The notes beneath the pieces were generated by a model, which made no database searches, had not been told where the DNA came from, and saw nothing but the letters and a program-made list of their open reading frames with translations. Below, piece by piece: positions 1-64,000 of a stretch of DNA of 64,000 nt. Source of the DNA: Litoreibacter roseus (GTDB lineage: Bacteria; Pseudomonadota; Alphaproteobacteria; Rhodobacterales; Rhodobacteraceae); NCBI RefSeq assembly GCF_009811795.1, contig NZ_BLJE01000002.1, forward strand, positions 1,116,001 through 1,180,000, read 5' to 3'. How positions within the stretch are numbered: position 1 is the first letter of the stretch; each line of letters opens with the position of its first letter. The translations under genes were made by a program, and so were the position numbers.

Positions 1-1040
1 TTGTCGTGGTCCACATCAAAAGCCTGCATGAAGCGCAGGACTACCGATGCAAACGCCTCATTCACTTCGAAGAGGTCAATATCGCCGACGCTCATTCCAG
101 ACTGTTTCATGATATGTTCGGTCACGGGAACCGGCCCGGTCAGCATGATCGTGGGATCGGTACCGATCTTGGCCGTGGCCCGAATGCGCGCACGCGGCTT
201 CAAATTGTACTTTTCACCGAACTCTTTAGAGCCAATCAGAACCGCCGCAGACCCGTCAACGATGCCAGACGAGTTGCCGGCATGGTGGATGTGATTGATC
301 CGCTCCAAATGAGGGTATTTCATCAGCGCGACCTTATCGAAACCGGGCATGACCTCGCCCATGTCCTTGAAGGACGCTTTCAGCCCGCCGAGAGACTGCA
401 TATCAGTGCCCGGGCGCATGTACTCGTCATGGCTCAGGATCTCCAGACCGTTCTGGTCCTTGATCGTGATCACCGATTTCTCAAAGCGATTGTCGTCCCA
501 CGCAGCCTTCGCGCGGTTCTGGCTTTCAACGGCCAGCGCGTCGGCGTCGTCACGAGAAAAGCCATACTCGGTGGCAATGATGTCGGCCGAGATGCCCTGA
601 GGGACAAAGTAAGTATCCATGGCAATCGACGGGTCGACGGCAATCGCTGCCCCGTCGGAGCCCATGGCAACGCGGCCCATCATCTCGACCCCGCCTGCGA
701 TGTAGCCGTCACCTGCGCCACCTTTCACCTGATTGGCCGCCAGATTGACGGCTTCCATGCCCGAGGCGCAGAAGCGGTTAATCGACAAACCCGGGATGCG
801 CTCATCAAGGTCGGAGGCTAAAACGGCGGTCCGGGCCAAGCATCCGCCCTGTTCCATCACCTGCGTGGCGTTGCCCCAGATGACATCTTCGACCGCATGA
901 CCTTCCAGGTTATTGCGGGATTTGACTGCGTTCAGCACATTGGCCGACAGACGCGCTGCCGTGACCTCATGCAACGCGCCGTCCTTGCGGCCTTTGCCGC
1001 GGGGCGATCTGACCGCGTCGTAGATATAGGCTTCAGCCAT
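1..1040 (-). CDS. Acetyl-CoA acyltransferase (thiolase), C-terminus cut by the window edge
   Basis: Thiolase-family enzyme that cleaves or condenses 3-oxoacyl-CoA, the last step of beta-oxidation. The reading frame runs from ATG at 1040 to base 1 without a stop. The N-terminus reads MAEAYIYDAVRSPRGKG, typical of thiolases. The nucleophilic Cys is in NRFCASGMEA (about C91), and the conserved NEAFA motif is near the visible end. The C-terminal His and second catalytic Cys lie outside the window. The start overlaps the stop of the upstream small membrane protein by 8 nt (ATGGCTGA), so it is the distal gene of the MerR/acyl-CoA dehydrogenase operon. A beta-oxidation role is inferred from that context. 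Confidence 0.93.
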   Translation of the reverse strand, partial: MAEAYIYDAVRSPRGKGRKDGALHEVTAARLSANVLNAVKSRNNLEGHAVEDVIWGNATQVMEQGGCLARTAVLASDLDERIPGLSINRFCASGMEAVNLAANQVKGGAGDGYIAGGVEMMGRVAMGSDGAAIAVDPSIAMDTYFVPQGISADIIATEYGFSRDDADALAVESQNRAKAAWDDNRFEKSVITIKDQNGLEILSHDEYMRPGTDMQSLGGLKASFKDMGEVMPGFDKVALMKYPHLERINHIHHAGNSSGIVDGSAAVLIGSKEFGEKYNLKPRARIRATAKIGTDPTIMLTGPVPVTEHIMKQSGMSVGDIDLFEVNEAFASVVLRFMQAFDVDHD

Positions 1041-1377
1041 TTGGGATGTCCTCCATTAAGTTCAGAACCCCGATCCAGGTGACAACGCTGGCCAGCAGCG
1101 CGCCGATCCCAAGGGGCATTTTGTAAGGGCTGAGAGGGCGCAATACGCCCGCCAGCTGTGTCTTGCGCAGCACCAGCACGGCCGCGCCTGTCAGACCGGG
1201 CACCAAAAGGCCCAGCCCATATGTTCCAGCCATCAGCAGCATTCCAAACGCACACCATGCCGCAAACATCGCGACTGCGCTGCCGAACTTGTCATCCGCC
1301 GCCCCCTCTTCCAGTTGGAGCAGCGACAGGGTGATCCCGCAGGCCACCATACCTGCCAGAAACGCCCATAAAATCAC
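1033..1377 (-). CDS. Small integral membrane protein of unknown function
   Basis: A 114-residue protein with about four hydrophobic segments: VILWAFLAGMVACGITL, a central stretch around AMFAAWCAFGMLLMAGTYGLGLLV, a Val/Leu-rich segment, and a C-terminal IGALLASVVTWIGVL. I chose the GTG at 1377 because it overlaps the stop of the upstream glutathione transferase as GTGA, a common coupling arrangement here. A start further upstream would overlap that gene by 46 nt. The stop overlaps the thiolase start. No family is recognised; the tight overlaps on both sides support it being a real gene. Confidence 0.7.
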   Translation of the reverse strand: MILWAFLAGMVACGITLSLLQLEEGAADDKFGSAVAMFAAWCAFGMLLMAGTYGLGLLVPGLTGAAVLVLRKTQLAGVLRPLSPYKMPLGIGALLASVVTWIGVLNLMEDIPNG

Positions 1378-2000
1378 GCGCCGAGGGCCCGTTGCATCAG
1401 GTCGTAGGGATGCTTCCACCCCGGTGTTTCACTGATGCGGGCGAGCCATGCATCGATATGCGGCCAGTCCTTGCGATCAAACCCGAACGGTTCATCGTAA
1501 AAGAGATAGGAACAGCAACTGATATCGGCCACTGTGAGCGCATCTCCGACAATCCAGTCACGCCCATCCAGATGGTCGTTGAGTACAGCGTAGGCAGCCT
1601 TCAGGCGGCCCTGAAGAAATGCGATAGCCTCTTGAGGACGCTTTTCTTGCGGCAGGAAATTCAGCAGAAACCGCGCAACCCCCGCCTGGCTCGACATCTT
1701 GTGGTTGTCCCACAAAACCCAGCGAAGCACTTCGTATTTGTCGTCTTCCGTACCGCCAAGCCTGCCGGTCTTGTCTACAATGTATTGCTGAATGACACCG
1801 GATTGGGTCAGCTTCACGTCCCCGTCGATCAAAACAGGAACCTCCCCCATCGGGTTCAGCGTTTTAAAGGCGTCACTGCGGGCTGCGCCCTTGAAGAAGT
1901 CGACAAACACAGGTTGCCAATCGACGCCTGCAAGCTCAAGGGTCAAGGCTGCTTTGTAGGCATTGCCGCTTTCGCCAAAACAATAAAGTTGCATGGTCAT
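1374..2000 (-). CDS. Glutathione S-transferase family protein
   Basis: A 208-residue cytosolic GST. The N-terminal thioredoxin-like domain (about residues 1-80) begins MTMQLYCFGESGNAYKAALTL, and the cis-Pro and GSH-binding segment reads MGEVPVLIDGDVKLTQSGVI. The all-helical C-terminal domain follows, with the N-capping motif region GDALTVADISC near residue 155. GSTs conjugate or isomerise electrophiles with glutathione. The gene lies in the operon with acyl-CoA dehydrogenase and thiolase, so detoxification or isomerisation of an acyl intermediate is possible but not shown. The substrate is unknown. Confidence 0.9.
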   Translation of the reverse strand: MTMQLYCFGESGNAYKAALTLELAGVDWQPVFVDFFKGAARSDAFKTLNPMGEVPVLIDGDVKLTQSGVIQQYIVDKTGRLGGTEDDKYEVLRWVLWDNHKMSSQAGVARFLLNFLPQEKRPQEAIAFLQGRLKAAYAVLNDHLDGRDWIVGDALTVADISCCSYLFYDEPFGFDRKDWPHIDAWLARISETPGWKHPYDLMQRALGA

Positions 2001-2001
2001 A

Positions 2002-2301
2002 TTAATGCCTCGCTTGGTGCACGCGTCGGGTTCGAGTATTTTCGCCAGAAAGAAGTTTACACCCTTGCTCGCAGTAACCGGCTGTTAAGTATATTTCGCC
2101 ACCTTCAGCAGCGCGGTACAGGCTGGAGAGCCGATGGCCGTCCAGAGAGAAGTCGTCCTGCTGCTCCCCATGGGCCCGGGCCCGCGAGTGGCAGGGCGCG
2201 TCTTCACAATTTTCCGGACACCGCTCAGACAGATCGCCGGTTGGCACTTCTTTCTGGTTAAAATACTCATGGCACAACGGGCGGGTCAGGGACTGCGTCA
2301 T
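2002..2301 (-). CDS. Doubtful small Cys-rich ORF (99 aa)
   Basis: The frame starts with ATG at 2301, overlapping the stop of the upstream 70-aa ORF (ATGA), and ends 2 bp before the GST start, so position and coupling look gene-like. The product has clustered Cys residues (CPENCEDAPC, GYCEQGC) that could bind metal. Against it, both ends of the frame contain inverted copies of a motif (TTCTGGNNAAAATACTC) that also occurs in non-coding DNA elsewhere in the window. The frame may therefore be a decayed intergenic repeat read as an ORF. No family recognised. Confidence 0.35.
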   Translation of the reverse strand: MTQSLTRPLCHEYFNQKEVPTGDLSERCPENCEDAPCHSRARAHGEQQDDFSLDGHRLSSLYRAAEGGEIYLTAGYCEQGCKLLSGENTRTRRVHQARH

Positions 2302-2510
2302 CTTTTGCGCGCTTCCAGTTCTGAATTGAATAGACGCAATCTGTGGGTCAGGTTGTCCGTGTGTGTCACGGATCCGAAATTCTCGAACAGAAATGACAAC
2401 GCCTCCCCTTCGTCCAGACCGGCTTCCGCACTGAAGCCCTTGAGTTTGCGCCACGCTTCCTCGCTGATCGCGAGATTGACGCGTCGTGTGAGCTTCAGCC
2501 GCTTGGCCAT
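2298..2510 (-). CDS. Small basic helical protein of unknown function (70 aa)
   Basis: MAKRLKLTRRVNLAISEEAWRKLKG opens a short, charged, probably helical protein. The first third resembles the ribbon-helix-helix style of small DNA-binding or antitoxin-like proteins (basic strand, then SEEAWRKL helix), but this is a weak resemblance. A G-rich stretch precedes the ATG. The gene lies between the acyl-CoA dehydrogenase and the GST on the same strand and overlaps the next ORF by 4 nt. Function unknown; a small regulator is only a guess. Confidence 0.55.
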   Translation of the reverse strand: MAKRLKLTRRVNLAISEEAWRKLKGFSAEAGLDEGEALSFLFENFGSVTHTDNLTHRLRLFNSELEARKR

Positions 2511-2563
2511 TCCCGCCCCCCCTGAAAGAAATCCCCGGAGGCTGAAGCCCCTGGGTCAATTCT

Positions 2564-4342
2564 TTAGAAGTTTGCGGCTTGCAATGCCATCACGGTATCC
2601 GCGCCGCTTTCGATGCGAGACAGGTGCATCGCTGTGGCTGGCAATTGGCGGGCCATGTAGTACTTGCCGGTCGCGATTTTCGTCTCATAGAACTCTGTGT
2701 CGGATGCGCCGCCGGCCAGTGCGTCCATCGCTGCCTTGCCCATTTTGGCCCACATCAGGCCAAGGCAGACATGACCGAACATATGCATGAAGTCATAGGA
2801 TCCGGCCAACGCATTGTTCGGATTCTGCATGCCGTTCTGCATGAAGTACATGCCTGCCGCCTGCAGATCCTTGGAGGCGGCTTTCAGCGGTTCGAGGAAC
2901 GCTTTTTCGTAGTCTTCGTCGCCGCCATTCTCCTTGATAAAGGTTTTCACCATCTCGAAGAATGCCATGACATGCTTGCCGCCGTCCTGCGCCAGTTTCC
3001 GGCCCACCAAATCCAGCGCCTGCACACCGTTGGCACCTTCGTATATCATGGCAATCCGCGCGTCGCGAGCGAACTGGGACATGCCCCATTCCTCGATATA
3101 CCCGTGCCCGCCATAGACCTGTTGGGCGGCCGTGGCATATTCGAAACCTTTGTCGGTCAGGAAGCCCTTGATGACTGGCGTCAGCAGAGAAATCAGGCCA
3201 TCAGCAGCCTCATCATCGGCCAGGTTGTGCCGGTCGATCAAGTGCGCGCCCCAGAATGTGAACGCGCGTGCGCCCTCGACGAAGCTTTTCTGATCCATCA
3301 GGTTGCGGCGAATATCAGGATGCACAATCAGCGGATCCGCGGGACCGTCCGGGTTCTTGACGCCGGTCACGTCGCGCCCTTGCAGACGGTCATTCGCATA
3401 ATCGACAGCGTTCTCGTAGGCCACCGCAGCCTGAGCGTAACCCTGAAGACCCACACCCAGACGCGCTTCGTTCATCATCGTGAACATGGCGCGCATGCCT
3501 TTGTGCTCTTCCCCGATCAGGTATCCTGTGGCCTCGTCATAGTTCATGACGCAGGTGGAATTTCCGTGAATACCCATCTTTTCTTCGATCTTGCCCACGG
3601 ACACACCGTTGCGCTGGCCCAGCGAGCCGTCATCGTTCACGAGGAACTTTGGTACGATGAAAAGGGACACGCCCTTGATGCCTTCGGGACCGTCTTTGAT
3701 CTTGGCCAACACCAGATGGATGATGTTGTCGGCCATGTCATGCTCACCTGCGGAGATGAAGATCTTCTGGCCCGTAATCTTGTAGCTGCCATCCCCTTGG
3801 GGGTCGGCTTTCGTGCGCATCATGCCCAAGTCCGTGCCCGCATGGGGTTCGGTCAGGTTCATGGTGCCCGTCCATTCGCAGCTGACCATCTTCGGCAGAT
3901 ATTTCTGCTTCTGCTCTTCTGATCCGTGTGCGTGGATCGCCGAGTAAGCGCCATGGGTCAGACCCTGATACATATTGAATGCCATGTTGGCCGAGACAAA
4001 CATCTCGCCCACGGCAGTTCCCATCAGATAGGGCATGCCCTGGCCGCCATACTCGGGATCGCAATCAAGGGCGGTCCAGCCGCCTTCCTTCATCTGCTCG
4101 AAGGCTTCCTTGAATCCGGTCGGCGTGCGAACGACGCCGTTTTCCAGCACACAGCCCTCGGTGTCGCCCACGACGTTGAGCGGCTGCAGCACCTCGCTCG
4201 AGATTTTCCCGGCCTCTTCAAGGATTGCGCCGGTAAAATCACGGTCGAGTTCGTCGTATCCAGGCACGTCTTGTTCGGTCACTTTCAGAACATCGTGCAA
4301 TACGAACTGCATGTCTTTGGTTGGAGCTGTATAGCTTGGCAT
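2564..4342 (-). CDS. Acyl-CoA dehydrogenase with C-terminal extension (DmdC/FadE type)
   Basis: A 592-residue flavoenzyme that introduces a trans-2,3 double bond into acyl-CoA. The FAD-binding segments [13 protein letters not shown] and [14 protein letters not shown] are present in the middle domain. The catalytic-base region reads [14 protein letters not shown], and [16 protein letters not shown] is the usual late motif. The extra C-terminal domain (about residues 465-592) is characteristic of the long acyl-CoA dehydrogenases that include 3-methylmercaptopropionyl-CoA dehydrogenase (DmdC). Whether the substrate is methylthiopropionyl-CoA or ordinary acyl-CoA cannot be decided from sequence alone. 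It is preceded 26 bp upstream by a MerR gene, probably its regulator. Confidence 0.93.
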
Positions 4343-4368
4343 ATCGTCCTCCCTCGGGGGTTTAGGTC

Positions 4369-4773
4369 TTAGCCTGCAGCCAGTTTCGGCTGTTGCAAAG
4401 AGGCGAGCATTTTCTCACCCCAACGCAATTGGTCCTGCAGGTCGTTGATGGCGTCCGTCAGCTCTTCGCGTTGACGGATCATGTCCGACAGGCGCTGCTG
4501 GGCGATTTCATACGTCTTGCTGAATTGGGTCATCTGCTGGTCGCCGACATTGTAGAGGTCGAGCAGCTGACGAATTTCTTCGAGAGAGAAGCCGAAGCGC
4601 TTGCCGCGCAAGATGAGCTTCAGCCGCGCCCGGTCCCGGCGGGTGAAAAGCCGTTTCTGCCCTTCCCGGATCGGGAACAAAAGCTCCTTGGCTTCATAGA
4701 AGCGAAGTGTGCGGGGGGTCACCCCAAAGGCATCACACATTTCGCGAATCGTCATTGTATCCTCAGACATCAT
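4369..4773 (-). CDS. MerR-family transcriptional regulator of the acyl-CoA operon
   Basis: A 134-residue regulator with an N-terminal winged helix ([23 protein letters not shown]) and a coiled-coil dimerisation helix with many Gln and Glu. It lacks the Cys ligands of metal-sensing MerR proteins. It resembles the LiuR-like MerR regulators that control acyl-CoA and branched-chain amino-acid catabolism in proteobacteria. Two adjacent ATG codons (4773, 4770) follow a GGAGG; either may be used. It heads the operon with the acyl-CoA dehydrogenase, and palindromes 75-130 bp upstream are probable operators for autoregulation. Confidence 0.9.
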
Positions 4774-4846
4774 AAGTCCTCCGCGCATAAAACGTTGCTG
4801 TGGTGCGGCTGACTTGGTTGGTACTGACCCCACCTTACAAGAAGTG

Positions 4847-4862
4847 TTGACGTTAACGTAAA
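4847..4862. promoter_or_regulatory. Palindromic operator candidate TTGACGTTAACGTAAA
   Basis: The site has a perfect 10-bp core palindrome ACGTTAACGT flanked by near-symmetric TTG/AAA ends. It lies 74 bp upstream of the MerR start. The pattern is of the type described for LiuR-like MerR regulators of acyl-CoA metabolism (recalled, not checked). It most likely mediates autoregulation of the MerR/acyl-CoA dehydrogenase operon. Confidence 0.55.
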
Positions 4863-4884
4863 TGTAACGTCGCGTCAGAAAACA

Positions 4885-4905
4885 GTTGACGCAATGTCAG
4901 TCAAC
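4885..4905. promoter_or_regulatory. Inverted repeat GTTGAC-N9-GTCAAC
   Basis: A 6-bp inverted repeat with a 9-bp spacer, directly followed by CGTAAA, which repeats the half-site of the neighbouring palindrome at 4847-4862. It is probably a second, weaker binding site for the same MerR protein. Confidence 0.4.
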
Positions 4906-5093
4906 GTAAAGTAGCAAATTGGGAAATAATCTGTCGTCGGTCGAGTGACGATTTACGGGGAGAAGTCTGATTTCTTTCCCCTTTTTACCATATTTTTAAG
5001 GACGATTTCGAATCTGAAGTGTCGGTATATTGCGAGGTGACGAGGTTCAAACCGACCTGGCGACGTTATTCAAAGGACCCGCCACGACCTGTT

Positions 5094-5462
5094 TCAGAGG
5101 TTCTTTGCCACCTGATCACGTAAACCCTGTAACTCGTCGATGGCCTCTTCGATCTGGGTTTTGCGGGAGTTCAACTCGTCCAGTTGCAGGTCCGCATGCT
5201 TGACCCAAGTTTCCATTTGCACGCGGTTTTCCGGGTCCTTGTCATAGAGATCGAGCCACTGCCGGATGTCCTCAAGCGAGAAGCCGAACTTGCGCCCTCG
5301 CATAATCAGCTTCATCCGAGCCACTTCCCGCGGGGTGTAGAACCTGCTGCGGCCTTCGCGCTCTGGCGAGAGCAGTTCGATGTATTCGTAGTATCGCAGG
5401 GTGCGGGGTGTGACGTCGAATTCGCCGCACATTTCTTTAAAGGTCAGCCGGGTCTCTGCCAT
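5094..5462 (-). CDS. Second MerR-family transcriptional regulator
   Basis: A 122-residue paralogue of the preceding MerR: MAETRLTFKEMCGEFDVTPRTLRYYEYIELL forms the winged helix, followed by a GRKFGFSLEDIRQWLDLY motif also shared with the first protein, then a coiled coil. I chose the ATG at 5462 because MerR proteins normally begin a few residues before the first helix; the longer upstream reading frame is not supported. It lacks metal-binding Cys. It is transcribed away from the thioesterase/MATE operon and may control that operon, its own gene, or the acyl-CoA operon. Confidence 0.88.
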   Translation of the reverse strand: MAETRLTFKEMCGEFDVTPRTLRYYEYIELLSPEREGRSRFYTPREVARMKLIMRGRKFGFSLEDIRQWLDLYDKDPENRVQMETWVKHADLQLDELNSRKTQIEEAIDELQGLRDQVAKNL

Positions 5463-5546
5463 AGTCCATTGCCTTTCAGGGGGCCAACGAAGCGGTTTGA
5501 TCCTCACCAGCGCGGGGTGCTGTCCCGGACTTTCGAGGGTTCCACC

Positions 5547-5561
5547 GTTAACCTTAGTTAC
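5547..5561. promoter_or_regulatory. Possible operator between MerR and the thioesterase operon
   Basis: GTTAACCTTAGTTAC contains a TAAC-N4-GTTA dyad in the 200-bp divergent region, 85 bp upstream of the MerR start and about 100 bp upstream of the first thioesterase. Dyads of this sort in divergent MerR promoters are often the regulator's binding site. Support is positional only. Confidence 0.3.
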
Positions 5562-5663
5562 AGACCGTCGTTTTTGCAAAAAACGGGACCACTCTGCAAG
5601 CGGATGGCTCAGATTAACCGCAGGATCTTGCCATGGTTCGAGCAGACTGTCAGACCATGTCTC

Positions 5664-6098
5664 ATGGATACAGAAAGCCATCTTCATATCGCCCGGCGGT
5701 TCATCGAGGCCATTCCCCATTCCAAAGCGCTTGGCATGGAGGTGGAGGAGATTGCGAATGGCAAAGCGGTGATTTCAATGCCCTTTGACCCGCGTCTGAT
5801 CGGTGATCCGGAAACGGGCGTGATCCATGGCGGTGCGGTTTCGGCGCTTATGGACACATGCTGTGGTGCGGCCGTTATGTCACATCCCGATGGCGCGATT
5901 GCGACCGCAACGATTGATCTGCGGATCGACTACATGCGACCCGCCACGCCGGGTCAGCGGATCCGGGCGAGGGCGGAATGCTACCACGTCACCCGCTCGG
6001 TCGCATTCGTGCGCGCCACGGCACTGGACGAGGATGACAGCAGACCCGTCGCCGCCGCAACCGGGGCATTCACCTTTCAGCGCCAAGGGGGGGCATAA
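5664..6098 (+). CDS. PaaI-family hotdog thioesterase (first of a pair)
   Basis: A 144-residue hotdog-fold protein that hydrolyses aromatic or acyl-CoA thioesters. The signature segment GVIHGGAVSALMDTCCGAAVMSH matches the HGG motif at the start of the long hotdog helix, and DLRIDYMRPATPG is the following strand pair. ATG at 5664 begins a family-like N-terminus (MDTESHLHIARRFIEAIPHSKALGM). The stop overlaps the start of the second thioesterase (TAATG), so the two are co-translated. Substrate unknown. Confidence 0.9.
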   Translation: MDTESHLHIARRFIEAIPHSKALGMEVEEIANGKAVISMPFDPRLIGDPETGVIHGGAVSALMDTCCGAAVMSHPDGAIATATIDLRIDYMRPATPGQRIRARAECYHVTRSVAFVRATALDEDDSRPVAAATGAFTFQRQGGA

Positions 6099-6592
6099 TG
6101 GCCAGTCCGGAACCAGTGCAGGTTGTCAAAACCCGTCGCGATGCGGCTCTGCGTGCGTTGGTTGAGGGTGTACCCTACATCCAGTTTCTTGGCATTACCT
6201 TTGATCGGCGCGGGGATGAGCTGACATCGGTTCTGGCCTACCGCGAGGATCTGATCGGCAATCCGGCAATCCCCGCTATTCATGGCGGTGTCACGGCGGC
6301 CTTTCTGGAGGTCACCGCGATTGTCGGGCTGACTTGGGCGTCCCAATGGGATGCCATTGAAGGCGGGCAAATGCCGATCGACGAGAATGCCCGCCCGCGA
6401 ATGCCAAAGACGATTGATTTCACCGTGGACTACCTGCGCTCTGGCCTGCCGCGGGATGCCTACGCGCGGGCGCGGGTGACACGGTCCGGACGGCGCTACG
6501 CCTCTGTCCATGTGGAAGGGTGGCAGGACAACCGCGAACGGCTCTTTGCACAGGCCACCGGGCATTTCCTGATGCCCCCCTCTGATGGCTGA
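6098..6592 (+). CDS. PaaI-family hotdog thioesterase (second of a pair)
   Basis: A 164-residue hotdog protein adjoining the first: IPAIHGGVTAAFLEVTAIVGL carries the HGG motif, and IDFTVDYLRSGLPRD the later strands. The two may form a heteromer or act on different acyl-CoAs. It overlaps the first thioesterase by 1 nt and the MATE transporter by 8 nt, giving a tight three-gene operon. Its placement next to acyl-CoA regulators suggests acyl-CoA turnover; this is inference. Confidence 0.88.
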   Translation: MASPEPVQVVKTRRDAALRALVEGVPYIQFLGITFDRRGDELTSVLAYREDLIGNPAIPAIHGGVTAAFLEVTAIVGLTWASQWDAIEGGQMPIDENARPRMPKTIDFTVDYLRSGLPRDAYARARVTRSGRRYASVHVEGWQDNRERLFAQATGHFLMPPSDG

Positions 6593-7913
6593 GGCCACCC
6601 CGCAGGGTCCGATCACCAATCGCCGTGTTCTGACCATCGCTCTGCCTATTGTCTTGTCGAATGCCACGATCCCTATTCTGGGTGCGGTGGACACGGGCGT
6701 TGTGGGGCAGATGGGCGAGGCGGTTCCCATCGGCGCAGTTGGCATTGGCGCCATTATCCTCAGCGGCATTTACTGGATCTTCGGCTTCCTGCGCATGGGC
6801 ACCGTCGGTCTCACCTCTCAGGCTCACGGCGCCGGGCGGCAAGGCGAAGTGGCCGCCATGCTGAGCCGTGCTTTGATGATCGGCTTTGGCGCCGGGTTTT
6901 TGCTGATCGCGGTGCAGGTGCCGATGTTCTGGGGAGCATTCCAGATCTCCCCCGCCAGCGCAGAGGTCGAGACATTGGCCCGGGATTACATGCAGATCCG
7001 CATTTTCTCGGCACCTGCGGCCATCGCGCTTTATGGCATCACCGGTTGGCTCATCGCGTTGGAGCGCACGAAAGGTGTCTTTGTCATCCAGCTTTGGATG
7101 AACGGGCTCAACATCGTGCTGGATCTGCTGTTTGTCCTTGGGTTCGGATGGGGTGTGGAGGGCGTGGCCATCGCGACCTTCCTTGCCGAATGGTCCGGGC
7201 TGGCATTGGGTTTGTGGCTGTGCCGGGACGCCTTCAAAGCCTCCGCGTGGAAAGATCCCGCACGGGTGTTCGAGCGGACCATTCTGGTGCGCGTGGCGCT
7301 CATCAATACCGATATTCTGATCCGCTCTGTTCTGCTGGAGGCGGCGTTCATCTCGTTCCTGTTCTTCGGGGCGGATTTTGGCGATGTGACATTGGCGGCC
7401 AATCAGATCCTTCTCCAATTTCTGCACGTCACGGCTTTCGCACTGGACGGTTTTGCCTTCGGGGCAGAAACGCTTGTCGGCCAGGCCTTGGGTGCCCGGA
7501 ACAGGCCGCGATTGCGACGGGCCGCCTGGGTCAGTTCGAAGTGGGGCGGTGTATGTGTCGTTGTGCTGGCGGGCTGCTTTGCGATGCTCGGCGGAGCCAT
7601 CATCGACATCATGACCACGGCACCCGATGTGCGGGCGGAAGCGCGCACCTACCTGATCTACATGACGCTCGCCCCACTTTTGGGGGTGGCCGCGTGGATG
7701 TTTGATGGCATTTTCATCGGGGCGACGCGGACAGCCGACATGCGCAACATGATGATCCTGTCATCCATCGTCTATTGGGGGTCACTGCCGTTTCTGCTGC
7801 CTGCCTATGGCAATCACGGCTTGTGGATCGCGCTGCTTTTGATGTTCGTGGCACGGGGCATCACGTTGGGCTTGCGCTACCCGTCATTGGAAGCGGACGC
7901 GGACAAGGCCTAG
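6585..7913 (+). CDS. MATE-family efflux transporter (DinF-like)
   Basis: A 442-residue inner-membrane protein with about 12 hydrophobic segments in two pseudo-repeats, as expected for MATE carriers that export cationic or hydrophobic compounds in exchange for Na+ or H+. The first helix region reads [25 protein letters not shown], a typical MATE start with the conserved Pro and Asp. It resembles the DinF branch. It overlaps the thioesterase upstream, and its stop overlaps the convergent pyrD stop by 4 nt. The substrate is unknown. Confidence 0.92.
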
Positions 7914-8962
7914 AGCCAGTCATCGCGCCCGGTTCCCACCGCGCCGGCGACGGTGTCAAAGCCGTTTTCCGATAGCAACTGGTTCAGGCCGTGCGGGATG
8001 CTCTCGGCCAGCGCAAGGCCGCCATAGACCATTCCGGTGTAAAGCTGCACCGCGCTCGCCCCGGCGCGGATTTTCTGGAACGCTTGTTCGGCTGAAGCCA
8101 CGCCGCCAACCCCGATGATCGGCAGGTCGGTTTGACTGGAGAGCTGCGCCAGCACCCGGGTCGACCGCTCAAACAGCGGTTGACCCGACAGTCCCCCGAT
8201 TTCTGTCCGAAGGTCGGAGGTCAATTGATCGCGTGACAGGGTTGTGTTCGTCGCGATCAGCCCGTCGATTTTTGTATCAGTGGCGACCTCAGCAATCTGA
8301 GCAATTTCTTCGGTCTCCAGATCCGGCGCAATCTTCAGAAAGATCGGGATCGGTAGTGTCAGATCTTCCCGCACCTCGACAATATCACGGAGCAGACCAC
8401 GCAGGGCGTCCGCCCCTTGCAGATCGCGCAGTTTTTCGGTGTTGGGGGAGGACACGTTGACCGTTGCGAAATCTACCACGTGCCCGGTGGTCCGCAAAAC
8501 TGTTGCAAAGTCCTTTGCCTTATCGGTGCTGTCTTTGTTGGCGCCAAGATTAAGGCCAACCGGGATGGATCTTGTTCTCCGCGCCAGCCGGGACGCGATC
8601 TGATCCATACCGTCATTGTTGAACCCGAACCGGTTTATGGCGGCTTTGTCTTCGGCCAGCCGGAAGAGACGCGGTTTCGGGTTGCCCGGCTGGGCTCTGG
8701 GTGTCGCTGCCCCGACCTCAAGAAAGCCGAAGCCCGCGCGTGCCAAGGCATCGACGGCTTGGGCATTCTTGTCGAAGCCTGCGGCCAGTCCAACGGGGTT
8801 TGGCAGATCCAATCCGCAAACGGTCGTGGCAAGCCTTGGGGATTTGACCGGACCGGGCAGGGGCACCAGACCAGCATTTACAGCTTTCAACGCCAGGCCA
8901 TGGGCGGTTTCGGGATCAAACCGGCGTAAGAGCGCGAGGCCCGCGCTTTGAATGAACGTCAT
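7910..8962 (-). CDS. pyrD: Dihydroorotate dehydrogenase (quinone), class 2
   Basis: A 350-residue FMN enzyme of pyrimidine synthesis that oxidises dihydroorotate to orotate with quinone at the membrane. The N-terminal amphipathic helix [25 protein letters not shown] is diagnostic of class 2. The catalytic-Ser loop [15 protein letters not shown], the FMN motif NRFGFNNDG and [13 protein letters not shown] are all present. Its start overlaps the stop of the DUF952 gene (ATGA), so the two are coupled. Confidence 0.97.
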
Positions 8963-9297
8963 GCGACGAAATCCGGCAGACTGTGATGTCCGCCCGTCAG
9001 AGGTGCGACCCCGTGCTGGACAACCTCTGCCAGATCAAGCGATCTGTAGAGATGGGGGAACAGGTCCCCACCGCGCGACGGCTCCCACTTCAGATCAGCG
9101 CCGACCGCGTCTGTGTCTACGGCGCAGATCACCAGACCGTCCTGACCCCCGAAATGCTTGGCCAAAGTCTCGGCTATCTGGCTTGCCGTCGAAAAATGAA
9201 TGTAGCCGTCCGTCAGATCAATCGGTGCACCTTCAAACTTCAGATCGTGCTGAAATGTTGCCCATTGGTCGGCGGTCAGTATCTTGTAAATCTGCAT
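8959..9297 (-). CDS. DUF952 domain protein
   Basis: A 112-residue protein matching the DUF952 family: [42 protein letters not shown] and [16 protein letters not shown] are family-like segments with the conserved HFSTASQ and FPHLY motifs. Biochemical function is not established. It is commonly seen directly upstream of pyrD in this bacterial group, as here, with a 4-nt overlap. Confidence 0.88.
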
Positions 9298-9404
9298 TGC
9301 GCTGTGTGACCCTAAGTTAACTCACGGGTCAAGGGACAGTGTTTGACTCCGCCGCGCGGCTCGGCAAGTGTTGATCCACCAATTTTCACCAGGGGGTGCT
9401 CACC

Positions 9405-10985
9405 ATGTCTATCAAATACCTTGCCGCCACCGCTGTTCTGGCTCTGATGCCGGGGCTTGCGCAGGCAGAATATTCACTCACGATTCTTCATACAAATGAC
9501 TTTCACGCGCGGTTCGAGCCGATCAGCAAGTATGATTCAGGCTGCTCTGCCGAGGATAACGACGCCGGGGAATGCTTTGGCGGTTCCGCACGTCTTGTGA
9601 CCGCCGTGACGGAGGCGCGCAGCCGGTCCAACAATTCCATCCTCGTGGATGGCGGAGATCAGTTCCAAGGCACGCTGTTCTACACCTATTACAAAGGTGC
9701 GATGACGGCCGAGATGATGAACAAGCTGGGCTATGACGGCATGACCGTCGGTAACCATGAGTTCGACGACGGCCCGGAAGTGCTGGCGGGCTTCATGGAT
9801 GCAGTCGAGTTTCCGGTCTTGATGTCCAACGGCGACGTCACGCAGGAGCCCGCGCTGGCCGACAGGCTGATGAAATCCACAGTGATTGAACGGGGCGGCG
9901 AAAAGATTGGCCTGATCGGCTTGACCCCGGAGAACACAGACGAGCTGGCAAGCCCGGGCCCGAATGTCACCTTCTCCGATCCAGTAGCTGCGGCGCAGGG
10001 GGAAGTCGATAAGCTGACGGCTGAGGGTGTGAACAAGATCATCGTGCTCAGCCATTCCGGCTTTGAGGTGGACAAGCGGATCGCGGCGGAAACCACGGGC
10101 ATCGACGTGATCGTAGGCGGTCACTCCAACACGCTTCTGTCCAACACGCAGGAGCGCGCGGTTGACGTCTATCCGGTCATGGTGGGCGAGACTGCCATCG
10201 TTCAGGCCTATGCCTACGGCAAGTTTCTGGGCGAATTGAACGTCACCTTCGACGATGCAGGTGTGCTGACCGAGGCGGTGGGAGAACCGCTGATCATTGA
10301 CAGTCAGGTGGCTGAAGACAGCACAACGAAAGAGCGCATCGCCGAGATGTCCGCGCCGTTGGACGAGATCCGCAACAAGGTTGTTGCCTCGACTGCCGCC
10401 AGCATTGAAGGCAACCGGGACGTATGCCGGGTGCAGGAATGCGAGATGGGCAATCTGGTCGCCGACGCCATGCTGGACCGCGTGAAAGATCAAGGCGTGA
10501 GCATTGCAATTGCGAACTCGGGCGGGATCCGGGCGTCCATCGACGCAGGCGAAGTCACCATGGGTGAGGTGCTGACGGTGCTGCCGTTCCAGAATACCCT
10601 CTCCACCTTTGAGATCAGCGGCCAAGGCCTCATCGACGCTTTGGAAAACGGCGTGAGCGAAGTGGAAGAGGTCGGTGGCCGGTTCCCACAGGTGGCCGGT
10701 CTTAAGTTCATCTGGGATCCGTCCAAACCCGCAGGTGAAGGCCGCATCACGGAAGTGATGGTCGAAGGCGATGACGGGTTCGCGCCGCTCGACGTCGCTA
10801 AGGTCTACTCAGTTGTGACGAACAACTTCGTGCGCAATGGCGGCGACGGCTACAAGATGTTCTCTACCGATGGGCTGAACGCCTATGATTTCGGACCGGA
10901 TCTGGCCGATGTCATGGCTGAATATCTGGCCGAGAAGAACGGCGCATACGAGCCCTACACCGACGGACGCATCGCGCAGCAATAA
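9405..10985 (+). CDS. Periplasmic 5'-nucleotidase / 2',3'-cyclic phosphodiesterase
   Basis: A 526-residue secreted metallophosphoesterase of the UshA/CpdB family that dephosphorylates extracellular nucleotides. The signal peptide is MSIKYLAATAVLALMPGLAQA. The N-terminal dimetal domain has ILHTNDFHARF, VDGGDQFQG, VGNHEFDDG, LSHSG and VGGHSN. The C-terminal nucleotide-binding domain has ANSGGIRASI and FVRNGGDGY. The ATG at 9405 is preceded by AGGGGG; the GTG 9 bp upstream would place residues before the signal peptide. It is monocistronic, ended by a strong terminator. Likely role: scavenging phosphate and nucleosides. Confidence 0.95.
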   Translation: MSIKYLAATAVLALMPGLAQAEYSLTILHTNDFHARFEPISKYDSGCSAEDNDAGECFGGSARLVTAVTEARSRSNNSILVDGGDQFQGTLFYTYYKGAMTAEMMNKLGYDGMTVGNHEFDDGPEVLAGFMDAVEFPVLMSNGDVTQEPALADRLMKSTVIERGGEKIGLIGLTPENTDELASPGPNVTFSDPVAAAQGEVDKLTAEGVNKIIVLSHSGFEVDKRIAAETTGIDVIVGGHSNTLLSNTQERAVDVYPVMVGETAIVQAYAYGKFLGELNVTFDDAGVLTEAVGEPLIIDSQVAEDSTTKERIAEMSAPLDEIRNKVVASTAASIEGNRDVCRVQECEMGNLVADAMLDRVKDQGVSIAIANSGGIRASIDAGEVTMGEVLTVLPFQNTLSTFEISGQGLIDALENGVSEVEEVGGRFPQVAGLKFIWDPSKPAGEGRITEVMVEGDDGFAPLDVAKVYSVVTNNFVRNGGDGYKMFSTDGLNAYDFGPDLADVMAEYLAEKNGAYEPYTDGRIAQQ

Positions 10986-11003
10986 TGCGCTGAACAAGAC
11001 GAC

Positions 11004-11033
11004 AAAGGCCGCGTTGTGACGCGGCCTTTTTTT
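11004..11033 (+). terminator. Rho-independent terminator after the 5'-nucleotidase
   Basis: GGCCGCGT, loop TGTG, ACGCGGCC, followed by seven T residues, 19 bp after the stop codon. The leading AAA pairs with the first Ts, giving an 11-bp stem. This is the clearest intrinsic terminator in the window. Confidence 0.93.
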
Positions 11034-11057
11034 ATGTGCAACCCAGAGAATGCAGTG

Positions 11058-11630
11058 TCAGTTCAAACACCGCCGCAGGTTTGTCTGGAAGAGCGATCCG
11101 GACACCGTCATACCCGCGCCGCTGTTGGGTTGAACGTAATAGGATCGCTCGGTCGCGCCGCGCCCCTTGCACCTGACGTTGACCTGAGCGGCCACGTTGT
11201 TTTCCTCAATCTCCACGACCTTGCATTGGAGACCATTGTCGCGAAGGGTGGACCGGCTGAAGGACCATGTCGTACCCTCCTGACTGCAGCTTCCGCCAAC
11301 CTCTCGCCAAAGACCTGCGATCTGCGTCTGAAAGAGCGTTCCGGCAGTGGGTGGTGGCGATGCCGGCAAGGTGCCGCTAGTCATGGAAACCTCGGTCAAC
11401 TCCATCGGGTCACTCGGGCCAACCACAATAACGGATCCGGTGGGCATTGGCCCCGTATCACTCAGAAGCGGATTGGCCGAAAGCAACTGCGATACACCGA
11501 TGCGGCATTCGGCGGCGACGCTGCGCAACGTATCGCCCGGTTCAACCGCATAATAGAGCCCGCAGGCCGCAGTGGCTGGTACAGGAAGCGTGGTTAATCC
11601 GACAGCGAACAAAAGAGAACGAACAGACAT
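11058..11630 (-). CDS. Secreted LysM-domain protein
   Basis: A 190-residue exported protein: signal peptide MSVRSLLFAVGLTTLPVPATA, then a LysM peptidoglycan-binding domain (CGLYYAVEPGDTLRSVAAECRIGVSQLLSANPLL, about residues 23-57). After a Pro/Ser/Thr-rich linker comes a C-terminal domain with several Cys that probably form disulphides (SCSQEGTTWSFS, GLQCKVVEIEENN, RCKGRG). It likely sits at the cell wall. The C-terminal domain is not recognised. Convergent to the 5'-nucleotidase. Confidence 0.85.
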   Translation of the reverse strand: MSVRSLLFAVGLTTLPVPATAACGLYYAVEPGDTLRSVAAECRIGVSQLLSANPLLSDTGPMPTGSVIVVGPSDPMELTEVSMTSGTLPASPPPTAGTLFQTQIAGLWREVGGSCSQEGTTWSFSRSTLRDNGLQCKVVEIEENNVAAQVNVRCKGRGATERSYYVQPNSGAGMTVSGSLFQTNLRRCLN

Positions 11631-11684
11631 TTGAAAACCCCCACATGGTTACAGGGAGGTAAACACCCGACGCCGCCTAAGGTT

Positions 11685-12791
11685 TCATCCGGCCGCGGCA
11701 GTCTGATCGAGATACGGCATCAATTGGGGCCAGTCGAAAGTGACCCCAATGCCCGGCGTCTCGGGCGCGACCGCCAGCGTGCCATCGAGGCGTAGGGGCG
11801 CCTTGGTGTAGCGGTCGATAGGGAACGAATGCACCTCGATCCAGCCATTCGTGGGCTGACCGCCCACCAGCGAAACGTGCAATTCCTGCATCCCGTGGGA
11901 GCATACGGGAATATGGTTCGCCGCCCCAAGCGCTGCCACCTGCAACCAGCCGGTGATCCCGCCGCAGTTCGATGCATCGGGCTGGAGGAAGCCCAAGCCC
12001 GCCTGAGCGACAGCATATTCGAACTCATGGATCGTGTGCAGGTTCTCACCCATCGCAATCGGGATGTTCGTGCTGGCCGCGATCCGCCCGTAGCCCGCGT
12101 AGTCGTCCGGTATGGTCGGCTCCTCAAACCAGAGCAGGTCAAACGGGGCAAAGGCCTTGCAGGCCGCGATGGCCTGATCGACGCTCATCGAATAGTTGGC
12201 GTCCACCATGAAGGCGATGTCGGGTCCGATCAGATCGCGGACAGCGGCGATCCGATCCAGATCTTCCGCCAGTGTCGGCTGGCCGATCTTGATCTTCACC
12301 CCGTTGAAGCCCCGATCCAGATAGCCTTGGACGGACTCCAATAGTTTCGGCAGGTCAAAGCCCAGATCAATGCCACCGCAATAGGCTTTGGCCCGGTTCG
12401 ACCTCCCGCCAGCCATTTTCCACAAAGGCAACCCGTTGGCCTTGCCCCGCAGATCCCAAAGCGCGATATCCACGGCCGAGATCGCAAAGCTGGCAATGCC
12501 GCCCCGCGCGACGTAATGCACGTGCCAGCCCATCGCGTCATAGAGCGCCTCGACATCTGTTGCATCCTGACCTTGCAAAAACGGCGCCAGGTCATCGCGG
12601 ATCATCGCAAGAACGGCCGTTCCGCCCTTGCCACCGGTATAGGTGTAGCCTGTGCCCTGCGTGCCATCTTCCAGCGTCACGGTTGCGGTGATCAGTTGAA
12701 AATGGGTGTGGTCGCCGTGTTTTGCGTCCACCAGCACTTCATCCAGCGGCACGTTGAAAAGCTGCGCCTTGATGTCCGTGATCCGCGCCAT
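11685..12791 (-). CDS. Mandelate racemase/muconate lactonizing enzyme family sugar-acid dehydratase
   Basis: A 368-residue member of the enolase superfamily, MR subgroup. Catalytic and metal residues visible: KIK (K166, K168), D197 with N199 in VDANY, E223 in WFEEP, E249 in MGEN, D272, and H299 in CSHGMQE. Such enzymes abstract the alpha-proton of an aldonic acid, usually giving a 2-keto-3-deoxy acid. It is the last gene of a block with a hydroxyacid dehydrogenase, an FAH-type hydrolase, an IlvD-type dehydratase and an SDR. A fuconate- or galactarate-like substrate is plausible, but racemase activity is not excluded. Confidence 0.9.
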
Positions 12792-12794
12792 GAT

Positions 12795-13745
12795 CTACAT
12801 ATCCGCGCATTCCGGAACCGGTGTTTTCAACATTCCATCCGCCAGAAACTGCAGCAGGTTGTCGACCGTCAGCGCGCCCATGGCGGCCCGTGTTTCAACC
12901 GTTGCACTGCCCACATGGGGCAACAGCACCACGTTATCCATCGCCTTCAGTGCATCGGGGATATGGGGCTCTTTTTCGAAAACGTCTAACCCTGCAGAGC
13001 CCACGCGCCCGGCTCGCAATGCGTCGATCAACGCGGCTTCATCGACCACCGATCCACGGGACACGTTGATCAGCATCCCCTCAGGACCCAACGCATCCAA
13101 CACCTCGGCATTCACCAATTTCTCGGTAGAGGGCCCGCCCGGTGTGATGCAGATCAGGACGTCTGACGCTTTCGCCATTTCGGTCAAGTCGGCCACATAG
13201 CGATAGGGCACGTCTTTCTTGGACCGCGTATGATAGAGGATCGTCGGTTTGAAAACCTGCAACCGCTCCGCAATTTCCTGCCCGATCCGCCCCATACCCA
13301 GAATGCCGATGGTTCGGTTGTCCGGCGAGCGGGACAGAGGCGCGTTCCCTTGCGCCTCCCACGCGCCGGAGCGCGCATGGGCCTCGTCATGGCGGAAGTT
13401 GCGAAAGCCCGCCAACAGCAGCAGCAGGGTAGTGTTCGCGACCTCTGCATTCAGCACATCGGGCGTGTGGGAGACCTTTATCCCGCGTGCCACGGCCGCA
13501 TCCGTGTCAATAGCATCGTAGCCGACACCGTAGCATGAGATCACCTTCAGGTTCGGCAGCGCCGCCATGATATGGGGCTTCACCCCGTCATGGCCGTTGG
13601 TGGCCACGGCGGTGACCTTGTCCCCTTGATTTTTTGCCCAGGCGTCGAAATCATCGATCTCGGACAGCTTATGGATGGTGAATTTCGCCCCCATCCGGTC
13701 GAGCATCACTTCGGTCGCGCCGCCGATCAGCAGAAGATCAGGCAT
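12795..13745 (-). CDS. D-2-hydroxyacid dehydrogenase (GhrB/HPR type)
   Basis: A 316-residue NAD(P)-dependent dehydrogenase that reduces glyoxylate, hydroxypyruvate or a longer 2-keto acid. The nucleotide-binding motif is GILGMGRIGQ (about 147-156). The catalytic triad is Arg230 (NVSRG), Glu259 (FEKEP) and His277 (PHVGSA). It overlaps the FAH-type hydrolase gene by 8 nt, and the next gene starts 3 bp after its stop. Its likely job is to reduce the 2-keto product of this catabolic block; the exact substrate is unknown. Confidence 0.9.
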   Translation of the reverse strand: MPDLLLIGGATEVMLDRMGAKFTIHKLSEIDDFDAWAKNQGDKVTAVATNGHDGVKPHIMAALPNLKVISCYGVGYDAIDTDAAVARGIKVSHTPDVLNAEVANTTLLLLLAGFRNFRHDEAHARSGAWEAQGNAPLSRSPDNRTIGILGMGRIGQEIAERLQVFKPTILYHTRSKKDVPYRYVADLTEMAKASDVLICITPGGPSTEKLVNAEVLDALGPEGMLINVSRGSVVDEAALIDALRAGRVGSAGLDVFEKEPHIPDALKAMDNVVLLPHVGSATVETRAAMGALTVDNLLQFLADGMLKTPVPECADM

Positions 13746-14586
13746 CTTGATCCACCGTCTGGCGCTGGCGGCCCAGCCCTTCGATCTCCAATTCCATCAC
13801 GTCGCCCTTTTTCAGGTAAACCGGCTCGGGCTTCATGCCCATGCCGACGCCCGGAGGGGTACCCGTGGTGATCACGTCGCCTGGATGTAGGGTCATCAGC
13901 TGGGACAAATGGGAAATGATCTGCGCCACGGTGAAAATCATCGTGCTGGTATTGCCCGTTTGCATTCGCTTGCCGTTCACATCCAGCGACATGGCAAGGT
14001 TCTGCGGATCGCCCACTTCGTCCCGGGTGACAAGCCATGGTCCGGTCGGCCCGAACGTGTCGCAGCTTTTGCCTTTGGTCCACTGGCCCGTCAGCTTGGT
14101 TTGAAAGTGCCGCTCTGACACATCATTGACGACGCAATAGCCCGCCACATGGTTCAGCGCATCGGCCTCGCTGACATACTTGGCCTCGCTTCCGATCACG
14201 ACACCCAACTCGACCTCCCAGTCCGTATGAGTCGAGCCGCGCGGCATCACCACATCGTCATACGCTCCCACAATCGCCGAATTTGCCTTGAAGAACAGAA
14301 TCGGGTGCTCAGGGATATCCGCGCCGGTTTCCGCAGCGTGGTCCGAGTAATTCAGTCCGATACACAGGAACTTTCCAATGCTGCCGACGCAGGCCCCGAG
14401 GCGGGGATCACCGTCTACGGCGGGCAAGCTGGTCACGTTCAGATCCCGCAACTTGTCCAGTGCAGCATCCCCAAGAGTGCTGCCCTCCACATCCGCAATC
14501 ACGCCGCTCAGGTCACGCAATGTGCCGTCTGGGTCTATCAATCCGGGCTTTTCCGATCCGGGTGCGCCGTAACGTACAAGTTTCAT
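13738..14586 (-). CDS. Fumarylacetoacetate hydrolase family protein (diketo-sugar-acid hydrolase type)
   Basis: A 282-residue FAH-fold hydrolase. The metal site is recognisable in HTDWEVELGVVIG (Glu-x-Glu) with the later Asp in YCVVNDVSER. The GDVITTGTPPGVGMG motif is typical of the family. Close relatives cleave 2,4-diketo-3-deoxy-L-fuconate into pyruvate and L-lactate, or hydrolyse related acylpyruvates. An SDR and two dehydratases in the same block fit the non-phosphorylating fuconate-type route. This assignment is inferred from family and context. Confidence 0.9.
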   Translation of the reverse strand: MKLVRYGAPGSEKPGLIDPDGTLRDLSGVIADVEGSTLGDAALDKLRDLNVTSLPAVDGDPRLGACVGSIGKFLCIGLNYSDHAAETGADIPEHPILFFKANSAIVGAYDDVVMPRGSTHTDWEVELGVVIGSEAKYVSEADALNHVAGYCVVNDVSERHFQTKLTGQWTKGKSCDTFGPTGPWLVTRDEVGDPQNLAMSLDVNGKRMQTGNTSTMIFTVAQIISHLSQLMTLHPGDVITTGTPPGVGMGMKPEPVYLKKGDVMELEIEGLGRQRQTVDQDA

Positions 14587-14598
14587 ATCTCATCCCCT

Positions 14599-16389
14599 CT
14601 AGTGGTTGTCGCGCGGCATGTGTTTGCGGGCGATGTCTTGATATTTCGCGGCGCCCTCAAGGGTCATGCCCTCACTGAACGGCTGGACCTTCTCGCGGAA
14701 GATCTCCTGCCATGGGCTCTGGCTTTCGGGTGCGTCGATGGACCCGTTGGTCAGTTTGGCGCGGCGGGCGGCCAGTTCGTTCTCGGGGACATGCATATCA
14801 GCGGTGCAGGCCCCCAGATCAATGCGTATCGTGTCGCCGGTTTGTACCAGTGCCAGACCGCCACCATCCGCCGCCTCGGGCGACGCGTTCAGAATGGACG
14901 GCGATCCGGACGTGCCCGATTGTCGCCCATCACCGACGCAGGGCAGGGCGTGGATGCCCTGCTTCAACAGGTATGCCGGCGGGCGCATGTTCACGACCTC
15001 GGCCCCGCCGGGATACCCCTTGGGCCCGGCACCACGCATGATCAAAATGCAGTGCGCGTCGATGCCAAGGCTCTCGTCGTCGATACGGGCATGAAAATCC
15101 TCGGGTCCGTCAAAGACGATCGCGCGGCCCTCAAAGGCGTCGGGATCATCTGGGTTCGACAGGTAGCGGTCCCGGAATTCCTTGGAAATCACGCTGGTTT
15201 TCATGATCGCACTGTCAAAGAGGTTGCCCTTCAGGTTGATAAAGCCCGCGTCCTTCACCAGCGGCGCGTCGGCTGCGCGGATGACGTCTGGATTGCCCGT
15301 CCGCAAATCCTCGCAATTCTTGGCCATCGTCTTGCCATTCGCCGTGATCACATCCGGATGGGGCAAAAGTCCCGCGCCGATCAATTCACCGATCACGGCC
15401 GGCACGCCGCCGGCCCGGTGATAGTCCTCGCCCAGATATTCACCGGCAGGCTGCAGATTGACCAGAAGCGGCACCTTGTGGCCAAGCGACTGCCAGTCGT
15501 CATTGGTGAGGCTCAGCCCCAGATGTTTCGCGATCCCGTTCAGATGGATCGGCGCGTTGGTGGAGCCTCCGATGGCGGAGTTGATGACGATCGCGTTCTC
15601 GAACGCTTCGCGCGTCATGATCTGGGACGGGCGCAGGTCGTCGTTCACCATCTCCACGATCCGCTTGCCGGTCTGGTAACTGATCTGGCCTCGCTCGCGG
15701 TAGGGCGCCGGGATCGCGGCAGAGCCCGGCAATTGCATCCCCAACGCCTCGGCCAGCGAATTCATGGTGGTGGCCGTGCCCATCGTGTTGCAGTAGCCCA
15801 CTGACGGAGTGGACGAGGCGACCAGATCCATGAACCCGTCATCGTCGATCTCGCCGGCCGCGTGCAATTCCCGTGCCTTCCAGATGATCGTGCCCGATCC
15901 CGTCCGCTGCCCTTTGAACCATCCGTTCAGCATTGGTCCCACAGACAGCGCAATTGCCGGGATATTCACCGTGGCAGCTGCCATCAAAAGCGCAGGCGTG
16001 GTCTTGTCGCAGCCGATGTTCAGAACGACGCCGTCGATGGGATAGCCATAAAGCGTTTCGACAAGGCTCAGATAGGCCAGATTGCGGTCCAGCATCGCCG
16101 TTGGGCGCTTACCGGTCTCCTGAATGGGATGCACCGGAATTTCGATCACAGTTCCGCCCGCTGCGATAACACCGTCCCGCACGCGCTTGGACAACTCGAT
16201 ATGGTGCCGATTGCACGGGCTCAGATCGCTTCCTGTCTGGGCGATCCCGATGATGGGCTTGCCGGATTGCAACTCCTCACGGGTCAGCCCGTAATTCAGG
16301 TACCGCTCCAGATAGAGCGCGGTCATCTCCTGATCATCTGGGTTGTTGAACCAGGCTTGGCTGCGCAGTTTGGGTGTCTTATCGCTCAT
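14599..16389 (-). CDS. IlvD/Edd-family sugar-acid dehydratase (L-arabinonate dehydratase-like)
   Basis: A 596-residue [2Fe-2S] dehydratase converting an aldonate to the 2-keto-3-deoxy acid. Three Cys at 59 (SPCNRHH), 127 (NIGCDKTTP) and 200 ([10 protein letters not shown]) are at the positions expected of the pentonate dehydratase branch rather than the Fe4S4 branch. The late motif [16 protein letters not shown] is also family-typical. The sequence after [16 protein letters not shown] resembles L-arabinonate and D-xylonate dehydratases. It lies upstream of the FAH-type hydrolase, spaced 12 bp. Confidence 0.92.
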
Positions 16390-16447
16390 CGCATGATCCT
16401 CAATCAGATGTCGACCGCAGGGGCCGGTATTTAAACGACACAGGTCG

Positions 16448-16469
16448 CTTCTTTCTGGCCAAAATACTC
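16448..16469. repeat. Dispersed intergenic motif copy (TTTCTGGCCAAAATACTC)
   Basis: This copy lies in the 99-bp gap between the IlvD-type gene and the SDR gene. Very similar sequences occur at 2034-2055 (inverted), 2247-2268 and, partly, 33255-33270. Position and conservation suggest a dispersed short repeat rather than coding sequence. Confidence 0.5.
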
Positions 16470-16488
16470 TCGCCGAAGGCGTCTTCCC

Positions 16489-17232
16489 TCAGCCGCTCCA
16501 CCCGCCGTCGATCACGTGGGGCTGCCCGGTGGTAAAGCCGCTTTCGTCGCTCGCCAAATAGACAACCAGCGCTGCGATTTCCTCTGCCTTGGCCACCCGT
16601 CCCATGGGCTGGCGGGATACGAACTGCGCCATGGCGTCCTCGACGCTGCCTAGCTCTTCCCCCAACGCCTTGACGCGGTCGTGCCAGCTTGGGCTCTCGA
16701 CCGTGCCGGGGCAGATGCAGTTACACCGGATGCCTTTGGTGATGTAGTCGACCGCTACGGATTTCGTCATGCCGATCACCGCAGCTTTCGTCGTTCCATA
16801 AATAAACCGGTTGGGCGCCCCGATGATCGACGAACAGGCCGATGACATGTTGATGATCGACCCGCCACCCCGCTCCAGCATACCGGGTAGGGCAGCGCGG
16901 ATCGTTCGGAACATGGACCGGATATTGAGGTCGAACGCGAACTCCCACTCCTCATCGGTGGCGTCCAGAACGCTGCCGTGATGAACAAATCCGGCGCAGT
17001 TGAAGAGCACGTCCGGCGCGGCTTTTTCCACCCCTGCAGATACCGAGGCAGCATCCCGCGCATCTAGGACAAGTGTTTCGATGTTGGCATGATCAAGCTC
17101 GGCCAATGCATCCGCATTCACATCCGTCGCAAACACATGCGCGCCTTCGTTTGCCATCGCAAGCGCGCTTGCGCGACCAATCCCTTGACCGGCCGCCGTC
17201 ACCAGGGCGCGCTTTCCTTCAAGTCTTTGCAT
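16489..17232 (-). CDS. Short-chain dehydrogenase (2-keto-3-deoxy-fuconate dehydrogenase-like)
   Basis: A 247-residue classical SDR: cofactor motif TAAGQGIG (12-19), NCAG (78-81), catalytic Ser around 130, Tyr145 and Lys149 (YGTTK). Asp37 after the second strand suggests NAD preference. It resembles the SDRs that oxidise 2-keto-3-deoxy-L-fuconate to the 2,4-diketo acid, which the FAH-type hydrolase in this block would then cleave. It is the first gene of the leftward block, with palindromes in its upstream region. Confidence 0.88.
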   Translation of the reverse strand: MQRLEGKRALVTAAGQGIGRASALAMANEGAHVFATDVNADALAELDHANIETLVLDARDAASVSAGVEKAAPDVLFNCAGFVHHGSVLDATDEEWEFAFDLNIRSMFRTIRAALPGMLERGGGSIINMSSACSSIIGAPNRFIYGTTKAAVIGMTKSVAVDYITKGIRCNCICPGTVESPSWHDRVKALGEELGSVEDAMAQFVSRQPMGRVAKAEEIAALVVYLASDESGFTTGQPHVIDGGWSG

Positions 17233-17276
17233 TGAAACGAAAACCTCCCACAGTCTTACGCTGATTTCTAGGGCTT

Positions 17277-17298
17277 GACGGCGTCTTTAAACGCCGTC
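17277..17298. promoter_or_regulatory. Inverted repeat GACGGCGT-N6-ACGCCGTC, operator candidate
   Basis: A perfect 8-bp inverted repeat around CTTTAA in the 175-bp divergent region between the SDR and the HIBADH-family gene, 45 bp upstream of the SDR start. It has no T-run, so it is not a typical intrinsic terminator. It probably binds a regulator of the flanking sugar-acid genes. Confidence 0.5.
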
Positions 17299-17320
17299 CC
17301 ATGACCCTGATTTGCCCTGA

Positions 17321-17330
17321 GTCCTAGGAC
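17321..17330. promoter_or_regulatory. Palindrome GTCCTAGGAC, operator candidate
   Basis: A perfect 10-bp palindrome 78 bp upstream of the TTG start of the HIBADH-family gene. It could be a GntR-type half-site pair. The evidence is symmetry and position only. Confidence 0.3.
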
Positions 17331-17407
17331 CAATTTCCGGCGTGGGCAATCCTTTTCACCACCGGCTCTTTCGCCTAGTGTTTGCGCAAACAGGGGAGGA
17401 CCGTATC

Positions 17408-18292
17408 TTGTCGAAGTCACACATCGCGCTTTTGGGCACTGGCCTGATGGGCGCCCCGATGGCCCGTAATCTGCTGGCTGCGGGGCACCCGGTGACGGTC
17501 TGGAACCGGACCGCCGAAAAGGCGCAGGCGTTGGAAAAGGACGGGGCCAAAGTCGCGCCGGACGTGCCGGGCGCCGTTGCAGGGGCGGATGTCATCATTT
17601 CAATGCTGAGCGACGGGGTCGCGGTCAGCCAGCTTATAATGGATACCGCGGTCACCGACGCGCTGAAACCCGCCGCGATCTGGATCGACATGTCATCCGC
17701 CAAGCCCGAAGAGGCGCGCGCGCAGGCCGGTCATCTGACCCAACTGGGGTTTGATCATCTGGACGCGCCGGTTTCTGGCGGCACCAAGGGGGCAGAGGCT
17801 GGAACGCTCGCCATCATGGCGGGTGGTGCGACCGCGTGCTTTGCCCGTGCCGAGCCCGTGTTTTCCGTGATGGGTCGCCCGGTGCATGTGGGGCCTTCCG
17901 GTGCGGGGCAGCTGTCAAAACTAGCCAATCAGGCGATTGTCGCGGTCACCATCGGTGTGGTTGCGGAGGCGATGCTTCTGTTGCGTGAAGGCGGTGCAGA
18001 CCCCGCAGCGGTGCGTGACGCGCTAAAGGGTGGCTTCGCGGACTCGACCATCCTGCAGCAGCATGGCGGGCGCATGACCGAGGGCAATTTTGAGCCGGGG
18101 GGGCTCTCGAAATTTCAGCTCAAGGATCTCGACAATTTGCTGCACGAAGCGCGGGGCATCGGGGTTACACTGCCGCTGGCGCAAGACGTGCGGGATCGGT
18201 TCGAGCGGTTTTGCAACGAATTGGGTGGCGCGAATAAAGATCACTCCGGGCTATTCCTGGAGCTTCTGGATCAGAACGGGATGGCATCATGA
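17408..18292 (+). CDS. NAD(P)-dependent oxidoreductase, 3-hydroxyisobutyrate dehydrogenase family
   Basis: A 294-residue beta-hydroxyacid dehydrogenase with the Rossmann motif LLGTGLMGAPMARN at the N-terminus, DAPVSGG (substrate loop) and the catalytic-Lys segment GQLSKLANQ. I chose TTG at 17408 because GGGGAGGA lies 7 bp upstream and the first residues (SKSHIALLG) fit the family; the longer frame has no ribosome site. It overlaps the DenD-like gene by 4 nt. Relatives include tartronate-semialdehyde reductase and L-threonate dehydrogenase (LtnD). Next to a DenD-like gene, threonate or erythronate metabolism is attractive, though the partner kinase genes are absent here. Confidence 0.88.
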   Translation: MSKSHIALLGTGLMGAPMARNLLAAGHPVTVWNRTAEKAQALEKDGAKVAPDVPGAVAGADVIISMLSDGVAVSQLIMDTAVTDALKPAAIWIDMSSAKPEEARAQAGHLTQLGFDHLDAPVSGGTKGAEAGTLAIMAGGATACFARAEPVFSVMGRPVHVGPSGAGQLSKLANQAIVAVTIGVVAEAMLLLREGGADPAAVRDALKGGFADSTILQQHGGRMTEGNFEPGGLSKFQLKDLDNLLHEARGIGVTLPLAQDVRDRFERFCNELGGANKDHSGLFLELLDQNGMAS

Positions 18293-19260
18293 AGGTACTC
18301 ATACTTGGCGGCGGCGGCATGGTCGGACAGAAACTCGCGCGCCATCTTGCGGCCAAAGGTCTGAACGGGACGTCGGTCGACCTCACCCTGCACGACATCG
18401 CCTTCCCGCCGGACGCGATCCCCGGCGCGGCGCAGAAGACGGGCAATCTGGCAGAGCCGGGTCAGATGGAGGCGTTGGCCAAGGACAGGTACGACGTGAT
18501 TTTTCATCTTGCCTCCATCGTGTCGGGCGAGGCGGAAACCGATTTTGACAAGGGGTGGCAGGTCAACATGTTCCCCACCTGGCGATTGCTGGAGGCCTTG
18601 CGTTCCGAGCACGAGGCCACCGGTGGATCCTATGTGCCGCGGCTGGTCTTCACCTCATCGATTGCGGTTTTCGGCGGACCGTATCCCGATCAGATCATTG
18701 ACACGTTCTTCTGCGCGCCGCAGACCTCTTACGGCGCGCAGAAGGCCATTTGTGAGACGATGATCTCGGACTTCTCGCGTAAAGGCTTCGTCGATGGTCT
18801 TTCGATCCGACTGCCTACAATCTGTGTCCGGCCCGGCAAGGCCAATCTGGCCGCATCGTCGTTTTTCTCCGGCATCATTCGGGAGCCGCTGAATGGCAAG
18901 GATGCCATCCTGCCGGTTCCTGACACCGTGCGCCACTGGCACGCCTCGCCCCGGTCTGCGGTCGGGTTTCTGGTTCACGCGGCGGGGCTGGATACCCGGC
19001 GGCTTGAAGGGCGGCGCGCTTTGAATTTGCCGGGCGTCAGTTGCACGGTGGCCGAACAGATCGAGGCGTTGCGCCGGGTGGCGGGCGAGGATGTCGTTGC
19101 CCGTATCAAGCCGCAACCGGACCCGGCCATTCAAAAGATCGTCGCGGGCTGGCCGCGTGATTTCGCGCCAGAGCGAGCGATTGCACTTGGCTTCACTGCA
19201 GAGCAGAGCTTTGAAGAGATCATTCGCGTCTACATCGAGGACGATCTGAAACCGGTCTAG
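18289..19260 (+). CDS. denD: NAD-dependent epimerase/dehydratase family protein, D-erythronate dehydrogenase (DenD)-like
   Basis: A 323-residue extended SDR: MKVLILGGGGMVGQKLARHL (nucleotide site), HLASIVSGEAETDF, and catalytic SYGAQK. The conserved stretch RLPTICVRPGKANLAASSFFSG is typical of DenD and related dehydrogenases, which oxidise D-erythronate to 2-keto-D-erythronate. Nucleotide-sugar epimerase activity is unlikely given this motif. Its stop overlaps the convergent GntR gene by 4 nt. The gene name rests on similarity and I would treat it as probable. Confidence 0.85.
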   Translation: MKVLILGGGGMVGQKLARHLAAKGLNGTSVDLTLHDIAFPPDAIPGAAQKTGNLAEPGQMEALAKDRYDVIFHLASIVSGEAETDFDKGWQVNMFPTWRLLEALRSEHEATGGSYVPRLVFTSSIAVFGGPYPDQIIDTFFCAPQTSYGAQKAICETMISDFSRKGFVDGLSIRLPTICVRPGKANLAASSFFSGIIREPLNGKDAILPVPDTVRHWHASPRSAVGFLVHAAGLDTRRLEGRRALNLPGVSCTVAEQIEALRRVAGEDVVARIKPQPDPAIQKIVAGWPRDFAPERAIALGFTAEQSFEEIIRVYIEDDLKPV

Positions 19261-19901
19261 AGATTGCGTTTTAGGTGGTCGTATATCGCCTCGCGGCAGG
19301 TCGGTTCGTCGCGCGCCAAAGCGGCGTCCAGAATCGCCTGATGTTCGCTGATGATGGCGCGGAAGTAGTTGGTGCCGAAGTCCCGTTCCTGCGTCACCAT
19401 CTGCTGGCGGAATTGGTCGTAGACCCGATTGTAAGTCTCTCGCAGCAATGCCGAATCGCAGGCGGAGATGAGTGTCTTGTGGAAGTCGCGCTCCGCATCG
19501 CTCCACAATTGCATGTTGTCCTCAACGGCGCCTGATGTGGCCACGCGCGTTTCGATGTGACTGAGTTTGTGATGAGCCGCGGCCAGTTGCGCTTCCCATT
19601 CCAGACCGCCGTTTTGCATCGACGCAATCGCGCCTTCCTGTTCCAGCAAAATACGAAACTTGGTCACGTCATGGCGGCGTTCCGGGGTGGCCTCGCGGGT
19701 CCGAAACCCGCGCTGTTCCTCGAACGTTACAAGGCCCGCCGCAGTCAGGCGCAACAAAATCTCGCGAATTGTATTGGCCGAACAATTGTAGCGTTTGCGC
19801 AGATCTTCGGGCTTGAGTTTCTGCGCCGGTCCGAACTGCGCGGTGAGCAACATCCGGTGAAGTTCGTCGTGAATTTCGGTGGTATGCACCTTTGTCAGCA
19901 T
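19257..19901 (-). CDS. GntR-family (FCD-type) regulator of the TRAP operon
   Basis: A 214-residue regulator: N-terminal winged helix (LKPEDLRKRYNCSANTIREILLRLTAAGLV) and a helical C-terminal FCD-type domain with the metal/ligand-binding residues DAERDFHKTLI and SEHQAIL. The ATG at 19901 begins a family-like N-terminus; a longer frame reaches back across the operator region and is unlikely. It is transcribed away from the TRAP sugar-acid operon, with a large palindrome between them, so it probably represses that operon until a sugar-acid intermediate binds. Confidence 0.9.
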   Translation of the reverse strand: MLTKVHTTEIHDELHRMLLTAQFGPAQKLKPEDLRKRYNCSANTIREILLRLTAAGLVTFEEQRGFRTREATPERRHDVTKFRILLEQEGAIASMQNGGLEWEAQLAAAHHKLSHIETRVATSGAVEDNMQLWSDAERDFHKTLISACDSALLRETYNRVYDQFRQQMVTQERDFGTNYFRAIISEHQAILDAALARDEPTCREAIYDHLKRNL

Positions 19902-19938
19902 CTGGCCTAGCCCTTTATGTTGCCTTTTCTGAGTAGCT

Positions 19939-19977
19939 TTATAATTTCGAATATTCAACAAAATTTCGAAATTATAA
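19939..19977. promoter_or_regulatory. 39-bp inverted repeat: GntR operator / divergent promoter
   Basis: Two perfect 13-bp arms, TTATAATTTCGAA and TTCGAAATTATAA, are separated by 13 bp. Each arm contains the palindrome TTCGAA, so the repeat presents two sites 19 bp apart (about two helical turns), plus GAATATTC overlapping the left arm. It is strikingly AT-rich in a GC-rich genome. It lies 37 bp upstream of the GntR start and 125 bp upstream of dctP, the expected place for a repressor operator. Confidence 0.7.
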
Positions 19978-20101
19978 AAAATATCAATTTTTTGTTGCGA
20001 GGTCGGAAAGCCGTTGCTACGGTCTGGCTCACGCGGTGCCAAAGACGGTCGGACGACAAGACCCCAGGTGCCCGGAGATTCAAACCGTCTGGGAGGACAT
20101 C

Positions 20102-21133
20102 ATGACATTCAAGAAGACCGTGGCGGCATCTGTTGCAGCCCTTGCGATGGCAGCCACCGGCGCCTTGGCCGATGGCCATGCCGAGAAGACAACACTGCGC
20201 ATCCAAACCCACTACGCACCTGAAACCGTGTCCGGCAAGCTGGCGGCGCAGTATGTCGAGGACATTCAGACGATGTCCGGCGGCGCCATTGAAGTGGAGA
20301 TGTTCTATTCCGCTTCCGTCGTGAAATCCGTTGAGACCTTTGATGCGGCGGCAACTGGCATTCTCGACTGCGATATGACGGGCGGCGGCTATCAGACGGG
20401 CAAGAACAGCGCGTTCCAGTTCGTGGGCGATATCATGGGCGGCTACTCCACGCCGTATCAGCAGCTGAGCTGGCTGTATTACGGTGGTGGTAAGGAAGCT
20501 GCTGCGCCGCTCTATAACAAGTATGGGATGGAGTTGATCGGTTGGTGGGTCTACGGGCAGGAAAGCTTTGCCTCGGGCAAGCCCATCGAGAAGGTGGCAG
20601 ATTTCAAGGACTGGAAGTTCCGCTCGCCCCCCGGCATGGAAACCAAGATTTTCGAAAAGCTCGGTGCCAAGCCAATCGTGATGGACTTCACTGAAATCTT
20701 CACCGCGCTTGAAACCGGAATCATCGACGGGGCGGATGCGTCTGGTTTGGCAAACAACGTGGGCCTTGGTCTGTATGACATCGTCAAGTATGCCAACTTC
20801 CCGGGCTTCCACTCAATGCCATCCGATCACCTGGCATGTAACAAAGCCAAATGGGACGCGATGCCCGAAGCTCACCAGCGCATCATGAATGTTGCGATGG
20901 AAGCATTGGCTTTGCGCACAGCGCTGACCTTCGAAAAGAAGAACGCCGAGGCCGCTGCACAACTACGGGAGCAGGGCGTGACACTCAGCGCGTGGTCCGA
21001 CGAGGAGCTGCAGAAGTTCCGGGATGCAGCGCAGGCAACATGGCCTGAGTTTGCCGATACACCGGAAGCCAAAGCACTGGTCGAAAGCCACATGGCGTAC
21101 CTGACCCAGCTTGGTCTCGTGTCCGGTAACTAA
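20102..21133 (+). CDS. dctP: TRAP transporter periplasmic solute-binding protein (DctP family)
   Basis: A 343-residue exported binding protein that captures an organic acid for the DctQM permease. The signal peptide is MTFKKTVAASVAALAMAATGALA. The conserved Arg region FKDWKFRSPPG carries the carboxylate-binding Arg typical of DctP, and TGIIDGADASG is the later conserved segment. ATG at 20102 follows GGGAGGACATC. First gene of the ten-gene sugar-acid operon; the ligand is probably a hexuronate, aldonate or aldarate. Confidence 0.95.
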   Translation: MTFKKTVAASVAALAMAATGALADGHAEKTTLRIQTHYAPETVSGKLAAQYVEDIQTMSGGAIEVEMFYSASVVKSVETFDAAATGILDCDMTGGGYQTGKNSAFQFVGDIMGGYSTPYQQLSWLYYGGGKEAAAPLYNKYGMELIGWWVYGQESFASGKPIEKVADFKDWKFRSPPGMETKIFEKLGAKPIVMDFTEIFTALETGIIDGADASGLANNVGLGLYDIVKYANFPGFHSMPSDHLACNKAKWDAMPEAHQRIMNVAMEALALRTALTFEKKNAEAAAQLREQGVTLSAWSDEELQKFRDAAQATWPEFADTPEAKALVESHMAYLTQLGLVSGN

Positions 21134-21148
21134 CTAAGCCAAACGACG

Positions 21149-21168
21149 GGCGACCCTTCCGGGTCGCC
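21149..21168 (+). terminator. Stem-loop between dctP and dctQ (attenuator-like)
   Basis: GGCGACCC, loop TTCC, GGGTCGCC, followed by a T/C-rich tail. It lies 15 bp after the dctP stop and 33 bp before dctQ. Such elements typically allow more binding protein than permease to be made; partial termination or mRNA stabilisation are both possible. Confidence 0.6.
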
Positions 21169-21200
21169 TCTCTTCTTTTCACGAAAGTGCGGAGACTCTG

Positions 21201-21803
21201 ATGGTCGAGCATGAGCGTACCGGCTGGGTGGATGCCTTCACCTGGCGGTTTTCCCGACTTGCCATGATCCTTCCGGCCGTGATCGTCGCGATCATGTTCT
21301 ACGAAGTTCTCATGCGCTACGTGTTTGAGCGTCCGACCTTGTGGGTCAATGAGGCGTCGCTCTGGATGGGGGGCATGGTGTACCTGTTCTCCGGTCTCTA
21401 CGCGATGCAGCAACGCAGCCACATCCGGATATTCATCCTCTACGATGTCGTGCCTTTGCCGCTGCGCCGTCTTTTCGACATTGTGTCGATGTTCTGCGTG
21501 ATCATTTTTTGCTTCGCGGTCATCTGGGGCGGATTTGGCGAGGCCTGGGCCAAGATGATGCGGTGGGAGCGGTTCGGAACTGCATGGGATCCACCGATCC
21601 CGGCCACGATGAAGCCGCTGATCCTGTTCACCTTGTTCGTCGTGACCGTGCAGGCCGTGTCCAACCTGATCATGGACTGGAACCGACCGCCGGAACATCT
21701 CGACATCACGGATGAGGTCGACATCAACATCGAAGAGATCAAGCGCGCGCAGGCCGAGGCCGCAGCCGAAGCGGAAAACCCGCTGAAGAGAATAAAACAC
21801 TAG
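21201..21803 (+). CDS. dctQ: TRAP transporter small permease (DctQ family)
   Basis: A 200-residue membrane protein with four hydrophobic segments (LAMILPAVIVAIMFYEVLMRY, SLWMGGMVYLFSGLYAMQQ, LFDIVSMFCVIIFCFAVIW, LILFTLFVVTVQAVSNLIM) and the family motif around RPTLWVNEAS. It pairs with DctM to form the membrane complex. It has a C-terminal cytoplasmic, highly charged tail. It is the second gene of the TRAP operon. Confidence 0.92.
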   Translation: MVEHERTGWVDAFTWRFSRLAMILPAVIVAIMFYEVLMRYVFERPTLWVNEASLWMGGMVYLFSGLYAMQQRSHIRIFILYDVVPLPLRRLFDIVSMFCVIIFCFAVIWGGFGEAWAKMMRWERFGTAWDPPIPATMKPLILFTLFVVTVQAVSNLIMDWNRPPEHLDITDEVDINIEEIKRAQAEAAAEAENPLKRIKH

Positions 21804-21853
21804 ACCGCACTGGTCCGGGGACACGGACAGCCGAGGTCATCGAGGGGGACATC

Positions 21854-23470
21854 ATGGATATCGGGACAATCTCACTCGTCCTACTGCTTGGGATGCTGGC
21901 GCTGTTGGCGATCGGGATGCCTTTGGGGTTCGCCTCAGGCTTCCTGGCCGTACTGGTCATGGTGATGAAGTTTGAACCGCAGCTTCTCTGGGCGCCGTGG
22001 ACCTTTGGCGACGGGCTTCTGACCGGCAATTTCGGGACTGGGCCACTGAATATTCTGGCCCAAAGGATGTATGGGCTAACAACAGATTACGTCCTGATCT
22101 CTGTTCCGCTTTTTATCCTGATGGCAACACTGCTGGAGCGTTCGGGGATCGCGCGGGACATGTATTCTTCGCTTTCCGTCTGGCTGAACCGCACCCGCGG
22201 CGGCATCGCGATTGTGACCTCCCTGATGGCTGTCGTCATGGCTGCCATGTCCGGTATCATCGGCGGCGAGGTCGTGCTGTTGGGCCTCATCGCATTGCCG
22301 CAAATGCTGCGACTTGGCTACGATCAGAACCTTGCCATCGGTACGATCTGTGCGTCCGGTTCGCTGGGCACGATGATCCCGCCCTCCATCGTTCTGATCT
22401 TCTATGGGCTGATCACGGAGACGTCGATCCACGCGCTCTTCAAGGGGGCATTCGTGCCGGGCTTCATTCTGGCCTCTTGCTACATCACATACATCATCAT
22501 CCGCACGCAGATTAATCCATCGCTGGCCCCGCTGCCTGAACCGTCCGAAGATGATATGACCGGTTCGCAGAAGCTGACCTACGGCTCCGCTCTTTTGGCG
22601 ATGATTGCTGTCGTTGTCCTCAGCGTTGGCATCGGACGTACGGTCTTTCTGATTGCGATGGAGCGGGTGACAGAACAGACGTCGATCCTCAGCAGCGGGC
22701 AACTGACCACGCGGGGTATTATTGTTGTGGCGCTGTTGGCCTTTCTTTTGCTCTACATCCGTCCGAAGCGGGCAATCGAGGCATGGCATGTGGGCAAAGG
22801 TCTTCTGGCGCCGATGCTGGTGGTGGGCGTTGTTCTGGGCTCCATCTATGGCGGGGTTACGGGGATCACCGAAGCCGCCGGGATGGGAACGATTGCCGTT
22901 CTGATCATGATCTTGCTGCGGGGCGAATTTTCTCTCACGTTGCTGCGCGAAGCCCTGATGCGCACGTTCAAATCCACCGGCACGATCATCTGGGTAACCT
23001 TCGGGGCCACGGCACTTGCGGGAGCGTACACGATTGCGGGTGGGCCGACTTACGTGGCCAATCTGATCGTAGGCTACGATCTCCCGACGCTGGGCGTCCT
23101 CTTTGTCATGATGATCATCTTCCTCTTTCTGGGTGCCTTCATGGACTGGGTTGGAATCGTGCTGCTTGTGATGCCTGTCTTCCTGCCCATTGTTCTGAAG
23201 CTGCCCATCGAAGAGATCGGGGTGTTCTCGCCACTGGTCGAAGATCCGCGCTTCCTCAGCGTCTGGTTCGGCATTCTGTTCTGTGTGAACATGCAGGTCA
23301 GCTTCCTGTCACCACCCTTCGGTCCGGCGGCGTTCTATCTGAAATCCGTAGCCCCGCCGCATATCAGCTTGCCGGATATCTTCCGGGGGTTCCTGCCCTT
23401 CATCGCCATCCAACTGTTTGTTCTGATGTTGATCCTCTTCTTCCCGGAACTGACGATGTTCTTCAGATAA
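21854..23470 (+). CDS. dctM: TRAP transporter large permease (DctM family)
   Basis: A 538-residue integral membrane protein with at least 12 predicted hydrophobic segments. DctM landmarks include VPLFILMATLLERSGIA, SGIIGGEVVLLGLIALPQML, the GTICASGSLGTMIPPSIVLI motif, and a late MDWVGIVLLVMPVFLPI. It moves the captured organic acid inward with Na+ cotransport. It is longer than the usual roughly 430 residues because of an inserted segment around residues 220-310, seen in some TRAP subgroups. Confidence 0.93.
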   Translation: MDIGTISLVLLLGMLALLAIGMPLGFASGFLAVLVMVMKFEPQLLWAPWTFGDGLLTGNFGTGPLNILAQRMYGLTTDYVLISVPLFILMATLLERSGIARDMYSSLSVWLNRTRGGIAIVTSLMAVVMAAMSGIIGGEVVLLGLIALPQMLRLGYDQNLAIGTICASGSLGTMIPPSIVLIFYGLITETSIHALFKGAFVPGFILASCYITYIIIRTQINPSLAPLPEPSEDDMTGSQKLTYGSALLAMIAVVVLSVGIGRTVFLIAMERVTEQTSILSSGQLTTRGIIVVALLAFLLLYIRPKRAIEAWHVGKGLLAPMLVVGVVLGSIYGGVTGITEAAGMGTIAVLIMILLRGEFSLTLLREALMRTFKSTGTIIWVTFGATALAGAYTIAGGPTYVANLIVGYDLPTLGVLFVMMIIFLFLGAFMDWVGIVLLVMPVFLPIVLKLPIEEIGVFSPLVEDPRFLSVWFGILFCVNMQVSFLSPPFGPAAFYLKSVAPPHISLPDIFRGFLPFIAIQLFVLMLILFFPELTMFFR

Positions 23471-23504
23471 CCCACACCACATCGGCGATCCCCGGAGTTT
23501 TGCC

Positions 23505-25007
23505 ATGAAGGATTCCATCCGCCTTGATCCCGACGACACCGTCGTCACCGCGACCCGCGCGCTGGAGGCGGGGACGTCGGTCGAAGGTGTTGTCACACGC
23601 ATGTTGATCCCTTCGGGCCATAAGGTCGCGACAGTGGATATCCCGAAAGGCGCGCAGGTGCGCAAATATGCCCAGTTCATCGGGCTGGCATCCGAAGACA
23701 TTCCGGCTGGTGCCCATGTCCACACCCACAACGTCGATTTTCAGAACACCGACATGGACTATGAATTCGCAACGGATATGCGTCCTGTTGCGCCTGCAAC
23801 AGGTGACAGTTTCATGGGATACGGCCGCGACAATGGCAGCGTGGGCACGCGCAATTATATCGCCATCGTCACTTCTGTGAATTGCTCTGCCACCGCGGCG
23901 CGGCGCATTGCCGATGCCTTTGGGCCGGACGAGCTTGCCGCCTATCCCAATGTCGACGGTGTGGTGGCCTTCGTACATGGTACCGGCTGCGGTATGGCCG
24001 ACAGCGGTGACGGATTCGAGGCGTTGCAACGTGTGATGTGGGGCTACGCGCGCCACCCCAACCATGCAGGCGTCCTGATGGTGGGGCTGGGTTGCGAGAT
24101 GAACCAGATCGACTGGTTGCTTGAGGCCTACGGCCTGACGCAGAGCCCGCTCTTTCAGGTGATGAACATCCAGAACGTCGCGGGGCTGCAAAGGACGATA
24201 GATATGGGCATCGAAAAGGTTCGCGCGATGTTGCCCTTGGCCAATGAAGCGAAACGCAGCCCCTGTCCGGCCTCGGCCTTGAAGGTCGCGCTCCAATGTG
24301 GCGGCTCGGACGCGTGGTCGGGGATCACGGCGAACCCGGCTTTGGGCTATGCCTGTGATCTGCTGGCGGCACAGGGTGGAACAGGTGTCTTGGCCGAAAC
24401 GCCCGAGATTTACGGCGCCGAGCATCTTCTGACCCGCCGCGCGGTCAGCGCTGACGTTGGCGAAAAGCTGGTCGGCCTGATCCGCTGGTGGGAGGATTAC
24501 ACCGCCCGCAACAAGGGGTCCATGGACAACAATCCTAGCCCCGGCAACAAGAAGGGCGGGCTAACAACGATCCTGGAGAAATCCCTGGGCGCTGCCGCAA
24601 AAGGCGGGACGTCGCCCCTGACCGGTGTCTACAAATACGCTGAACCTGTCACGGCTTCCGGGTTCACCTTTATGGACAGTCCCGGCTACGACCCAGCTTC
24701 GGTCACGGGGCAGATCGCGGGGGGCTGCAACGTGGTGGTGTTCACGACTGGGCGCGGCTCTGCCTTTGGGTCAAAACCTGCGCCCACGATCAAGGTGGCG
24801 ACAAATACGGCAATGTACGAACGGATGACCGACGACATGGATGTCAACGCCGGCGACATGCTGTCTGCTGGCGTGTCGTTGGAAGAAAAGGGGCGCGAGA
24901 TCTACGATATGATCTTGCGCGTGGCTTCGGGCGAGGTCACGAAATCCGAGGCGCAGGGTCTGGGCGATTACGAGTTCGTGCCGTGGCAGATTGGTGCGGT
25001 GATGTGA
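23505..25007 (+). CDS. UxaA-family dehydratase (altronate/galactarate dehydratase-like)
   Basis: A 500-residue UxaA-type protein: N-terminal SAF-like domain (residues 1-90) and the large catalytic domain beginning around GYGRDNGSVGTRNY, with VHGTGCGMA and LGCEMNQ. It dehydrates an aldonic or aldaric acid to its 2-keto-3-deoxy form. KDG kinase at the other end of the operon would fit conversion of altronate to KDG. Fusion of the SAF and catalytic parts is the standard UxaA form; the substrate is inferred. Its stop overlaps the next start (GTGA). Confidence 0.9.
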   Translation: MKDSIRLDPDDTVVTATRALEAGTSVEGVVTRMLIPSGHKVATVDIPKGAQVRKYAQFIGLASEDIPAGAHVHTHNVDFQNTDMDYEFATDMRPVAPATGDSFMGYGRDNGSVGTRNYIAIVTSVNCSATAARRIADAFGPDELAAYPNVDGVVAFVHGTGCGMADSGDGFEALQRVMWGYARHPNHAGVLMVGLGCEMNQIDWLLEAYGLTQSPLFQVMNIQNVAGLQRTIDMGIEKVRAMLPLANEAKRSPCPASALKVALQCGGSDAWSGITANPALGYACDLLAAQGGTGVLAETPEIYGAEHLLTRRAVSADVGEKLVGLIRWWEDYTARNKGSMDNNPSPGNKKGGLTTILEKSLGAAAKGGTSPLTGVYKYAEPVTASGFTFMDSPGYDPASVTGQIAGGCNVVVFTTGRGSAFGSKPAPTIKVATNTAMYERMTDDMDVNAGDMLSAGVSLEEKGREIYDMILRVASGEVTKSEAQGLGDYEFVPWQIGAVM

Positions 25008-26005
25008 TCCGGATCGCGATTGTCGGATATGGCATCATCGGCAAGCGCCACGCAGATATCGTGCGGGCGCATCCCGCTTGCAGCTTGGCGGCTGTGATTG
25101 ATCCCGTCCCTGATCAGGTCGGTGACATCGCTGAGCCGGTCTTCGCTTCCATCCACACCGTTGATGTTCCGGTGGACGCCGCCATCGTTGCAACGCCGTC
25201 TGATCTGCATGCGGATCACGCGGTCGCCTGTGCTGCGCGCGGCTGGCACATGATCGTGGAAAAGCCGGTGGCCCACAGTCTTGAGGCCGGGGCCCAGATC
25301 GTGGCCGCCTTCAAGGCCGCGGGCGTTCATACGCTGGTGGGCCATCACCGGCGACACCATAAGAACATGGTTACCCTGAAGAACATTCTGGACAGTGGTG
25401 CGATTGGTGCGCCCGTCTCCGCCACGCTGATGTGGCTGATGAAAAAACCCGATCCTTACTTCGATGTGCCGTGGCGGTCTGGCGACGGCGGCTCGCCTGT
25501 AACGATGAACCTTGTCCACGACATCGATCTTCTGCGCTACCTTTTGGGAGATGTGATCGATGTCACCGCTCTGCACGGCAAAAGTCTGCGCGGGGCCGAC
25601 CGTAACGAGAACGGCGTCGTGGCGCTTCGGTTTGACAGCGGCGCCACCGCAACGATTGCCTTTGCTGATGTGACGCCAAGTCCGTGGGGGTTTGAAACCG
25701 CAACATCAGAAAGCCCAGCAATCCCCGCGACACGGCAGGACATGCTGTTTATCGCAGGGACGGCGGGGGCGGTGTCTTACCCGTCCCTGACCGTCTGGAC
25801 GGGGGCGGCCGATTGGACCGAGAAGCCGGACGCAGACCAGCACGGGACGGATGACACAATCCCGTTTCGCGCGCAGCTGGATCACTTTCTTGAACTGCTT
25901 GCAGGCAAGGTGCCCCCACGTGTCGATGTCGCCGAAGGCCTTGAAACTCTGCGCGTGACGTTGGAGGCCGAGGCGCTTCTGGCTCGGCACAGGCGCGCGC
26001 TATGA
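25004..26005 (+). CDS. Gfo/Idh/MocA-family oxidoreductase
   Basis: A 333-residue NAD(P)-dependent sugar or cyclitol dehydrogenase. It starts at GTG 25004, overlapping the upstream stop: VIRIAIVGYGIIGKRHADIV is the Rossmann motif, VEKPVAHS carries the conserved catalytic Lys in EKP, and NLVHDIDLLRYLLGD the His/Asp pair. The alternative GTG 21 bp upstream would add seven residues not seen in the family. It belongs to the TRAP operon between UxaA and the AroE-like gene; its substrate is unknown. Confidence 0.88.
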   Translation: MIRIAIVGYGIIGKRHADIVRAHPACSLAAVIDPVPDQVGDIAEPVFASIHTVDVPVDAAIVATPSDLHADHAVACAARGWHMIVEKPVAHSLEAGAQIVAAFKAAGVHTLVGHHRRHHKNMVTLKNILDSGAIGAPVSATLMWLMKKPDPYFDVPWRSGDGGSPVTMNLVHDIDLLRYLLGDVIDVTALHGKSLRGADRNENGVVALRFDSGATATIAFADVTPSPWGFETATSESPAIPATRQDMLFIAGTAGAVSYPSLTVWTGAADWTEKPDADQHGTDDTIPFRAQLDHFLELLAGKVPPRVDVAEGLETLRVTLEAEALLARHRRAL

Positions 26006-26835
26006 CAACGCTGAGGGCAGGTCTGATCGGCGCGCATATCAGCAGAACCCGGCTTCCACGTGCGCTTGAACTGATGTGCGATGCCGCCAAGATTTCGCTG
26101 GAGTTCGAGTTGATCGACACCGCGAACCGTCCCGATTTCCAGTTTGATGCTTGCGTCGATGCAGTGAGAAATTCGGGCTGGACCGGTGTTACCGTGACCC
26201 ATCCATTCAAACCACAGGCGGCGTTCTATGCTGGTGCAGGGATGGTGGATGATGTCGCACATCTGAGGTCCGCCAATACGCTGGTTTTTGGCAAGGACAT
26301 TTGTGGCCATAACACCGACTACACCGGATTTCTGTCCATGTGGCGCGCGATCATGGGGGACGCTGCGCCGGGCAAAGTTGCAATGGCCGGGGCGGGCGGG
26401 GTGGCGCAGGCTTTGGGACCGGCGCTGCAAGCTTTGGGGTGCGCGCATCTTTCGATCTGGGATTCCCAACCGGACCGCGCCGCCCAGCTGTGCCAAACCC
26501 TGGGTCCCAACTGCAGCATAGCCGAACCTGCGCACGCCACATCCGCCGCAACGGGGCTTGTAAACGCAACGCCGCTTGGCATGGCAGAATATCCGGGCAA
26601 TGCGTTTTCGTCAGACGGCTTGGGCAGCCAAACATGGGCCTTTGATGCCGTCTATACACCGCCAGAAACGCGGTTTCTCCGCGATGCGACCGCCGCAGGG
26701 CTGAAAACAATCAGCGGGTTCGAGCTGTTCAAGCACATGGCCGTGCGCAGTTTCGAGGCCTATACCGACCTGAAGCCGGACGAGGGCATGATCGATCAGC
26801 TTGACGCCCTCAGGCCTATGGAGGTCGGTGTATGA
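26002..26835 (+). CDS. Shikimate/quinate dehydrogenase (AroE)-like protein
   Basis: A 277-residue AroE-fold protein. The substrate loop ISRTRLP replaces the usual SxSP motif. Catalytic Lys70 is in VTVTHPFK and Asp106 in GHNTD, and the cofactor loop is MAGAGGVAQA. True AroE genes are seldom within sugar-acid operons, so this is probably a quinate-, shikimate- or other cyclitol-oxidising relative rather than the biosynthetic enzyme. It overlaps the genes on both sides by 4 nt. Confidence 0.85.
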   Translation: MTTLRAGLIGAHISRTRLPRALELMCDAAKISLEFELIDTANRPDFQFDACVDAVRNSGWTGVTVTHPFKPQAAFYAGAGMVDDVAHLRSANTLVFGKDICGHNTDYTGFLSMWRAIMGDAAPGKVAMAGAGGVAQALGPALQALGCAHLSIWDSQPDRAAQLCQTLGPNCSIAEPAHATSAATGLVNATPLGMAEYPGNAFSSDGLGSQTWAFDAVYTPPETRFLRDATAAGLKTISGFELFKHMAVRSFEAYTDLKPDEGMIDQLDALRPMEVGV

Positions 26836-27956
26836 AGCCAGCGACGATGACTGTTGCCGTGATCGGGCGTGGGCTGATGGGCTCCGCCGCCGCACGGCAT
26901 TTGGCCAAGGCGGGGCTTCAGGTGACCGTGCTTGGCCCCCCGGAACCCGAGAACAAGCAGAATCACAGCGGCGTTTTCGGCTCTCACTATGATGAAGGGC
27001 GGATCACCCGGAAAAACGCGCTTGACCCATGGTGGGTCAATGTCTCTACCGCCGCCATTGACCGCTACGCGGACATCGAGGCGGAAAGCGGGATCCGGTT
27101 TTTCGCGGAAGTTGGCGCGGTGATGGCAGGCAAACCCGACTGGCTGGCCCGCGTTGATGCGGGACGTCTGGCGCATGATGTGCCGTGCGATGTTCTGGAT
27201 GCCGATGCCTTGCGTGCGCGGTTTCCGTATTTTGCCTTTTCGCCCGACATCCAAGGGTATCATGAGCCTGACCGGGCGGGTCACATCAGTCCCCGGCGCC
27301 TTGTTGCCGCTCAGACCGAGGCGGCCCGGCGCGCAGGTGCGCGGCATCTCGATTGCGTGGTCCACGGCGTCGAAATGCGAGGGGCGCAGATTCTCGTCAG
27401 CACCGACAAAGAATCTCACACATTCGATCATGTCCTGGTCGCGGGCGGCTATGCGACCGATCATATTCTGGATCGACCCAAGACGTTGGACATCTATGCC
27501 CGCACGGTCGCCTTGTTCGAGTTGAGCGATACAGAGGTCGTGCGTCTGCGGGACATGCCGACGCTGGTCTATGACACGCCCGAGGACCCCTACCTGCTGC
27601 CGCCGATCAGATACCCCGATGGGAAAAATTATCTGAAACTGGGCGGCGACCCGCACGATGTGCCGCTAAATGACATGGCGGCTGTCAGCGCATGGTTCAG
27701 AGCGGGCGGGAGTGCGGATGTGCGCGACCAGTTGGAGGTTATGATCCGGCGCTTGATGCCTGATCTTCAGATCGCATCCGTCAAGATGGATGCCTGCGTC
27801 ACCTCGTGGACCCATGACAGGCGGCCCGAGATCGGGCATGTGTCGGACCGGATTGCGGTCTGCACCGGCGGGAACGGGGCAGGCGCGAAATGCAGTGATG
27901 AACTGGGGCGTCTGGGTGCGGCCCTGATCGCCAAACATGCGGGAGCAACGATATGA
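26832..27956 (+). CDS. FAD-dependent oxidoreductase (DAO family, sarcosine-oxidase-like)
   Basis: A 374-residue flavoprotein with the N-terminal dinucleotide-binding motif VAVIGRGLMGSAAARHLAKAG (GxGxxG-type) and the DAO-family C-terminal FAD contact VCTGGNGAGAKCSDELG. DAO enzymes oxidise N-methyl amino acids, D-amino acids or related amines. In this operon an amino- or hydroxy-acid substrate is possible. It sits between AroE-like and HIBADH-like genes with 4-nt overlaps. Confidence 0.85.
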   Translation: MKPATMTVAVIGRGLMGSAAARHLAKAGLQVTVLGPPEPENKQNHSGVFGSHYDEGRITRKNALDPWWVNVSTAAIDRYADIEAESGIRFFAEVGAVMAGKPDWLARVDAGRLAHDVPCDVLDADALRARFPYFAFSPDIQGYHEPDRAGHISPRRLVAAQTEAARRAGARHLDCVVHGVEMRGAQILVSTDKESHTFDHVLVAGGYATDHILDRPKTLDIYARTVALFELSDTEVVRLRDMPTLVYDTPEDPYLLPPIRYPDGKNYLKLGGDPHDVPLNDMAAVSAWFRAGGSADVRDQLEVMIRRLMPDLQIASVKMDACVTSWTHDRRPEIGHVSDRIAVCTGGNGAGAKCSDELGRLGAALIAKHAGATI

Positions 27957-28831
27957 ACAGAATTGGATTTATTGGCCTCGGACTTATGGGCGGCGCAATG
28001 GTGGGACGTCTGCAGGACAAGGACTACTCCCTGACCGTGATTGCCAACCGTGACCGCACTCATGTGGATGCGGCCATCGCGCGCGGCGCTACCGAGGTTG
28101 CGACGGCTCGTGAATTGACCGCCGCCAGCGATATCGTGATGCTGTGCATGGGCACGTCAGCGCAGGTGGAAAGCCGGATGCGGGGGCCAGACGGCGTGAT
28201 CGCTGGCCTGCAGCCGGGTACAGTCGTGATCGATTTCGGAACGTCCCTGCCGGGGTCCACACGGGCCCTTGGGGCAGAGGTTGCGAGTGCGGGCGGGACC
28301 TATCTGGATGCACCTCTTGGGCGGACACCGAGCCATGCCAAGGACGGTCTGCTCAACATCATGTGCGCTGGCGACGTCTCGACATTTGAAGCGGTTCGTC
28401 CCGTTCTCGGTGATCTCGGCGAGAACATCTTCCACCTAGGCGAGTTGGGCACGGGCCATACGATCAAGCTGATCAACAATTTCTTCGCGATGACCACGGC
28501 CAACGCGATGGCCGAAGCCTTTGCCATGGCCGACAAGGTCAATGTCAGCCGCGAGAGCCTGTATGAGGTGATGGCCGCCGGGCCGCTCCATTCCGGCATG
28601 ATGGATTTTGTCAAAGGCTACGCCATCGACGGCACGCCCGATATGCTGGCCTTTGCCGTCAAGAATGCGAGCAAGGACGTGGGCTACTACGCGCGCATGG
28701 CCGAGGAGGTGGGTGCAGAAAGCATCATGTCCGTCTGCGCACGCGCGGCACTAAGCCGGGCAGATCAAGAGGGATGGGGCGACAAAAACGTGCCCGAGAT
28801 GGTCGATTTTTTCACGTCGAAGTTTCACTGA
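27953..28831 (+). CDS. NAD(P)-dependent oxidoreductase, HIBADH family
   Basis: A 292-residue beta-hydroxyacid dehydrogenase. The Rossmann motif is FIGLGLMGGAMVGRL, the substrate loop reads YLDAPLGRTP, and the catalytic Lys is in HTIKLINNFF. It is a paralogue of the gene at 17408 but not closely alike. Tartronate-semialdehyde or 2-hydroxy-3-oxoacid reductase activity is typical; the assignment here stays at family level. It overlaps the upstream gene by 4 nt and is followed 3 bp later by the DMT transporter. Confidence 0.9.
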   Translation: MNRIGFIGLGLMGGAMVGRLQDKDYSLTVIANRDRTHVDAAIARGATEVATARELTAASDIVMLCMGTSAQVESRMRGPDGVIAGLQPGTVVIDFGTSLPGSTRALGAEVASAGGTYLDAPLGRTPSHAKDGLLNIMCAGDVSTFEAVRPVLGDLGENIFHLGELGTGHTIKLINNFFAMTTANAMAEAFAMADKVNVSRESLYEVMAAGPLHSGMMDFVKGYAIDGTPDMLAFAVKNASKDVGYYARMAEEVGAESIMSVCARAALSRADQEGWGDKNVPEMVDFFTSKFH

Positions 28832-28834
28832 TCC

Positions 28835-29722
28835 ATGAGCCGGGTCGCGATCAAGGCTGTTGAAGATCGGGCCCAGCTTGGCATCGTGATGATGCTGGTC
28901 GCATATCTGAGTTTTTCGTTCATCGACACGTCTGTAAAGTGGCTCGTGATTGCGGGCTTGCCGGCATTGCAACTGGCTTTCGTGCGCTATGCAGGGCATT
29001 TCCTGATTTCCATCGGGACAATCGCGCGGGGCGGCATCGGCCCAGAGCGGTTCGCGACAGAACATCCGTGGACCGTTCTTCTGCGGGGCGCGCTTTTGGT
29101 CAGTTCGACTGCGTTCAACTTTATATCGCTCAACTATCTGCCGCTGACGGTGACCTCCGCCATCATGTTTTCGGCCCCGATCATCGTTTGTGCCCTTTCC
29201 ATGCCTCTGTTGGGGGAGCGCGTGGGCCCTTGGCGTTGGCTTGCCATTGTCGTGGGGTTCGCGGGTGTTCTTGTCGTCATCCGGCCTGGCGGTGCGGCGT
29301 TTCACTGGGCGATGCTTCTGTCGATCTATAATGCGTTCGCGCTGGCGCTCTATTCTATCCTTACGCGCAAGCTTGCAGGCGTGGTCGCAACGGAAACGCT
29401 CCAACTGTATGGCTCTGCGCTTGGGACCATCACGCTTTTGCCATTCGCCTGGGCCGTCTGGCAAAATCCGGTCGGTGCGGTGGACTGGTTCATCATGTTT
29501 GCGCTCGGCCTGTGGGGCTGGGGTGGCCATGAACTGTTGACCCGCGCCCATGCCTTTGCACCCGCCAGCACGCTGATGCCCTACACCTATTCTTTCATGA
29601 TTTACCTTACGATTAGCAGCTACCTGATCTTCGATCATGTACCGGATCAAGCCACGGTTCTGGGGGCGTTGATCATCATTGCATCTGGACTTCTGATCTG
29701 GGCGCGGGAGCGGCGCGCATGA
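28835..29722 (+). CDS. DMT-family (EamA) transporter
   Basis: A 295-residue membrane protein with ten predicted helices in two EamA repeats. The first helix is LGIVMMLVAYLSFSFIDTSVKWLV, and the later ATVLGALIIIASGLLIWARE ends the second repeat. It exports or imports small metabolites. In an operon that already has a TRAP importer it may serve export of an intermediate. It overlaps the kinase gene by 4 nt. Confidence 0.9.
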   Translation: MSRVAIKAVEDRAQLGIVMMLVAYLSFSFIDTSVKWLVIAGLPALQLAFVRYAGHFLISIGTIARGGIGPERFATEHPWTVLLRGALLVSSTAFNFISLNYLPLTVTSAIMFSAPIIVCALSMPLLGERVGPWRWLAIVVGFAGVLVVIRPGGAAFHWAMLLSIYNAFALALYSILTRKLAGVVATETLQLYGSALGTITLLPFAWAVWQNPVGAVDWFIMFALGLWGWGGHELLTRAHAFAPASTLMPYTYSFMIYLTISSYLIFDHVPDQATVLGALIIIASGLLIWARERRA

Positions 29723-30588
29723 GCGTCCTGTGCATCGGCGAAGCCATGGTTGAGCTTAGTCTTGAAGGCGACACGGCCAAGATCGGCATCGCGGGTGACA
29801 CGCTGAACACGGCGATCTACGTGGCACGCGCCGGGCCGAAGGTTAGCTATCTGACGCGTGTGGGGTGTGATAGTTTCTCTGATCGGATGATCCAGTTCAT
29901 GGCCGAAGAAGGTGCGCGCACCGACTTGATCGAGCGCGACCCGGCGCGCACGGTCGGCATCTATGCCATCGACGTTGATCCTGCAGGGGAACGGTCGTTC
30001 AGTTATTGGCGTGGTCAATCGGCGGCGCGGGCCATGTTCGCGCAGGACTTCGATCCCGCTCCGTTGATGAGCTTCGATCTCGTGTACCTGTCGGCCATCA
30101 CGCTGGCCATCCTGCCGGAAGATGCACGGGAGCGTTTGTCGGCGTTTCTTGACACTTTTCCGGGCTGGGTTGCGTTCGACTCCAACTATCGCCCCGCATT
30201 GTGGGAAGATGCGGCAACGGCCAAGCGATGGGTGATGCGTCTGTGGTCGCAGACCGACATCGCTCTGCCCAGCGTCGATGACGAAATGGCGCTATTCGGG
30301 GAAGATGGCGCCGAAGCCGTGATCGAGCGGCTCCAAGGCGCAGGTGTTATAAACGGCGCGCTCAAACAAGGTGCCGCCGGACCGGTTTCCCTGGGTGAAT
30401 CCTGCGAAATTTCATTCGAAGCGGCGCCTTGTGTGGTGGATACGACCGCTGCCGGGGACAGTTTCAACGGCGGGTATCTTGGCGCGTATTTGACCGGGGC
30501 GGATCAGGCCGCTGCGCTGCAGGCGGGGCATCGTCAGGCGTGCAAGGTGATCGGCTACAAGGGGGCGATCATTCCCAAGACAGCGTAA
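29719..30588 (+). CDS. kdgK: PfkB-family sugar kinase, probable 2-dehydro-3-deoxygluconokinase
   Basis: A 289-residue ribokinase-fold enzyme: N-terminal VLCIGEAMVELS, the phosphate-loop motif DTTAAGDSFNGGYLGAYL with catalytic Asp, and the FDSNYRPALW motif characteristic of KDG kinases. It phosphorylates 2-keto-3-deoxygluconate to KDPG, fitting the UxaA-type dehydratase at the front of the operon. Its end overlaps the convergent reductase gene by 20 bp. No KDPG aldolase is present in the window. Confidence 0.88.
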   Translation: MSVLCIGEAMVELSLEGDTAKIGIAGDTLNTAIYVARAGPKVSYLTRVGCDSFSDRMIQFMAEEGARTDLIERDPARTVGIYAIDVDPAGERSFSYWRGQSAARAMFAQDFDPAPLMSFDLVYLSAITLAILPEDARERLSAFLDTFPGWVAFDSNYRPALWEDAATAKRWVMRLWSQTDIALPSVDDEMALFGEDGAEAVIERLQGAGVINGALKQGAAGPVSLGESCEISFEAAPCVVDTTAAGDSFNGGYLGAYLTGADQAAALQAGHRQACKVIGYKGAIIPKTA

Positions 30589-31825
30589 GCGCTTCGGGTC
30601 CACCAAACAGCGCAGGTGTCACGCCCAGCACGGCGCAAAGACCGCCGATAGGGTCCTCGCTTTCGCACGCCGCCGCAATGGTTCCCGCAGCAGGGTCGTC
30701 CAACGCGCGGCCGGCTTCCGTCTCGGATTTAGCAAATGCGATCCAGGCAGCGATCCCTTGCGTCGAGGCGGGCGCATGCCCGTCCAGCTCCTGCGTGGTG
30801 GCAACCAGCCGCATGGGCAGTTTCTGTGATCCGTCCATGGCGATCTGACGCAAGGCATGATCAAGCGCGGTGTTTTCCCACCGGGTCAAAAGGCTATCGG
30901 CATAGCTGTCCGGATCCATGCCGTCCGGCAGGGTCGTCGCCGCTTCGGCCATCACGCCGATCGCGAGGTCACGCAGGACAGGATCATCCACCGCCTGATG
31001 CACGTAGGTGTGGCCCCGCAAGATACCACCATAGGCCATCGCGGAATGGGCGCCGTTCAGCATCCTGAGCTTGCGTTTTTCGAACGGGGCGACGTCGTCC
31101 ACGATCTGAACGCCGACGCGGTGCCAGTCCGGGCGCGGGCCGGCGAAACTGTCCTCGATCACCCATTCACTAAACGCCTCGGTCGCCACAGGGGCCGCGT
31201 CGTTCCAGCTTGTCTCCTGCGCGACGTCTTCGCGCAAGGCATCGGTCGTGGCGGGCGTGATGCGGTCGACCATCGCGTTAGGGAACGTCACTTTCGCGTC
31301 CCAGCCCATGTTTGCGGCATCGGCGAAAGCCGTGACCGCGCCACGGAGGCGGGTGCCGTTGTCGGTGAGGTTGTCGCAACACAAGACGGTCAGGGGCGTT
31401 GTCCTCTTGGATAGCCCATGGGCGAGAAGCCCGATTGCGGTTTTGGGTGCCGCGGTGCCTACAAGATCAGCCGCAATCGCTGCGGCGTCGACATCAAGAC
31501 TGCCATCGCCTTTCAGGTGATAGCCCTTCTCGGTGATAGTCAGAGACACGATATGTGTCTCTGGATCCGCGATCAGATCCAGCGCCGCTTGCGCCTCGTC
31601 CGGGGCAAAGAGAACCCGGTCGATGCAGGTGATCCGAGCGTAATCCGTCCCGCCAGTGTCTTGCGTGACCAGTGTGTAGTCGCCGTTTTGCGGGTTCAAG
31701 GCATCCGGGACAGCGCGGCTGCGCATCGCAACGCCGGTAATGGTCCAACCGCCCGCGCGGTCCGTGTACCATGCCTGATGGGCGCGATGAAAATTCCCGC
31801 AACCTAGATGTAGAATACGCGGCAT
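30569..31825 (-). CDS. Mannitol dehydrogenase family protein (fructuronate/tagaturonate reductase type)
   Basis: A 418-residue long-chain polyol dehydrogenase: N-terminal ILHLGCGNFHRAHQAWYTD, middle MVDRITPATTDALRED, and MLNGAHSAMAYGGILRG with the conserved catalytic Lys region nearby (RKLRMLNG). It reduces fructuronate to mannonate (UxuB) or tagaturonate to altronate (UxaB). With UxaC upstream and a UxaA-like dehydratase nearby, UxaB-like activity would complete a galacturonate pathway; a UxuB role would need a mannonate dehydratase not found here. The ATG at 31825 overlaps the uxaC stop. Confidence 0.88.
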   Translation of the reverse strand: MPRILHLGCGNFHRAHQAWYTDRAGGWTITGVAMRSRAVPDALNPQNGDYTLVTQDTGGTDYARITCIDRVLFAPDEAQAALDLIADPETHIVSLTITEKGYHLKGDGSLDVDAAAIAADLVGTAAPKTAIGLLAHGLSKRTTPLTVLCCDNLTDNGTRLRGAVTAFADAANMGWDAKVTFPNAMVDRITPATTDALREDVAQETSWNDAAPVATEAFSEWVIEDSFAGPRPDWHRVGVQIVDDVAPFEKRKLRMLNGAHSAMAYGGILRGHTYVHQAVDDPVLRDLAIGVMAEAATTLPDGMDPDSYADSLLTRWENTALDHALRQIAMDGSQKLPMRLVATTQELDGHAPASTQGIAAWIAFAKSETEAGRALDDPAAGTIAAACESEDPIGGLCAVLGVTPALFGGPEALTLSWE

Positions 31826-33204
31826 CACACGCCCCCCAGATTATAGGCGTCCCGCGCCAGATCAGTCGCCAACAGATCCGCCAACCGAAGCGCATCGTCG
31901 CGCCCGAAGAAGCCACGCTCGATTTGTGTGTTCAAGTGCAGCGCAACCGCGCGCCGCCAGATATCATGGCGGGCCGGGATCGACATGAACGCGCGTGTGT
32001 CATCGTTGAAACCGGCCAAATTGGCGTAGCCTGCGGTTTCTACAACTTGATCGAAATACCGCAGGATGCCGGCGACGCTGTCATGAAACCACCACGGTGG
32101 TCCCAGCCTAAGGCACGGCCAGTGCCCCGCCATGGGCCCAAGCTCCCGCGCATAGGTGCTTTCGTCGAGGGTGAAGGCGATCAGGCGGAAGGACGGCGCG
32201 TGACCAACGCGGTTGAGAAGCGGTTCCAGCCCGCGCACCCAGTCCGTCCGAACGGGGATATCCGCCCCCATATCACGTCCGAAATGTTCGTAAAGTGCCG
32301 TGTTCGTATTGCGCCGACTTCCCGCGTGGATCTGCATCACCAAGCCGTCCTCGGCGGACATTTGGGCCATCTCCGTCAGCATATGCGCGTAGAAGATCTG
32401 CGCCTCATCGCTGCTGATTGTGCCGGATCTGGCCTTTGCAAACAGCTCGTCCAACTTGGTCCTGTCCAGCCAAGCGGTCTGCAGGGTTTCGATGGCATGG
32501 TCCGTCGCGGTCGCACCCATAGCGGCGAACACGGCACGTTGTTTCCGCAGAGCACCGAGGAACGCCCCGAAGGATTGGATCGCGGTATCTGTGGCGCGTT
32601 CGAGCGAAGCGAGTTCGGCGTCAAACCGTGGATCAGAGGGGTCTAAAACCGCATCGGGGCGGAAGGTCGGGATCACGCGTCCGCCCCAGTCGCTGTCCTG
32701 GATGCGGGCGTGATGGCTCAACGGATCGGTTGCGGGATCAGTCGTTGCCAAGATCTCGATGTTGAACCGGTCAAACAGCGCGCGGGGTCGAAAGGCGGGA
32801 TCGGACAGGCAGGCTTCAATCCGATCATAGATTGCCTCTGCCGTCTCGGGGGAGAGGGTCTCGCGGATATCGAAAACCGTGCGAAACGTATGATCCAGCC
32901 AAAGCCGAGACGGGGTGCCCAGAAACAGGTGCCACTGCGCGGCAAAAAGACGGAAGATCGCGCGGTTGTCATGCTGTTCCGCACTCTGGCCCAAGCCAAT
33001 CTCGCTCAGACGAATGCCTTGCGAATGCAGCATTCGGAACAGATAGTGATCCGGCCGCAGGATCAGGTCGACCGGGTTCTGGAAAGGTGTATCTTCGGCA
33101 AACCAGCGCGGATCGCAGTGCCCGTGGGGGGAGACAATTGGCGCGTCGCGAACGGTCTCGTAGATCTCCGCCGCGCCGCTGGGCAAGGTGATTTCCGATT
33201 GCAT
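31825..33204 (-). CDS. uxaC: Glucuronate (uronate) isomerase
   Basis: A 459-residue amidohydrolase-superfamily isomerase converting glucuronate to fructuronate and galacturonate to tagaturonate. The metal-binding HGHCDP lies near residues 27-32, RPDHYLFRMLHSQG follows, and late motifs such as GRDMGADIP and HDIWRRAVALHLN match UxaC. It is the first gene of the two-gene leftward unit. A short motif copy (ending AAAATACTC) sits about 50-65 bp upstream of its start. Confidence 0.95.
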   Translation of the reverse strand: MQSEITLPSGAAEIYETVRDAPIVSPHGHCDPRWFAEDTPFQNPVDLILRPDHYLFRMLHSQGIRLSEIGLGQSAEQHDNRAIFRLFAAQWHLFLGTPSRLWLDHTFRTVFDIRETLSPETAEAIYDRIEACLSDPAFRPRALFDRFNIEILATTDPATDPLSHHARIQDSDWGGRVIPTFRPDAVLDPSDPRFDAELASLERATDTAIQSFGAFLGALRKQRAVFAAMGATATDHAIETLQTAWLDRTKLDELFAKARSGTISSDEAQIFYAHMLTEMAQMSAEDGLVMQIHAGSRRNTNTALYEHFGRDMGADIPVRTDWVRGLEPLLNRVGHAPSFRLIAFTLDESTYARELGPMAGHWPCLRLGPPWWFHDSVAGILRYFDQVVETAGYANLAGFNDDTRAFMSIPARHDIWRRAVALHLNTQIERGFFGRDDALRLADLLATDLARDAYNLGGV

Positions 33205-33318
33205 GTGTGTCCCCTCCGTCCCTGACAGCGAAAACTAGGCAAGCTTTTGCGCGGTGGCCAGAAAATACTCTGTTCAACGGGGGCATAGCTTCTAAAGTGC
33301 GCGGGGCAGGGGGGCGAT

Positions 33319-34335
33319 ATGAAAGTAGCTTTGATCGGCGTCGGGATGGTGGCAGAAACCCACGCTGCCGCGCTGCGTGCCAGTGAGACCGTGACGCTGC
33401 ATGGTGTTCTGGGTCGTGATTCCGCGCGCGCCAAAGCGTTCGCCAATGTTCAGGGCGCCAAACTCTACAGCAGCATTCAGGCCGTGGCCGACGATCCCTC
33501 GATTGACTTTGCCATTCTGGCAACCCCGCCCAACGCGCGGCTGGATCTCGTCCGCACCCTGATCGCAGGCCGCAAGCCTATTCTGATGGAGAAACCGTTG
33601 GAGCGTAGTTTGATAGCAGCGCGTCATGTGGTTGATGTCTGTGCCCGGGCGCATGTGCCCCTCGGCATCGTCTTTCAGCACCGGGTCCGCGACAGCGCGC
33701 AGCGGCTCAAGCAGATGGTTGATGCGGGCGCATTGGGCCAGATCGCGGCGGTAGATATTCACGTACCGTGGTGGCGCCCCCAAAGCTACTATGACGCGCC
33801 CGGACGGGGAACTTTGGATCAGGACGGTGGGGGCGTTCTGATCACACAGGCAATCCACACGCTCGATCTGGCGCTGCATCTTGCGGGACCGGTTACAAAG
33901 GTTCAGGCCTTTGCCCGCACGACATCCCTGCACAAGACCGAGGTCGAGGATTTCGTGAGCGCCGGGTTCGACTTTGCGTCCGGCGCTGTCGGTGCTTTGA
34001 CCGCAACAACCGCAAATTATCCCGGCGGGACCGAGCGGATCGTCCTCCACGGCACGGAGGGGTCTGCGTGCCTCGAAGGGCCAAAGCTTAACGTTGATTG
34101 GCGCGACGGACGGCAAGACAGCTTTGGCGCCGATGAGGGGTCTGGCGGTGGCGCGGATCCGATGGCTTTCACCCATGAGTGGCACCAGAGCGTTATCGAG
34201 GACTTCGCAGCCAGCTTGAAAGATCAACGCGCCCCAATGGCCCCGGGGCGCGATGCGCTGAAAGTGCATACATTGATCGACGCGATGATCCGCTCGTCAG
34301 ATCAGGGGCGGATGGTCGAAATCGCAGATGCCTGA
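33319..34335 (+). CDS. Gfo/Idh/MocA-family oxidoreductase
   Basis: A 338-residue dehydrogenase with N-terminal MKVALIGVGMVAETHAAALR, a MEKPLERS motif containing the catalytic Lys, and LITQAIHTLDLALHLAG with the active-site His. It overlaps the next Gfo/Idh/MocA gene by 8 nt; together they probably handle an oxidised sugar or inositol-like compound. Divergent from uxaC, so perhaps co-regulated with the uronate genes. Confidence 0.9.
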   Translation: MKVALIGVGMVAETHAAALRASETVTLHGVLGRDSARAKAFANVQGAKLYSSIQAVADDPSIDFAILATPPNARLDLVRTLIAGRKPILMEKPLERSLIAARHVVDVCARAHVPLGIVFQHRVRDSAQRLKQMVDAGALGQIAAVDIHVPWWRPQSYYDAPGRGTLDQDGGGVLITQAIHTLDLALHLAGPVTKVQAFARTTSLHKTEVEDFVSAGFDFASGAVGALTATTANYPGGTERIVLHGTEGSACLEGPKLNVDWRDGRQDSFGADEGSGGGADPMAFTHEWHQSVIEDFAASLKDQRAPMAPGRDALKVHTLIDAMIRSSDQGRMVEIADA

Positions 34336-35335
34336 CGCCCCCTTGCGGATGGCCGCCGTTGGTCTGGACCACCGGCATATCTATGGACAGGCAGGGCATA
34401 TGATCGCCGCCGGTGCGGAGCTTGTCTGCTATTGGACCGAAGGGCAGCCTGAAACACTTCCGGGCTTCAAGAAACGCTTCCCTGATGTCCCGTTCCAACC
34501 TTTGGACGACATCTTCGCGCGGGCTGACATTGACCTGATCCTGATTGCCGCAATTCCTGCGGACAGGGCGGCGCTCGCGATCCAAGCGATGGAGGCTGGA
34601 AAAGACGTGATGGTCGACAAGCCGGGCTGTACGGATATGGACCAATTGCACGCCATCAAAGACTGCGTTGCCCGCACGGGTCGGATCTGGTCTGTCAATT
34701 TTTCCGAACGGTTCGAGGTGCCCTCCGTCACGAAGGCCAGCGCCCTTGTCGCCGAAGGGGCCATCGGGCGGGTTGCTCAGACCGTGGGTCTTGGCCCGCA
34801 CCGTCTGAATCGCGGGACGCGGCCCGACTGGTTTTTCGACCGCAAACAGTATGGGGGAATCCTCGCGGATATCGCGTCCCATCAGATCGACCAGTTTTTG
34901 CATTTCACCGGATCGACAGACGCTGAGATCACGCTGGCCCGCGCTGGAAATTATGCAAACCCGGATGACCCGGGGTTGCAGGACTTTGGTCAGATCGTCC
35001 TCCAGCACGGCGATTGCCACGGATTTATTCGCGTCGATTGGTACACGCCGGACGCCTTGCCTACATGGGGCGACGGGCGGCTGACCATTCTTGGCACCGA
35101 GGGCACGATCGAGTTGCGCAAATACGTCGACATCGCGGGACGCCCTGGCACGGATCATCTGTTTCTGGTGAATGGGACAAAGTGCGAGCACATGGCCTGC
35201 AGAGACGTTGGCTTGCCGTACTTCCCCGCCCTCATCGCAGATATCCGCGATCGGACCGAAACCGCGATGGCGCAGTCCCATGCATTCAAAGTGATGGAGT
35301 TGGCCCTGCTTGCACAGCGCCTTGCGGAGGACTAA
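34328..35335 (+). CDS. Gfo/Idh/MocA-family oxidoreductase
   Basis: A 335-residue relative with MAAVGLDHRHIYGQA at the nucleotide-binding end, MVDKPGCTDMDQ (DKP replacing EKP) and IASHQIDQFLHFTG for the His region. The N-terminal G-L-D-H variant of the glycine motif is unusual for the family and suggests altered cofactor or substrate binding. It overlaps the preceding gene by 8 nt; the substrate is unknown. Confidence 0.87.
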   Translation: MPDAPLRMAAVGLDHRHIYGQAGHMIAAGAELVCYWTEGQPETLPGFKKRFPDVPFQPLDDIFARADIDLILIAAIPADRAALAIQAMEAGKDVMVDKPGCTDMDQLHAIKDCVARTGRIWSVNFSERFEVPSVTKASALVAEGAIGRVAQTVGLGPHRLNRGTRPDWFFDRKQYGGILADIASHQIDQFLHFTGSTDAEITLARAGNYANPDDPGLQDFGQIVLQHGDCHGFIRVDWYTPDALPTWGDGRLTILGTEGTIELRKYVDIAGRPGTDHLFLVNGTKCEHMACRDVGLPYFPALIADIRDRTETAMAQSHAFKVMELALLAQRLAED

Positions 35336-35350
35336 TCGCTAACGTGCGCT

Positions 35351-35836
35351 TCACTCTTTCATAGCGGCGCGGATGAACTTGGCAGCAGACCTGAAATGGC
35401 TCGCGCCGGCGGCTTCTGCCCATCGCCCGGCTGTCCAATCGTTCTTTGCACCGCGCATCGGGCCACCATAAAGGTCTTCGTTCGTTTTGCTTTCCAGAAA
35501 CTCGGTCAGACGGACGGCGCGGTCATCAAGGAGCGTGTTGACCTGATTCCAACTGAGATCCGCCTGCTCTTTACGCAAATCTGCGTTGTAGCGGTTGAGT
35601 TCGTTCCACTTGTACCCTTCGGCCGGAAAGGCCACCTCACGCCCTGCTTGCCCGTCGTCGTACCACCCCAGAAAGAGATCGATCCAACGGGCGCGGTGTC
35701 CGATGATATCTTTGACCGACACCCCGTCGAGAGTGCGTTTCGCCTCCTCCGGGCCAAGCGGTGCGATCAGTTTCAGAAGCTTCGCATATTCCTTGGCCGT
35801 CACTTCAAGAAGTTCGGATTTCTTTTGTGCTGGCAT
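35351..35836 (-). CDS. ClbS/DfsB-family four-helix-bundle protein
   Basis: A 161-residue protein matching the ClbS/DfsB (DUF1706, DinB-like) family: LLEVTAKEYAKLLKLIAPL, DGVSVKDIIGHRARWIDLFLGWYDDGQ, the metal-site-like His in GHRARW, and a C-terminal ASHFRSAAKFIRA. ClbS hydrolyses the colibactin cyclopropane warhead, but most relatives are uncharacterised. No colibactin genes are present, so a resistance or stress role is only a possibility. It lies downstream of the universal stress gene on the same strand. Confidence 0.85.
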   Translation of the reverse strand: MPAQKKSELLEVTAKEYAKLLKLIAPLGPEEAKRTLDGVSVKDIIGHRARWIDLFLGWYDDGQAGREVAFPAEGYKWNELNRYNADLRKEQADLSWNQVNTLLDDRAVRLTEFLESKTNEDLYGGPMRGAKNDWTAGRWAEAAGASHFRSAAKFIRAAMKE

Positions 35837-35859
35837 CTCTGGTCTCAGGTATCAAGCGA

Positions 35860-36705
35860 TCAGTGAGCCAGAAGAACCGGAAGGTCCGTCTGTTCCATCA
35901 TCGTTTTTGTGGTCCCGCCGAAAACGGCTTCGATCATGCGTGCGTGGCCATAAGCCCCCATCACGACCAGACCGACACCAGCCTCCTTCGCACGGTCAAT
36001 TATGCTGTCGCCAATCTCGCGTCCACCGCTCGGGTATTGAGACACCATGACCTTGCACCCGTGGTGGCTGAGCCACGCCGCCACGTCCGTACCGGGGTCA
36101 GCGCCGTCGTTACCGGGCGTCATGACCGGATCGAAACACCCTATGATGACGTCGTCGGCCTCCTTCAGGTATGGCATGGCCGCATGTATGGATCTTGACG
36201 CAGCTTTGCTGCTGTCCCAAGCGACAAAAACCCGTTTTGCAGGCGACGCTGGCGATCCGTTGAGCAACAAGCCCACCGGGGCGTTGAAGAGTATGCCATG
36301 GGCAGCTTCCCGAAGCATCTCTGGGGCGTCCCGAACATTCGACGCGATATGGGCGATGTCGCAAACGCGGGCCCGATGGGCGACCAACTGTTTTATGTCT
36401 CTGGTCGGGCACATTACGGATTGGACGTCGCCGGACACGCCGCTCGTTGATAGCAACCCTTCGATTTCTTGAACCCTGTCGCGCTGTGTCTGATGCGCCT
36501 GATCCACGAGATCCTGCCAGTTGTCAGGGATGTTCATGCCACCATAAGGCGGGACGCCGTAAGCGTAGGTCGGCAGTTCCGGCGCTGATCCCAGAAGAAA
36601 ACAGGCCAGATGAATCTGACGTGCAGCGCAAGAGTGCGCCAGATCAGAAATCGCGTCATTGGATGTCTTCTGGTTGATCACAAAGAGAATGGTTGAATGG
36701 TCCAT
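35860..36705 (-). CDS. Universal stress protein (UspA family, two-domain)
   Basis: A 281-residue protein, about twice the length of a single UspA domain. The second domain ends with the ATP-binding-like VVMGAYGHARMIEAVFGGTTKTMMEQTDLPVLLAH; the first domain (starting TILFVINQKTSND) is more diverged. Such proteins aid survival in starvation or oxygen limitation. A near-consensus Fnr-type box (36775-36788) is centred 76 bp upstream of the start. The upstream region is shared with cbpA. Confidence 0.9.
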   Translation of the reverse strand: MDHSTILFVINQKTSNDAISDLAHSCAARQIHLACFLLGSAPELPTYAYGVPPYGGMNIPDNWQDLVDQAHQTQRDRVQEIEGLLSTSGVSGDVQSVMCPTRDIKQLVAHRARVCDIAHIASNVRDAPEMLREAAHGILFNAPVGLLLNGSPASPAKRVFVAWDSSKAASRSIHAAMPYLKEADDVIIGCFDPVMTPGNDGADPGTDVAAWLSHHGCKVMVSQYPSGGREIGDSIIDRAKEAGVGLVVMGAYGHARMIEAVFGGTTKTMMEQTDLPVLLAH

Positions 36706-36774
36706 ATCCGATCTCCGTCAGGGGCCGCCAGACTTCTGGCTGCAAGCAAAATGGCAGATGCGGACTTAAATCGG

Positions 36775-36788
36775 CTGATATGAATCAA
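36775..36788. promoter_or_regulatory. Fnr/FixK-type box (CTGATATGAATCAA)
   Basis: One mismatch to TTGAT-N4-ATCAA. Its centre lies 76 bp upstream of the universal stress gene and 44 bp upstream of cbpA. The distance to usp allows activation from a start site about 40 bp downstream of the box. Supported by six similar sites in the same region. Confidence 0.6.
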
Positions 36789-36825
36789 TCGCCACTGTCA
36801 AAATGTGATACCGTCAGGGGATCGT

Positions 36826-37779
36826 ATGTCTTTGGAACCTCGGTACATGGAATACAAAGATTACTACAAGACACTGGGCGTCACCCGGGATGCGAGCCCG
36901 GAAGAGATAAAGCGCGCCTTCCGTAAGAACGCGCGCAAATACCATCCCGATGTCAACACCGGGCCGGAAGCGGACGCGAAGTTCAAGGACGTCAACGAGG
37001 CCTATGAAGTCCTGAAAGACCCGGAGCGTCGCGCGGCCTATGACCAACTGGGGCAAGCACCCCATTCAGATGGAGCGCAGTATCGGCCCCCACCGGATTG
37101 GGACAGCGGATTTCAATTCTCAGGTGGCGGTGCGGATAGCAGCGGCACGTTCAGTGATTTCTTCGAAACGCTGTTTCGACGCGGACAACATCCCATGGGT
37201 GGCAGGGCGTCGGGCGGAGGATCCGACAGCCATGCCAAGATCCATATCGAGATTGAAGATGCCTACGCCGGCACAACCCGCGTTCTGAGCCTGCGGACAC
37301 CCGTGGTGGACCAGAACGGCTCGGTGAATTTGCAGGATCGAAACATATCGGTCCGGATCCCCAAAGGGGTGACCCAAGGCCAACACATCCGCTTGTCGGG
37401 GCAAGGCGCGCCGTCCTTCGATGCAGGTCCGTCGGGCGATCTTTTTCTCGAGGTCGCCTTTGCGCCGCATCCTGTATACCGCGCGGATGGAAAGGACCTT
37501 CATCTCGACCTGCCGATTGCCCCATGGGAGGCAGCGTTGGGCGGGCACGTTGTCATGCCCACACCGGGCGGCAAGGTGGATCTGCGGATCCCCAAGAACG
37601 CCCGCACCGGTCAGAAGTTGCGACTGAAGGGGAAGGGTCTGCCCGGCGCGATCGCAGGCGATATCTACGCCACGCTCAAGATCGTGAACCCGAAAGTCTC
37701 AACGGAGGAAGCGCGTAAACTGTTCGAGCAAATGGCAGAGGCGATGCCATTTGATCCTCGCGCGCATCTAGGAGGATAG
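36826..37779 (+). CDS. cbpA: CbpA-type DnaJ co-chaperone
   Basis: A 317-residue Hsp40: J domain with [18 protein letters not shown] and the HPD motif (KYHPDVNTG), a Gly-rich linker, then two C-terminal beta domains that bind clients ([42 protein letters not shown]). It lacks the zinc fingers of DnaJ. The ATG at 36826 has AGGGG 6 bp upstream; ATG at 36847 ([10 protein letters not shown]) is an alternative that matches classic CbpA starts. It is followed 4 bp later by cbpM. Confidence 0.93.
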
Positions 37780-37783
37780 CGAT

Positions 37784-38083
37784 ATGAAGAAAGCAAAACG
37801 ACGCAGCGTCTTGGTGGACGCGCTCTCGCTGCAGGATCTTTGCCGGTTTTGCGAAGCGGATGAGGCGTGGGTTATTGAACTGGTTGAGCACGGTGTTCTC
37901 GAACCGAACGGAGCATCCTCCGAGACGTGGCGATTTCGCGGCGTGAACATCCTGCGCGCAAAAAAGGCGCGGCGCCTGAACCGCGATCTGGGCATCAATA
38001 TTGCAGGCATTGCGATGGTGCTTGAATTGCTGGAGGAGCGCGACGCGATCTCCCGCAGATTGGCGCAGTACGAGGCGGTCTGA
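37784..38083 (+). CDS. cbpM: CbpM-type chaperone modulator
   Basis: A 99-residue protein of the CbpM (MerR-like fold) family: VDALSLQDLCRFCEADEAWVIELVEHGVLEP resembles the winged helix that binds and inhibits the CbpA J domain. The rest is a long helix (RDLGINIAGIAMVLELLEERDAISRRL). AGGAGG precedes the start. The pair cbpA-cbpM is the normal arrangement, and the convergent arcC begins 15 bp after it. Confidence 0.88.
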   Translation: MKKAKRRSVLVDALSLQDLCRFCEADEAWVIELVEHGVLEPNGASSETWRFRGVNILRAKKARRLNRDLGINIAGIAMVLELLEERDAISRRLAQYEAV

Positions 38084-38097
38084 GGCGTAAAGAAGCA

Positions 38098-39009
38098 TCA
38101 GCGCAGCGATGCATCGCTTTCGGAATTGATCCGCGTTCCTGCCCGGCCGTCGATCAACTCGGCCGCGTCAGACAGCCGACCAATGGCCGCAAATCCGCCG
38201 GTGTCCCTGACAAAGTCGCAGGCCGCCTCGATTTTTGGGCCCATGGAGCCCGCCGGAAAGGACATGTTGCTGAGATCGTCAGGTGACGTGTGTGTAATCA
38301 GCGATTGCTCGGCCGTTCCCCAGTTTGCAAAGACGCCCTTCACATCGGTCAGCATCAGAAATGCATCGGCAGCCAACGCCCGAGCCAGAAGGCTGCTGGC
38401 GTGATCCTTGTCGATCACCGCTTCAACCCCGATCAGTGTACCGTCATCCTTCTGAACAACCGGGATGCCGCCGCCGCCCGCGCAGATGACGACCACATTC
38501 TGCTCCAAGAGCAGCCGGATCACACCCAGCTCCAGAATACGCTTTGGTCGGGGTGAGGGTACCGTGCGGCGGGCGTGTGGTCCGTCCTGACCGATTGTCC
38601 ATCCGCGCTCGGCGCTCAGTCGTGCGGCGTCCTCCGGGGTGTAAACCGGGCCGATGAACTTCGTCGGGTGGTGGAAGGCCGGATCACAGGGATCGACCTC
38701 GATCTGCGTCAGCAGCGTCGCGTACTGGATTTCGGGCGCGTAGGCGTTGTCGAGTTCCTGCTGCAGGACGTAGCCGATCATACCATCCGTTTCGGCCCCC
38801 AGCAAATCCAGGGGAAAGGCCGTTCCTTGCAGCGCGAGGTATCCTACCTGCGGCCCGTTCCCGTGGGTGATCACGACCTCATGCCCGGCCTCCAACACGC
38901 GGGCCAGTGCTGTAGCTGCGACGCGAATGCTGGCGCGCTGGCTGTTGGCGGTCAGGGGTGTGCCGCGCTTTGACAAGGCGTTTCCGCCCAGAGCAATCAC
39001 AACGCGCAT
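38098..39009 (-). CDS. arcC: Carbamate kinase
   Basis: A 303-residue kinase that makes ATP from carbamoyl phosphate, the energy-yielding last step of the arginine deiminase route. N-terminal MRVVIALGGNALSKRGTPL (phosphate site), ITHGNGPQVGYLAL and VVICAGGGGIPV are family landmarks. It ends the leftward arc operon: its start is adjacent to the arcB stop. The convergent cbpM is 14 bp away. Confidence 0.95.
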   Translation of the reverse strand: MRVVIALGGNALSKRGTPLTANSQRASIRVAATALARVLEAGHEVVITHGNGPQVGYLALQGTAFPLDLLGAETDGMIGYVLQQELDNAYAPEIQYATLLTQIEVDPCDPAFHHPTKFIGPVYTPEDAARLSAERGWTIGQDGPHARRTVPSPRPKRILELGVIRLLLEQNVVVICAGGGGIPVVQKDDGTLIGVEAVIDKDHASSLLARALAADAFLMLTDVKGVFANWGTAEQSLITHTSPDDLSNMSFPAGSMGPKIEAACDFVRDTGGFAAIGRLSDAAELIDGRAGTRINSESDASLR

Positions 39010-40011
39010 TCAGGGCCCCAATGTCGCGACAAGCACGGCCTTGATCGTGTGCATGCGGTTTTCAGCCTGATCGAACACCACCGACGCAGGGCTTTCGAAC
39101 ACGTCTTCAGTGACCTCCATCGCGTTGAGGCCGAAGGTCTTCTGGATCTTCGCGCCGATCTCGGTCTCGGTGTTGTGAAACGCAGGCAGGCAATGCATGA
39201 ACTTGGTATGTGGATTACCGGTCATGGCCATGACCTTGGCATCGATCTGATAAGGCATCAGGCGCTTGATCCTTTCGGCCCAAACGCTTTCCGGTTCCCC
39301 CATCGACACCCAAACATCGGTGTAAAGCACATCGCATTCACTCACACCCTGTTGCAGGTCTTCAGTCAGCAAGATCCGCGCGCCACTTTCTGTTGCATCC
39401 TTCAATGCCGCATCGACGATCGCTTTGTCGGGCCAGAGCGTCTTCGGACCGCACAGACGCACATCCATGCCCAGCTTCGCGGCGCCCACAAGAAGGCTGT
39501 CGCCCATGTTGTTGCCGACATCTCCCAGAAAGCAGAAGGCGATCTGACCAAGCGGTTTGTCGACATGCTCGGTCATTGTCAGCACATCGGCCAGAATCTG
39601 GGTAGGGTGAAATTCGTCCGTCAATCCATTGTAGACCGGGACGCCCGACCACTCTGCGAGGGTTTCTACGATCGTTTGACCAAACCCCCGATACTCGATG
39701 GCATCGTAGACACGTCCCAGCACACGGGCCGTGTCCTTGATGCTTTCCTTTTTGCCGATGTGGCTTCCAGAGGGCCCCAGATAAGTGACATGGGCTCCCT
39801 GATCATGGGCCGCAACCTCGAAACCGATCCGCGTTCGGGTCGAGTTCTTCTCGAAAATCAACGCGATTTCCCGGCCCTTAAGCACCGGCCGCTCGGTGCC
39901 TGCGTATTTCGCGGCCTTCAGATCGGCGGCCAGTTTCAGGAGGTATTTAATCTCCGCACCCGTGAAGTCCTTGAGGCTGAGGAAAGATCGGTTTCTGAGA
40001 TTGTAGGCCAT
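39010..40011 (-). CDS. arcB: Ornithine carbamoyltransferase, catabolic
   Basis: A 333-residue enzyme splitting citrulline to ornithine and carbamoyl phosphate. The carbamoyl-phosphate site STRTRIGFE, the DEFHPTQ motif, and the ornithine loop FMHCLPAFH are all present. Length and N-terminus ([25 protein letters not shown]) fit the catabolic ArcB rather than a shorter anabolic ArgF, as does its place between arcA and arcC. Confidence 0.95.
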
Positions 40012-40015
40012 ATAT

Positions 40016-41239
40016 TTACTCCACCGGATCGCGCGAGATTGGGCAGGTCATGCAATGGCCACCACCGCGCCCGCGCCCCAACTCGGCGCCGGGAATGGTG
40101 ATGACCTCAACGCCCGCTTTGCGCAGCAATGTGTTGGTGCGCACGTTGCGGTCGTATGCCATCACCACGCCCGGCTCCAACGCCACGACGTTGTTGCCGT
40201 CGTCCCATTGCTCCCGCGCCTGTTCAAAGTGATCGCCGCCGGTCGCGATCACCCGCAAAGACGATAAGTCCAACGCCCGCGCGACCCGGTCAAAGAGGGT
40301 GCCCGGGTCTTCCCTGACGCTGAGCCCAGTCGTGGCGTCTGGTCGGAGCGTGTAGCATTTGATGGTGTCAGCGACCTGCGTGAAACTGGTCACGAGATCC
40401 CTGTCACAGAACGAAAAAACAGTGTCCAGATGCATCGCCGCACGCGACGGGGGCATCTGACAGGCGATGACGGTTTCGGCTGCGCCCTGTTCGAACAGGG
40501 CGATGGCCAGCTGACCCACGGCCTGTGGTGTCGTGCGTTCCCCCATACCGACAAGCACGCATCCATTTCCGATGGGCATGACGTCCCCGCCCTCAAGCGT
40601 GGCGGGGCCAGACCCCCGATCGGGGTTGCCCCACCACATTTCGGTCCTACCGGCAAAGTGGGGGTGAAACTCATAGATCGCAGCCGCAATCAGGGTTTCG
40701 CGCTGACGTGCTGGCCAGTGCATCGGGTTCAACGTCACGCCGCCATAGATCCAGCTGCTGGTGTCGCGGGTAAAGATCAGGTTAGGCAGCGGTGGCAGAA
40801 CAAAACCGTCTGGCCCCAGAAACCGACCAAACATGCTGTTGGAGCTAAACGGCAGATCCTGCACGGTAATGCCGCCCATGAGAAAGCGCGTCAGGTCCGC
40901 TGCGGGGAGTTCATCGAGCCACCCGCGCAGGTCTGCAATCATGCCGACGCCGATATGGTCCTGCGTGATCATGCGATCCAACAGCCATTCGCGCGCATCC
41001 GGGCCTTTCAACACGTCCGTTAGAAGGTCGTTTTGATCCAGAACCTCAACGCCCCGGTCCCGCATCTTGTCACAAAAGGTGAAGTGATCCTTGCGCGCCT
41101 CATCGACCCAGAACACATCATCGAACAAAAGCGCGTCGCAATTGCCGGGCGTCAGCCGCTCGTGGGCCAATCCGGGACGGGAGACCATCACAGTGCGCAG
41201 CTTCCCCACTTCCGAATGAACGCCGAGCGGCGCCGTCAC
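40016..41239 (-). CDS. arcA: Arginine deiminase
   Basis: A 407-residue hydrolase converting arginine to citrulline and ammonia. Its signature residues are in [42 protein letters not shown], and the catalytic Cys region [14 protein letters not shown] at the C-terminus. I chose GTG at 41239, which overlaps the carrier stop as GTGA and starts with the usual TAPLGVHSE; the longer upstream frame is out of register with the carrier gene and is an artefact. Operon order: carrier, arcA, arcB, arcC. Confidence 0.95.
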
Positions 41240-42681
41240 AGCATCACCGCAAGGCTGAGAAGACCCATGGACAAAAGCGACAGGATCAAAAGCAGCGGCC
41301 AGATAAACCGCAACCATCTGTTGTAAGGCACGCGGCCAATCGCCAGGCCGCCCACAACGACGGCGTAGGTCGGCGCAACCAGATTGGTGATGCCAATCGC
41401 GGTTTGAAATGCAGTGACGGCAAGATCGCGACTGACGCCCGCGAAATCTGAGAGGGGCGCCATGATCGGCATTGACAGTACGGCAAGGCCGGAGGTTGAG
41501 GGGACAAGAAAGCTCATCAATGCCTCGATCCCGAAGAGCGCGTTGATGAAGGCAACTTCCGACATCCCGCTGATCCAGCCTTCGAACGTATACAGAATGG
41601 TATCTGTGATCCGCCCCTGATCCATGATGATGACAATGCCGCGGGCCAACCCGATCACCAGCGCGACACCCAGAAGATCCCGGGCGCCATTTACAAATGC
41701 CGTGGTGAATGCCTTTTCGCCCAGCCAAGCAAGGGTCCCGATCAGGATCGAGGCCCCAAGAAACAGCGCCGACATCTCTGCCATCCACCAGCCTTGGGAA
41801 GACACGCCCCAGACCATCACGCCGAACGTCGCCGCGAACAGCAGCAGGATCACGATTTGCAGTCCGCTCAGATACTCCGATGTCAGGGCATCTCGGCCTT
41901 GCAGGAAATGGGCTTCGTTCGCCTCTTTCATATCCGCAACAAGCGAACGGGATGGATCGCGCCGAACCTGTTCCGCGTAGCGCATCACAAAAGCCACTGC
42001 CGCGATCCACGAGAGACCCAGAATGACAAACCGCAGGACCATGCCTTGCGTGAACGGGATTCCTGCTGCATCCGATGCAATGGCCGTCGAGAACGGATTG
42101 ATGGTGGAACCGATCACGCCAACACCCGCGCCCAGCATGATGATCGCGACGCCGGTCAGCGCGTCATATCCCGCCGCTATCATGATAGGTATCAGCAGAA
42201 CATAGAACGCCAGCGTTTCCTCTGCCATGCCGTAGGTTGTTCCGCCCGCAGCAAAAAGTGCCATCATGATGGGGATCATCCATTTCTCGCGCCCCTCAAG
42301 CCGCCGCATGGCCTGAGCGATGCCGGTGTTGATCGCACCGGTGGCGGTTACCACACCCAGAAAACCGCCGACGATCAGCACGAAGAGCGACACGTCGATG
42401 GCGTTGGCCTCGTAGGACGCCGGATCGTAGAAGCCTGCGATTGGGGCGATCAGAACGTCGATCAGTGTTTGCGGGGCCGCGTCCACCGGCTGATAGCTTC
42501 CGGGCACGGGGACATCTTTGCCCAGCGTCTCATTCGCGACGCGCTCGTATTCGCCCGCTGGGATAATCCAAGTGAGCACGGCCATGACCACAATCAGTCC
42601 AAAAAGGATCGTGTAGGCCGTTGGAAATCGACCCGGCGCCGATGCGCCAGAGGTCGAACTGCTGTCCGAGGCGACTGCCAT
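41236..42681 (-). CDS. YfcC-type carrier (arginine/ornithine exchange candidate)
   Basis: A 481-residue membrane protein with about 12 hydrophobic segments in the YfcC/DcuC-like superfamily: N-terminal [22 protein letters not shown], and the paired re-entrant segments around [20 protein letters not shown] and [17 protein letters not shown]. Standard ArcD belongs to the APC family; here a YfcC-type protein holds the antiporter position and is coupled to arcA by GTGA. Exchange of arginine for ornithine is inferred from the operon. An Fnr-type box is centred 72 bp upstream. Confidence 0.88.
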
Positions 42682-42746
42682 ATTGATCCCTCCCGCAAGG
42701 ATTTTTTCCCTTGGGTCGGATCATGGCGCGGCACACAGTCCGGCGA

Positions 42747-42760
42747 TTGAGATTGATCAA
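42747..42760. promoter_or_regulatory. Fnr/FixK-type box before the arc operon (TTGAGATTGATCAA)
   Basis: One change from TTGAT-N4-ATCAA and an exact TTGA-N6-TCAA. Its centre is 72 bp upstream of the start of the first arc gene, leaving room for a start site 41 bp downstream and a 30-nt leader. It matches the widespread anaerobic activation of arginine deiminase operons by Anr/Fnr proteins. Confidence 0.75.
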
Positions 42761-42779
42761 TCGCGCCCGGCGCACAGCT

Positions 42780-43433
42780 CTACTTTTTCAGACGGTTCTT
42801 TGACTTCTGGTAGAGACGCCTGTTGAGATGGATGAATTCGCTCAGGCTCCGGCCGAGTAAACCGGCAGAATTCCGGATCAGATAGAGATATCCGGTGATG
42901 CTGGCGATCAGACCTCCGACGGCATTGATCATCAAATCCCCCATCGTGTCATAGAGGCCGGACTTTTGCATATTCAGGCCGAAGGTTTGGTCCATCAGAA
43001 ACTCGAAGATCTCCCACACCGCGCCCATCATCATCGCCACGCAGAAGGTGATGAACGCCACGGCAGAAGGTGGAGCAGCGAACCGGTCACCTTCGAAGAG
43101 CATGAAGACAAAGAGAAACCCGGTCAGCCCGAACCCTATGGCTGAAAATCCATGCAGGGCCAGATCCCACCACCAGAGGCGCTCGTAGAAATCAAACGCT
43201 TCGCCCAGAAAGATCGACGCGAAGAAAAAGAGCGTGGTTGCGACAAGAAACGGAAGGGGCAGGGTCAGTGACCATCGAAAGGCCAGAAGCGGCGGCAACA
43301 GGGACAGAGCAAGTGTCGAGAGGCTGACGAAGGCTAAGGACCAGCGGGCCAGGCCAAGCGCCGCCAAACCTGCCAGCAAAAGCAAGGCCCAGATCGCAAG
43401 GATGAGGCTGTTGCGCTTCTTGATCAATTGCAT
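42780..43433 (-). CDS. YjdF-family integral membrane protein (DUF2238-like)
   Basis: A 217-residue protein with about six membrane segments. The conserved block LALHGFSAIGFGLTGF followed by GAVWEIFEFLMDQTFGLNMQ and DTMGDLMINAVGG is typical of YjdF/DUF2238 proteins, with acidic and His residues within the membrane. Function unknown. It lies upstream of the arc operon on the same strand, and the Fnr-type box lies in the gap after its stop. Confidence 0.82.
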   Translation of the reverse strand: MQLIKKRNSLILAIWALLLLAGLAALGLARWSLAFVSLSTLALSLLPPLLAFRWSLTLPLPFLVATTLFFFASIFLGEAFDFYERLWWWDLALHGFSAIGFGLTGFLFVFMLFEGDRFAAPPSAVAFITFCVAMMMGAVWEIFEFLMDQTFGLNMQKSGLYDTMGDLMINAVGGLIASITGYLYLIRNSAGLLGRSLSEFIHLNRRLYQKSKNRLKK

Positions 43434-43485
43434 GGCGTGGACGTGCCTACGTTAAATTCCCGCTGTTCAACCTTATATTAGAGCG

Positions 43486-44193
43486 ATGGCAGCATCTTTG
43501 ATACGCATCGCAAGCTACAACATCCGTAAGGCGCGGGGGCTGGATCAAAAACGGCAGCCCCGACGCACGCTGGAAGTTATTAACCGACTAAATGCTGATA
43601 TTGTCGTTTTACAAGAAGCAGATAAACGGATCAGGCCGCGAAACCCGGCGATCCCGCGAAATCTGATCGAAACGGACACCGATTTTCATCTGGTGGAGGT
43701 TTCAAAGAACGGCGTCAGTCTGGGGTGGCACGGGAATGCAATTCTGATCCGTGATCCGGCGCATGTGACGCAGATCACATGTCTGGATCTACCGGGTTTG
43801 GAGCCTCGCGGTGCAATCCGCATGGACCTTGGGATCGGAGGTGGCCTTAGTATTGTGGCCGCGCATCTTGGACTGCGCCGCCGGGATCGGAGAGCCCAGC
43901 TGGCCGCGCTGTGTGATGCGACCGCTGACAGTCGTCATGCGGTCATCGCCGGCGATTTCAACGAATGGTCCCACCGCAAGGGGTTAGAGCCGCTGGCAGG
44001 GCGTTTTGAAACCCATGTGCCCGGCCGCAGCTATCACACCCGGCGTCCTCTGGCTGCATTGGACCGGTTCGCGCTGAGCCAAGGTCTGACCGTAAAGAAT
44101 GCGGGTGTTGAGCAGGGTGATCTGGCACGCCGGGCCTCGGATCACCTGCCGGTCTGGTCCGACATCGCGATCCCCTCTGCCGCTACTTGCTGA
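43486..44193 (+). CDS. Endonuclease/exonuclease/phosphatase family protein
   Basis: A 235-residue EEP-fold hydrolase: RIASYNIRKARGL (Asn in the active site), VVLQEADKR (metal-binding Glu), HGNAILIRD, VAAHLGLRRRDR, AGDFNEWSH (GDFN motif) and the terminal SDHLPVWSDI catalytic His. Substrates in the family include phospholipids and phosphoesters. It overlaps the convergent universal stress gene by 11 bp. It does not carry a signal peptide. Confidence 0.9.
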   Translation: MAASLIRIASYNIRKARGLDQKRQPRRTLEVINRLNADIVVLQEADKRIRPRNPAIPRNLIETDTDFHLVEVSKNGVSLGWHGNAILIRDPAHVTQITCLDLPGLEPRGAIRMDLGIGGGLSIVAAHLGLRRRDRRAQLAALCDATADSRHAVIAGDFNEWSHRKGLEPLAGRFETHVPGRSYHTRRPLAALDRFALSQGLTVKNAGVEQGDLARRASDHLPVWSDIAIPSAATC

Positions 44194-45022
44194 ACATTAC
44201 AGGCAACTGCGCGTCCCGCAAAAGCGCGTATGTTGTGGCCCCGATTACAAAGTCATAAGCTTTGGAATGCCCGAACGCGCCGGTGACGATCAAATCCGCG
44301 CCCTTCTCAAAGGCGACCTTGTTCAGGACCTCCGCCACCCCTGCGGTGTCGGTTTCGCGATGCTCCAGCGTGGGCTTCACACCGTGTCGGGACAACATCT
44401 CTGCAAGATCGATCCCGTCGGAATCCTTCAGGGCATCTTTGACGGGTGACCCCACGCGCAACACCGTCAGCGCTGCGCCATCGTCGGCAACGCTCAGCAG
44501 ATCATGGGCGGCGCGGGTGGCCTCTCTGGTATCGCTCCACCCGAGCAGAATGTTTTCACCTATCACAGGTCCGTCATAGCCAAGCGGCACAACAATCACC
44601 GGACGCCCGCTTTCTCGGATCATCTGAACCTGCGCCTGCCTCTGGTCATAGCGGTCCGCATTTTGGTCTTCATGCGCCATGATCACCAGATCCGCCGCCC
44701 GGGCGCTTTCAACCATCCGATCATTAGCGGACACGCCTTCGGCACGGACAAGACGAAACTCGCTCTGAAAATCCTCGGAGGATGTGTAGCGCTGGAAGAT
44801 TGCTTTGATTTTTTCGGCCTCTTCCGTCTGACTTTCGTTGAACGCGGCAAAGGCAGGGGCCGGGATGTGCATGGCGATGCCGGGATAGACCAACAACGCC
44901 TCGACTGTGTGCAAGCCGGTCAGATGGGCACCGTGCTTGCGCGCCAAGGGCACCGCCAGTTTCATCAGAATTTCGGCATGGTCTGCCGTGGTGAGACAAA
45001 CCAGAACTGTTTTGAGCCCCAT
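44183..45022 (-). CDS. Universal stress protein (two-domain UspA family)
   Basis: A 279-residue tandem UspA protein: MGLKTVLVCLTTADHAEI begins the first domain, and VTGAFGHSKAYDFVIGATTYALLRDAQLPVMFSK ends the second. It is the second of three universal stress proteins here. It follows hsp20 on the same strand after 56 bp, with a GC-rich stem-loop between them, so it is probably co-transcribed with hsp20 from the Fnr-type box at 45640-45653. Confidence 0.9.
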   Translation of the reverse strand: MGLKTVLVCLTTADHAEILMKLAVPLARKHGAHLTGLHTVEALLVYPGIAMHIPAPAFAAFNESQTEEAEKIKAIFQRYTSSEDFQSEFRLVRAEGVSANDRMVESARAADLVIMAHEDQNADRYDQRQAQVQMIRESGRPVIVVPLGYDGPVIGENILLGWSDTREATRAAHDLLSVADDGAALTVLRVGSPVKDALKDSDGIDLAEMLSRHGVKPTLEHRETDTAGVAEVLNKVAFEKGADLIVTGAFGHSKAYDFVIGATTYALLRDAQLPVMFSK

Positions 45023-45051
45023 CGTGTCGCTCCTTCGTATGCGGGCGGACA

Positions 45052-45071
45052 GGGGCGCGGCGATGCGCCCC
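45052..45071 (-). other. GC-rich stem-loop between hsp20 and usp
   Basis: GGGGCGC, loop GGCGAT, GCGCCCC. No T-run follows it in the direction of transcription, so it is unlikely to be a full intrinsic terminator. It could stabilise the upstream hsp20 transcript or reduce expression of the stress gene. Confidence 0.45.
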
Positions 45072-45078
45072 GGGCCGG

Positions 45079-45564
45079 TCAGCTTTTTGTGATGTCGATC
45101 TTCTGGACCTCTGCTTTCGCTTCGGCGGGTTTTGCAATGCGCAGCTTCAGTATGCCGTCCGCAAAGGCGCTCTCCACGGCCCCCGCATCAGGTGAAAAGC
45201 CAAGCGGGATCTGGCGACGGAAATTACCATAGCGGCGTTCCGTAAGATGATAGTTGTCATCCCGCTCCTCCCGGTCCGAGCTTTTCTCACCTTTGAGTGT
45301 CAGGAGGTTTCCGGTGATCGAAGCGTGAAGGTCTTCGGCCTTCACCCCGGGCACCTCGGCGGTGATTTCTATGGCATCGTCCGTTTCAACGACGTCAATG
45401 GCTGGAAAGATTGAACCCGCGACCATGGCGCGCGCTGACATATCGGGCAAGGGCACACCGGATCGGAACTGGTCCAGAAGACGGTTCATTTCTTTTTGAA
45501 AGGACGGGAAAAACGCGGGTCCGTCCGCATCGGTGTTCAGGTCAGGCAGGGTATGACGTGACAT
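45079..45564 (-). CDS. Hsp20 small heat-shock protein
   Basis: A 161-residue alpha-crystallin-type chaperone. The conserved core spans FPAIDVVETDDAIEITAEVPGVKAEDL to the GILKLRIAKPAEAK strand, and the A-x-x-x-G-x-L motif is represented by AFADGILKL. ATG at 45564 follows AAAGGAGATCTACAG, giving an ideal ribosome site, so the upstream frame is ignored. It prevents aggregation under stress. It shares an Fnr-type box with the divergent envelope gene. Confidence 0.92.
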   Translation of the reverse strand: MSRHTLPDLNTDADGPAFFPSFQKEMNRLLDQFRSGVPLPDMSARAMVAGSIFPAIDVVETDDAIEITAEVPGVKAEDLHASITGNLLTLKGEKSSDREERDDNYHLTERRYGNFRRQIPLGFSPDAGAVESAFADGILKLRIAKPAEAKAEVQKIDITKS

Positions 45565-45639
45565 CTGTAGATCTCCTTTCTGCAGGGGGACACGGGTGGC
45601 GTGTCGCTCCATGGACTAGCAAACCTGTCGCCAATCCGA

Positions 45640-45653
45640 TTGATCCCGATCAA
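45640..45653. promoter_or_regulatory. Perfect Fnr/FixK box (TTGATCCCGATCAA)
   Basis: An exact TTGAT-N4-ATCAA palindrome in the 153-bp gap between hsp20 (start 82 bp from the centre) and the envelope gene (72 bp). It is placed so that it could activate both, and is the best match to the Fnr consensus in the window. Confidence 0.8.
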
Positions 45654-45717
45654 TCCATTTCGACGCTGCTGGGGTAGCTCAAGGACAACCGATCCAGGTG
45701 CTAAAGGAGCGTTTCAT

Positions 45718-46899
45718 ATGTTTTTCCGGCAGAGTATTTTCACCATCTTGGCCTGTCTTGGGGTCAGTACCGGGGCTTTTGCGGACAGCACATCCGTTCG
45801 GATCGGGGGGGACACGTTCTTCGCCGGGTCCGCCGTCAGTGAAACGGTTAACACCGGGGGCGATACGTTTATTGCGGCGCGTTCCGCCGTCGCGCGCGGA
45901 TCTACCCAAGGGGATATGCACGTTGCCGGGTTCGACATCTCGGTGGATGCGGATACCGCGCAGGACCTTTATGCAGCGGGGGCCACCGTTGTTGTGCGGG
46001 GCAGCACGGCGCAGGATTTGACCGTTGCCGGTTTTTCCGTGCGGACGGAAGAGACCGCCGAAACTGGCGGCAACGCGCGTCTGTTCGGCAATACGCTCAC
46101 CATAGACGGTCCCATCAATGGTGCGCTGCTCGCGACGGCCAGTGACGTCATCTTGAACGCACCAATCGGGGGCGACGTCCGGATTGTTGCGCGGACCATC
46201 AGCTTCGGGCCGGATGCGGTCGTCGATGGGCTTCTGACTTACAGCACCGAGGACCGCATATCGGTGCCTGACCGCGTTGCCCCTCAAGGGCGCGTCGTCT
46301 TTCAGCAGTACAGCGGATCGGAGGCGTGGGACGATTGGGATGAATTTCGCGAGGACATGCCAGTACTGCCGACGCTTGCGTCGATGATGTTCGGGTTCGT
46401 GATCTCACTGCTGTTCTTCCTGGTGCTTGGTGCGCTGATGCTGGGCTTCATGCCCAGACGTCTCAGAGCGCTCCGTCGAAGCATCGCCGCGGCGCCCGGG
46501 CAGTCCATGCTTTTGGGTGTCATCGGCCTGTCGGTGCTCTTTGGCATGGCGCCAATCACCGCTCTGACCATCGTGGGTTTGCCGTTTGTGCCCATCGCCC
46601 TTCTGCTCATCGTGGTCGCTTGGATCCTTGGTTACGCGCTTGGGGCCTACAGCGTGGCCATGCGCATCTGGAGCGGTTTTGGTGGGGCAGAAAATCCAAG
46701 CAACGTCGCCCGTCTTGCAATCTTTGCGGCGGCCATCACCTTCATCGCGCTTCTGAACTTCATTCCCTTCGTGGGCTGGGTCGCCAATTACACGCTGATC
46801 CTGCTGGGCATCGGCGCCATGACGCGAGCCTTGTTTCACTACCTGATCGGCAATTCGGGCGAGGCGTTCGACATCGATATGAAGCCAATCGACGACTGA
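45718..46899 (+). CDS. Membrane protein with exported bactofilin-like beta repeat domain
   Basis: A 393-residue protein: signal peptide MFFRQSIFTILACLGVSTGAFA, then a repetitive GGDTF/AGSAV, GDMHVAG, QDLTVAGFSV, GGNARLFG beta-solenoid-like region (residues 25-200). Four or five membrane segments form the C-terminal half (around MMFGFVISLLFFLVLGAL onward). The solenoid recalls polymer-forming cytoskeletal (bactofilin) domains but lies on the exported side. It appears to be an envelope protein of unknown role. ATG at 45718 follows AAAGGAGC. Co-oriented with the DUF2267 gene 28 bp downstream. Confidence 0.82.
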   Translation: MFFRQSIFTILACLGVSTGAFADSTSVRIGGDTFFAGSAVSETVNTGGDTFIAARSAVARGSTQGDMHVAGFDISVDADTAQDLYAAGATVVVRGSTAQDLTVAGFSVRTEETAETGGNARLFGNTLTIDGPINGALLATASDVILNAPIGGDVRIVARTISFGPDAVVDGLLTYSTEDRISVPDRVAPQGRVVFQQYSGSEAWDDWDEFREDMPVLPTLASMMFGFVISLLFFLVLGALMLGFMPRRLRALRRSIAAAPGQSMLLGVIGLSVLFGMAPITALTIVGLPFVPIALLLIVVAWILGYALGAYSVAMRIWSGFGGAENPSNVARLAIFAAAITFIALLNFIPFVGWVANYTLILLGIGAMTRALFHYLIGNSGEAFDIDMKPIDD

Positions 46900-46927
46900 T
46901 CCCGTAGACACAAGAGGAGGACCCGCC

Positions 46928-47362
46928 ATGTCTGCCCAAGGTCTTGAAGCCATCGATCATACGGTTCACGTGACACACGAGTGGATCAACGAGCTGACCG
47001 CTCGGCTGGACTGGGGGTCAAAGCGCAGCGCGTTGCGCCTGCTCAGATGCACGTTGCATCGGGTGCGAGACCACCTTCTAACCGACGAGTTGGCCCAGTT
47101 CTCAGCCCAATTACCGCTGCTCATCCGTGGCATGTTCTTCGAAGGCTGGATGCCAAAGCGCACCCCGATCAAGGAGCGGCACGCCGAGGACTTCACCGAT
47201 GCAATAGGGGACCAGATGCGTGAGGCGGATGATTACAGGGGGCCGCAGGATATCCGACACGTTTTCGATCTGCTGAATAACCGCCTGAGCGAGGGCGAGA
47301 TCAGGGACATCCGGGCCTGCCTGCCGGAACCCATCCGCGCCCTGTGGCCTGACCCGATGTAA
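46928..47362 (+). CDS. DUF2267 family protein
   Basis: A 144-residue helical protein of the DUF2267 family: HVTHEWINELTARLDWGSKRSALRLLRCTLHRVRDHL and AQLPLLIRGMFFEGW are characteristic. Function is unknown; family members are often seen next to stress and envelope genes. AGGAGG lies 8 bp before the ATG. It follows the bactofilin-like membrane gene and is the last gene before the accessory patch. Confidence 0.85.
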   Translation: MSAQGLEAIDHTVHVTHEWINELTARLDWGSKRSALRLLRCTLHRVRDHLLTDELAQFSAQLPLLIRGMFFEGWMPKRTPIKERHAEDFTDAIGDQMREADDYRGPQDIRHVFDLLNNRLSEGEIRDIRACLPEPIRALWPDPM

Positions 47363-47506
47363 CCCTGTGTTGGACGAGCTTGATACGGCTCGGGTTAGCC
47401 TAAAAGCGGAACGCGCTGATTGATGCTGCAGGTCTGCTTTGGAGCCCGTTTTGACCGATGCTGCACGTCGTATAGATGACCAGAAACCGCGCGAACCTGC
47501 CGTTTG
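47363..47506. repeat. Left boundary of the accessory patch, carrying a degenerate repeat
   Basis: This intergenic segment contains 47425-47464 (GCTGCAGGTCTGCTTTGGAGCCC...), which aligns with 49152-49195 beyond the GNAT gene. No gene is visible, and there is no recognisable terminator except a weak CGAGC/GCTCG stem near 47374. It marks the change from the conserved stress region to AT-richer single-gene modules. Confidence 0.5.
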
Positions 47507-48295
47507 TTAATCGCGGGTAGAAAGCAGATCATTAATGGCGGCGCGATCAATTTTACGATTTTCAAATGTACGTACATTGTCAGTGAGTGTTACGAATATC
47601 GTCACCGGGCGGTCTTCCTGATCGAAATTCAACCCCGCTTCAACCTTCAAAATAGCATCGCACATCGGAGAAAGATTTTTCATATCAAACGCATCGCTTT
47701 GATCAATACCCACAAATTCGACCGGCGTGCAGGCGGCTTTGGCATTCTTTAAAACGACCTGTCCATCGTCAATGACCCACGTAAAAGACGCGCCACGTCC
47801 AAAGGAAGTTTCTTCAAAATGCGAATAAGGGCCAAAGGCCGCGACAAGGTTACGTTCAATCGCCCCAAGATTCAGGCGCGTGTCCTCTTCCACGAAGTTG
47901 TATACGATATTGGTTTGCTCAAGCGCAGCACCAGACGCCAACTGTGAAAACCGCATTGCGACGCGGGCTTCCACTGCATCATCAAATCCCCTTGGTGTGG
48001 CCATTCCAACCATAACCATAGACTTAATAGCTTCCCAAGCGGCCGCATCACCCATGCGGAACTTATGCGCATCAAATCCGCCGATACCAAAATCCACTAA
48101 GGTATCGCAGGCTTGTTGTGGGGTCATTCCCCTTGAAACATCCTCCAGCAGACGCATCGTATCGGGAATATCCGCACCGGCTGAAGTTTGCATAAATTCA
48201 GGCCATTCCCCTACCGGACTGGGCAAGACACAATCGGTGTCTTCTTCGCGACAACCGGTAAATAGAACTACGGATAAAATGAGAAAATAGCGCAT
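47507..48295 (-). CDS. Predicted lipoprotein of unknown function
   Basis: A 262-residue protein with an N-terminal lipobox: MRYFLILSVVLFTGC (cleavage before Cys15), followed by an acidic mature part. ATG at 48295 is preceded by AAGGG. There are several Cys pairs (DTDC, QACDTL, KAACTPVEF, MCDAIL) that may form disulphides. No family is recognised. It is convergent to the DUF2267 gene and isolated between degenerate repeats, suggesting horizontal acquisition. Confidence 0.72.
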   Translation of the reverse strand: MRYFLILSVVLFTGCREEDTDCVLPSPVGEWPEFMQTSAGADIPDTMRLLEDVSRGMTPQQACDTLVDFGIGGFDAHKFRMGDAAAWEAIKSMVMVGMATPRGFDDAVEARVAMRFSQLASGAALEQTNIVYNFVEEDTRLNLGAIERNLVAAFGPYSHFEETSFGRGASFTWVIDDGQVVLKNAKAACTPVEFVGIDQSDAFDMKNLSPMCDAILKVEAGLNFDQEDRPVTIFVTLTDNVRTFENRKIDRAAINDLLSTRD

Positions 48296-48398
48296 GACCC
48301 TTAGTATAATGTTCAATTCAGAATGCAATTCTGACTTACACCTCCACCCAAACTACAATCATGAACCGAACGTGATCGAACCGCCAAATCCAGTCATT

Positions 48399-48560
48399 GG
48401 CGCAAGCGCAGCGAAAGTACGCTTAGTCCCGCGTCTTACCAGTTCGTGCACCGCGCCGGTCACTGGCGTTGTTTCCCGCGCCGGTCACTCATGACCAGCG
48501 CAGCGAAGGTGTCAGGAGAGACCGAACTGCACGCAAGTTGCATTGCAGCGAAGGTCAGCT
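48399..48560. repeat. Degenerate intergenic repeats with a 14-bp direct repeat
   Basis: The element 48399-48432 (GGCGCAAGCGCAGCGAAAG...) matches 49080-49113 at 28 of 34 positions. CCGCGCCGGTCACT is repeated exactly at 48451-48464 and 48476-48489, and GCAGCGAAGGT at 48500-48510 and 48545-48555. There is no supported gene in this 278-bp gap (48296-48573). Confidence 0.6.
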
Positions 48561-48573
48561 TTAACATCCCGGA

Positions 48574-49068
48574 ATGCACTTCGCAGATCATATCCAGACA
48601 GAACGTCTGTCGCTCAGCCCGATGAAAAAACGGGATATTTGGTTCTTTTGTAGGCTCGTCGGCAATTCAAATGTAAGGCGATACCTCGGCGGTCCTGTTC
48701 ATTGGAAGCAACGCCTTCCGCGCTTCAAACGATATTTGAACGCTCCATCCCATGTTGGCGTCTGGGTCGCTAGGTTGACGAGGTTCAACCAACCAATTGG
48801 TCTGGTAGAACTTGGTCTACACAAAAATGAAAGAGACTACGAAGTCTCTTACCAGTTTGACCCATCTTACTGGGGCGGCGGCCTTGCAAGCGAAGCCGTT
48901 CACGCAGTTATCGCGCATGCTCTGGATGAAGCCGGTTTGGAGCGTATCATTTCGGAAACTCAGAGCGCTAACTCTGCGTCTTGTCGTTTGTTGAAATCAC
49001 AGGGAATGGTTGAGATTGAGAGGCTCCATAGATTCGGGGCAGAGCAGACCATTTTTGCAACTAAATGA
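48574..49068 (+). CDS. GNAT-family N-acetyltransferase
   Basis: A 164-residue RimJ/RimL-like acetyltransferase: QTERLSLSPMKKRDIWFFCRLV, then the acetyl-CoA-binding region YWGGGLASEAVHAVIAHALDEAGLERI with the typical GGGLASE loop, and NSASCRLLKSQGM. Substrates of such enzymes include ribosomal proteins, amines and antibiotics. It stands alone, flanked on both sides by mutually similar non-coding repeats, and is AT-richer than the surroundings, consistent with acquired DNA. Confidence 0.85.
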   Translation: MHFADHIQTERLSLSPMKKRDIWFFCRLVGNSNVRRYLGGPVHWKQRLPRFKRYLNAPSHVGVWVARLTRFNQPIGLVELGLHKNERDYEVSYQFDPSYWGGGLASEAVHAVIAHALDEAGLERIISETQSANSASCRLLKSQGMVEIERLHRFGAEQTIFATK

Positions 49069-49079
49069 AAGCCGACGTT

Positions 49080-49195
49080 GGCGCAGTCGCAGCGAAAGCT
49101 CACTTTGTCCCGCACTTCTGTCATCTCCAAGAGTTTTGGCTCCGCTGCATCGCCGCAGGTCCGCTTTGAGCCCATACCTACCGATGCTGAGCTGC
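49080..49195. repeat. Degenerate intergenic repeats between GNAT and reverse transcriptase
   Basis: 49080-49113 aligns with 48399-48432 (28 of 34 identical), and 49152-49195 aligns with 47425-47464 with gaps. The 172-bp space between the GNAT stop (49068) and the RT stop (49241) thus contains one copy of each of two repeat types. No gene is seen in it. Confidence 0.6.
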
Positions 49196-49240
49196 GCATG
49201 AATGGCAGCTTTAGCGACCGCTGTTACTCACTGTCGTTCT

Positions 49241-50548
49241 TCAGGTTGAGCTACCCTGAACGTGCTCTCGCGCGTTGGCTAACTCCAATTTTGCATAGAG
49301 CTTCTGAGCTTTGCTCGGGTTGACCTGTTCGACCCAACCGATCTGCCCCAAGATCTTTTCAAATTCTGCCGGATCGTTTTTCCACGCCTTTTGGTGAATA
49401 ATTGCCTTTAGCCGATCGAATTCCTTTCGAGAGATATTGATTGTCTCATTGACTACAATTCCCAAGACCATCTGCCTTCGATAGCAGGGCATAATCCTCG
49501 TTTTGCCGGTTCTTATTCTAAAGCCTTCCTCCTCTACGATCTCGGGTACGGTGGTGAGAACCGCGTCGCGTACTCCACTATCTCCTGAAAAAGTAAGATC
49601 GTCGGCATACCTCGTATAGTTTGCTCCAAGCGACCGCGCCAAACCTGCCAAACGCCGATCCAATCGATACGTCAGCAGGTTCGCGAGCGCCGGTGAACTT
49701 GGTGCACCCTGAGGCAGATGAGGCTCCATCAATGTTTGGCGTTGTTCATACGGCATACGTTGTCGAATACGGCTTGGCGTAACGATGGTGCAGATGCCGC
49801 TGAGGCCGTGCGCTACAGAAACTGGATATCCGAGGTGGCGAAAGAAGGCATAGACGCGCCCATAGCGAAGACTACTAAAATAATTCTTCAGATCGAGGCC
49901 GATGACGACTTCTTCGCCAGCATGCCGTTGTGCTGCACCAATGCAATTTCGTCCGCGAACAAACCCAAAACTATCCGGGTGTGTTGGCACCTTGGCAAGA
50001 ATTCGATGATTTATCAGGCGCTGAAGTGACTTCAGTCGGGGTTTGGGTGCCTCAATGAGCCTCAAGCCACCACTGGACTTTGGGCTCATACGATAGAAAT
50101 AATTGTTCACGCCCGGCATCGGATGTGTTTCTCGCCACCCGTTCCTGTCCACGAATGCGTCAAGCTGCTCAGGCGTTAGGAGGAGCCAATCGGCAAGATC
50201 AATGGCTGTGTGCAACGTGGGAAGCACCAACGCATCAAACGGCGCGACGGGTAGCATCCTGGGTGGTTCAAGCGGAAGCGACGGCCATACATCGGCTTTG
50301 TTGCAATGCTTGAAGAGCCGCCGCACTACTAGTTGCTTGGATAGCATTTCAGCTATTCGGTTCGCATCAGGGGCGTAGCGTTGAGGGAATTCGACGATCA
50401 AACTATTCGTCAACAACTTTGCGTCACTTTGAAAAGCCGGAGGTAAACAATGGCGAAGAAGGCGGGTGACATCGTCTTGGGACCACCGGCACCCCTCCAA
50501 TCGAGTGGCCAGGGTTGATACAAGAAGTTCACTTCGCGAAGCTGGCAA
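49241..50548 (-). CDS. Retron-like reverse transcriptase with N-terminal extension
   Basis: A 435-residue RNA-directed DNA polymerase. Catalytic landmarks: LDLKNYFSSL with Asp219, HLPQGAPSSPALANLL (residues 278-292), YTRYADDLTFSGD with YADD at 314-317, and GFRIRTGKTR followed by MVLGIVVN (360-367). The QGAPSSP and YTRYADDLTFS motifs are of the retron type. Retrons usually have VTG where this protein has VLG, and no NAxxH motif is evident. Residues 1-140 are an extension of unknown fold. TTG at 50548, preceded by AGAGG, opens the frame. A structured RNA candidate lies directly upstream; no effector gene is evident next to it. Confidence 0.88.
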   Translation of the reverse strand: MPASRSELLVSTLATRLEGCRWSQDDVTRLLRHCLPPAFQSDAKLLTNSLIVEFPQRYAPDANRIAEMLSKQLVVRRLFKHCNKADVWPSLPLEPPRMLPVAPFDALVLPTLHTAIDLADWLLLTPEQLDAFVDRNGWRETHPMPGVNNYFYRMSPKSSGGLRLIEAPKPRLKSLQRLINHRILAKVPTHPDSFGFVRGRNCIGAAQRHAGEEVVIGLDLKNYFSSLRYGRVYAFFRHLGYPVSVAHGLSGICTIVTPSRIRQRMPYEQRQTLMEPHLPQGAPSSPALANLLTYRLDRRLAGLARSLGANYTRYADDLTFSGDSGVRDAVLTTVPEIVEEEGFRIRTGKTRIMPCYRRQMVLGIVVNETINISRKEFDRLKAIIHQKAWKNDPAEFEKILGQIGWVEQVNPSKAQKLYAKLELANAREHVQGSST

Positions 50549-50946
50549 CGACGACCTCTGCTATTCTGTGCTTTGGATATCCCGTCCTGAGTGAAACTCA
50601 GTGGCGGATATCCACAGTGTGTCGGAGCAATGTCATCAGACGGGGATACCCCGCCCCAGGCTCACCAAAAGGTGCACCAATCCAAAGGCCGCCGTTATGA
50701 ATATCTTGCCGACCAATGATGACTATTTCAAGGAACGCGGACTTGGAAAACAGAAGTGCAAACTAATCCATCACAAGATAGAAAGCAGCCATTCGTACCA
50801 GAAATCGCGAGGTCCGCTTCGTCCCGCTTTGCTGACCTTAGCGTTTGTGTAGTCACACTGCATCTTCACGAAGCCGTTTATGACCGACAGCTCCGCCAAA
50901 TACGTCCGGTGACGGTCAACAGGTAGCCATCGAAAGTATCGGTCGC
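50549..50946. other. 398-bp non-coding region upstream of the reverse transcriptase
   Basis: No gene is supported here. It holds the structured RNA candidate (50571-50687) and, further away, a degenerate repeat related to those around the GNAT gene (50803-50845: GAAATCGCGAGGTCCGCTTC...). The rest shows no recognisable element. It separates the RT module from the Crp/Fnr gene. Confidence 0.6.
50571..50687 (-). ncRNA. Candidate msr-msd (retron RNA) upstream of the reverse transcriptase
   Basis: On the RT strand the segment is bounded by complementary 8-nt arms, CTTTGGAT (50687-50680) and ATCCAAAG (50578-50571), like a1/a2. Between them are three hairpins: GGTGCACC-TTTT-GGTGAGCC (50678-50659, one mismatch), CGGGG-TAT-CCCCG (50653-50641), and a long stem with outer GGATATCC (50613-50606 and 50582-50575) and inner CTGAGT-TTC-ACTCAG. 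The order, two small hairpins then a long stem, is that of retron msr then msd. The RT start lies 23 nt downstream. Inferred by inspection only; the arms overlap the msd stem, and the a1/a2 stem is short. Confidence 0.55.
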
Positions 50947-51621
50947 TCAGTTGCGGTCGCCCAAGGACAGGGTCAGCAGCGTGTCGGGGCGCAGGACGAC
51001 GATTGTATGGATGTTGTTGATCGCGATGATCCCGCTCTTGCGGAGTTGGGTGAACGTGCGGCTGATGGTTTCCGTCGTCAGTCCCAGAAAATCAGCGATA
51101 TCAGCCCGGCTCATCGGCAGATTGACCTGCGTATGCTCCCCTAGATCTTCGCCCACGCGGTCCGAGAGCACACAGAGAAACGACGCGACTTTCTCAACGG
51201 CTGACTTGCGACCGAGCATCATGAAATGGTCCTGCATTGCGCTGATTTCGCAAAGGGCTGCTTGCAGCAGTGCATGATGCAGCTTTGGATCGCCCTCGCC
51301 GTTTTCCAGAACCGAGCGGCGATAGGGCTGCAGACGCGCGTCGACAAGGGCGTCGCAATCGGTGTGATGCAAGCCAGCGGACGGAAAGCCGACGATGTCG
51401 CCCGGGTACCCAAATGCGATCACCTGCCTGCGCCCGTCCTCTAGCAGTCGCGTCAGCCGCAGGACGCCCGATGTCACCTGATACAACCAGTCCACCTGAT
51501 CACCTTCGAAATAGAGGTAGTGGCCGGCCTTCAGCCGCGCCTCTGCGGTTTTCGCGCCTGAACTCGCGAGTGTCCTGACGGGCATTTTTGCAAGGTATTC
51601 AGCGGGATTCGTGACATACAT
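50947..51621 (-). CDS. Crp/Fnr-family regulator without Fe-S cysteines
   Basis: A 224-residue regulator with an N-terminal cyclic-nucleotide-binding-like beta barrel (about residues 30-110) and a C-terminal winged helix. The recognition helix LTTETISRTFTQL carries E184, S187 and R188, the E-xx-SR pattern of Fnr/FixK proteins that recognise TTGA-N6-TCAA. There is no Fnr-type N-terminal Cys cluster, so it does not sense oxygen itself; it resembles FixK/Dnr-type proteins. ATG at 51621 follows GGAGG; a longer frame is less likely. It is divergent from the response regulator. Confidence 0.88.
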   Translation of the reverse strand: MYVTNPAEYLAKMPVRTLASSGAKTAEARLKAGHYLYFEGDQVDWLYQVTSGVLRLTRLLEDGRRQVIAFGYPGDIVGFPSAGLHHTDCDALVDARLQPYRRSVLENGEGDPKLHHALLQAALCEISAMQDHFMMLGRKSAVEKVASFLCVLSDRVGEDLGEHTQVNLPMSRADIADFLGLTTETISRTFTQLRKSGIIAINNIHTIVVLRPDTLLTLSLGDRN

Positions 51622-51713
51622 GGCGGCAGACCTCCGGGGTTGCGATGAGGTCAAACTGGGTACGCTGTGTAATTTGGATTGGTCTCTGCCGGTGAGGTTT
51701 TGTATCATTTTGT

Positions 51714-51754
51714 AACAGATCTGATAAGCCGTTGAATCCGCACTTAGATCTGTT
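51714..51754. promoter_or_regulatory. Paired inverted repeat AACAGATCT ... AGATCTGTT
   Basis: Two perfect 9-bp arms (51714-51722 and 51746-51754) with 23 bp between, in the divergent promoter of the Crp/Fnr gene and the response regulator. Centre-to-centre distance is 32 bp, about three helical turns, as for two sites of a dimeric regulator. It may be the binding site of the neighbouring response regulator. Confidence 0.45.
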
Positions 51755-51794
51755 CTGAAGGGGACTTGTGGGACTATTGCCGGGAACGCCTGAT

Positions 51795-52571
51795 ATGAAC
51801 TGTCAGACCATTCTTGTGATTGAAGATGAAGCCAGAATCAGGGCGCTGCTGCGCAATGTGATGGAGGATGAGGGATATGCCGTTCTCGAGGCGGAAAACG
51901 CCAGGCAAGCCATTGATATCATTAAGACCTCCGAGGTCAGTCTGATAACGCTTGATATCCATCTGGGGCCGGATGACGGGCTGGAACTGGCGAAGGACAT
52001 TCAGCGCATTTCCGAGGCACCGATCATCATGGTGACAGGCAAGGATGACATTATTGACCGGGTCGTCGGGCTTGAGCTTGGGGCGGACGACTATATCACC
52101 AAACCGTTTCATCTCAGGGAGGTGCTCGCCCGGATCAGGACCGTTTTGAGGCGCGCCGAAGGCCGTGTGCCGGGGTATTCCGAAGCGCCACCCGATCCGA
52201 TGCCAGATCAAGCGGACAACAGCGCACAATACAGTTTTGACGGGTTAAAAGCCGTGCCGGATCGGTTGGAGCTTCTGGATCGGACCGGTGCCGAGTGCGA
52301 TTTGACCAGCGGCGATTTCAAGCTTCTGTCGGTCTTTCTGGCGCGGCCAAAGCGCGTCTTGTCCCGGGATCAGCTGATGGATCTGACGGGGGGCCACGAA
52401 TGGAGTCCGCTGGACCGGACCATCGACAATCAGATTGCTCGCCTGCGCAAGAAGATCGAGCGCGATCCGTCCGATCCGAAGCTGATCAAGACGGTGCGCG
52501 GTGTAGGCTATACCTTCACATGCGATGTCCGGCGGGTTCAGTCGTCCGCGTCGTCCGTCAAAAGCGCCTGA
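51795..52571 (+). CDS. OmpR/PhoB-type response regulator
   Basis: A 258-residue protein. The N-terminal receiver has acidic DE (residues 11-12), phospho-acceptor Asp54 (LITLDIHLG) and TKPF near 103. The C-terminal winged helix (about 165-250) includes LSRDQLMDLTGG and a late LIKTVRGVGYTF. ATG at 51795 gives the normal short lead (MNCQTILVIEDE); GTG at 51768, preceded by AAGGGG, is a possible alternative adding nine residues. It converges with the FixL-like hybrid kinase, overlapping it by 34 bp, so the two probably act together. Confidence 0.9.
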   Translation: MNCQTILVIEDEARIRALLRNVMEDEGYAVLEAENARQAIDIIKTSEVSLITLDIHLGPDDGLELAKDIQRISEAPIIMVTGKDDIIDRVVGLELGADDYITKPFHLREVLARIRTVLRRAEGRVPGYSEAPPDPMPDQADNSAQYSFDGLKAVPDRLELLDRTGAECDLTSGDFKLLSVFLARPKRVLSRDQLMDLTGGHEWSPLDRTIDNQIARLRKKIERDPSDPKLIKTVRGVGYTFTCDVRRVQSSASSVKSA

Positions 52572-54097
52572 AGCCGGACCGCCAGATCGGACTGCCGGTA
52601 CGGTTTGTGAAGAATGTCATAAGTCTGATCCCGCGCCATCGAGCCGGTGACCACGTCGCTGGCATATCCCGACGTCAGCAACACCCTCATATGCGGGAAC
52701 TCAGCCGCGACCTTGGCGGCCAGATCGTAGCCATTGAGGTCGCCGGGCATCACCAGATCGGAAAACAAAATGTCCGCATGAACGCCCGACTGCAGCATCC
52801 GATAGGCCGCGTCACCATTGCTGGCGTCTTCCGTCTTGAACCCCAGATCGCGGATGCGCTCGACGGAGAGCCTGCGAACCTTCGGGTTATCCTCAACGAT
52901 CAGCACAGTCTCGCCGCGCCCTTGTGGGACCCCTGGGTGGGCGATGGTTTGGGGTGGCACGCGCTCGGCGCCGTCATCTGATCCGGTGACCGCAGGGAAA
53001 TAGAGCCCAAAGCTCGTACCATGGCCCAGCTCGCTGTAGAGCGTGATATGACCGCCAGACTGCCGGACAAAACCATACACCATCGCCAATCCAAGCCCCG
53101 TGCCGCCGCTCTCGGTCTTGGTGGTGAAAAACGGCTCAAACGCTCTTTGCTGCGCTTCGGTGCTCATGCCTGCCCCATCGTCGCTAACCGAAAGCCTGAC
53201 ATAGTGCCCCGGCTGTATGTCCGTCTCTTGGGCCATGTAGCTGTCATCAATCGTCACATTGGCAATCGAGACCAGAAACTCGCCCCTGCCGCCCATCGCG
53301 TCACGGGCGTTCAGCGCAAGGTTCATCAACGCAGATTGTAGTTGCGAAGGATCGATCATCACCTGATCGACCTCAGCCGCGAAGTCCGTCTTGATCAGAT
53401 AGGTGCTGCCGAGCGTGCGTTTGAGGATCGCAAGCGTGTCTTCGCACAATTCGCGCAGGTCGGTCTTGATCGGCTTTAGATTGCTCTTGCGTGCAAAGAC
53501 CATCAACCGCTCGGTCAGGTCGGCCCCCAGTTCAGCCGAGGCCAGAGCGTCGCGGATCAGTGACAACTGCCGCTCACTCGCACCGCGCATTTCCAGCAGT
53601 TCCAGATTGCCGATGATAACCGTCAGTAGATTGTTAAAATCATGGGCAATCCCGCCGGTCATCTGGCCGATCGCATCCAGACGCTGGGATCGCGCAAGGG
53701 TCAATTGCGTAGCCCTACGTTGCGTCAGATCGTGCAGAATCGCCACAAACATTCGCGTGCCGTTTATCCGGGCCTCATTCACTGACAGATGAAGGTGAAA
53801 GACAGAGCCATCCTTTCGCTGTCCCTCAACCTCGCGCCCGGTGCCGATAATACGCTTTTCCCCGGTCTCCATGTAATGCGCCATAAACCCGTCGTGTCGG
53901 GCCGCCATGGCGCGGGGCATCAAACGGTTCACGCTCTCGCTTATGATGTCTTCACAGTCGTATTGAAACAGACGGCATGCGGCAGCATTGGCGCGAATGA
54001 TCCGGCCCCGGTTATCCGAAATGATCATGCCGTCGACGGCCGCCTCCAGTATGGCGTGCAAAATCGCGCTGTCCTGAGCCGTGTTGTCCATATCCAC
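52538..54097 (-). CDS. FixL-like heme-PAS hybrid histidine kinase
   Basis: A 519-residue sensor. The PAS domain (about 12-125) contains ARHDGFMAHYMETGEKRIIGTGREVEGQRKDGS, very close to FixL. His68 matches the FixL proximal heme ligand and Arg88 the oxygen-contacting Arg220 of Bradyrhizobium FixL. The transmitter follows: H box GGIAHDFNNLL (His152), N box LMNLALNARDAM, G boxes SVSDDGAGM and GGTGLGLAM. A C-terminal receiver holds Asp447 (LFSDLVMPG). No membrane segment is visible. It should switch with oxygen binding; its partner is probably the convergent response regulator. An Fnr box is centred 60 bp upstream. Confidence 0.9.
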   Translation of the reverse strand: MDMDNTAQDSAILHAILEAAVDGMIISDNRGRIIRANAAACRLFQYDCEDIISESVNRLMPRAMAARHDGFMAHYMETGEKRIIGTGREVEGQRKDGSVFHLHLSVNEARINGTRMFVAILHDLTQRRATQLTLARSQRLDAIGQMTGGIAHDFNNLLTVIIGNLELLEMRGASERQLSLIRDALASAELGADLTERLMVFARKSNLKPIKTDLRELCEDTLAILKRTLGSTYLIKTDFAAEVDQVMIDPSQLQSALMNLALNARDAMGGRGEFLVSIANVTIDDSYMAQETDIQPGHYVRLSVSDDGAGMSTEAQQRAFEPFFTTKTESGGTGLGLAMVYGFVRQSGGHITLYSELGHGTSFGLYFPAVTGSDDGAERVPPQTIAHPGVPQGRGETVLIVEDNPKVRRLSVERIRDLGFKTEDASNGDAAYRMLQSGVHADILFSDLVMPGDLNGYDLAAKVAAEFPHMRVLLTSGYASDVVTGSMARDQTYDILHKPYRQSDLAVRLQALLTDDADD

Positions 54098-54150
54098 CTA
54101 TCGCTTTCCGGCCAGCCTGCCGAATGGTTATCCATGAGCGCAAGCAGGAA

Positions 54151-54164
54151 TTGATATTCATCAA
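54151..54164. promoter_or_regulatory. Perfect Fnr/FixK box (TTGATATTCATCAA)
   Basis: Exact TTGAT-N4-ATCAA in the gap between the FixL-like kinase (start 60 bp from the centre) and a universal stress gene (109 bp). This would place the kinase itself under feedback control by an Fnr-type protein. Confidence 0.78.
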
Positions 54165-54266
54165 GGCGACGGCGGCCCGGTCTGTGGGACATTGGACCAT
54201 CTGTCGGGGCCGTCAAAGGCGTTTCGCTCTGGTCAGGTATTCGACTGAACCAAGGGAGAGTGGAAC

Positions 54267-54713
54267 ATGTTCAAGAAGATCATCGTCGGTCTCGACGGGT
54301 CCGAGAAAGCGGAAACAGCAACGCGTATCGCGTGCGATCTGGCGCAGAAGTACGGCAGCGAGGTCACGCTGATGCATGTCCCCCACGCTGAAACCGCGGC
54401 TTTCGTGGTAGGGGCCGTGCCCGGATATCACGCCGCAATCACCAAACCCAGCTTTGCCGAGATCGAAAAGGCAGGGCAAAAGGTGCTGGACCACGCGCGG
54501 GAAATCGCCGCCGATGCAGGGTGCAAAACGGTAAAGACCCATATGCCTCACGGCGATGCGGCGACCGAGATCCTTGCCCACGCCGAAGACATCGGCGCCG
54601 ATCTGATCGTAACGGGACGGCGCGGTCTCAACAGCATCTCGAGTTTGGTTCTGGGCAGCACCACCCAACGGATCAACCATCTGGCAAAATGCGCCTGCCT
54701 TTCGGTGGCGTAG
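54267..54713 (+). CDS. Universal stress protein (single domain)
   Basis: A 148-residue UspA protein with FKKIIVGLDGSEKAETATRIA (start) and the ATP-binding signature VTGRRGLNSISSLVLGSTTQRINHLAKCACL (G-2x-G-9x-GS/T). ATG at 54267 is preceded by GGGAG. It is the third universal stress protein of the region. Driven, by position, by the Fnr box at 54151-54164. Convergent with the oxidoreductase at 54727. Confidence 0.93.
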   Translation: MFKKIIVGLDGSEKAETATRIACDLAQKYGSEVTLMHVPHAETAAFVVGAVPGYHAAITKPSFAEIEKAGQKVLDHAREIAADAGCKTVKTHMPHGDAATEILAHAEDIGADLIVTGRRGLNSISSLVLGSTTQRINHLAKCACLSVA

Positions 54714-54726
54714 GCGCTTTGCACTT

Positions 54727-55305
54727 TTACCCCGCCCGGTTGCCAAGCTGTCGGGCGGTTTTCAGAAACCTTGCCTGCGCCCGCCCGCTGGGGTCGTCAG
54801 CGTTGCCGAAAATACTCCACCGCACAGGCCAGATGCCGCAGAATTTCAGGATGTTGCGGTCGAGGCTGCGCAGGGAGTGTGCAAGGAAGAACCACCGATA
54901 GGCGAGACCGGGCATCCCCATTGTGACGATTACTCGGGCGGACTTGCCCGTGAGCGCTCCGCGCCAGCGACGGCTGTTTGTCTCGAACGCAAATCCGCTG
55001 CGAAACACCTGTTCGATCCACGCTTTCAAAAGCGCCGGAACATCTCCCATCCAGAGGGGATAAATCATCACGATATGATCGGCGGCCCGCAACGCCCCCT
55101 GACCTTCATGGGCCACGTCCGGCATCTCGTCGCCATCCCATTCTGCCTTGGATCTCAGATAGGGGATGTCATGATCCGCGATGTTGATCACCGCGACCGT
55201 GTGACCGCTCTTTTCAGCGGCTTCCCGGTAGGCATCGCCGATTGCATGGCACAAGTGGGTCCGTGCGTGATCGGGATGGCCCTGAATGATGAGTATTCGT
55301 GTCAC
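54727..55305 (-). CDS. Flavodoxin-like NAD(P)H-dependent oxidoreductase
   Basis: A 192-residue flavodoxin-fold quinone reductase (KefF/MdaB-like): MTRILIIQGHPDHARTHLCHAIGDAYREAAEKSGH begins the FMN-binding domain, HIVMIYPLWMGDVPALLKAWIEQVFRSGFAF is the typical active region, and MGMPGLAYRWFF follows. It reduces quinones by two electrons, limiting radical formation. It is downstream of the M50 protease gene, 14 bp from its stop, likely in one unit. Confidence 0.9.
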   Translation of the reverse strand: MTRILIIQGHPDHARTHLCHAIGDAYREAAEKSGHTVAVINIADHDIPYLRSKAEWDGDEMPDVAHEGQGALRAADHIVMIYPLWMGDVPALLKAWIEQVFRSGFAFETNSRRWRGALTGKSARVIVTMGMPGLAYRWFFLAHSLRSLDRNILKFCGIWPVRWSIFGNADDPSGRAQARFLKTARQLGNRAG

Positions 55306-55319
55306 GACGTGTCGTCCTT

Positions 55320-56450
55320 TCAGGGGTGGTGCAGCAAATGAGCCATCTGCAGATAACGCGTCAGATCGGCGAGCGAGATCACACCCGCCAAATGATGGCC
55401 CGACACGACAAGAAACTTGCGTTGCTTTGTTTTCATGATGCGCGCCAGCAGGTCCTGAATGGGCAGATCGGGGGGAACGGTGATCTGCGGGTCAAGGCTT
55501 GCAAACACATCGCCCACCCGGGTACTGGCCCAATTCTCGCGATCCATCCCCGACAGCACCGCCTGATCGATATGGCCCAGTAGGACGCCACCCTCGGCAA
55601 CCGGCACGAAGCTCACATTGTGATAGAGCATGACCCTGTTCACGAACTCGGACAGGGTCATATCCGGCCCGACCGTGATCGGGTTACGCTTCATCAGGGA
55701 ACTGACGGTCTTGTCGCCAAAGGCCGTGCGCGCCAGTTGGCTCTGATAGCTTGCCCGCGCAGCCATCAGGACAAACCCGCCAATCATGATTTGCCAGAAC
55801 CCGGTGATCAAGGCCCCCTGAAACAGGGCCAGGACCCCTAGCGTCATCAGCGCGTAGGCAAAGACGGTGCCTGATTTTGCGGCCGTCTCGGTCGCCTTCA
55901 GAACGTCCCCGCTGCGATGCCACAGATAGGCCCTGAGCACGCGGCCACCATCCAGTGGAAACGCAGGGACCAGATTGAAAAGCGCGAGGATCAGGTTGAT
56001 CATCGCAAGATACGACAAGACCTCTGTCAGCGCGCCCGTGGCAAACAGGAACGCAGTCGCTTGCGCGAGGACCCAGAACCCGAACGCCAGACAGAAGCTC
56101 ATGGCCGGGCCAGCCAAGGCCACCCAGAACTCGACGCCCGCCGATTGTGGCTCTGCTTCAAGCTCGGCCACACCACCAAAGAGAAAGAGCGTGATGCCCT
56201 TGATCGGGACGCCGTATCGGCGGGCAACCACAGAATGGGCCAGTTCGTGCAGCAGAAGCGAAGCGAAAAAGCAAAGCATCGCGATCACCGCCATGCCGAC
56301 ATAGGTCTGCGGGGTCTGGTCGGGGTACACGAAAGGGAAATACCGCTGTGACAGGCTCCACGTGATGAGGGCGGCGATCAGCGCCCAACTGGGGTCGAGC
56401 TTTATGTCAAAGCCGTTGAGCGTGAACAGTTTAACAGCGTTTGAGAACAT
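55320..56450 (-). CDS. Site-2 protease family zinc metallopeptidase with CBS domains
   Basis: A 376-residue membrane protease (M50B, SpoIVFB/Rv2869-like). The HExxH motif is HELAH at 68-72, and the third ligand Asp167 is in PLDGGRV. Around six hydrophobic segments precede a C-terminal pair of CBS modules (residues 250-370) with MKRNPITVGPDMTLSEF and VFASLDPQITVPPDLPIQDLL. These proteases cut regulatory membrane proteins; the target is unknown. Fnr-type box centred 67 bp upstream. Confidence 0.92.
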   Translation of the reverse strand: MFSNAVKLFTLNGFDIKLDPSWALIAALITWSLSQRYFPFVYPDQTPQTYVGMAVIAMLCFFASLLLHELAHSVVARRYGVPIKGITLFLFGGVAELEAEPQSAGVEFWVALAGPAMSFCLAFGFWVLAQATAFLFATGALTEVLSYLAMINLILALFNLVPAFPLDGGRVLRAYLWHRSGDVLKATETAAKSGTVFAYALMTLGVLALFQGALITGFWQIMIGGFVLMAARASYQSQLARTAFGDKTVSSLMKRNPITVGPDMTLSEFVNRVMLYHNVSFVPVAEGGVLLGHIDQAVLSGMDRENWASTRVGDVFASLDPQITVPPDLPIQDLLARIMKTKQRKFLVVSGHHLAGVISLADLTRYLQMAHLLHHP

Positions 56451-56510
56451 GGGGCGGCCTCATTTTTGAGGCAAGCCTAGTCCCGGTTTCCATCGGTTCC
56501 TTGATTTTGC

Positions 56511-56524
56511 TCAATGGGCGCGAT
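56511..56524. promoter_or_regulatory. Fnr/FixK-type box (TTGATTTTGCTCAA)
   Basis: One mismatch to TTGAT-N4-ATCAA and an exact TTGA-N6-TCAA. Centred 67 bp upstream of the site-2 protease start. It also touches the last base of the VIT1-type gene, which is on the same strand. Confidence 0.65.
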
Positions 56525-57237
56525 CACGGATGAAACAGCCCGCCGACACCGTAGGCCAAAAGTGCGGCAATCGCCCCGATCGTCAGGGTCTCCGCGCCGG
56601 ACCACCACCATTTGGCCAGCGACCAGCGGCTTTTGCCCGTGCCGATCAGAAAGAAGGTCAGAAGCGTTGCAAAGACCGAGATCTGGAACGCGGCGGGCAC
56701 TCCGAAAACGAACGGGATCAACGGCACCGACCCCGCCACCATGAATGCACCAAAGGTCGAAAGCGCGGCCCGCACCGGATTTGGCGGATCCCGAGGTAGA
56801 CCGTATTCGTCTGTCAGCATCAGATTGATCCATTTGTCTTTGCTGCGTGAAATGGCGTCCGTCGCTTTGGTCAGTACGTCGCCGGTCAACCCGCGCAATT
56901 CGAGGATCTGGCGCAGTTCCTCCAGTTCGCCGTCCCGGTGGTGTTTGATGTGGCGCTCTTCGATCTTGATGATCCGCTTACGATCATCAAGTTCAGCCTT
57001 CGTGCCGGAATAGTTGCTCGCTGCCATCGAAAACCCGTCGGCAATGATGTTCGCAAGGCCAAGCGCCACGATGATGCTGTGGGACAGGCCCGCGCCTTTG
57101 ACGCCTGCAACAATTGCAAACGTGGTGACGGCCCCATCGATGCCGCCGTAAATCATGTCCTTCAGGTAGCTGTTTTGCTGGCTGGACGATAAACGGGCGG
57201 CGACGTCTTGCGGGCTATGGCCGTGGTCTTCGGACAT
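56524..57237 (-). CDS. VIT1/CCC1-family transporter
   Basis: A 237-residue membrane protein. YLKDMIYGGIDGAVTTFAIVAGV starts the first helix, and ANIIADGFSMAASNYSGTKAE is the hallmark CCC1 segment. An acidic cytosolic loop (ELDDRKRIIKIEERHIKHHRDGELEEL) resembles the metal-binding domain of VIT proteins that move Fe2+ or Mn2+. Three more helices follow. ATG at 57237 opens MSEDHGHSPQ; the longer frame upstream crosses the divergent promoter and is not credited. It probably lowers cytosolic Fe or Mn. Confidence 0.88.
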   Translation of the reverse strand: MSEDHGHSPQDVAARLSSSQQNSYLKDMIYGGIDGAVTTFAIVAGVKGAGLSHSIIVALGLANIIADGFSMAASNYSGTKAELDDRKRIIKIEERHIKHHRDGELEELRQILELRGLTGDVLTKATDAISRSKDKWINLMLTDEYGLPRDPPNPVRAALSTFGAFMVAGSVPLIPFVFGVPAAFQISVFATLLTFFLIGTGKSRWSLAKWWWSGAETLTIGAIAALLAYGVGGLFHP

Positions 57238-57271
57238 TCCTGTGTCATAGCGCTGCGCTGGTCCGGCAACA

Positions 57272-57285
57272 TTGAGGCATGTCAA
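57272..57285. promoter_or_regulatory. Fnr-type half-site pair TTGA-N6-TCAA between two transporters
   Basis: TTGAGGCATGTCAA contains the four-base halves TTGA and TCAA with the right spacing. The centre is about 40 bp from each divergent start (VIT1-type at 57237, antiporter at 57318), so the spacing is tight. Weaker than the other sites. Confidence 0.4.
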
Positions 57286-57317
57286 ACCTGCCGCCCGCGC
57301 GCCGGCTAAGGGACGGT

Positions 57318-58355
57318 ATGGACATTCCGGCGACATCCTTGTCTCAAAGCGTAGTTCTGTTCGCTCTCTGCGCGAGCGTTGTTTGGGTCGCGGGGGCGCG
57401 GCTGGCCTATCTTGCGGACAGTCTGGCGGATCGGTTCAAGCTTGCGAAATCGCTGGTTGGTCTGCTGATCCTGTCGCTGGCGACATCTTTGCCGGAGGTC
57501 GCGACAACGCTCAGCGCCGCCGTCCAGCAATCCCGCGATCTGGTGTTGAACAATCTTTTTGGCGGCATAGCGCTGCAGACGGCCATTCTGGCGATGTCCG
57601 ATTTCTGGTCGAAGGGGGCGATCACCAACTATCCCCGCAAGGCAAACCACGCTCTTGAGGCGACGCTTCTGGTGTTTCTGCTCTCTCTCGCGCTGATCAC
57701 CACCAACCTTAGCGAAACCTTCGTTCTGGCCGGTATCGGCCTCGGCAGTGTGTTCATCGCCTTGGCCTACGGGGGCGCGATCTGGCTGTTGCGGCGCTAT
57801 GACGGGTCCAGCGACTGGGTTCCCGTTGACCTACCTGATCCAGAGCCGTTGCCCTTTCCCGCGCCCTCCGGTCTGGCAGTGACGGGCAGTTCCGCCCTGA
57901 TCTGGCAGGCCATTGCGGCCTGCGGGGCCATTCTGGTGTTCGGTATTCTGATCGTTTTCTTGGCGGACCGCATTGCCGATCAGTCTGGCTTGGGCTCCGG
58001 CTTCGTCGGTGTGACGCTATTGGCGGCGGCCACATCCCTGCCGGAACTGACCACCAGCATCGCCGCCGTGCGCATCGGCGCCTACACGATGGCGATTTCC
58101 AACATTTTCGGCAGCAACCTGATCATGCTGGTGCTGGTGTTTCCGGCGGACATTCTGTTTCGCGCGGGTCCAATCCTGCAAAACACCTCCGCGACAGTTG
58201 GTCTTGCGCTGTCCTTCGGCATTTGCGTGACGGCTATTTATCTGATCGGTCTTCTTGTGCGCCGCAAGCCAAAGGTCGGCACGGTGGGACTCGACTCGAT
58301 CCTTGTGCTGATCACCTTTCTGGCCAGTCTCGTGGCCTATTATCTGGCCCGTTGA
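57318..58355 (+). CDS. Sodium/calcium exchanger family protein
   Basis: A 345-residue membrane protein with two Na_Ca_ex repeats: SLVGLLILSLATSLPEVATTLSAA in the first half and GSGFVGVTLLAAATSLPELTTSIAAV in the second, each with the SLPE motif that binds cations. A proline- and acid-rich loop (residues 165-195) separates them. ATG at 57318 follows AGGGACGGT; the upstream ATG at 57279 lies inside the Fnr-like site and is less likely. It converges with the P-type ATPase, overlapping by 16 bp. Confidence 0.9.
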   Translation: MDIPATSLSQSVVLFALCASVVWVAGARLAYLADSLADRFKLAKSLVGLLILSLATSLPEVATTLSAAVQQSRDLVLNNLFGGIALQTAILAMSDFWSKGAITNYPRKANHALEATLLVFLLSLALITTNLSETFVLAGIGLGSVFIALAYGGAIWLLRRYDGSSDWVPVDLPDPEPLPFPAPSGLAVTGSSALIWQAIAACGAILVFGILIVFLADRIADQSGLGSGFVGVTLLAAATSLPELTTSIAAVRIGAYTMAISNIFGSNLIMLVLVFPADILFRAGPILQNTSATVGLALSFGICVTAIYLIGLLVRRKPKVGTVGLDSILVLITFLASLVAYYLAR

Positions 58356-60907
58356 GCGATTGGCCGCAGGGTTTTCAGAAGCTCAGGCACCACAAGGATC
58401 GGCAACGCAAAGAGCGCGATCCATTGCCACTCCGCCGCGCCGAGGGGAACTGTACGCAGAAGCGTTTGCAACGGCGGCCAGTAGACCGCGAGGACCTGCG
58501 CCCCAAGGGTCACGGTGAGCGCTGCCAGCAGAAGCGGATTGCTCAGCCAGCCAATGCGCCAGCCCGGCAGACGCAGAGACCGGAACGCGAAGACACTGAC
58601 TTTCTCGAACACCACCATCGCCGTAAACGCTGTGGTGCGCGCCAGCTCCACCCCTTGATCCAGAAGATGGAAGAAAATCCAAAGGCTCGAAAGGCCAGTG
58701 TAGAGCCCAAGTAGAATGATCGTCACCACCCCCCCAAGCCCCAGAATTGGGGTGTTCTTCTTGCGGGGGCGATGCTGCATTTGATCGGGCTCGGACTTCT
58801 CTAGGCCTAGAGCTACGGCAGTTACGCCGTCGGTAACCAAGTTCATCCAGAGGATCTGCGTGGCCAGAAAGATCAGCGGGCCGCCAACGGCGATGTTGAC
58901 CACCAACGCGACGACCTCGCCTGCGTTGGACGACAAAAGGTAGCGCACGAATTTCTGAACATTGGCGAACTGGCGGCGCCCTTCGCCAATCGCCCGCACG
59001 ATGGTCGCGAAATTGTCGTCAAGCAGCACCAGATCGGAGGCGTCCCGTGCCACATCGGTGCCGCGTATGCCCATCGAGACGCCGATATCGGCCTGTTTCA
59101 GGGCAGGGGCGTCGTTCACGCCGTCCCCGGTCATGGCCACGATCTGCGCTTGCGACTGAAGCGCCGCGACAATCCTCATTTTCTGCTCGGGCTTGGTGCG
59201 CGCAAAAAGCACTTCGCCTGCCAGAACCTCCTCCAAGGCTGCGTCGTCTAGCGCATCCAACTCGGTGCCGGTCAAATGGCGCGTCACCTTCAGCGACAGC
59301 TGCTCGGCGATCGCGCCTGCGGTGATCGGGCTGTCGCCGGTGATCATGATAATCCGAATACCGGCCGCCTTGGCCGAGGCGATGGCATCCCGGACCTCTG
59401 CGCGGGGCGGGTCGATCAGGCCTGTAAGGCCGAGAAAAGTAAGACTATCTTCGACAATATCGGAACCTGTGTGTGGCCGCTGCGCCAGACCGATGACCCG
59501 CAACCCTTGCGCGGCCATTTGGGTATAGGCCTCGGTCACCCGAATGCGGTCTCGCGCCGTCATCTCGCGGCTGCCGTTCTGATCCATGATCCCGGTGCAC
59601 AGTTCCAGAATTTGCTCGGGCGCACCTTTTGTGAGGATCACAGGCCCGCCGGGCGCGGCGTAGAGCACACTCATCCGCTTGCGCTCGCTGCTGAAGGGAA
59701 GTTCAGCCAGGAGATTGCGTTGTTCGGGAAGCGTACACCAGCCTTTGTAGGCCAGCGTGACCAGCGCGCCTTCGGTCGGTTCCCCCATCATCGTCCAAGT
59801 CGTGCCGTCCTGGGACAGATGGGCGTGGTTGCAATATAGCGCTGTCTGCAAAAGCGCGGCCAGAACTGGGTCATCCCCGACCCGCAACCTGGCACCATCG
59901 GTTTCGATATGTCCGGCGGGGTCGTATCCGGTCCCGGTCACGGCATAGGTCCGGTCAACGGTCCAGATCTGCGTTGCCGTCATCTTGTTTTCGGTCAGCG
60001 TGCCGGTCTTGTCGGTGCAGATGACCGAGGCCGCGCCGAGGGTTTCGACCGCCTGCAACCGACGGGCCAAGGCCTTTTGCCGGACCATGGCGGTCGCACC
60101 CAAGGCCAGTGTGATCGTCACCACGGCAGGTAGGCCCTCGGGCACCATCGCCACGGACAGGGACAGACCTGTCATCGCCATTTCGCCCAGATCCCGGCCC
60201 ATGATGACGCCAAGCCCCGCAACGCCTGCCGCGACCAGAACCGCGGCCACACCCAATTGCCGCGCCAGTTGGCCAAGCTTGTTCTGAAGGTTTGTGGTTT
60301 TGGGGCCCATGGATCCGGTCAGGTGAGCGATTTTGCCGAACTCCGTGCCGGACCCGGTTGCCGTCACCCGCGCCTCTGCCCGTCCTTTCGTGACCGAAGT
60401 TCCTGCATAGACGGTGTCCGCACCGCGTTTCGCCACTGGCAATGACTCGCCCGTCAGCACACTTTCATCGACGCTCAGGTCCGATGCCTGAAAAACCGCC
60501 GCGTCAGCGGCCACCTTCGCGCCGGGGGACAGGACAAGGATGTCGCCTGGCACGATGTCGCGCGCAGGGATCAGGCGTTCCTGACCGTCACGTACAACCA
60601 TGGCCTGCGGCGACAGAAGTTTCTTCAGCGATGCCAGTGCCGTTTCCGCGCGCCATTCCTGAACAAAGCCCAAAATTGCATTCAGAAGTACGACAAGGCC
60701 GATGGCAGCGGCATCAATCCGCTCGCCCAGGGCCAGCGCCACCCCTGCAGCCACGATAAGGATGGCGACCAGAAAACTGGAGAATTGCCGCAGGAACACC
60801 CGAACCGGCCCGATCCGCGCGGCCTGCGGTAACTCGTTCCACCCGGACACGGTTCGCGCGGCCAAGACCTGTGCCTGCGTCAGTCCGGTGTCTCGCCCTG
60901 TCTCCAC
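58340..60907 (-). CDS. P-type cation-transporting ATPase (P2 type, calcium-pump-like)
   Basis: An 855-residue pump. The N-terminal cation-ATPase domain begins ETGRDTGLTQAQV. TGES lies at 152-155, the membrane PEGLP at 256-260, the phosphorylated Asp299 in ICTDKTGTLT, and MTGDGVNDAPALK is the hinge motif. The C-terminal region contains four further membrane segments. PEGLP and the overall layout suit Ca2+-type P2 pumps, although Na+/K+ or Mg2+ substrates are possible. GTG at 60907 follows AGGAGG. Under the Fnr-type box at 60970-60983. Confidence 0.93.
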   Translation of the reverse strand: METGRDTGLTQAQVLAARTVSGWNELPQAARIGPVRVFLRQFSSFLVAILIVAAGVALALGERIDAAAIGLVVLLNAILGFVQEWRAETALASLKKLLSPQAMVVRDGQERLIPARDIVPGDILVLSPGAKVAADAAVFQASDLSVDESVLTGESLPVAKRGADTVYAGTSVTKGRAEARVTATGSGTEFGKIAHLTGSMGPKTTNLQNKLGQLARQLGVAAVLVAAGVAGLGVIMGRDLGEMAMTGLSLSVAMVPEGLPAVVTITLALGATAMVRQKALARRLQAVETLGAASVICTDKTGTLTENKMTATQIWTVDRTYAVTGTGYDPAGHIETDGARLRVGDDPVLAALLQTALYCNHAHLSQDGTTWTMMGEPTEGALVTLAYKGWCTLPEQRNLLAELPFSSERKRMSVLYAAPGGPVILTKGAPEQILELCTGIMDQNGSREMTARDRIRVTEAYTQMAAQGLRVIGLAQRPHTGSDIVEDSLTFLGLTGLIDPPRAEVRDAIASAKAAGIRIIMITGDSPITAGAIAEQLSLKVTRHLTGTELDALDDAALEEVLAGEVLFARTKPEQKMRIVAALQSQAQIVAMTGDGVNDAPALKQADIGVSMGIRGTDVARDASDLVLLDDNFATIVRAIGEGRRQFANVQKFVRYLLSSNAGEVVALVVNIAVGGPLIFLATQILWMNLVTDGVTAVALGLEKSEPDQMQHRPRKKNTPILGLGGVVTIILLGLYTGLSSLWIFFHLLDQGVELARTTAFTAMVVFEKVSVFAFRSLRLPGWRIGWLSNPLLLAALTVTLGAQVLAVYWPPLQTLLRTVPLGAAEWQWIALFALPILVVPELLKTLRPIAQRAR

Positions 60908-60969
60908 GCCGCAGCCCTCCTGATCCGATGCTGTCGGCTCTCCATATCCAGTCGGGACGGGTGCCTGAC

Positions 60970-60983
60970 TTGAGCAATATCAA
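60970..60983. promoter_or_regulatory. Fnr/FixK-type box (TTGAGCAATATCAA)
   Basis: One change from TTGAT-N4-ATCAA, with exact TTGA and TCAA halves. Centred 69 bp upstream of the P-type ATPase and 80 bp upstream of the phasin, so it could serve both divergent genes. Confidence 0.7.
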
Positions 60984-61056
60984 AGAATCAGGCGATCTCT
61001 TGCGGTAATCTAGGCACATCCACCGAAAACCGGTGGACCAACCGGGAGTATGAGAC

Positions 61057-61404
61057 ATGGTAAATAAACCTGAAACCCAAAAGCCAGCGAAAAGCGATGC
61101 GCCGCTGAGTGCGCTTGCGCAACTTCAGGAGGCTGGGTTCGGGAACATGCTGGGGCTGAGCACCGCGTGGATGGAAGCGCTGAATGATATGGGTGCCGAG
61201 ATGGCAACCTTCGTTGCAGAGCGGATCCGGGAAGACGTCAAAACTCAGCACGAAATATTGCATTGCAAGAACGTTGCCGAACTTCAGCACATTCAGGCGC
61301 AATTCGTCCAGAAGGCGATGGACCAGTATCAGGCCGAAACCGGCAAGCTGGTCGAGATGAGCACGCAAGCCTTCGCGAAGAACCGTGCGGATACCAGTAC
61401 CTGA
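61057..61404 (+). CDS. Phasin family protein
   Basis: A 115-residue amphipathic helical protein coating polyhydroxyalkanoate granules. The core GNMLGLSTAWMEALNDMGAEMATFVAERIREDVKTQHEILHCKNVAELQHIQAQFVQKAMDQYQAETGKLVEM is one long heptad-bearing helix typical of phasins. ATG at 61057 follows GGGAG. Convergent with the PHA synthase gene, with only 2 bp between the stops. Confidence 0.9.
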   Translation: MVNKPETQKPAKSDAPLSALAQLQEAGFGNMLGLSTAWMEALNDMGAEMATFVAERIREDVKTQHEILHCKNVAELQHIQAQFVQKAMDQYQAETGKLVEMSTQAFAKNRADTST

Positions 61405-61406
61405 GG

Positions 61407-63053
61407 TTACCCAAAGACATAGCGACCCGGTGCAATGTCGAGGGGATTAACGAGTGAAGAGCGGCGGTCTGCGGGCGCGCCGCTCAGGTTTTTCAGCCAT
61501 CCACCCCAATGAGGCCACCATGACCCGGCGCGTGGCATCTGCAGGTCGAACCAGTCCTCAGCTGTGACATGCCCGTCGCCCTCGGTCTTGTGGCCACACC
61601 GGAAATAGCGGCCGGGGTGACCCGGCTCTGACAGGATGCCGCCATTGTGCCCGCCATTTGTCAAAACGAACGTCACATCCGTGTCAGTGAGCAGCGAGAG
61701 ACGGTAGACCGACCGCCAGGGCGAGACATGATCCGTCTCGGTGCCCACGCAATAGATGGGACAACGAATATCTGTGAGCGCGACGGATGATCCATCGACT
61801 TTGAACCGGCCCTTCGCCAGATCGTTTTTCAGAAACAGACGCCGCAGGTACTCTGAATGCATCTGCGCAGGCATCCTTGTTGCATCCGCGTTCCACGCCA
61901 TCAACGGGTTGTCATGGGTGCGCTCGCCCAGCAGATAGTGCCGGATCACGCGGCTCCAGACCAGATCGTTGGAGCGCAGAAGTTGGAAGGCACCCGCCAT
62001 CTGATCCGCTTTCAGATAGCCCCGCGTGGCCATCATATCTTCCAGAAAAGCCACTTGGCTTTCATTGATGAAAAGGCCCAATTCACCGGGTTCAGAGAAA
62101 TCGACCTGCGAGGCAAGCAGGCTGATCGTGCGAAGCGTATCATCACCGTCCCGCGCCATGGCCGCAGCGGCAATCGCCAGCAACGTGCCCCCCAGACAAT
62201 AGCCGACCGCATGCAATCGTTCCGCGCCTCCGGCCTTGATCTTGGTGATCGCCGCGCGGATACCCAAATCGATGTAGTCCTGCATCGACAGGTTTGCGTC
62301 CGTATCATCCGGGTTCTTCCATGACAGGATGAAGACTTCGAACCCCTGATCGCGCAAAAACGCCACCAGAGAGCGTTGCGCCGTCAAATCCAGAATATAG
62401 TATTTCATGATCCACGCAGGCACGATCAGGATCGGCTCAGGATGCAACTTATCGGTGGTAGGGCGATACCGGATCAACTCGATCAGGTCATTGCGCAAAA
62501 TGACATCGCCCGGGGTCGTCGCCAGATCCTCACCTACCCGATAGGCGCTCGGCCGACGCGGGCAGTTTGACAGCAACCGATTGAAATCTTCGAGCCAGTA
62601 GCGCGCGCCCCGGATCAGGTTCTGGCCAAGCTCTTCTCGAGTCCGCTCATGCACCTGCGGGTTCGTGACCGCAAAATTGGCAGGCGACAGCATATCCAGC
62701 CATTGCCGCGCAGCGAAGTTCACGATCGCTGCGTGCTTCGGATCGACGCCGGGCATGTTCGTCGTGGCCGCGTCCCACCAGTTCTGCGTGGCGATGAACC
62801 CTTGCGCGAGGGCCTTGTAAGGGAAGGAAGCCCAAGTCGGATGGGCAAACCGCGGATCGGAGGAAATCTCCGGGGCGGGTTGGTGCGGCAAAGCCAGTTT
62901 GCGCAACTCAAGCATCTTGTCTGGGGATCCTGCCAGATGAAGCGCCCAATCCACATAGGCCGTTGCCAAAGCCGCAGGGGACAGCCCGCCTGTCATCTGA
63001 CCCAAAGCCGCGTGCCATGCGGGGTCGATCCGTAGGGGTTCGCGCTCAGTCAC
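61407..63053 (-). CDS. phaC: Poly(hydroxyalkanoate) synthase, class I PhaC-like
   Basis: A 548-residue enzyme polymerising 3-hydroxyacyl-CoA. The lipase-like box GYCLGGTLL with catalytic Cys286, the TETDHVSPWRSVYRL region with the Asp, and NGGHNGGI with the His form the triad. The N-terminal half has the PhaC domain (DPRFAHPTWASFPYKALAQ, about 66-84). It is slightly shorter than typical class I synthases. GTG at 63053 overlaps the stop of the adaptor gene (GTGA). Confidence 0.93.
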   Translation of the reverse strand: MTEREPLRIDPAWHAALGQMTGGLSPAALATAYVDWALHLAGSPDKMLELRKLALPHQPAPEISSDPRFAHPTWASFPYKALAQGFIATQNWWDAATTNMPGVDPKHAAIVNFAARQWLDMLSPANFAVTNPQVHERTREELGQNLIRGARYWLEDFNRLLSNCPRRPSAYRVGEDLATTPGDVILRNDLIELIRYRPTTDKLHPEPILIVPAWIMKYYILDLTAQRSLVAFLRDQGFEVFILSWKNPDDTDANLSMQDYIDLGIRAAITKIKAGGAERLHAVGYCLGGTLLAIAAAAMARDGDDTLRTISLLASQVDFSEPGELGLFINESQVAFLEDMMATRGYLKADQMAGAFQLLRSNDLVWSRVIRHYLLGERTHDNPLMAWNADATRMPAQMHSEYLRRLFLKNDLAKGRFKVDGSSVALTDIRCPIYCVGTETDHVSPWRSVYRLSLLTDTDVTFVLTNGGHNGGILSEPGHPGRYFRCGHKTEGDGHVTAEDWFDLQMPRAGSWWPHWGGWLKNLSGAPADRRSSLVNPLDIAPGRYVFG

Positions 63054-64000
63054 AACTCTGACCTCTCAACCAGATTGACACCGTCAGAAATTGCATCACT
63101 GGGATGGGTCACGACACGCTCGCCCAGCTCGAGGCCCGCCTCGACCTCGGTCCTCTGGCTGTTGCGGCGACCCAATGTGACAGAGCGAAGGGTGGCAACA
63201 CCATCATCCGCCACAAAGACCGCCCAGCTTTCGCCGTCGCGAAACACGGCGCTGAGCGGCACCTGCATGACATCCTCAGCGCGCCACTCCACAATCCTGA
63301 GAAACACGGAGAACCCGTCGCCCAGATGGGGGCGCTCTTCCTGTGGGCTGGTCAGGGTGAAGTATGCGTCTACGCGTTGCTCTTCGATCCCCAAGGCCGA
63401 CACCTTCGTGCGGGCCTTGGGGTCGATCCGATCAAGCTCGGCCTGCAGAACATCAGGCCCGCCCCACCGTTCCACATAGGCCAGCGCACCCGGATTGAGG
63501 CGGACCGCATCGTTTGACAGGATGTCGGCCACAAGCTCCAGATCCTCGGGGTCGCCAATGCTGACGAGCGGCGCCCCGATGGCGACCGGGCGCTGGCTCA
63601 TCGCGGACACCGACAGGATGACCCCGTCGGCAGGCGAAGTCAGTTCTATACAGCATTGCGCCGGCGTCGCGTCTGTTTCGGCCGGATCGATCAGACTTGC
63701 CCGCGCCCGCTCAATGGCGCCATCGGACATCTCAATCCGCGCAAGCGCAGCCTCTACCGCTGCCGTGGCCACCGCAAGTTTCTGGGTGTCGTCTTCCAGC
63801 CGCGTGACCGAAGCCACCCCGCGCGTCACCAAAGCCTTGGTCCGGTCCAGTTGCGTCTTCGCAAAGCTCGCTGTTTCTTCGGCTTGACGCAGATCCGCCT
63901 GCGCCACGTGACGGGCGGCCAGAGCTTCCTGCAGATCAGCCTCGGCCTGAAGGCGGGATCGCGCGTCCAGAAGGGCAGAAGACGAGGGCTGCACGACAGC
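63050..64000 (-). CDS. HlyD/RND-type periplasmic adaptor protein, 5' end outside the window
   Basis: The frame is open to the window edge. It contains a long coiled-coil hairpin (ARSRLQAEADLQEALAARHVAQADLRQAEETASFAKTQLDRTKALV), a lipoyl-like half motif (TSPADGVILSVSAMSQRPVAIGAPLVSIGDPEDLEL), and beta-barrel segments, the usual membrane fusion protein order. It bridges an inner-membrane pump to the outer membrane; the pump would lie upstream of this window. Its stop overlaps the phaC start by 4 nt. Confidence 0.88.
   Translation of the reverse strand, partial: AVVQPSSSALLDARSRLQAEADLQEALAARHVAQADLRQAEETASFAKTQLDRTKALVTRGVASVTRLEDDTQKLAVATAAVEAALARIEMSDGAIERARASLIDPAETDATPAQCCIELTSPADGVILSVSAMSQRPVAIGAPLVSIGDPEDLELVADILSNDAVRLNPGALAYVERWGGPDVLQAELDRIDPKARTKVSALGIEEQRVDAYFTLTSPQEERPHLGDGFSVFLRIVEWRAEDVMQVPLSAVFRDGESWAVFVADDGVATLRSVTLGRRNSQRTEVEAGLELGERVVTHPSDAISDGVNLVERSEL

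Follow-up and report, generated by a model that had tools for sequence, protein, structure and literature searches.

A proposed, probably active retron of an untyped lineage in Litoreibacter roseus, with a covarying msr-msd RNA and no conserved effector gene found beside it

Upstream of a reverse transcriptase (RT) gene of Litoreibacter roseus (assembly GCF_009811795.1, contig NZ_BLJE01000002.1) lies a structured leader, and the question that it raises is whether this leader is the RNA partner of a retron, where it begins and ends and whether the locus holds a whole system. The window is the complete 64,000-nt stretch of the contig that was analysed (positions 1,116,001 to 1,180,000, forward strand). 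A sequence-only reading had placed in the gap before the RT a compact msr-msd RNA of 117 nt, closed by two complementary 8-nt arms; the presence of a retron RNA was borne out by comparison with homologues, while the arms and the end points had to be redrawn, the true span being 50546-50697. Based on the sequence evidence presented here, the locus is interpreted, with a probability of about 0.9, as a complete and probably active retron that comprises this msr-msd RNA and the RT at 49241-50548 and belongs to an untyped lineage resembling Retron-Mxa2 (Mx65) (Table 1).

Table 1. Coordinates of the proposed retron and its parts in the window.
Feature	Position	Strand	Basis or remark
Retron-clade RT, 435 aa	49241..50548	-	Pfam RVT_1 5.5e-21; PADLOC; PDB; motifs
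Retron msr-msd RNA (proposed), a1 to a2, 152 nt	50546..50697	-	R2 match, R1 match, covariation
a1 arm TAACGGCGGCCTTTG	50683..50697	-	pairs with a2 over 15 bp, G-U pairs among them
Predicted priming (branching) guanosine, first base past a1	50682..50682	-	G in 73/76 homologues
msr hairpin 1, TTTT loop	50659..50678	-	folds in the window; varies among homologues
msr hairpin 2, 8-bp stem, 3-nt loop, GGGG-TAT-CCCC core	50638..50656	-	most conserved element
msd hairpin	50566..50617	-	compensatory change in stems
msd lower stem	50606-50613 with 50575-50582	-	
msd apical hairpin	50587-50601	-	4x4 internal loop between lower stem and apex
Predicted template of reverse-transcribed DNA, at most 77 nt	50561..50637	-	inferred: stretch from hairpin 2 to a2
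a2 arm CAGAGGTCGTCGTTG	50546..50560	-	last three bases are the TTG start codon of the RT

The RT of the window has an intact reading frame with a TTG start and an intact YADD motif. By sequence comparison it is a member of the retron clade, retron RTs being ranked first by PADLOC, NCBIfam and the PDB. The PADLOC ranking is headed by RT_other (414 bits) and RT_outgroup (390 bits), followed by RT_XIII (300 bits), the alignment of which begins at residue 108 and leaves the N-terminal 107 residues uncovered; none of the typed retron profiles (I-XIII) is thus the best match, and the same first two models were obtained in the same order for all the clade RTs scanned (16/16, the window and 15 others). 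In NCBIfam the top match is the RT of retron St85 (188 bits vs a cut-off of 235), and in the PDB it is the Ec86 retron RT (3.3e-31). When a profile of 46 clade RTs (A7) was compared with the PDB, 12 of the first 14 rows were named retron RTs and the remaining two were labelled only as RNA-directed DNA polymerase. The genome contains a single copy of this RT and one other retron-type RT, a 588-aa RT-Toprim fusion (PADLOC RT-Toprim_I-C, 567 bits; locus L002, 574-2340, minus strand, G000:C1:483086-486808).

It may be asked whether the leader serves instead as template for a defence RT outside the retrons, of the DRT type or another, which would give rise to repetitive or protein-primed DNA, as some non-retron bacterial RTs have been described to use neighbouring structured RNAs. 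NCBIfam did return Drt2 and Drt3a for the window RT, at scores far below the cut-offs (36.8 and 16.4 bits vs 390 and 200). The top PDB and NCBIfam matches are retron RTs, and the RNA shows the retron layout, with an a1/a2 helix, a G right after a1 and the msr hairpins followed by that of the msd, which makes a DRT-type origin of the leader very improbable.

YADD occurs in 45 of the 46 clade RTs (YVDD in the other one) and the His of region X in 46/46. The Asn of the NAXXH motif is missing in the window RT, where region X reads AAQRH, and is found in just one of the 46; this residue is not strict in known retrons, as it is missing from 2/16 validated retron RTs, including that of Mx65 (PMC6868368). 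The region-Y triplet of the window RT is VLG and not VTG, the latter being present in 13/15 close homologues and 20/46 clade RTs, and in 14/16 of the validated retron RTs (PMC6868368).

In addition, the window RT carries an N-terminal extension of ~107 aa, in which no known domain was recognised by PDB profile search or Pfam. The profile of this part gave weak, scattered PDB matches, and Pfam found no domain common to two members of the clade. The best of the PDB matches, an engineered cytochrome trimer (E 0.00016), was judged spurious.

Regarding the RNA, the structural pieces described by the sequence-only reading are all present on the RT strand, namely the arm letters CTTTGGAT at 50680-50687 and ATCCAAAG at 50571-50578, the CACC-TTTT-GGTG and GGGGCGGGG-TAT-CCCC hairpins and the stem built from GGATATCC/GGATATCC and CTGAGT/ACTCAG, and the distance to the TTG start codon was given correctly (22 bases lie between). 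Compared with 200 dinucleotide shuffles, the 117-nt segment has the better fold on the RT strand (z -4.03) and also on the other strand (z -3.67). This extent is too small, the 15-bp a1/a2 helix being mostly outside it: the strongest long-range helix upstream of the window RT joins 50683-50697 with 50546-50560. When 1000 random 140-nt stretches of the window were examined, four contained arms of eight Watson-Crick paired bases separated by 90 nt or more, so that those first proposed are not trivial. As a1/a2, they did not hold: in 12 homologues 67.7% of their cells are paired, which is level with shuffles, and the base of the msd stem is a competing pairing. As a closing helix they were rejected, since 58/500 shuffles pair as much and 407/500 match their compensatory pairs. 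A shorter inner pairing between the end of a1 and the bases after the msd (4 pairs) reaches 91.7% of cells paired, barely above shuffles (13/500 as high; compensatory pairs matched in 349/500). The bases after the msd (50571-50574) resemble the start of a2 and could pair with 50683-50687; judging from the sequences, the inner end of a1 may have an alternative partner in close relatives.

The whole 152-nt element folds at -70.3 kcal/mol on the RT strand (z -4.92) and at -55.9 on the opposite strand (z -3.33). Among 400 tiled 152-nt stretches of the window, two, both elsewhere, fold equally low, so the folding energy alone is no proof of an element, and the comparative evidence is what supports it. 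The outer half of hairpin 2 pairs otherwise in the minimum-energy fold of the 152 nt, and its consensus pairing does appear in the 117-nt fold. Hairpin 1, which varies in both length and sequence from one homologue to another, was for this reason left out of the model. A promoter search detected nothing sigma-70-like upstream on the RT strand, and 49000-51000 showed no terminator. A gene for a Crp/Fnr-type regulator (50947-51708), likewise on the minus strand, precedes the retron RNA by 249 bp, and no promoter-like match was found on that strand between the two. The RNA and the RT are probably produced from one transcript.

Comparative support comes from alignments of the RNAs upstream of homologous RTs. 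When 23 RNAs were aligned together by plain MAFFT (A2), a1 and a2 came out misaligned in a distant group, and A2 was for that reason split into sets of 12 (A3) and ten (A4) for folding; L016 is in A2 only, and L074, L075, L087 and L102 were folded singly, outside A2-A4. In A3, the source of the main pair counts and of covariance model R1, the consensus structure has 98.1% of 419 cells paired and compensatory change in 18 of 35 pairs (46 cells), with representatives in all four modelled helices. Shuffled alignments did not reach these values on four of five measures (0/500), and 1/500 did so on the fifth; versions of the structure slid along the alignment paired at most 46.1% of cells, a comparison favoured, chiefly on cells paired, by the fact that RNAalifold derived the structure from A3 itself. 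The a1/a2 pairing is shown by this covariation at the sequence level: its 14 modelled pairs are paired in 99.4% of cells and seven show compensatory change. Hairpin 2 is paired in 100% of cells in the 12 homologues, and its inner three G-C pairs are kept in all 41 sequences of a larger alignment (A5). Within the msd, compensatory change affects 6/8 lower-stem pairs and 3/5 apical pairs.

The ten RNAs of A4, aligned separately, gave the same outline, with 23/31 pairs compensatory. In A5 the count rises to 31/35 pairs (356 cells), in an alignment fitted to the model, so that these counts lean towards it. In a search for long-range helices in 28 rows (27 distinct loci), the confirmed helix was read by inspection as the top one in 21/28 and as one of the first three in 25/28; L015, L075 and L087 did not show it. 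Inspected by eye, the minimum-energy folds of 27 loci mostly share one outline, composed of an outer helix, a variable hairpin, a GGGG-loop-CCCC hairpin and a long hairpin with an internal loop.

The base that follows a1 is the position at which a retron would be primed. In the model-fitted alignment it is G in 73 of the 76 homologues with a readable a1 (A in two and C in one), a count from which two rows, L079 (antisense) and L096 (cut), are omitted. An A precedes this G in 59/76 and the context is AGC in 30/76, whereas in the window the context is TTG-G-A, with G50682 preceded by G instead of the usual A-G-C. In known retrons the a1 stem contains the priming G or ends just before it, in contexts such as TAGC and CAGC, or GAGC in Mx65 (PMC6868368). 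By analogy with them, G50682 is predicted to be the priming base.

The position of a2 raises a further possibility, namely that the fold does no more than regulate the RT gene in cis, as a leader or attenuator in which a1/a2 hides a ribosome-binding stretch and the TTG. Such a role would agree with the a2 of the window, which holds an AGAGG ribosome-binding-like stretch and the TTG, and with that of L003, its closest relative, which has the TTG at the same place; in both, this TTG is the only or the likely start codon of the RT. Many homologues, among them L004-L008 and L015, have their first likely start downstream of a2, and a2 is conserved there anyway; besides, neither the msd hairpin nor the fixed G past a1 is needed for such a function. 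As a full account of the fold, cis-regulation is therefore a poor candidate to which we assign little weight, and it could be an added role of the RNA and not an alternative to a retron. If the start codon is right, folding of the RNA and translation of the RT from one transcript would exclude each other, and folding of the template could block RT translation through the overlap with a2.

The retron reading is further supported by the association of the RNA with clade RTs across genomes. In the family set (394 genomes, own genome included), an RT match of some kind occurs in 64 genomes and a full-length homologue in 15; apart from that of the window, the full-length RTs are 14 in number and 41-63% identical to it. 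Two covariance models were used, R1 (12 sequences) and R2 (41 sequences), the window RNA being in both training sets. R1 detected the RNA in 16/394 family genomes, with one match each and every one beside a clade RT; these are the 15 genomes with a full-length RT and G079, where the RT runs off the contig end. Ten of these 16 matches are outside the R1 training set. The proposal of a compact msr-msd RNA on the RT strand is thereby sustained, the structure being found upstream of 15/15 full-length family RTs and of the cut sixteenth. In other phyla, too, R1 gives scores to RNAs located next to RTs. In the window, R2 gives 103.5 bits over the full model (1-155/155), its sole match at E up to 1.

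The test set of R2 comprised the best 80 of 575 RT relatives from a wider genome scan, and the RNA was found beside 77 of these 80; 48 of the 77 loci lie outside its training set (four that duplicate trained loci are counted as inside it). Of the three loci missed, L058 lacks upstream sequence, whereas L087 and L095, which do have it, are genuine misses. Going by the labels of their records, the 77 loci span at least Pseudomonadota, Myxococcota, Bdellovibrionota, Acidobacteriota, Planctomycetota, Gemmatimonadota and Actinomycetota. Searched by RNA alone, 4/398 genomes of the phylum and 8/59 of the family of a Pyxidicoccus genome carry it; the RNA is thus sparse, being missing from most genomes searched, and a clade RT adjoins it in every one of these matches (for G000 and G333 the RT was taken from the family search). 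Plasmid-borne relatives have the RNA in 2/3 examined cases, R2 missing one.

In the clade itself, the RT frame of locus L118 (G628:C6:341694-342980) contains one in-frame TGA, and yet the RNA upstream of it scores strongly (82.6 bits). Outside the clade, the highest R2 score on 18 RT loci is 18.0 bits (L119); L017, L018 and L019 gave weaker matches, located on the RT strand. In L017, L018 and L119 the RT frames are ~600 aa or more and R2 gives 13.9-18.0 bits upstream on the RT strand; these matches are possibly related retron RNAs and may be distant cousins of that described here. In Rfam, no family matched the window at the gathering score, and nothing was detected on the element in nine loci (that of the window included) at E up to 5.

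These data also bear on the simplest alternative, that of an ordinary palindromic repeat or terminator that happens to lie near the RT and has no functional link with it. Hairpins of high G+C content are common, and the two window tiles mentioned above fold as low as the element. Against such an origin, the own genome holds one real copy (the strong R1 match of 131 bits, the second having E 0.26), the RNA occurs only beside a clade RT in the genomes searched by RNA, and its helices show compensatory change; the chance of an unrelated repeat is practically negligible.

Concerning the lineage, a tree of 70 RTs places the window together with L003 (SH-aLRT 100) inside a mostly alphaproteobacterial branch, and several branches follow phyla; the tree was built by a quick method and 24 of its 67 inner branches are open. 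Among 24 loci examined, nine (L128-L134, L136 and L041) have nadD and a PBP4 gene upstream, nadD being within 1.4 kb in eight and at ~4.5 kb in L136, and in seven of the nine ettA lies on the downstream side. The eight nadD loci with complete RTs form one clade (SH-aLRT 99). This shared setting in a single clade indicates that one branch kept the retron at one core-genome site; the branch of the window itself is not at the nadD site. One of these records, L041 (CP059262.1), is a metagenome-assembled genome labelled Exiguobacterium profundum (Bacillota) that carries the nadD-retron-ettA arrangement of the alphaproteobacterial branch, and it is probably mislabelled.

A linked or fused effector, as in typed PADLOC retrons, was found neither in the 80 loci nor in the N-terminal part, which has no known domain. 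No neighbour gene is common to more than five of the 80 loci within 5 kb (ORFs of at least 60 aa, with less flank in several loci). As controls, the same BLAST criterion links the RT in 80/80 loci and clusters the fast-changing N-terminal 100 residues of the RT in groups of up to 35. Leaving aside the synteny that close relatives share locally, neighbour clusters do not exceed five loci; those of this size are partly generic genes (ABC, SDR) and partly unnamed actinobacterial ORFs, antisense or shifted, at the same place. The effector search also took six genes on either side in 24 loci; the gene caller missed the RT in L132 and L136.

This result weighs on a rival that differs from the preferred explanation in its last step only, in which the locus is a working retron of a tripartite lineage and the effector is encoded elsewhere in the genome. 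Retrons are described as systems of RT, ncRNA and effector, which is in favour of such an arrangement; yet no gene recurs within 5 kb of more than five of the 80 loci under a criterion that recovers every RT, and a distant effector is considered unlikely.

In the retron interpretation preferred here, most of the testable features are found at the sequence level: the RT belongs to the retron clade, the a1/a2 helix covaries and a G follows a1. The RNA would fold through a1/a2 pairing and be recognised by the RT at the msr, most likely at the invariant hairpin 2. This element is the probable recognition site because the msr stem to which region Y of the RT binds in Ec86 likewise has 8 bp and a 3-base loop (PMC6868368). 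G50682, where the a1/a2 duplex ends, would prime synthesis through its 2'-OH; the position is conserved and the chemistry is taken from known retrons. The RT would copy from the base next to a2 (50561) through the msd hairpin towards 50637 and presumably stop before it reaches hairpin 2; the product would be a hairpin DNA of ~60-77 nt, expected to be linked 2'-5' to the RNA. Because no effector gene is conserved beside the retron, the whole system encoded by the locus would apparently consist of the msDNA and the RT, including the N-terminal domain of the latter.

More tentatively, and with more doubt than confidence, it can be hypothesized that this is a phylum-spanning lineage that needs no effector gene, in which the RT with its N-terminal domain and the ~155-nt RNA constitute the whole system, old enough to have been fixed beside core genes (nadD, ettA) in a branch of the Rhodobacterales. 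In that case it may serve a host function or defend through the RT-msDNA complex, and not as a tripartite toxin-antitoxin.

The interest of the locus lies in this effector-less, phylum-wide RNA family, which was not seen in the literature searched, a scope that lies outside the retron classification papers that might describe it. An unannotated leader becomes a defined retron RNA with assigned arms, priming base and template, and the covariance model, which has no Rfam counterpart, allows a large untyped group of retron RTs to be recognised by its RNA as well as by its protein. Since no common linked effector was found and one branch sits at a core-genome site, these loci offer a direct way to test what effector-less retrons do, which is an old question. 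DNA-writing tools for Alphaproteobacteria and Actinomycetota could in addition be based on the retrons native to these groups.

As to known systems, PADLOC also employs msr-msd covariance models (PMC9252829), and the two models that best match the window RT, RT_other and RT_outgroup, are RT profiles without a type. A review distinguishes 11 retron RT clades with ncRNA structures (PMC8867640). Retron type XIII provides the third PADLOC model, from residue 108 of the window RT, and differs in the uncovered N-terminal residues and in that no conserved partner gene is present here. Retron-Bth1 is, by its published description, likewise a putative retron without an obvious effector and with an unclassified RT; unlike the window, it belongs to Bacillus thuringiensis and resides on an extrachromosomal element, with the RT interrupted by a group II intron (PMC12548924). 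Retron-Eco1 (Ec86) is the best match among solved structures, and hairpin 2 of the window has the shape of its msr stem, whereas the window system has ~100 extra N-terminal residues, no conserved partner gene and a different RNA. The closest likeness is with the Mx65 family, compared here by published descriptions (PMC6868368). Vertical inheritance has been reported for Mx162 and Sa163 (PMC6868368), and among the myxobacteria the clade RT and its RNA occur together in 8/59 genomes of the Pyxidicoccus genome's family. The 162-nt DNA of Mx162 is far longer than the product predicted for the window (PMC6868368). Mx65 itself (Retron-Mxa2, from Myxococcus xanthus) primes at a G at the end of a1 (GAGC; TTGGA in the window) and, like the window RT, has the Asn of NAXXH substituted, and it shares with Mx162, Sa163 and Ne144 the N-terminal RT extension that is also found here (PMC6868368).
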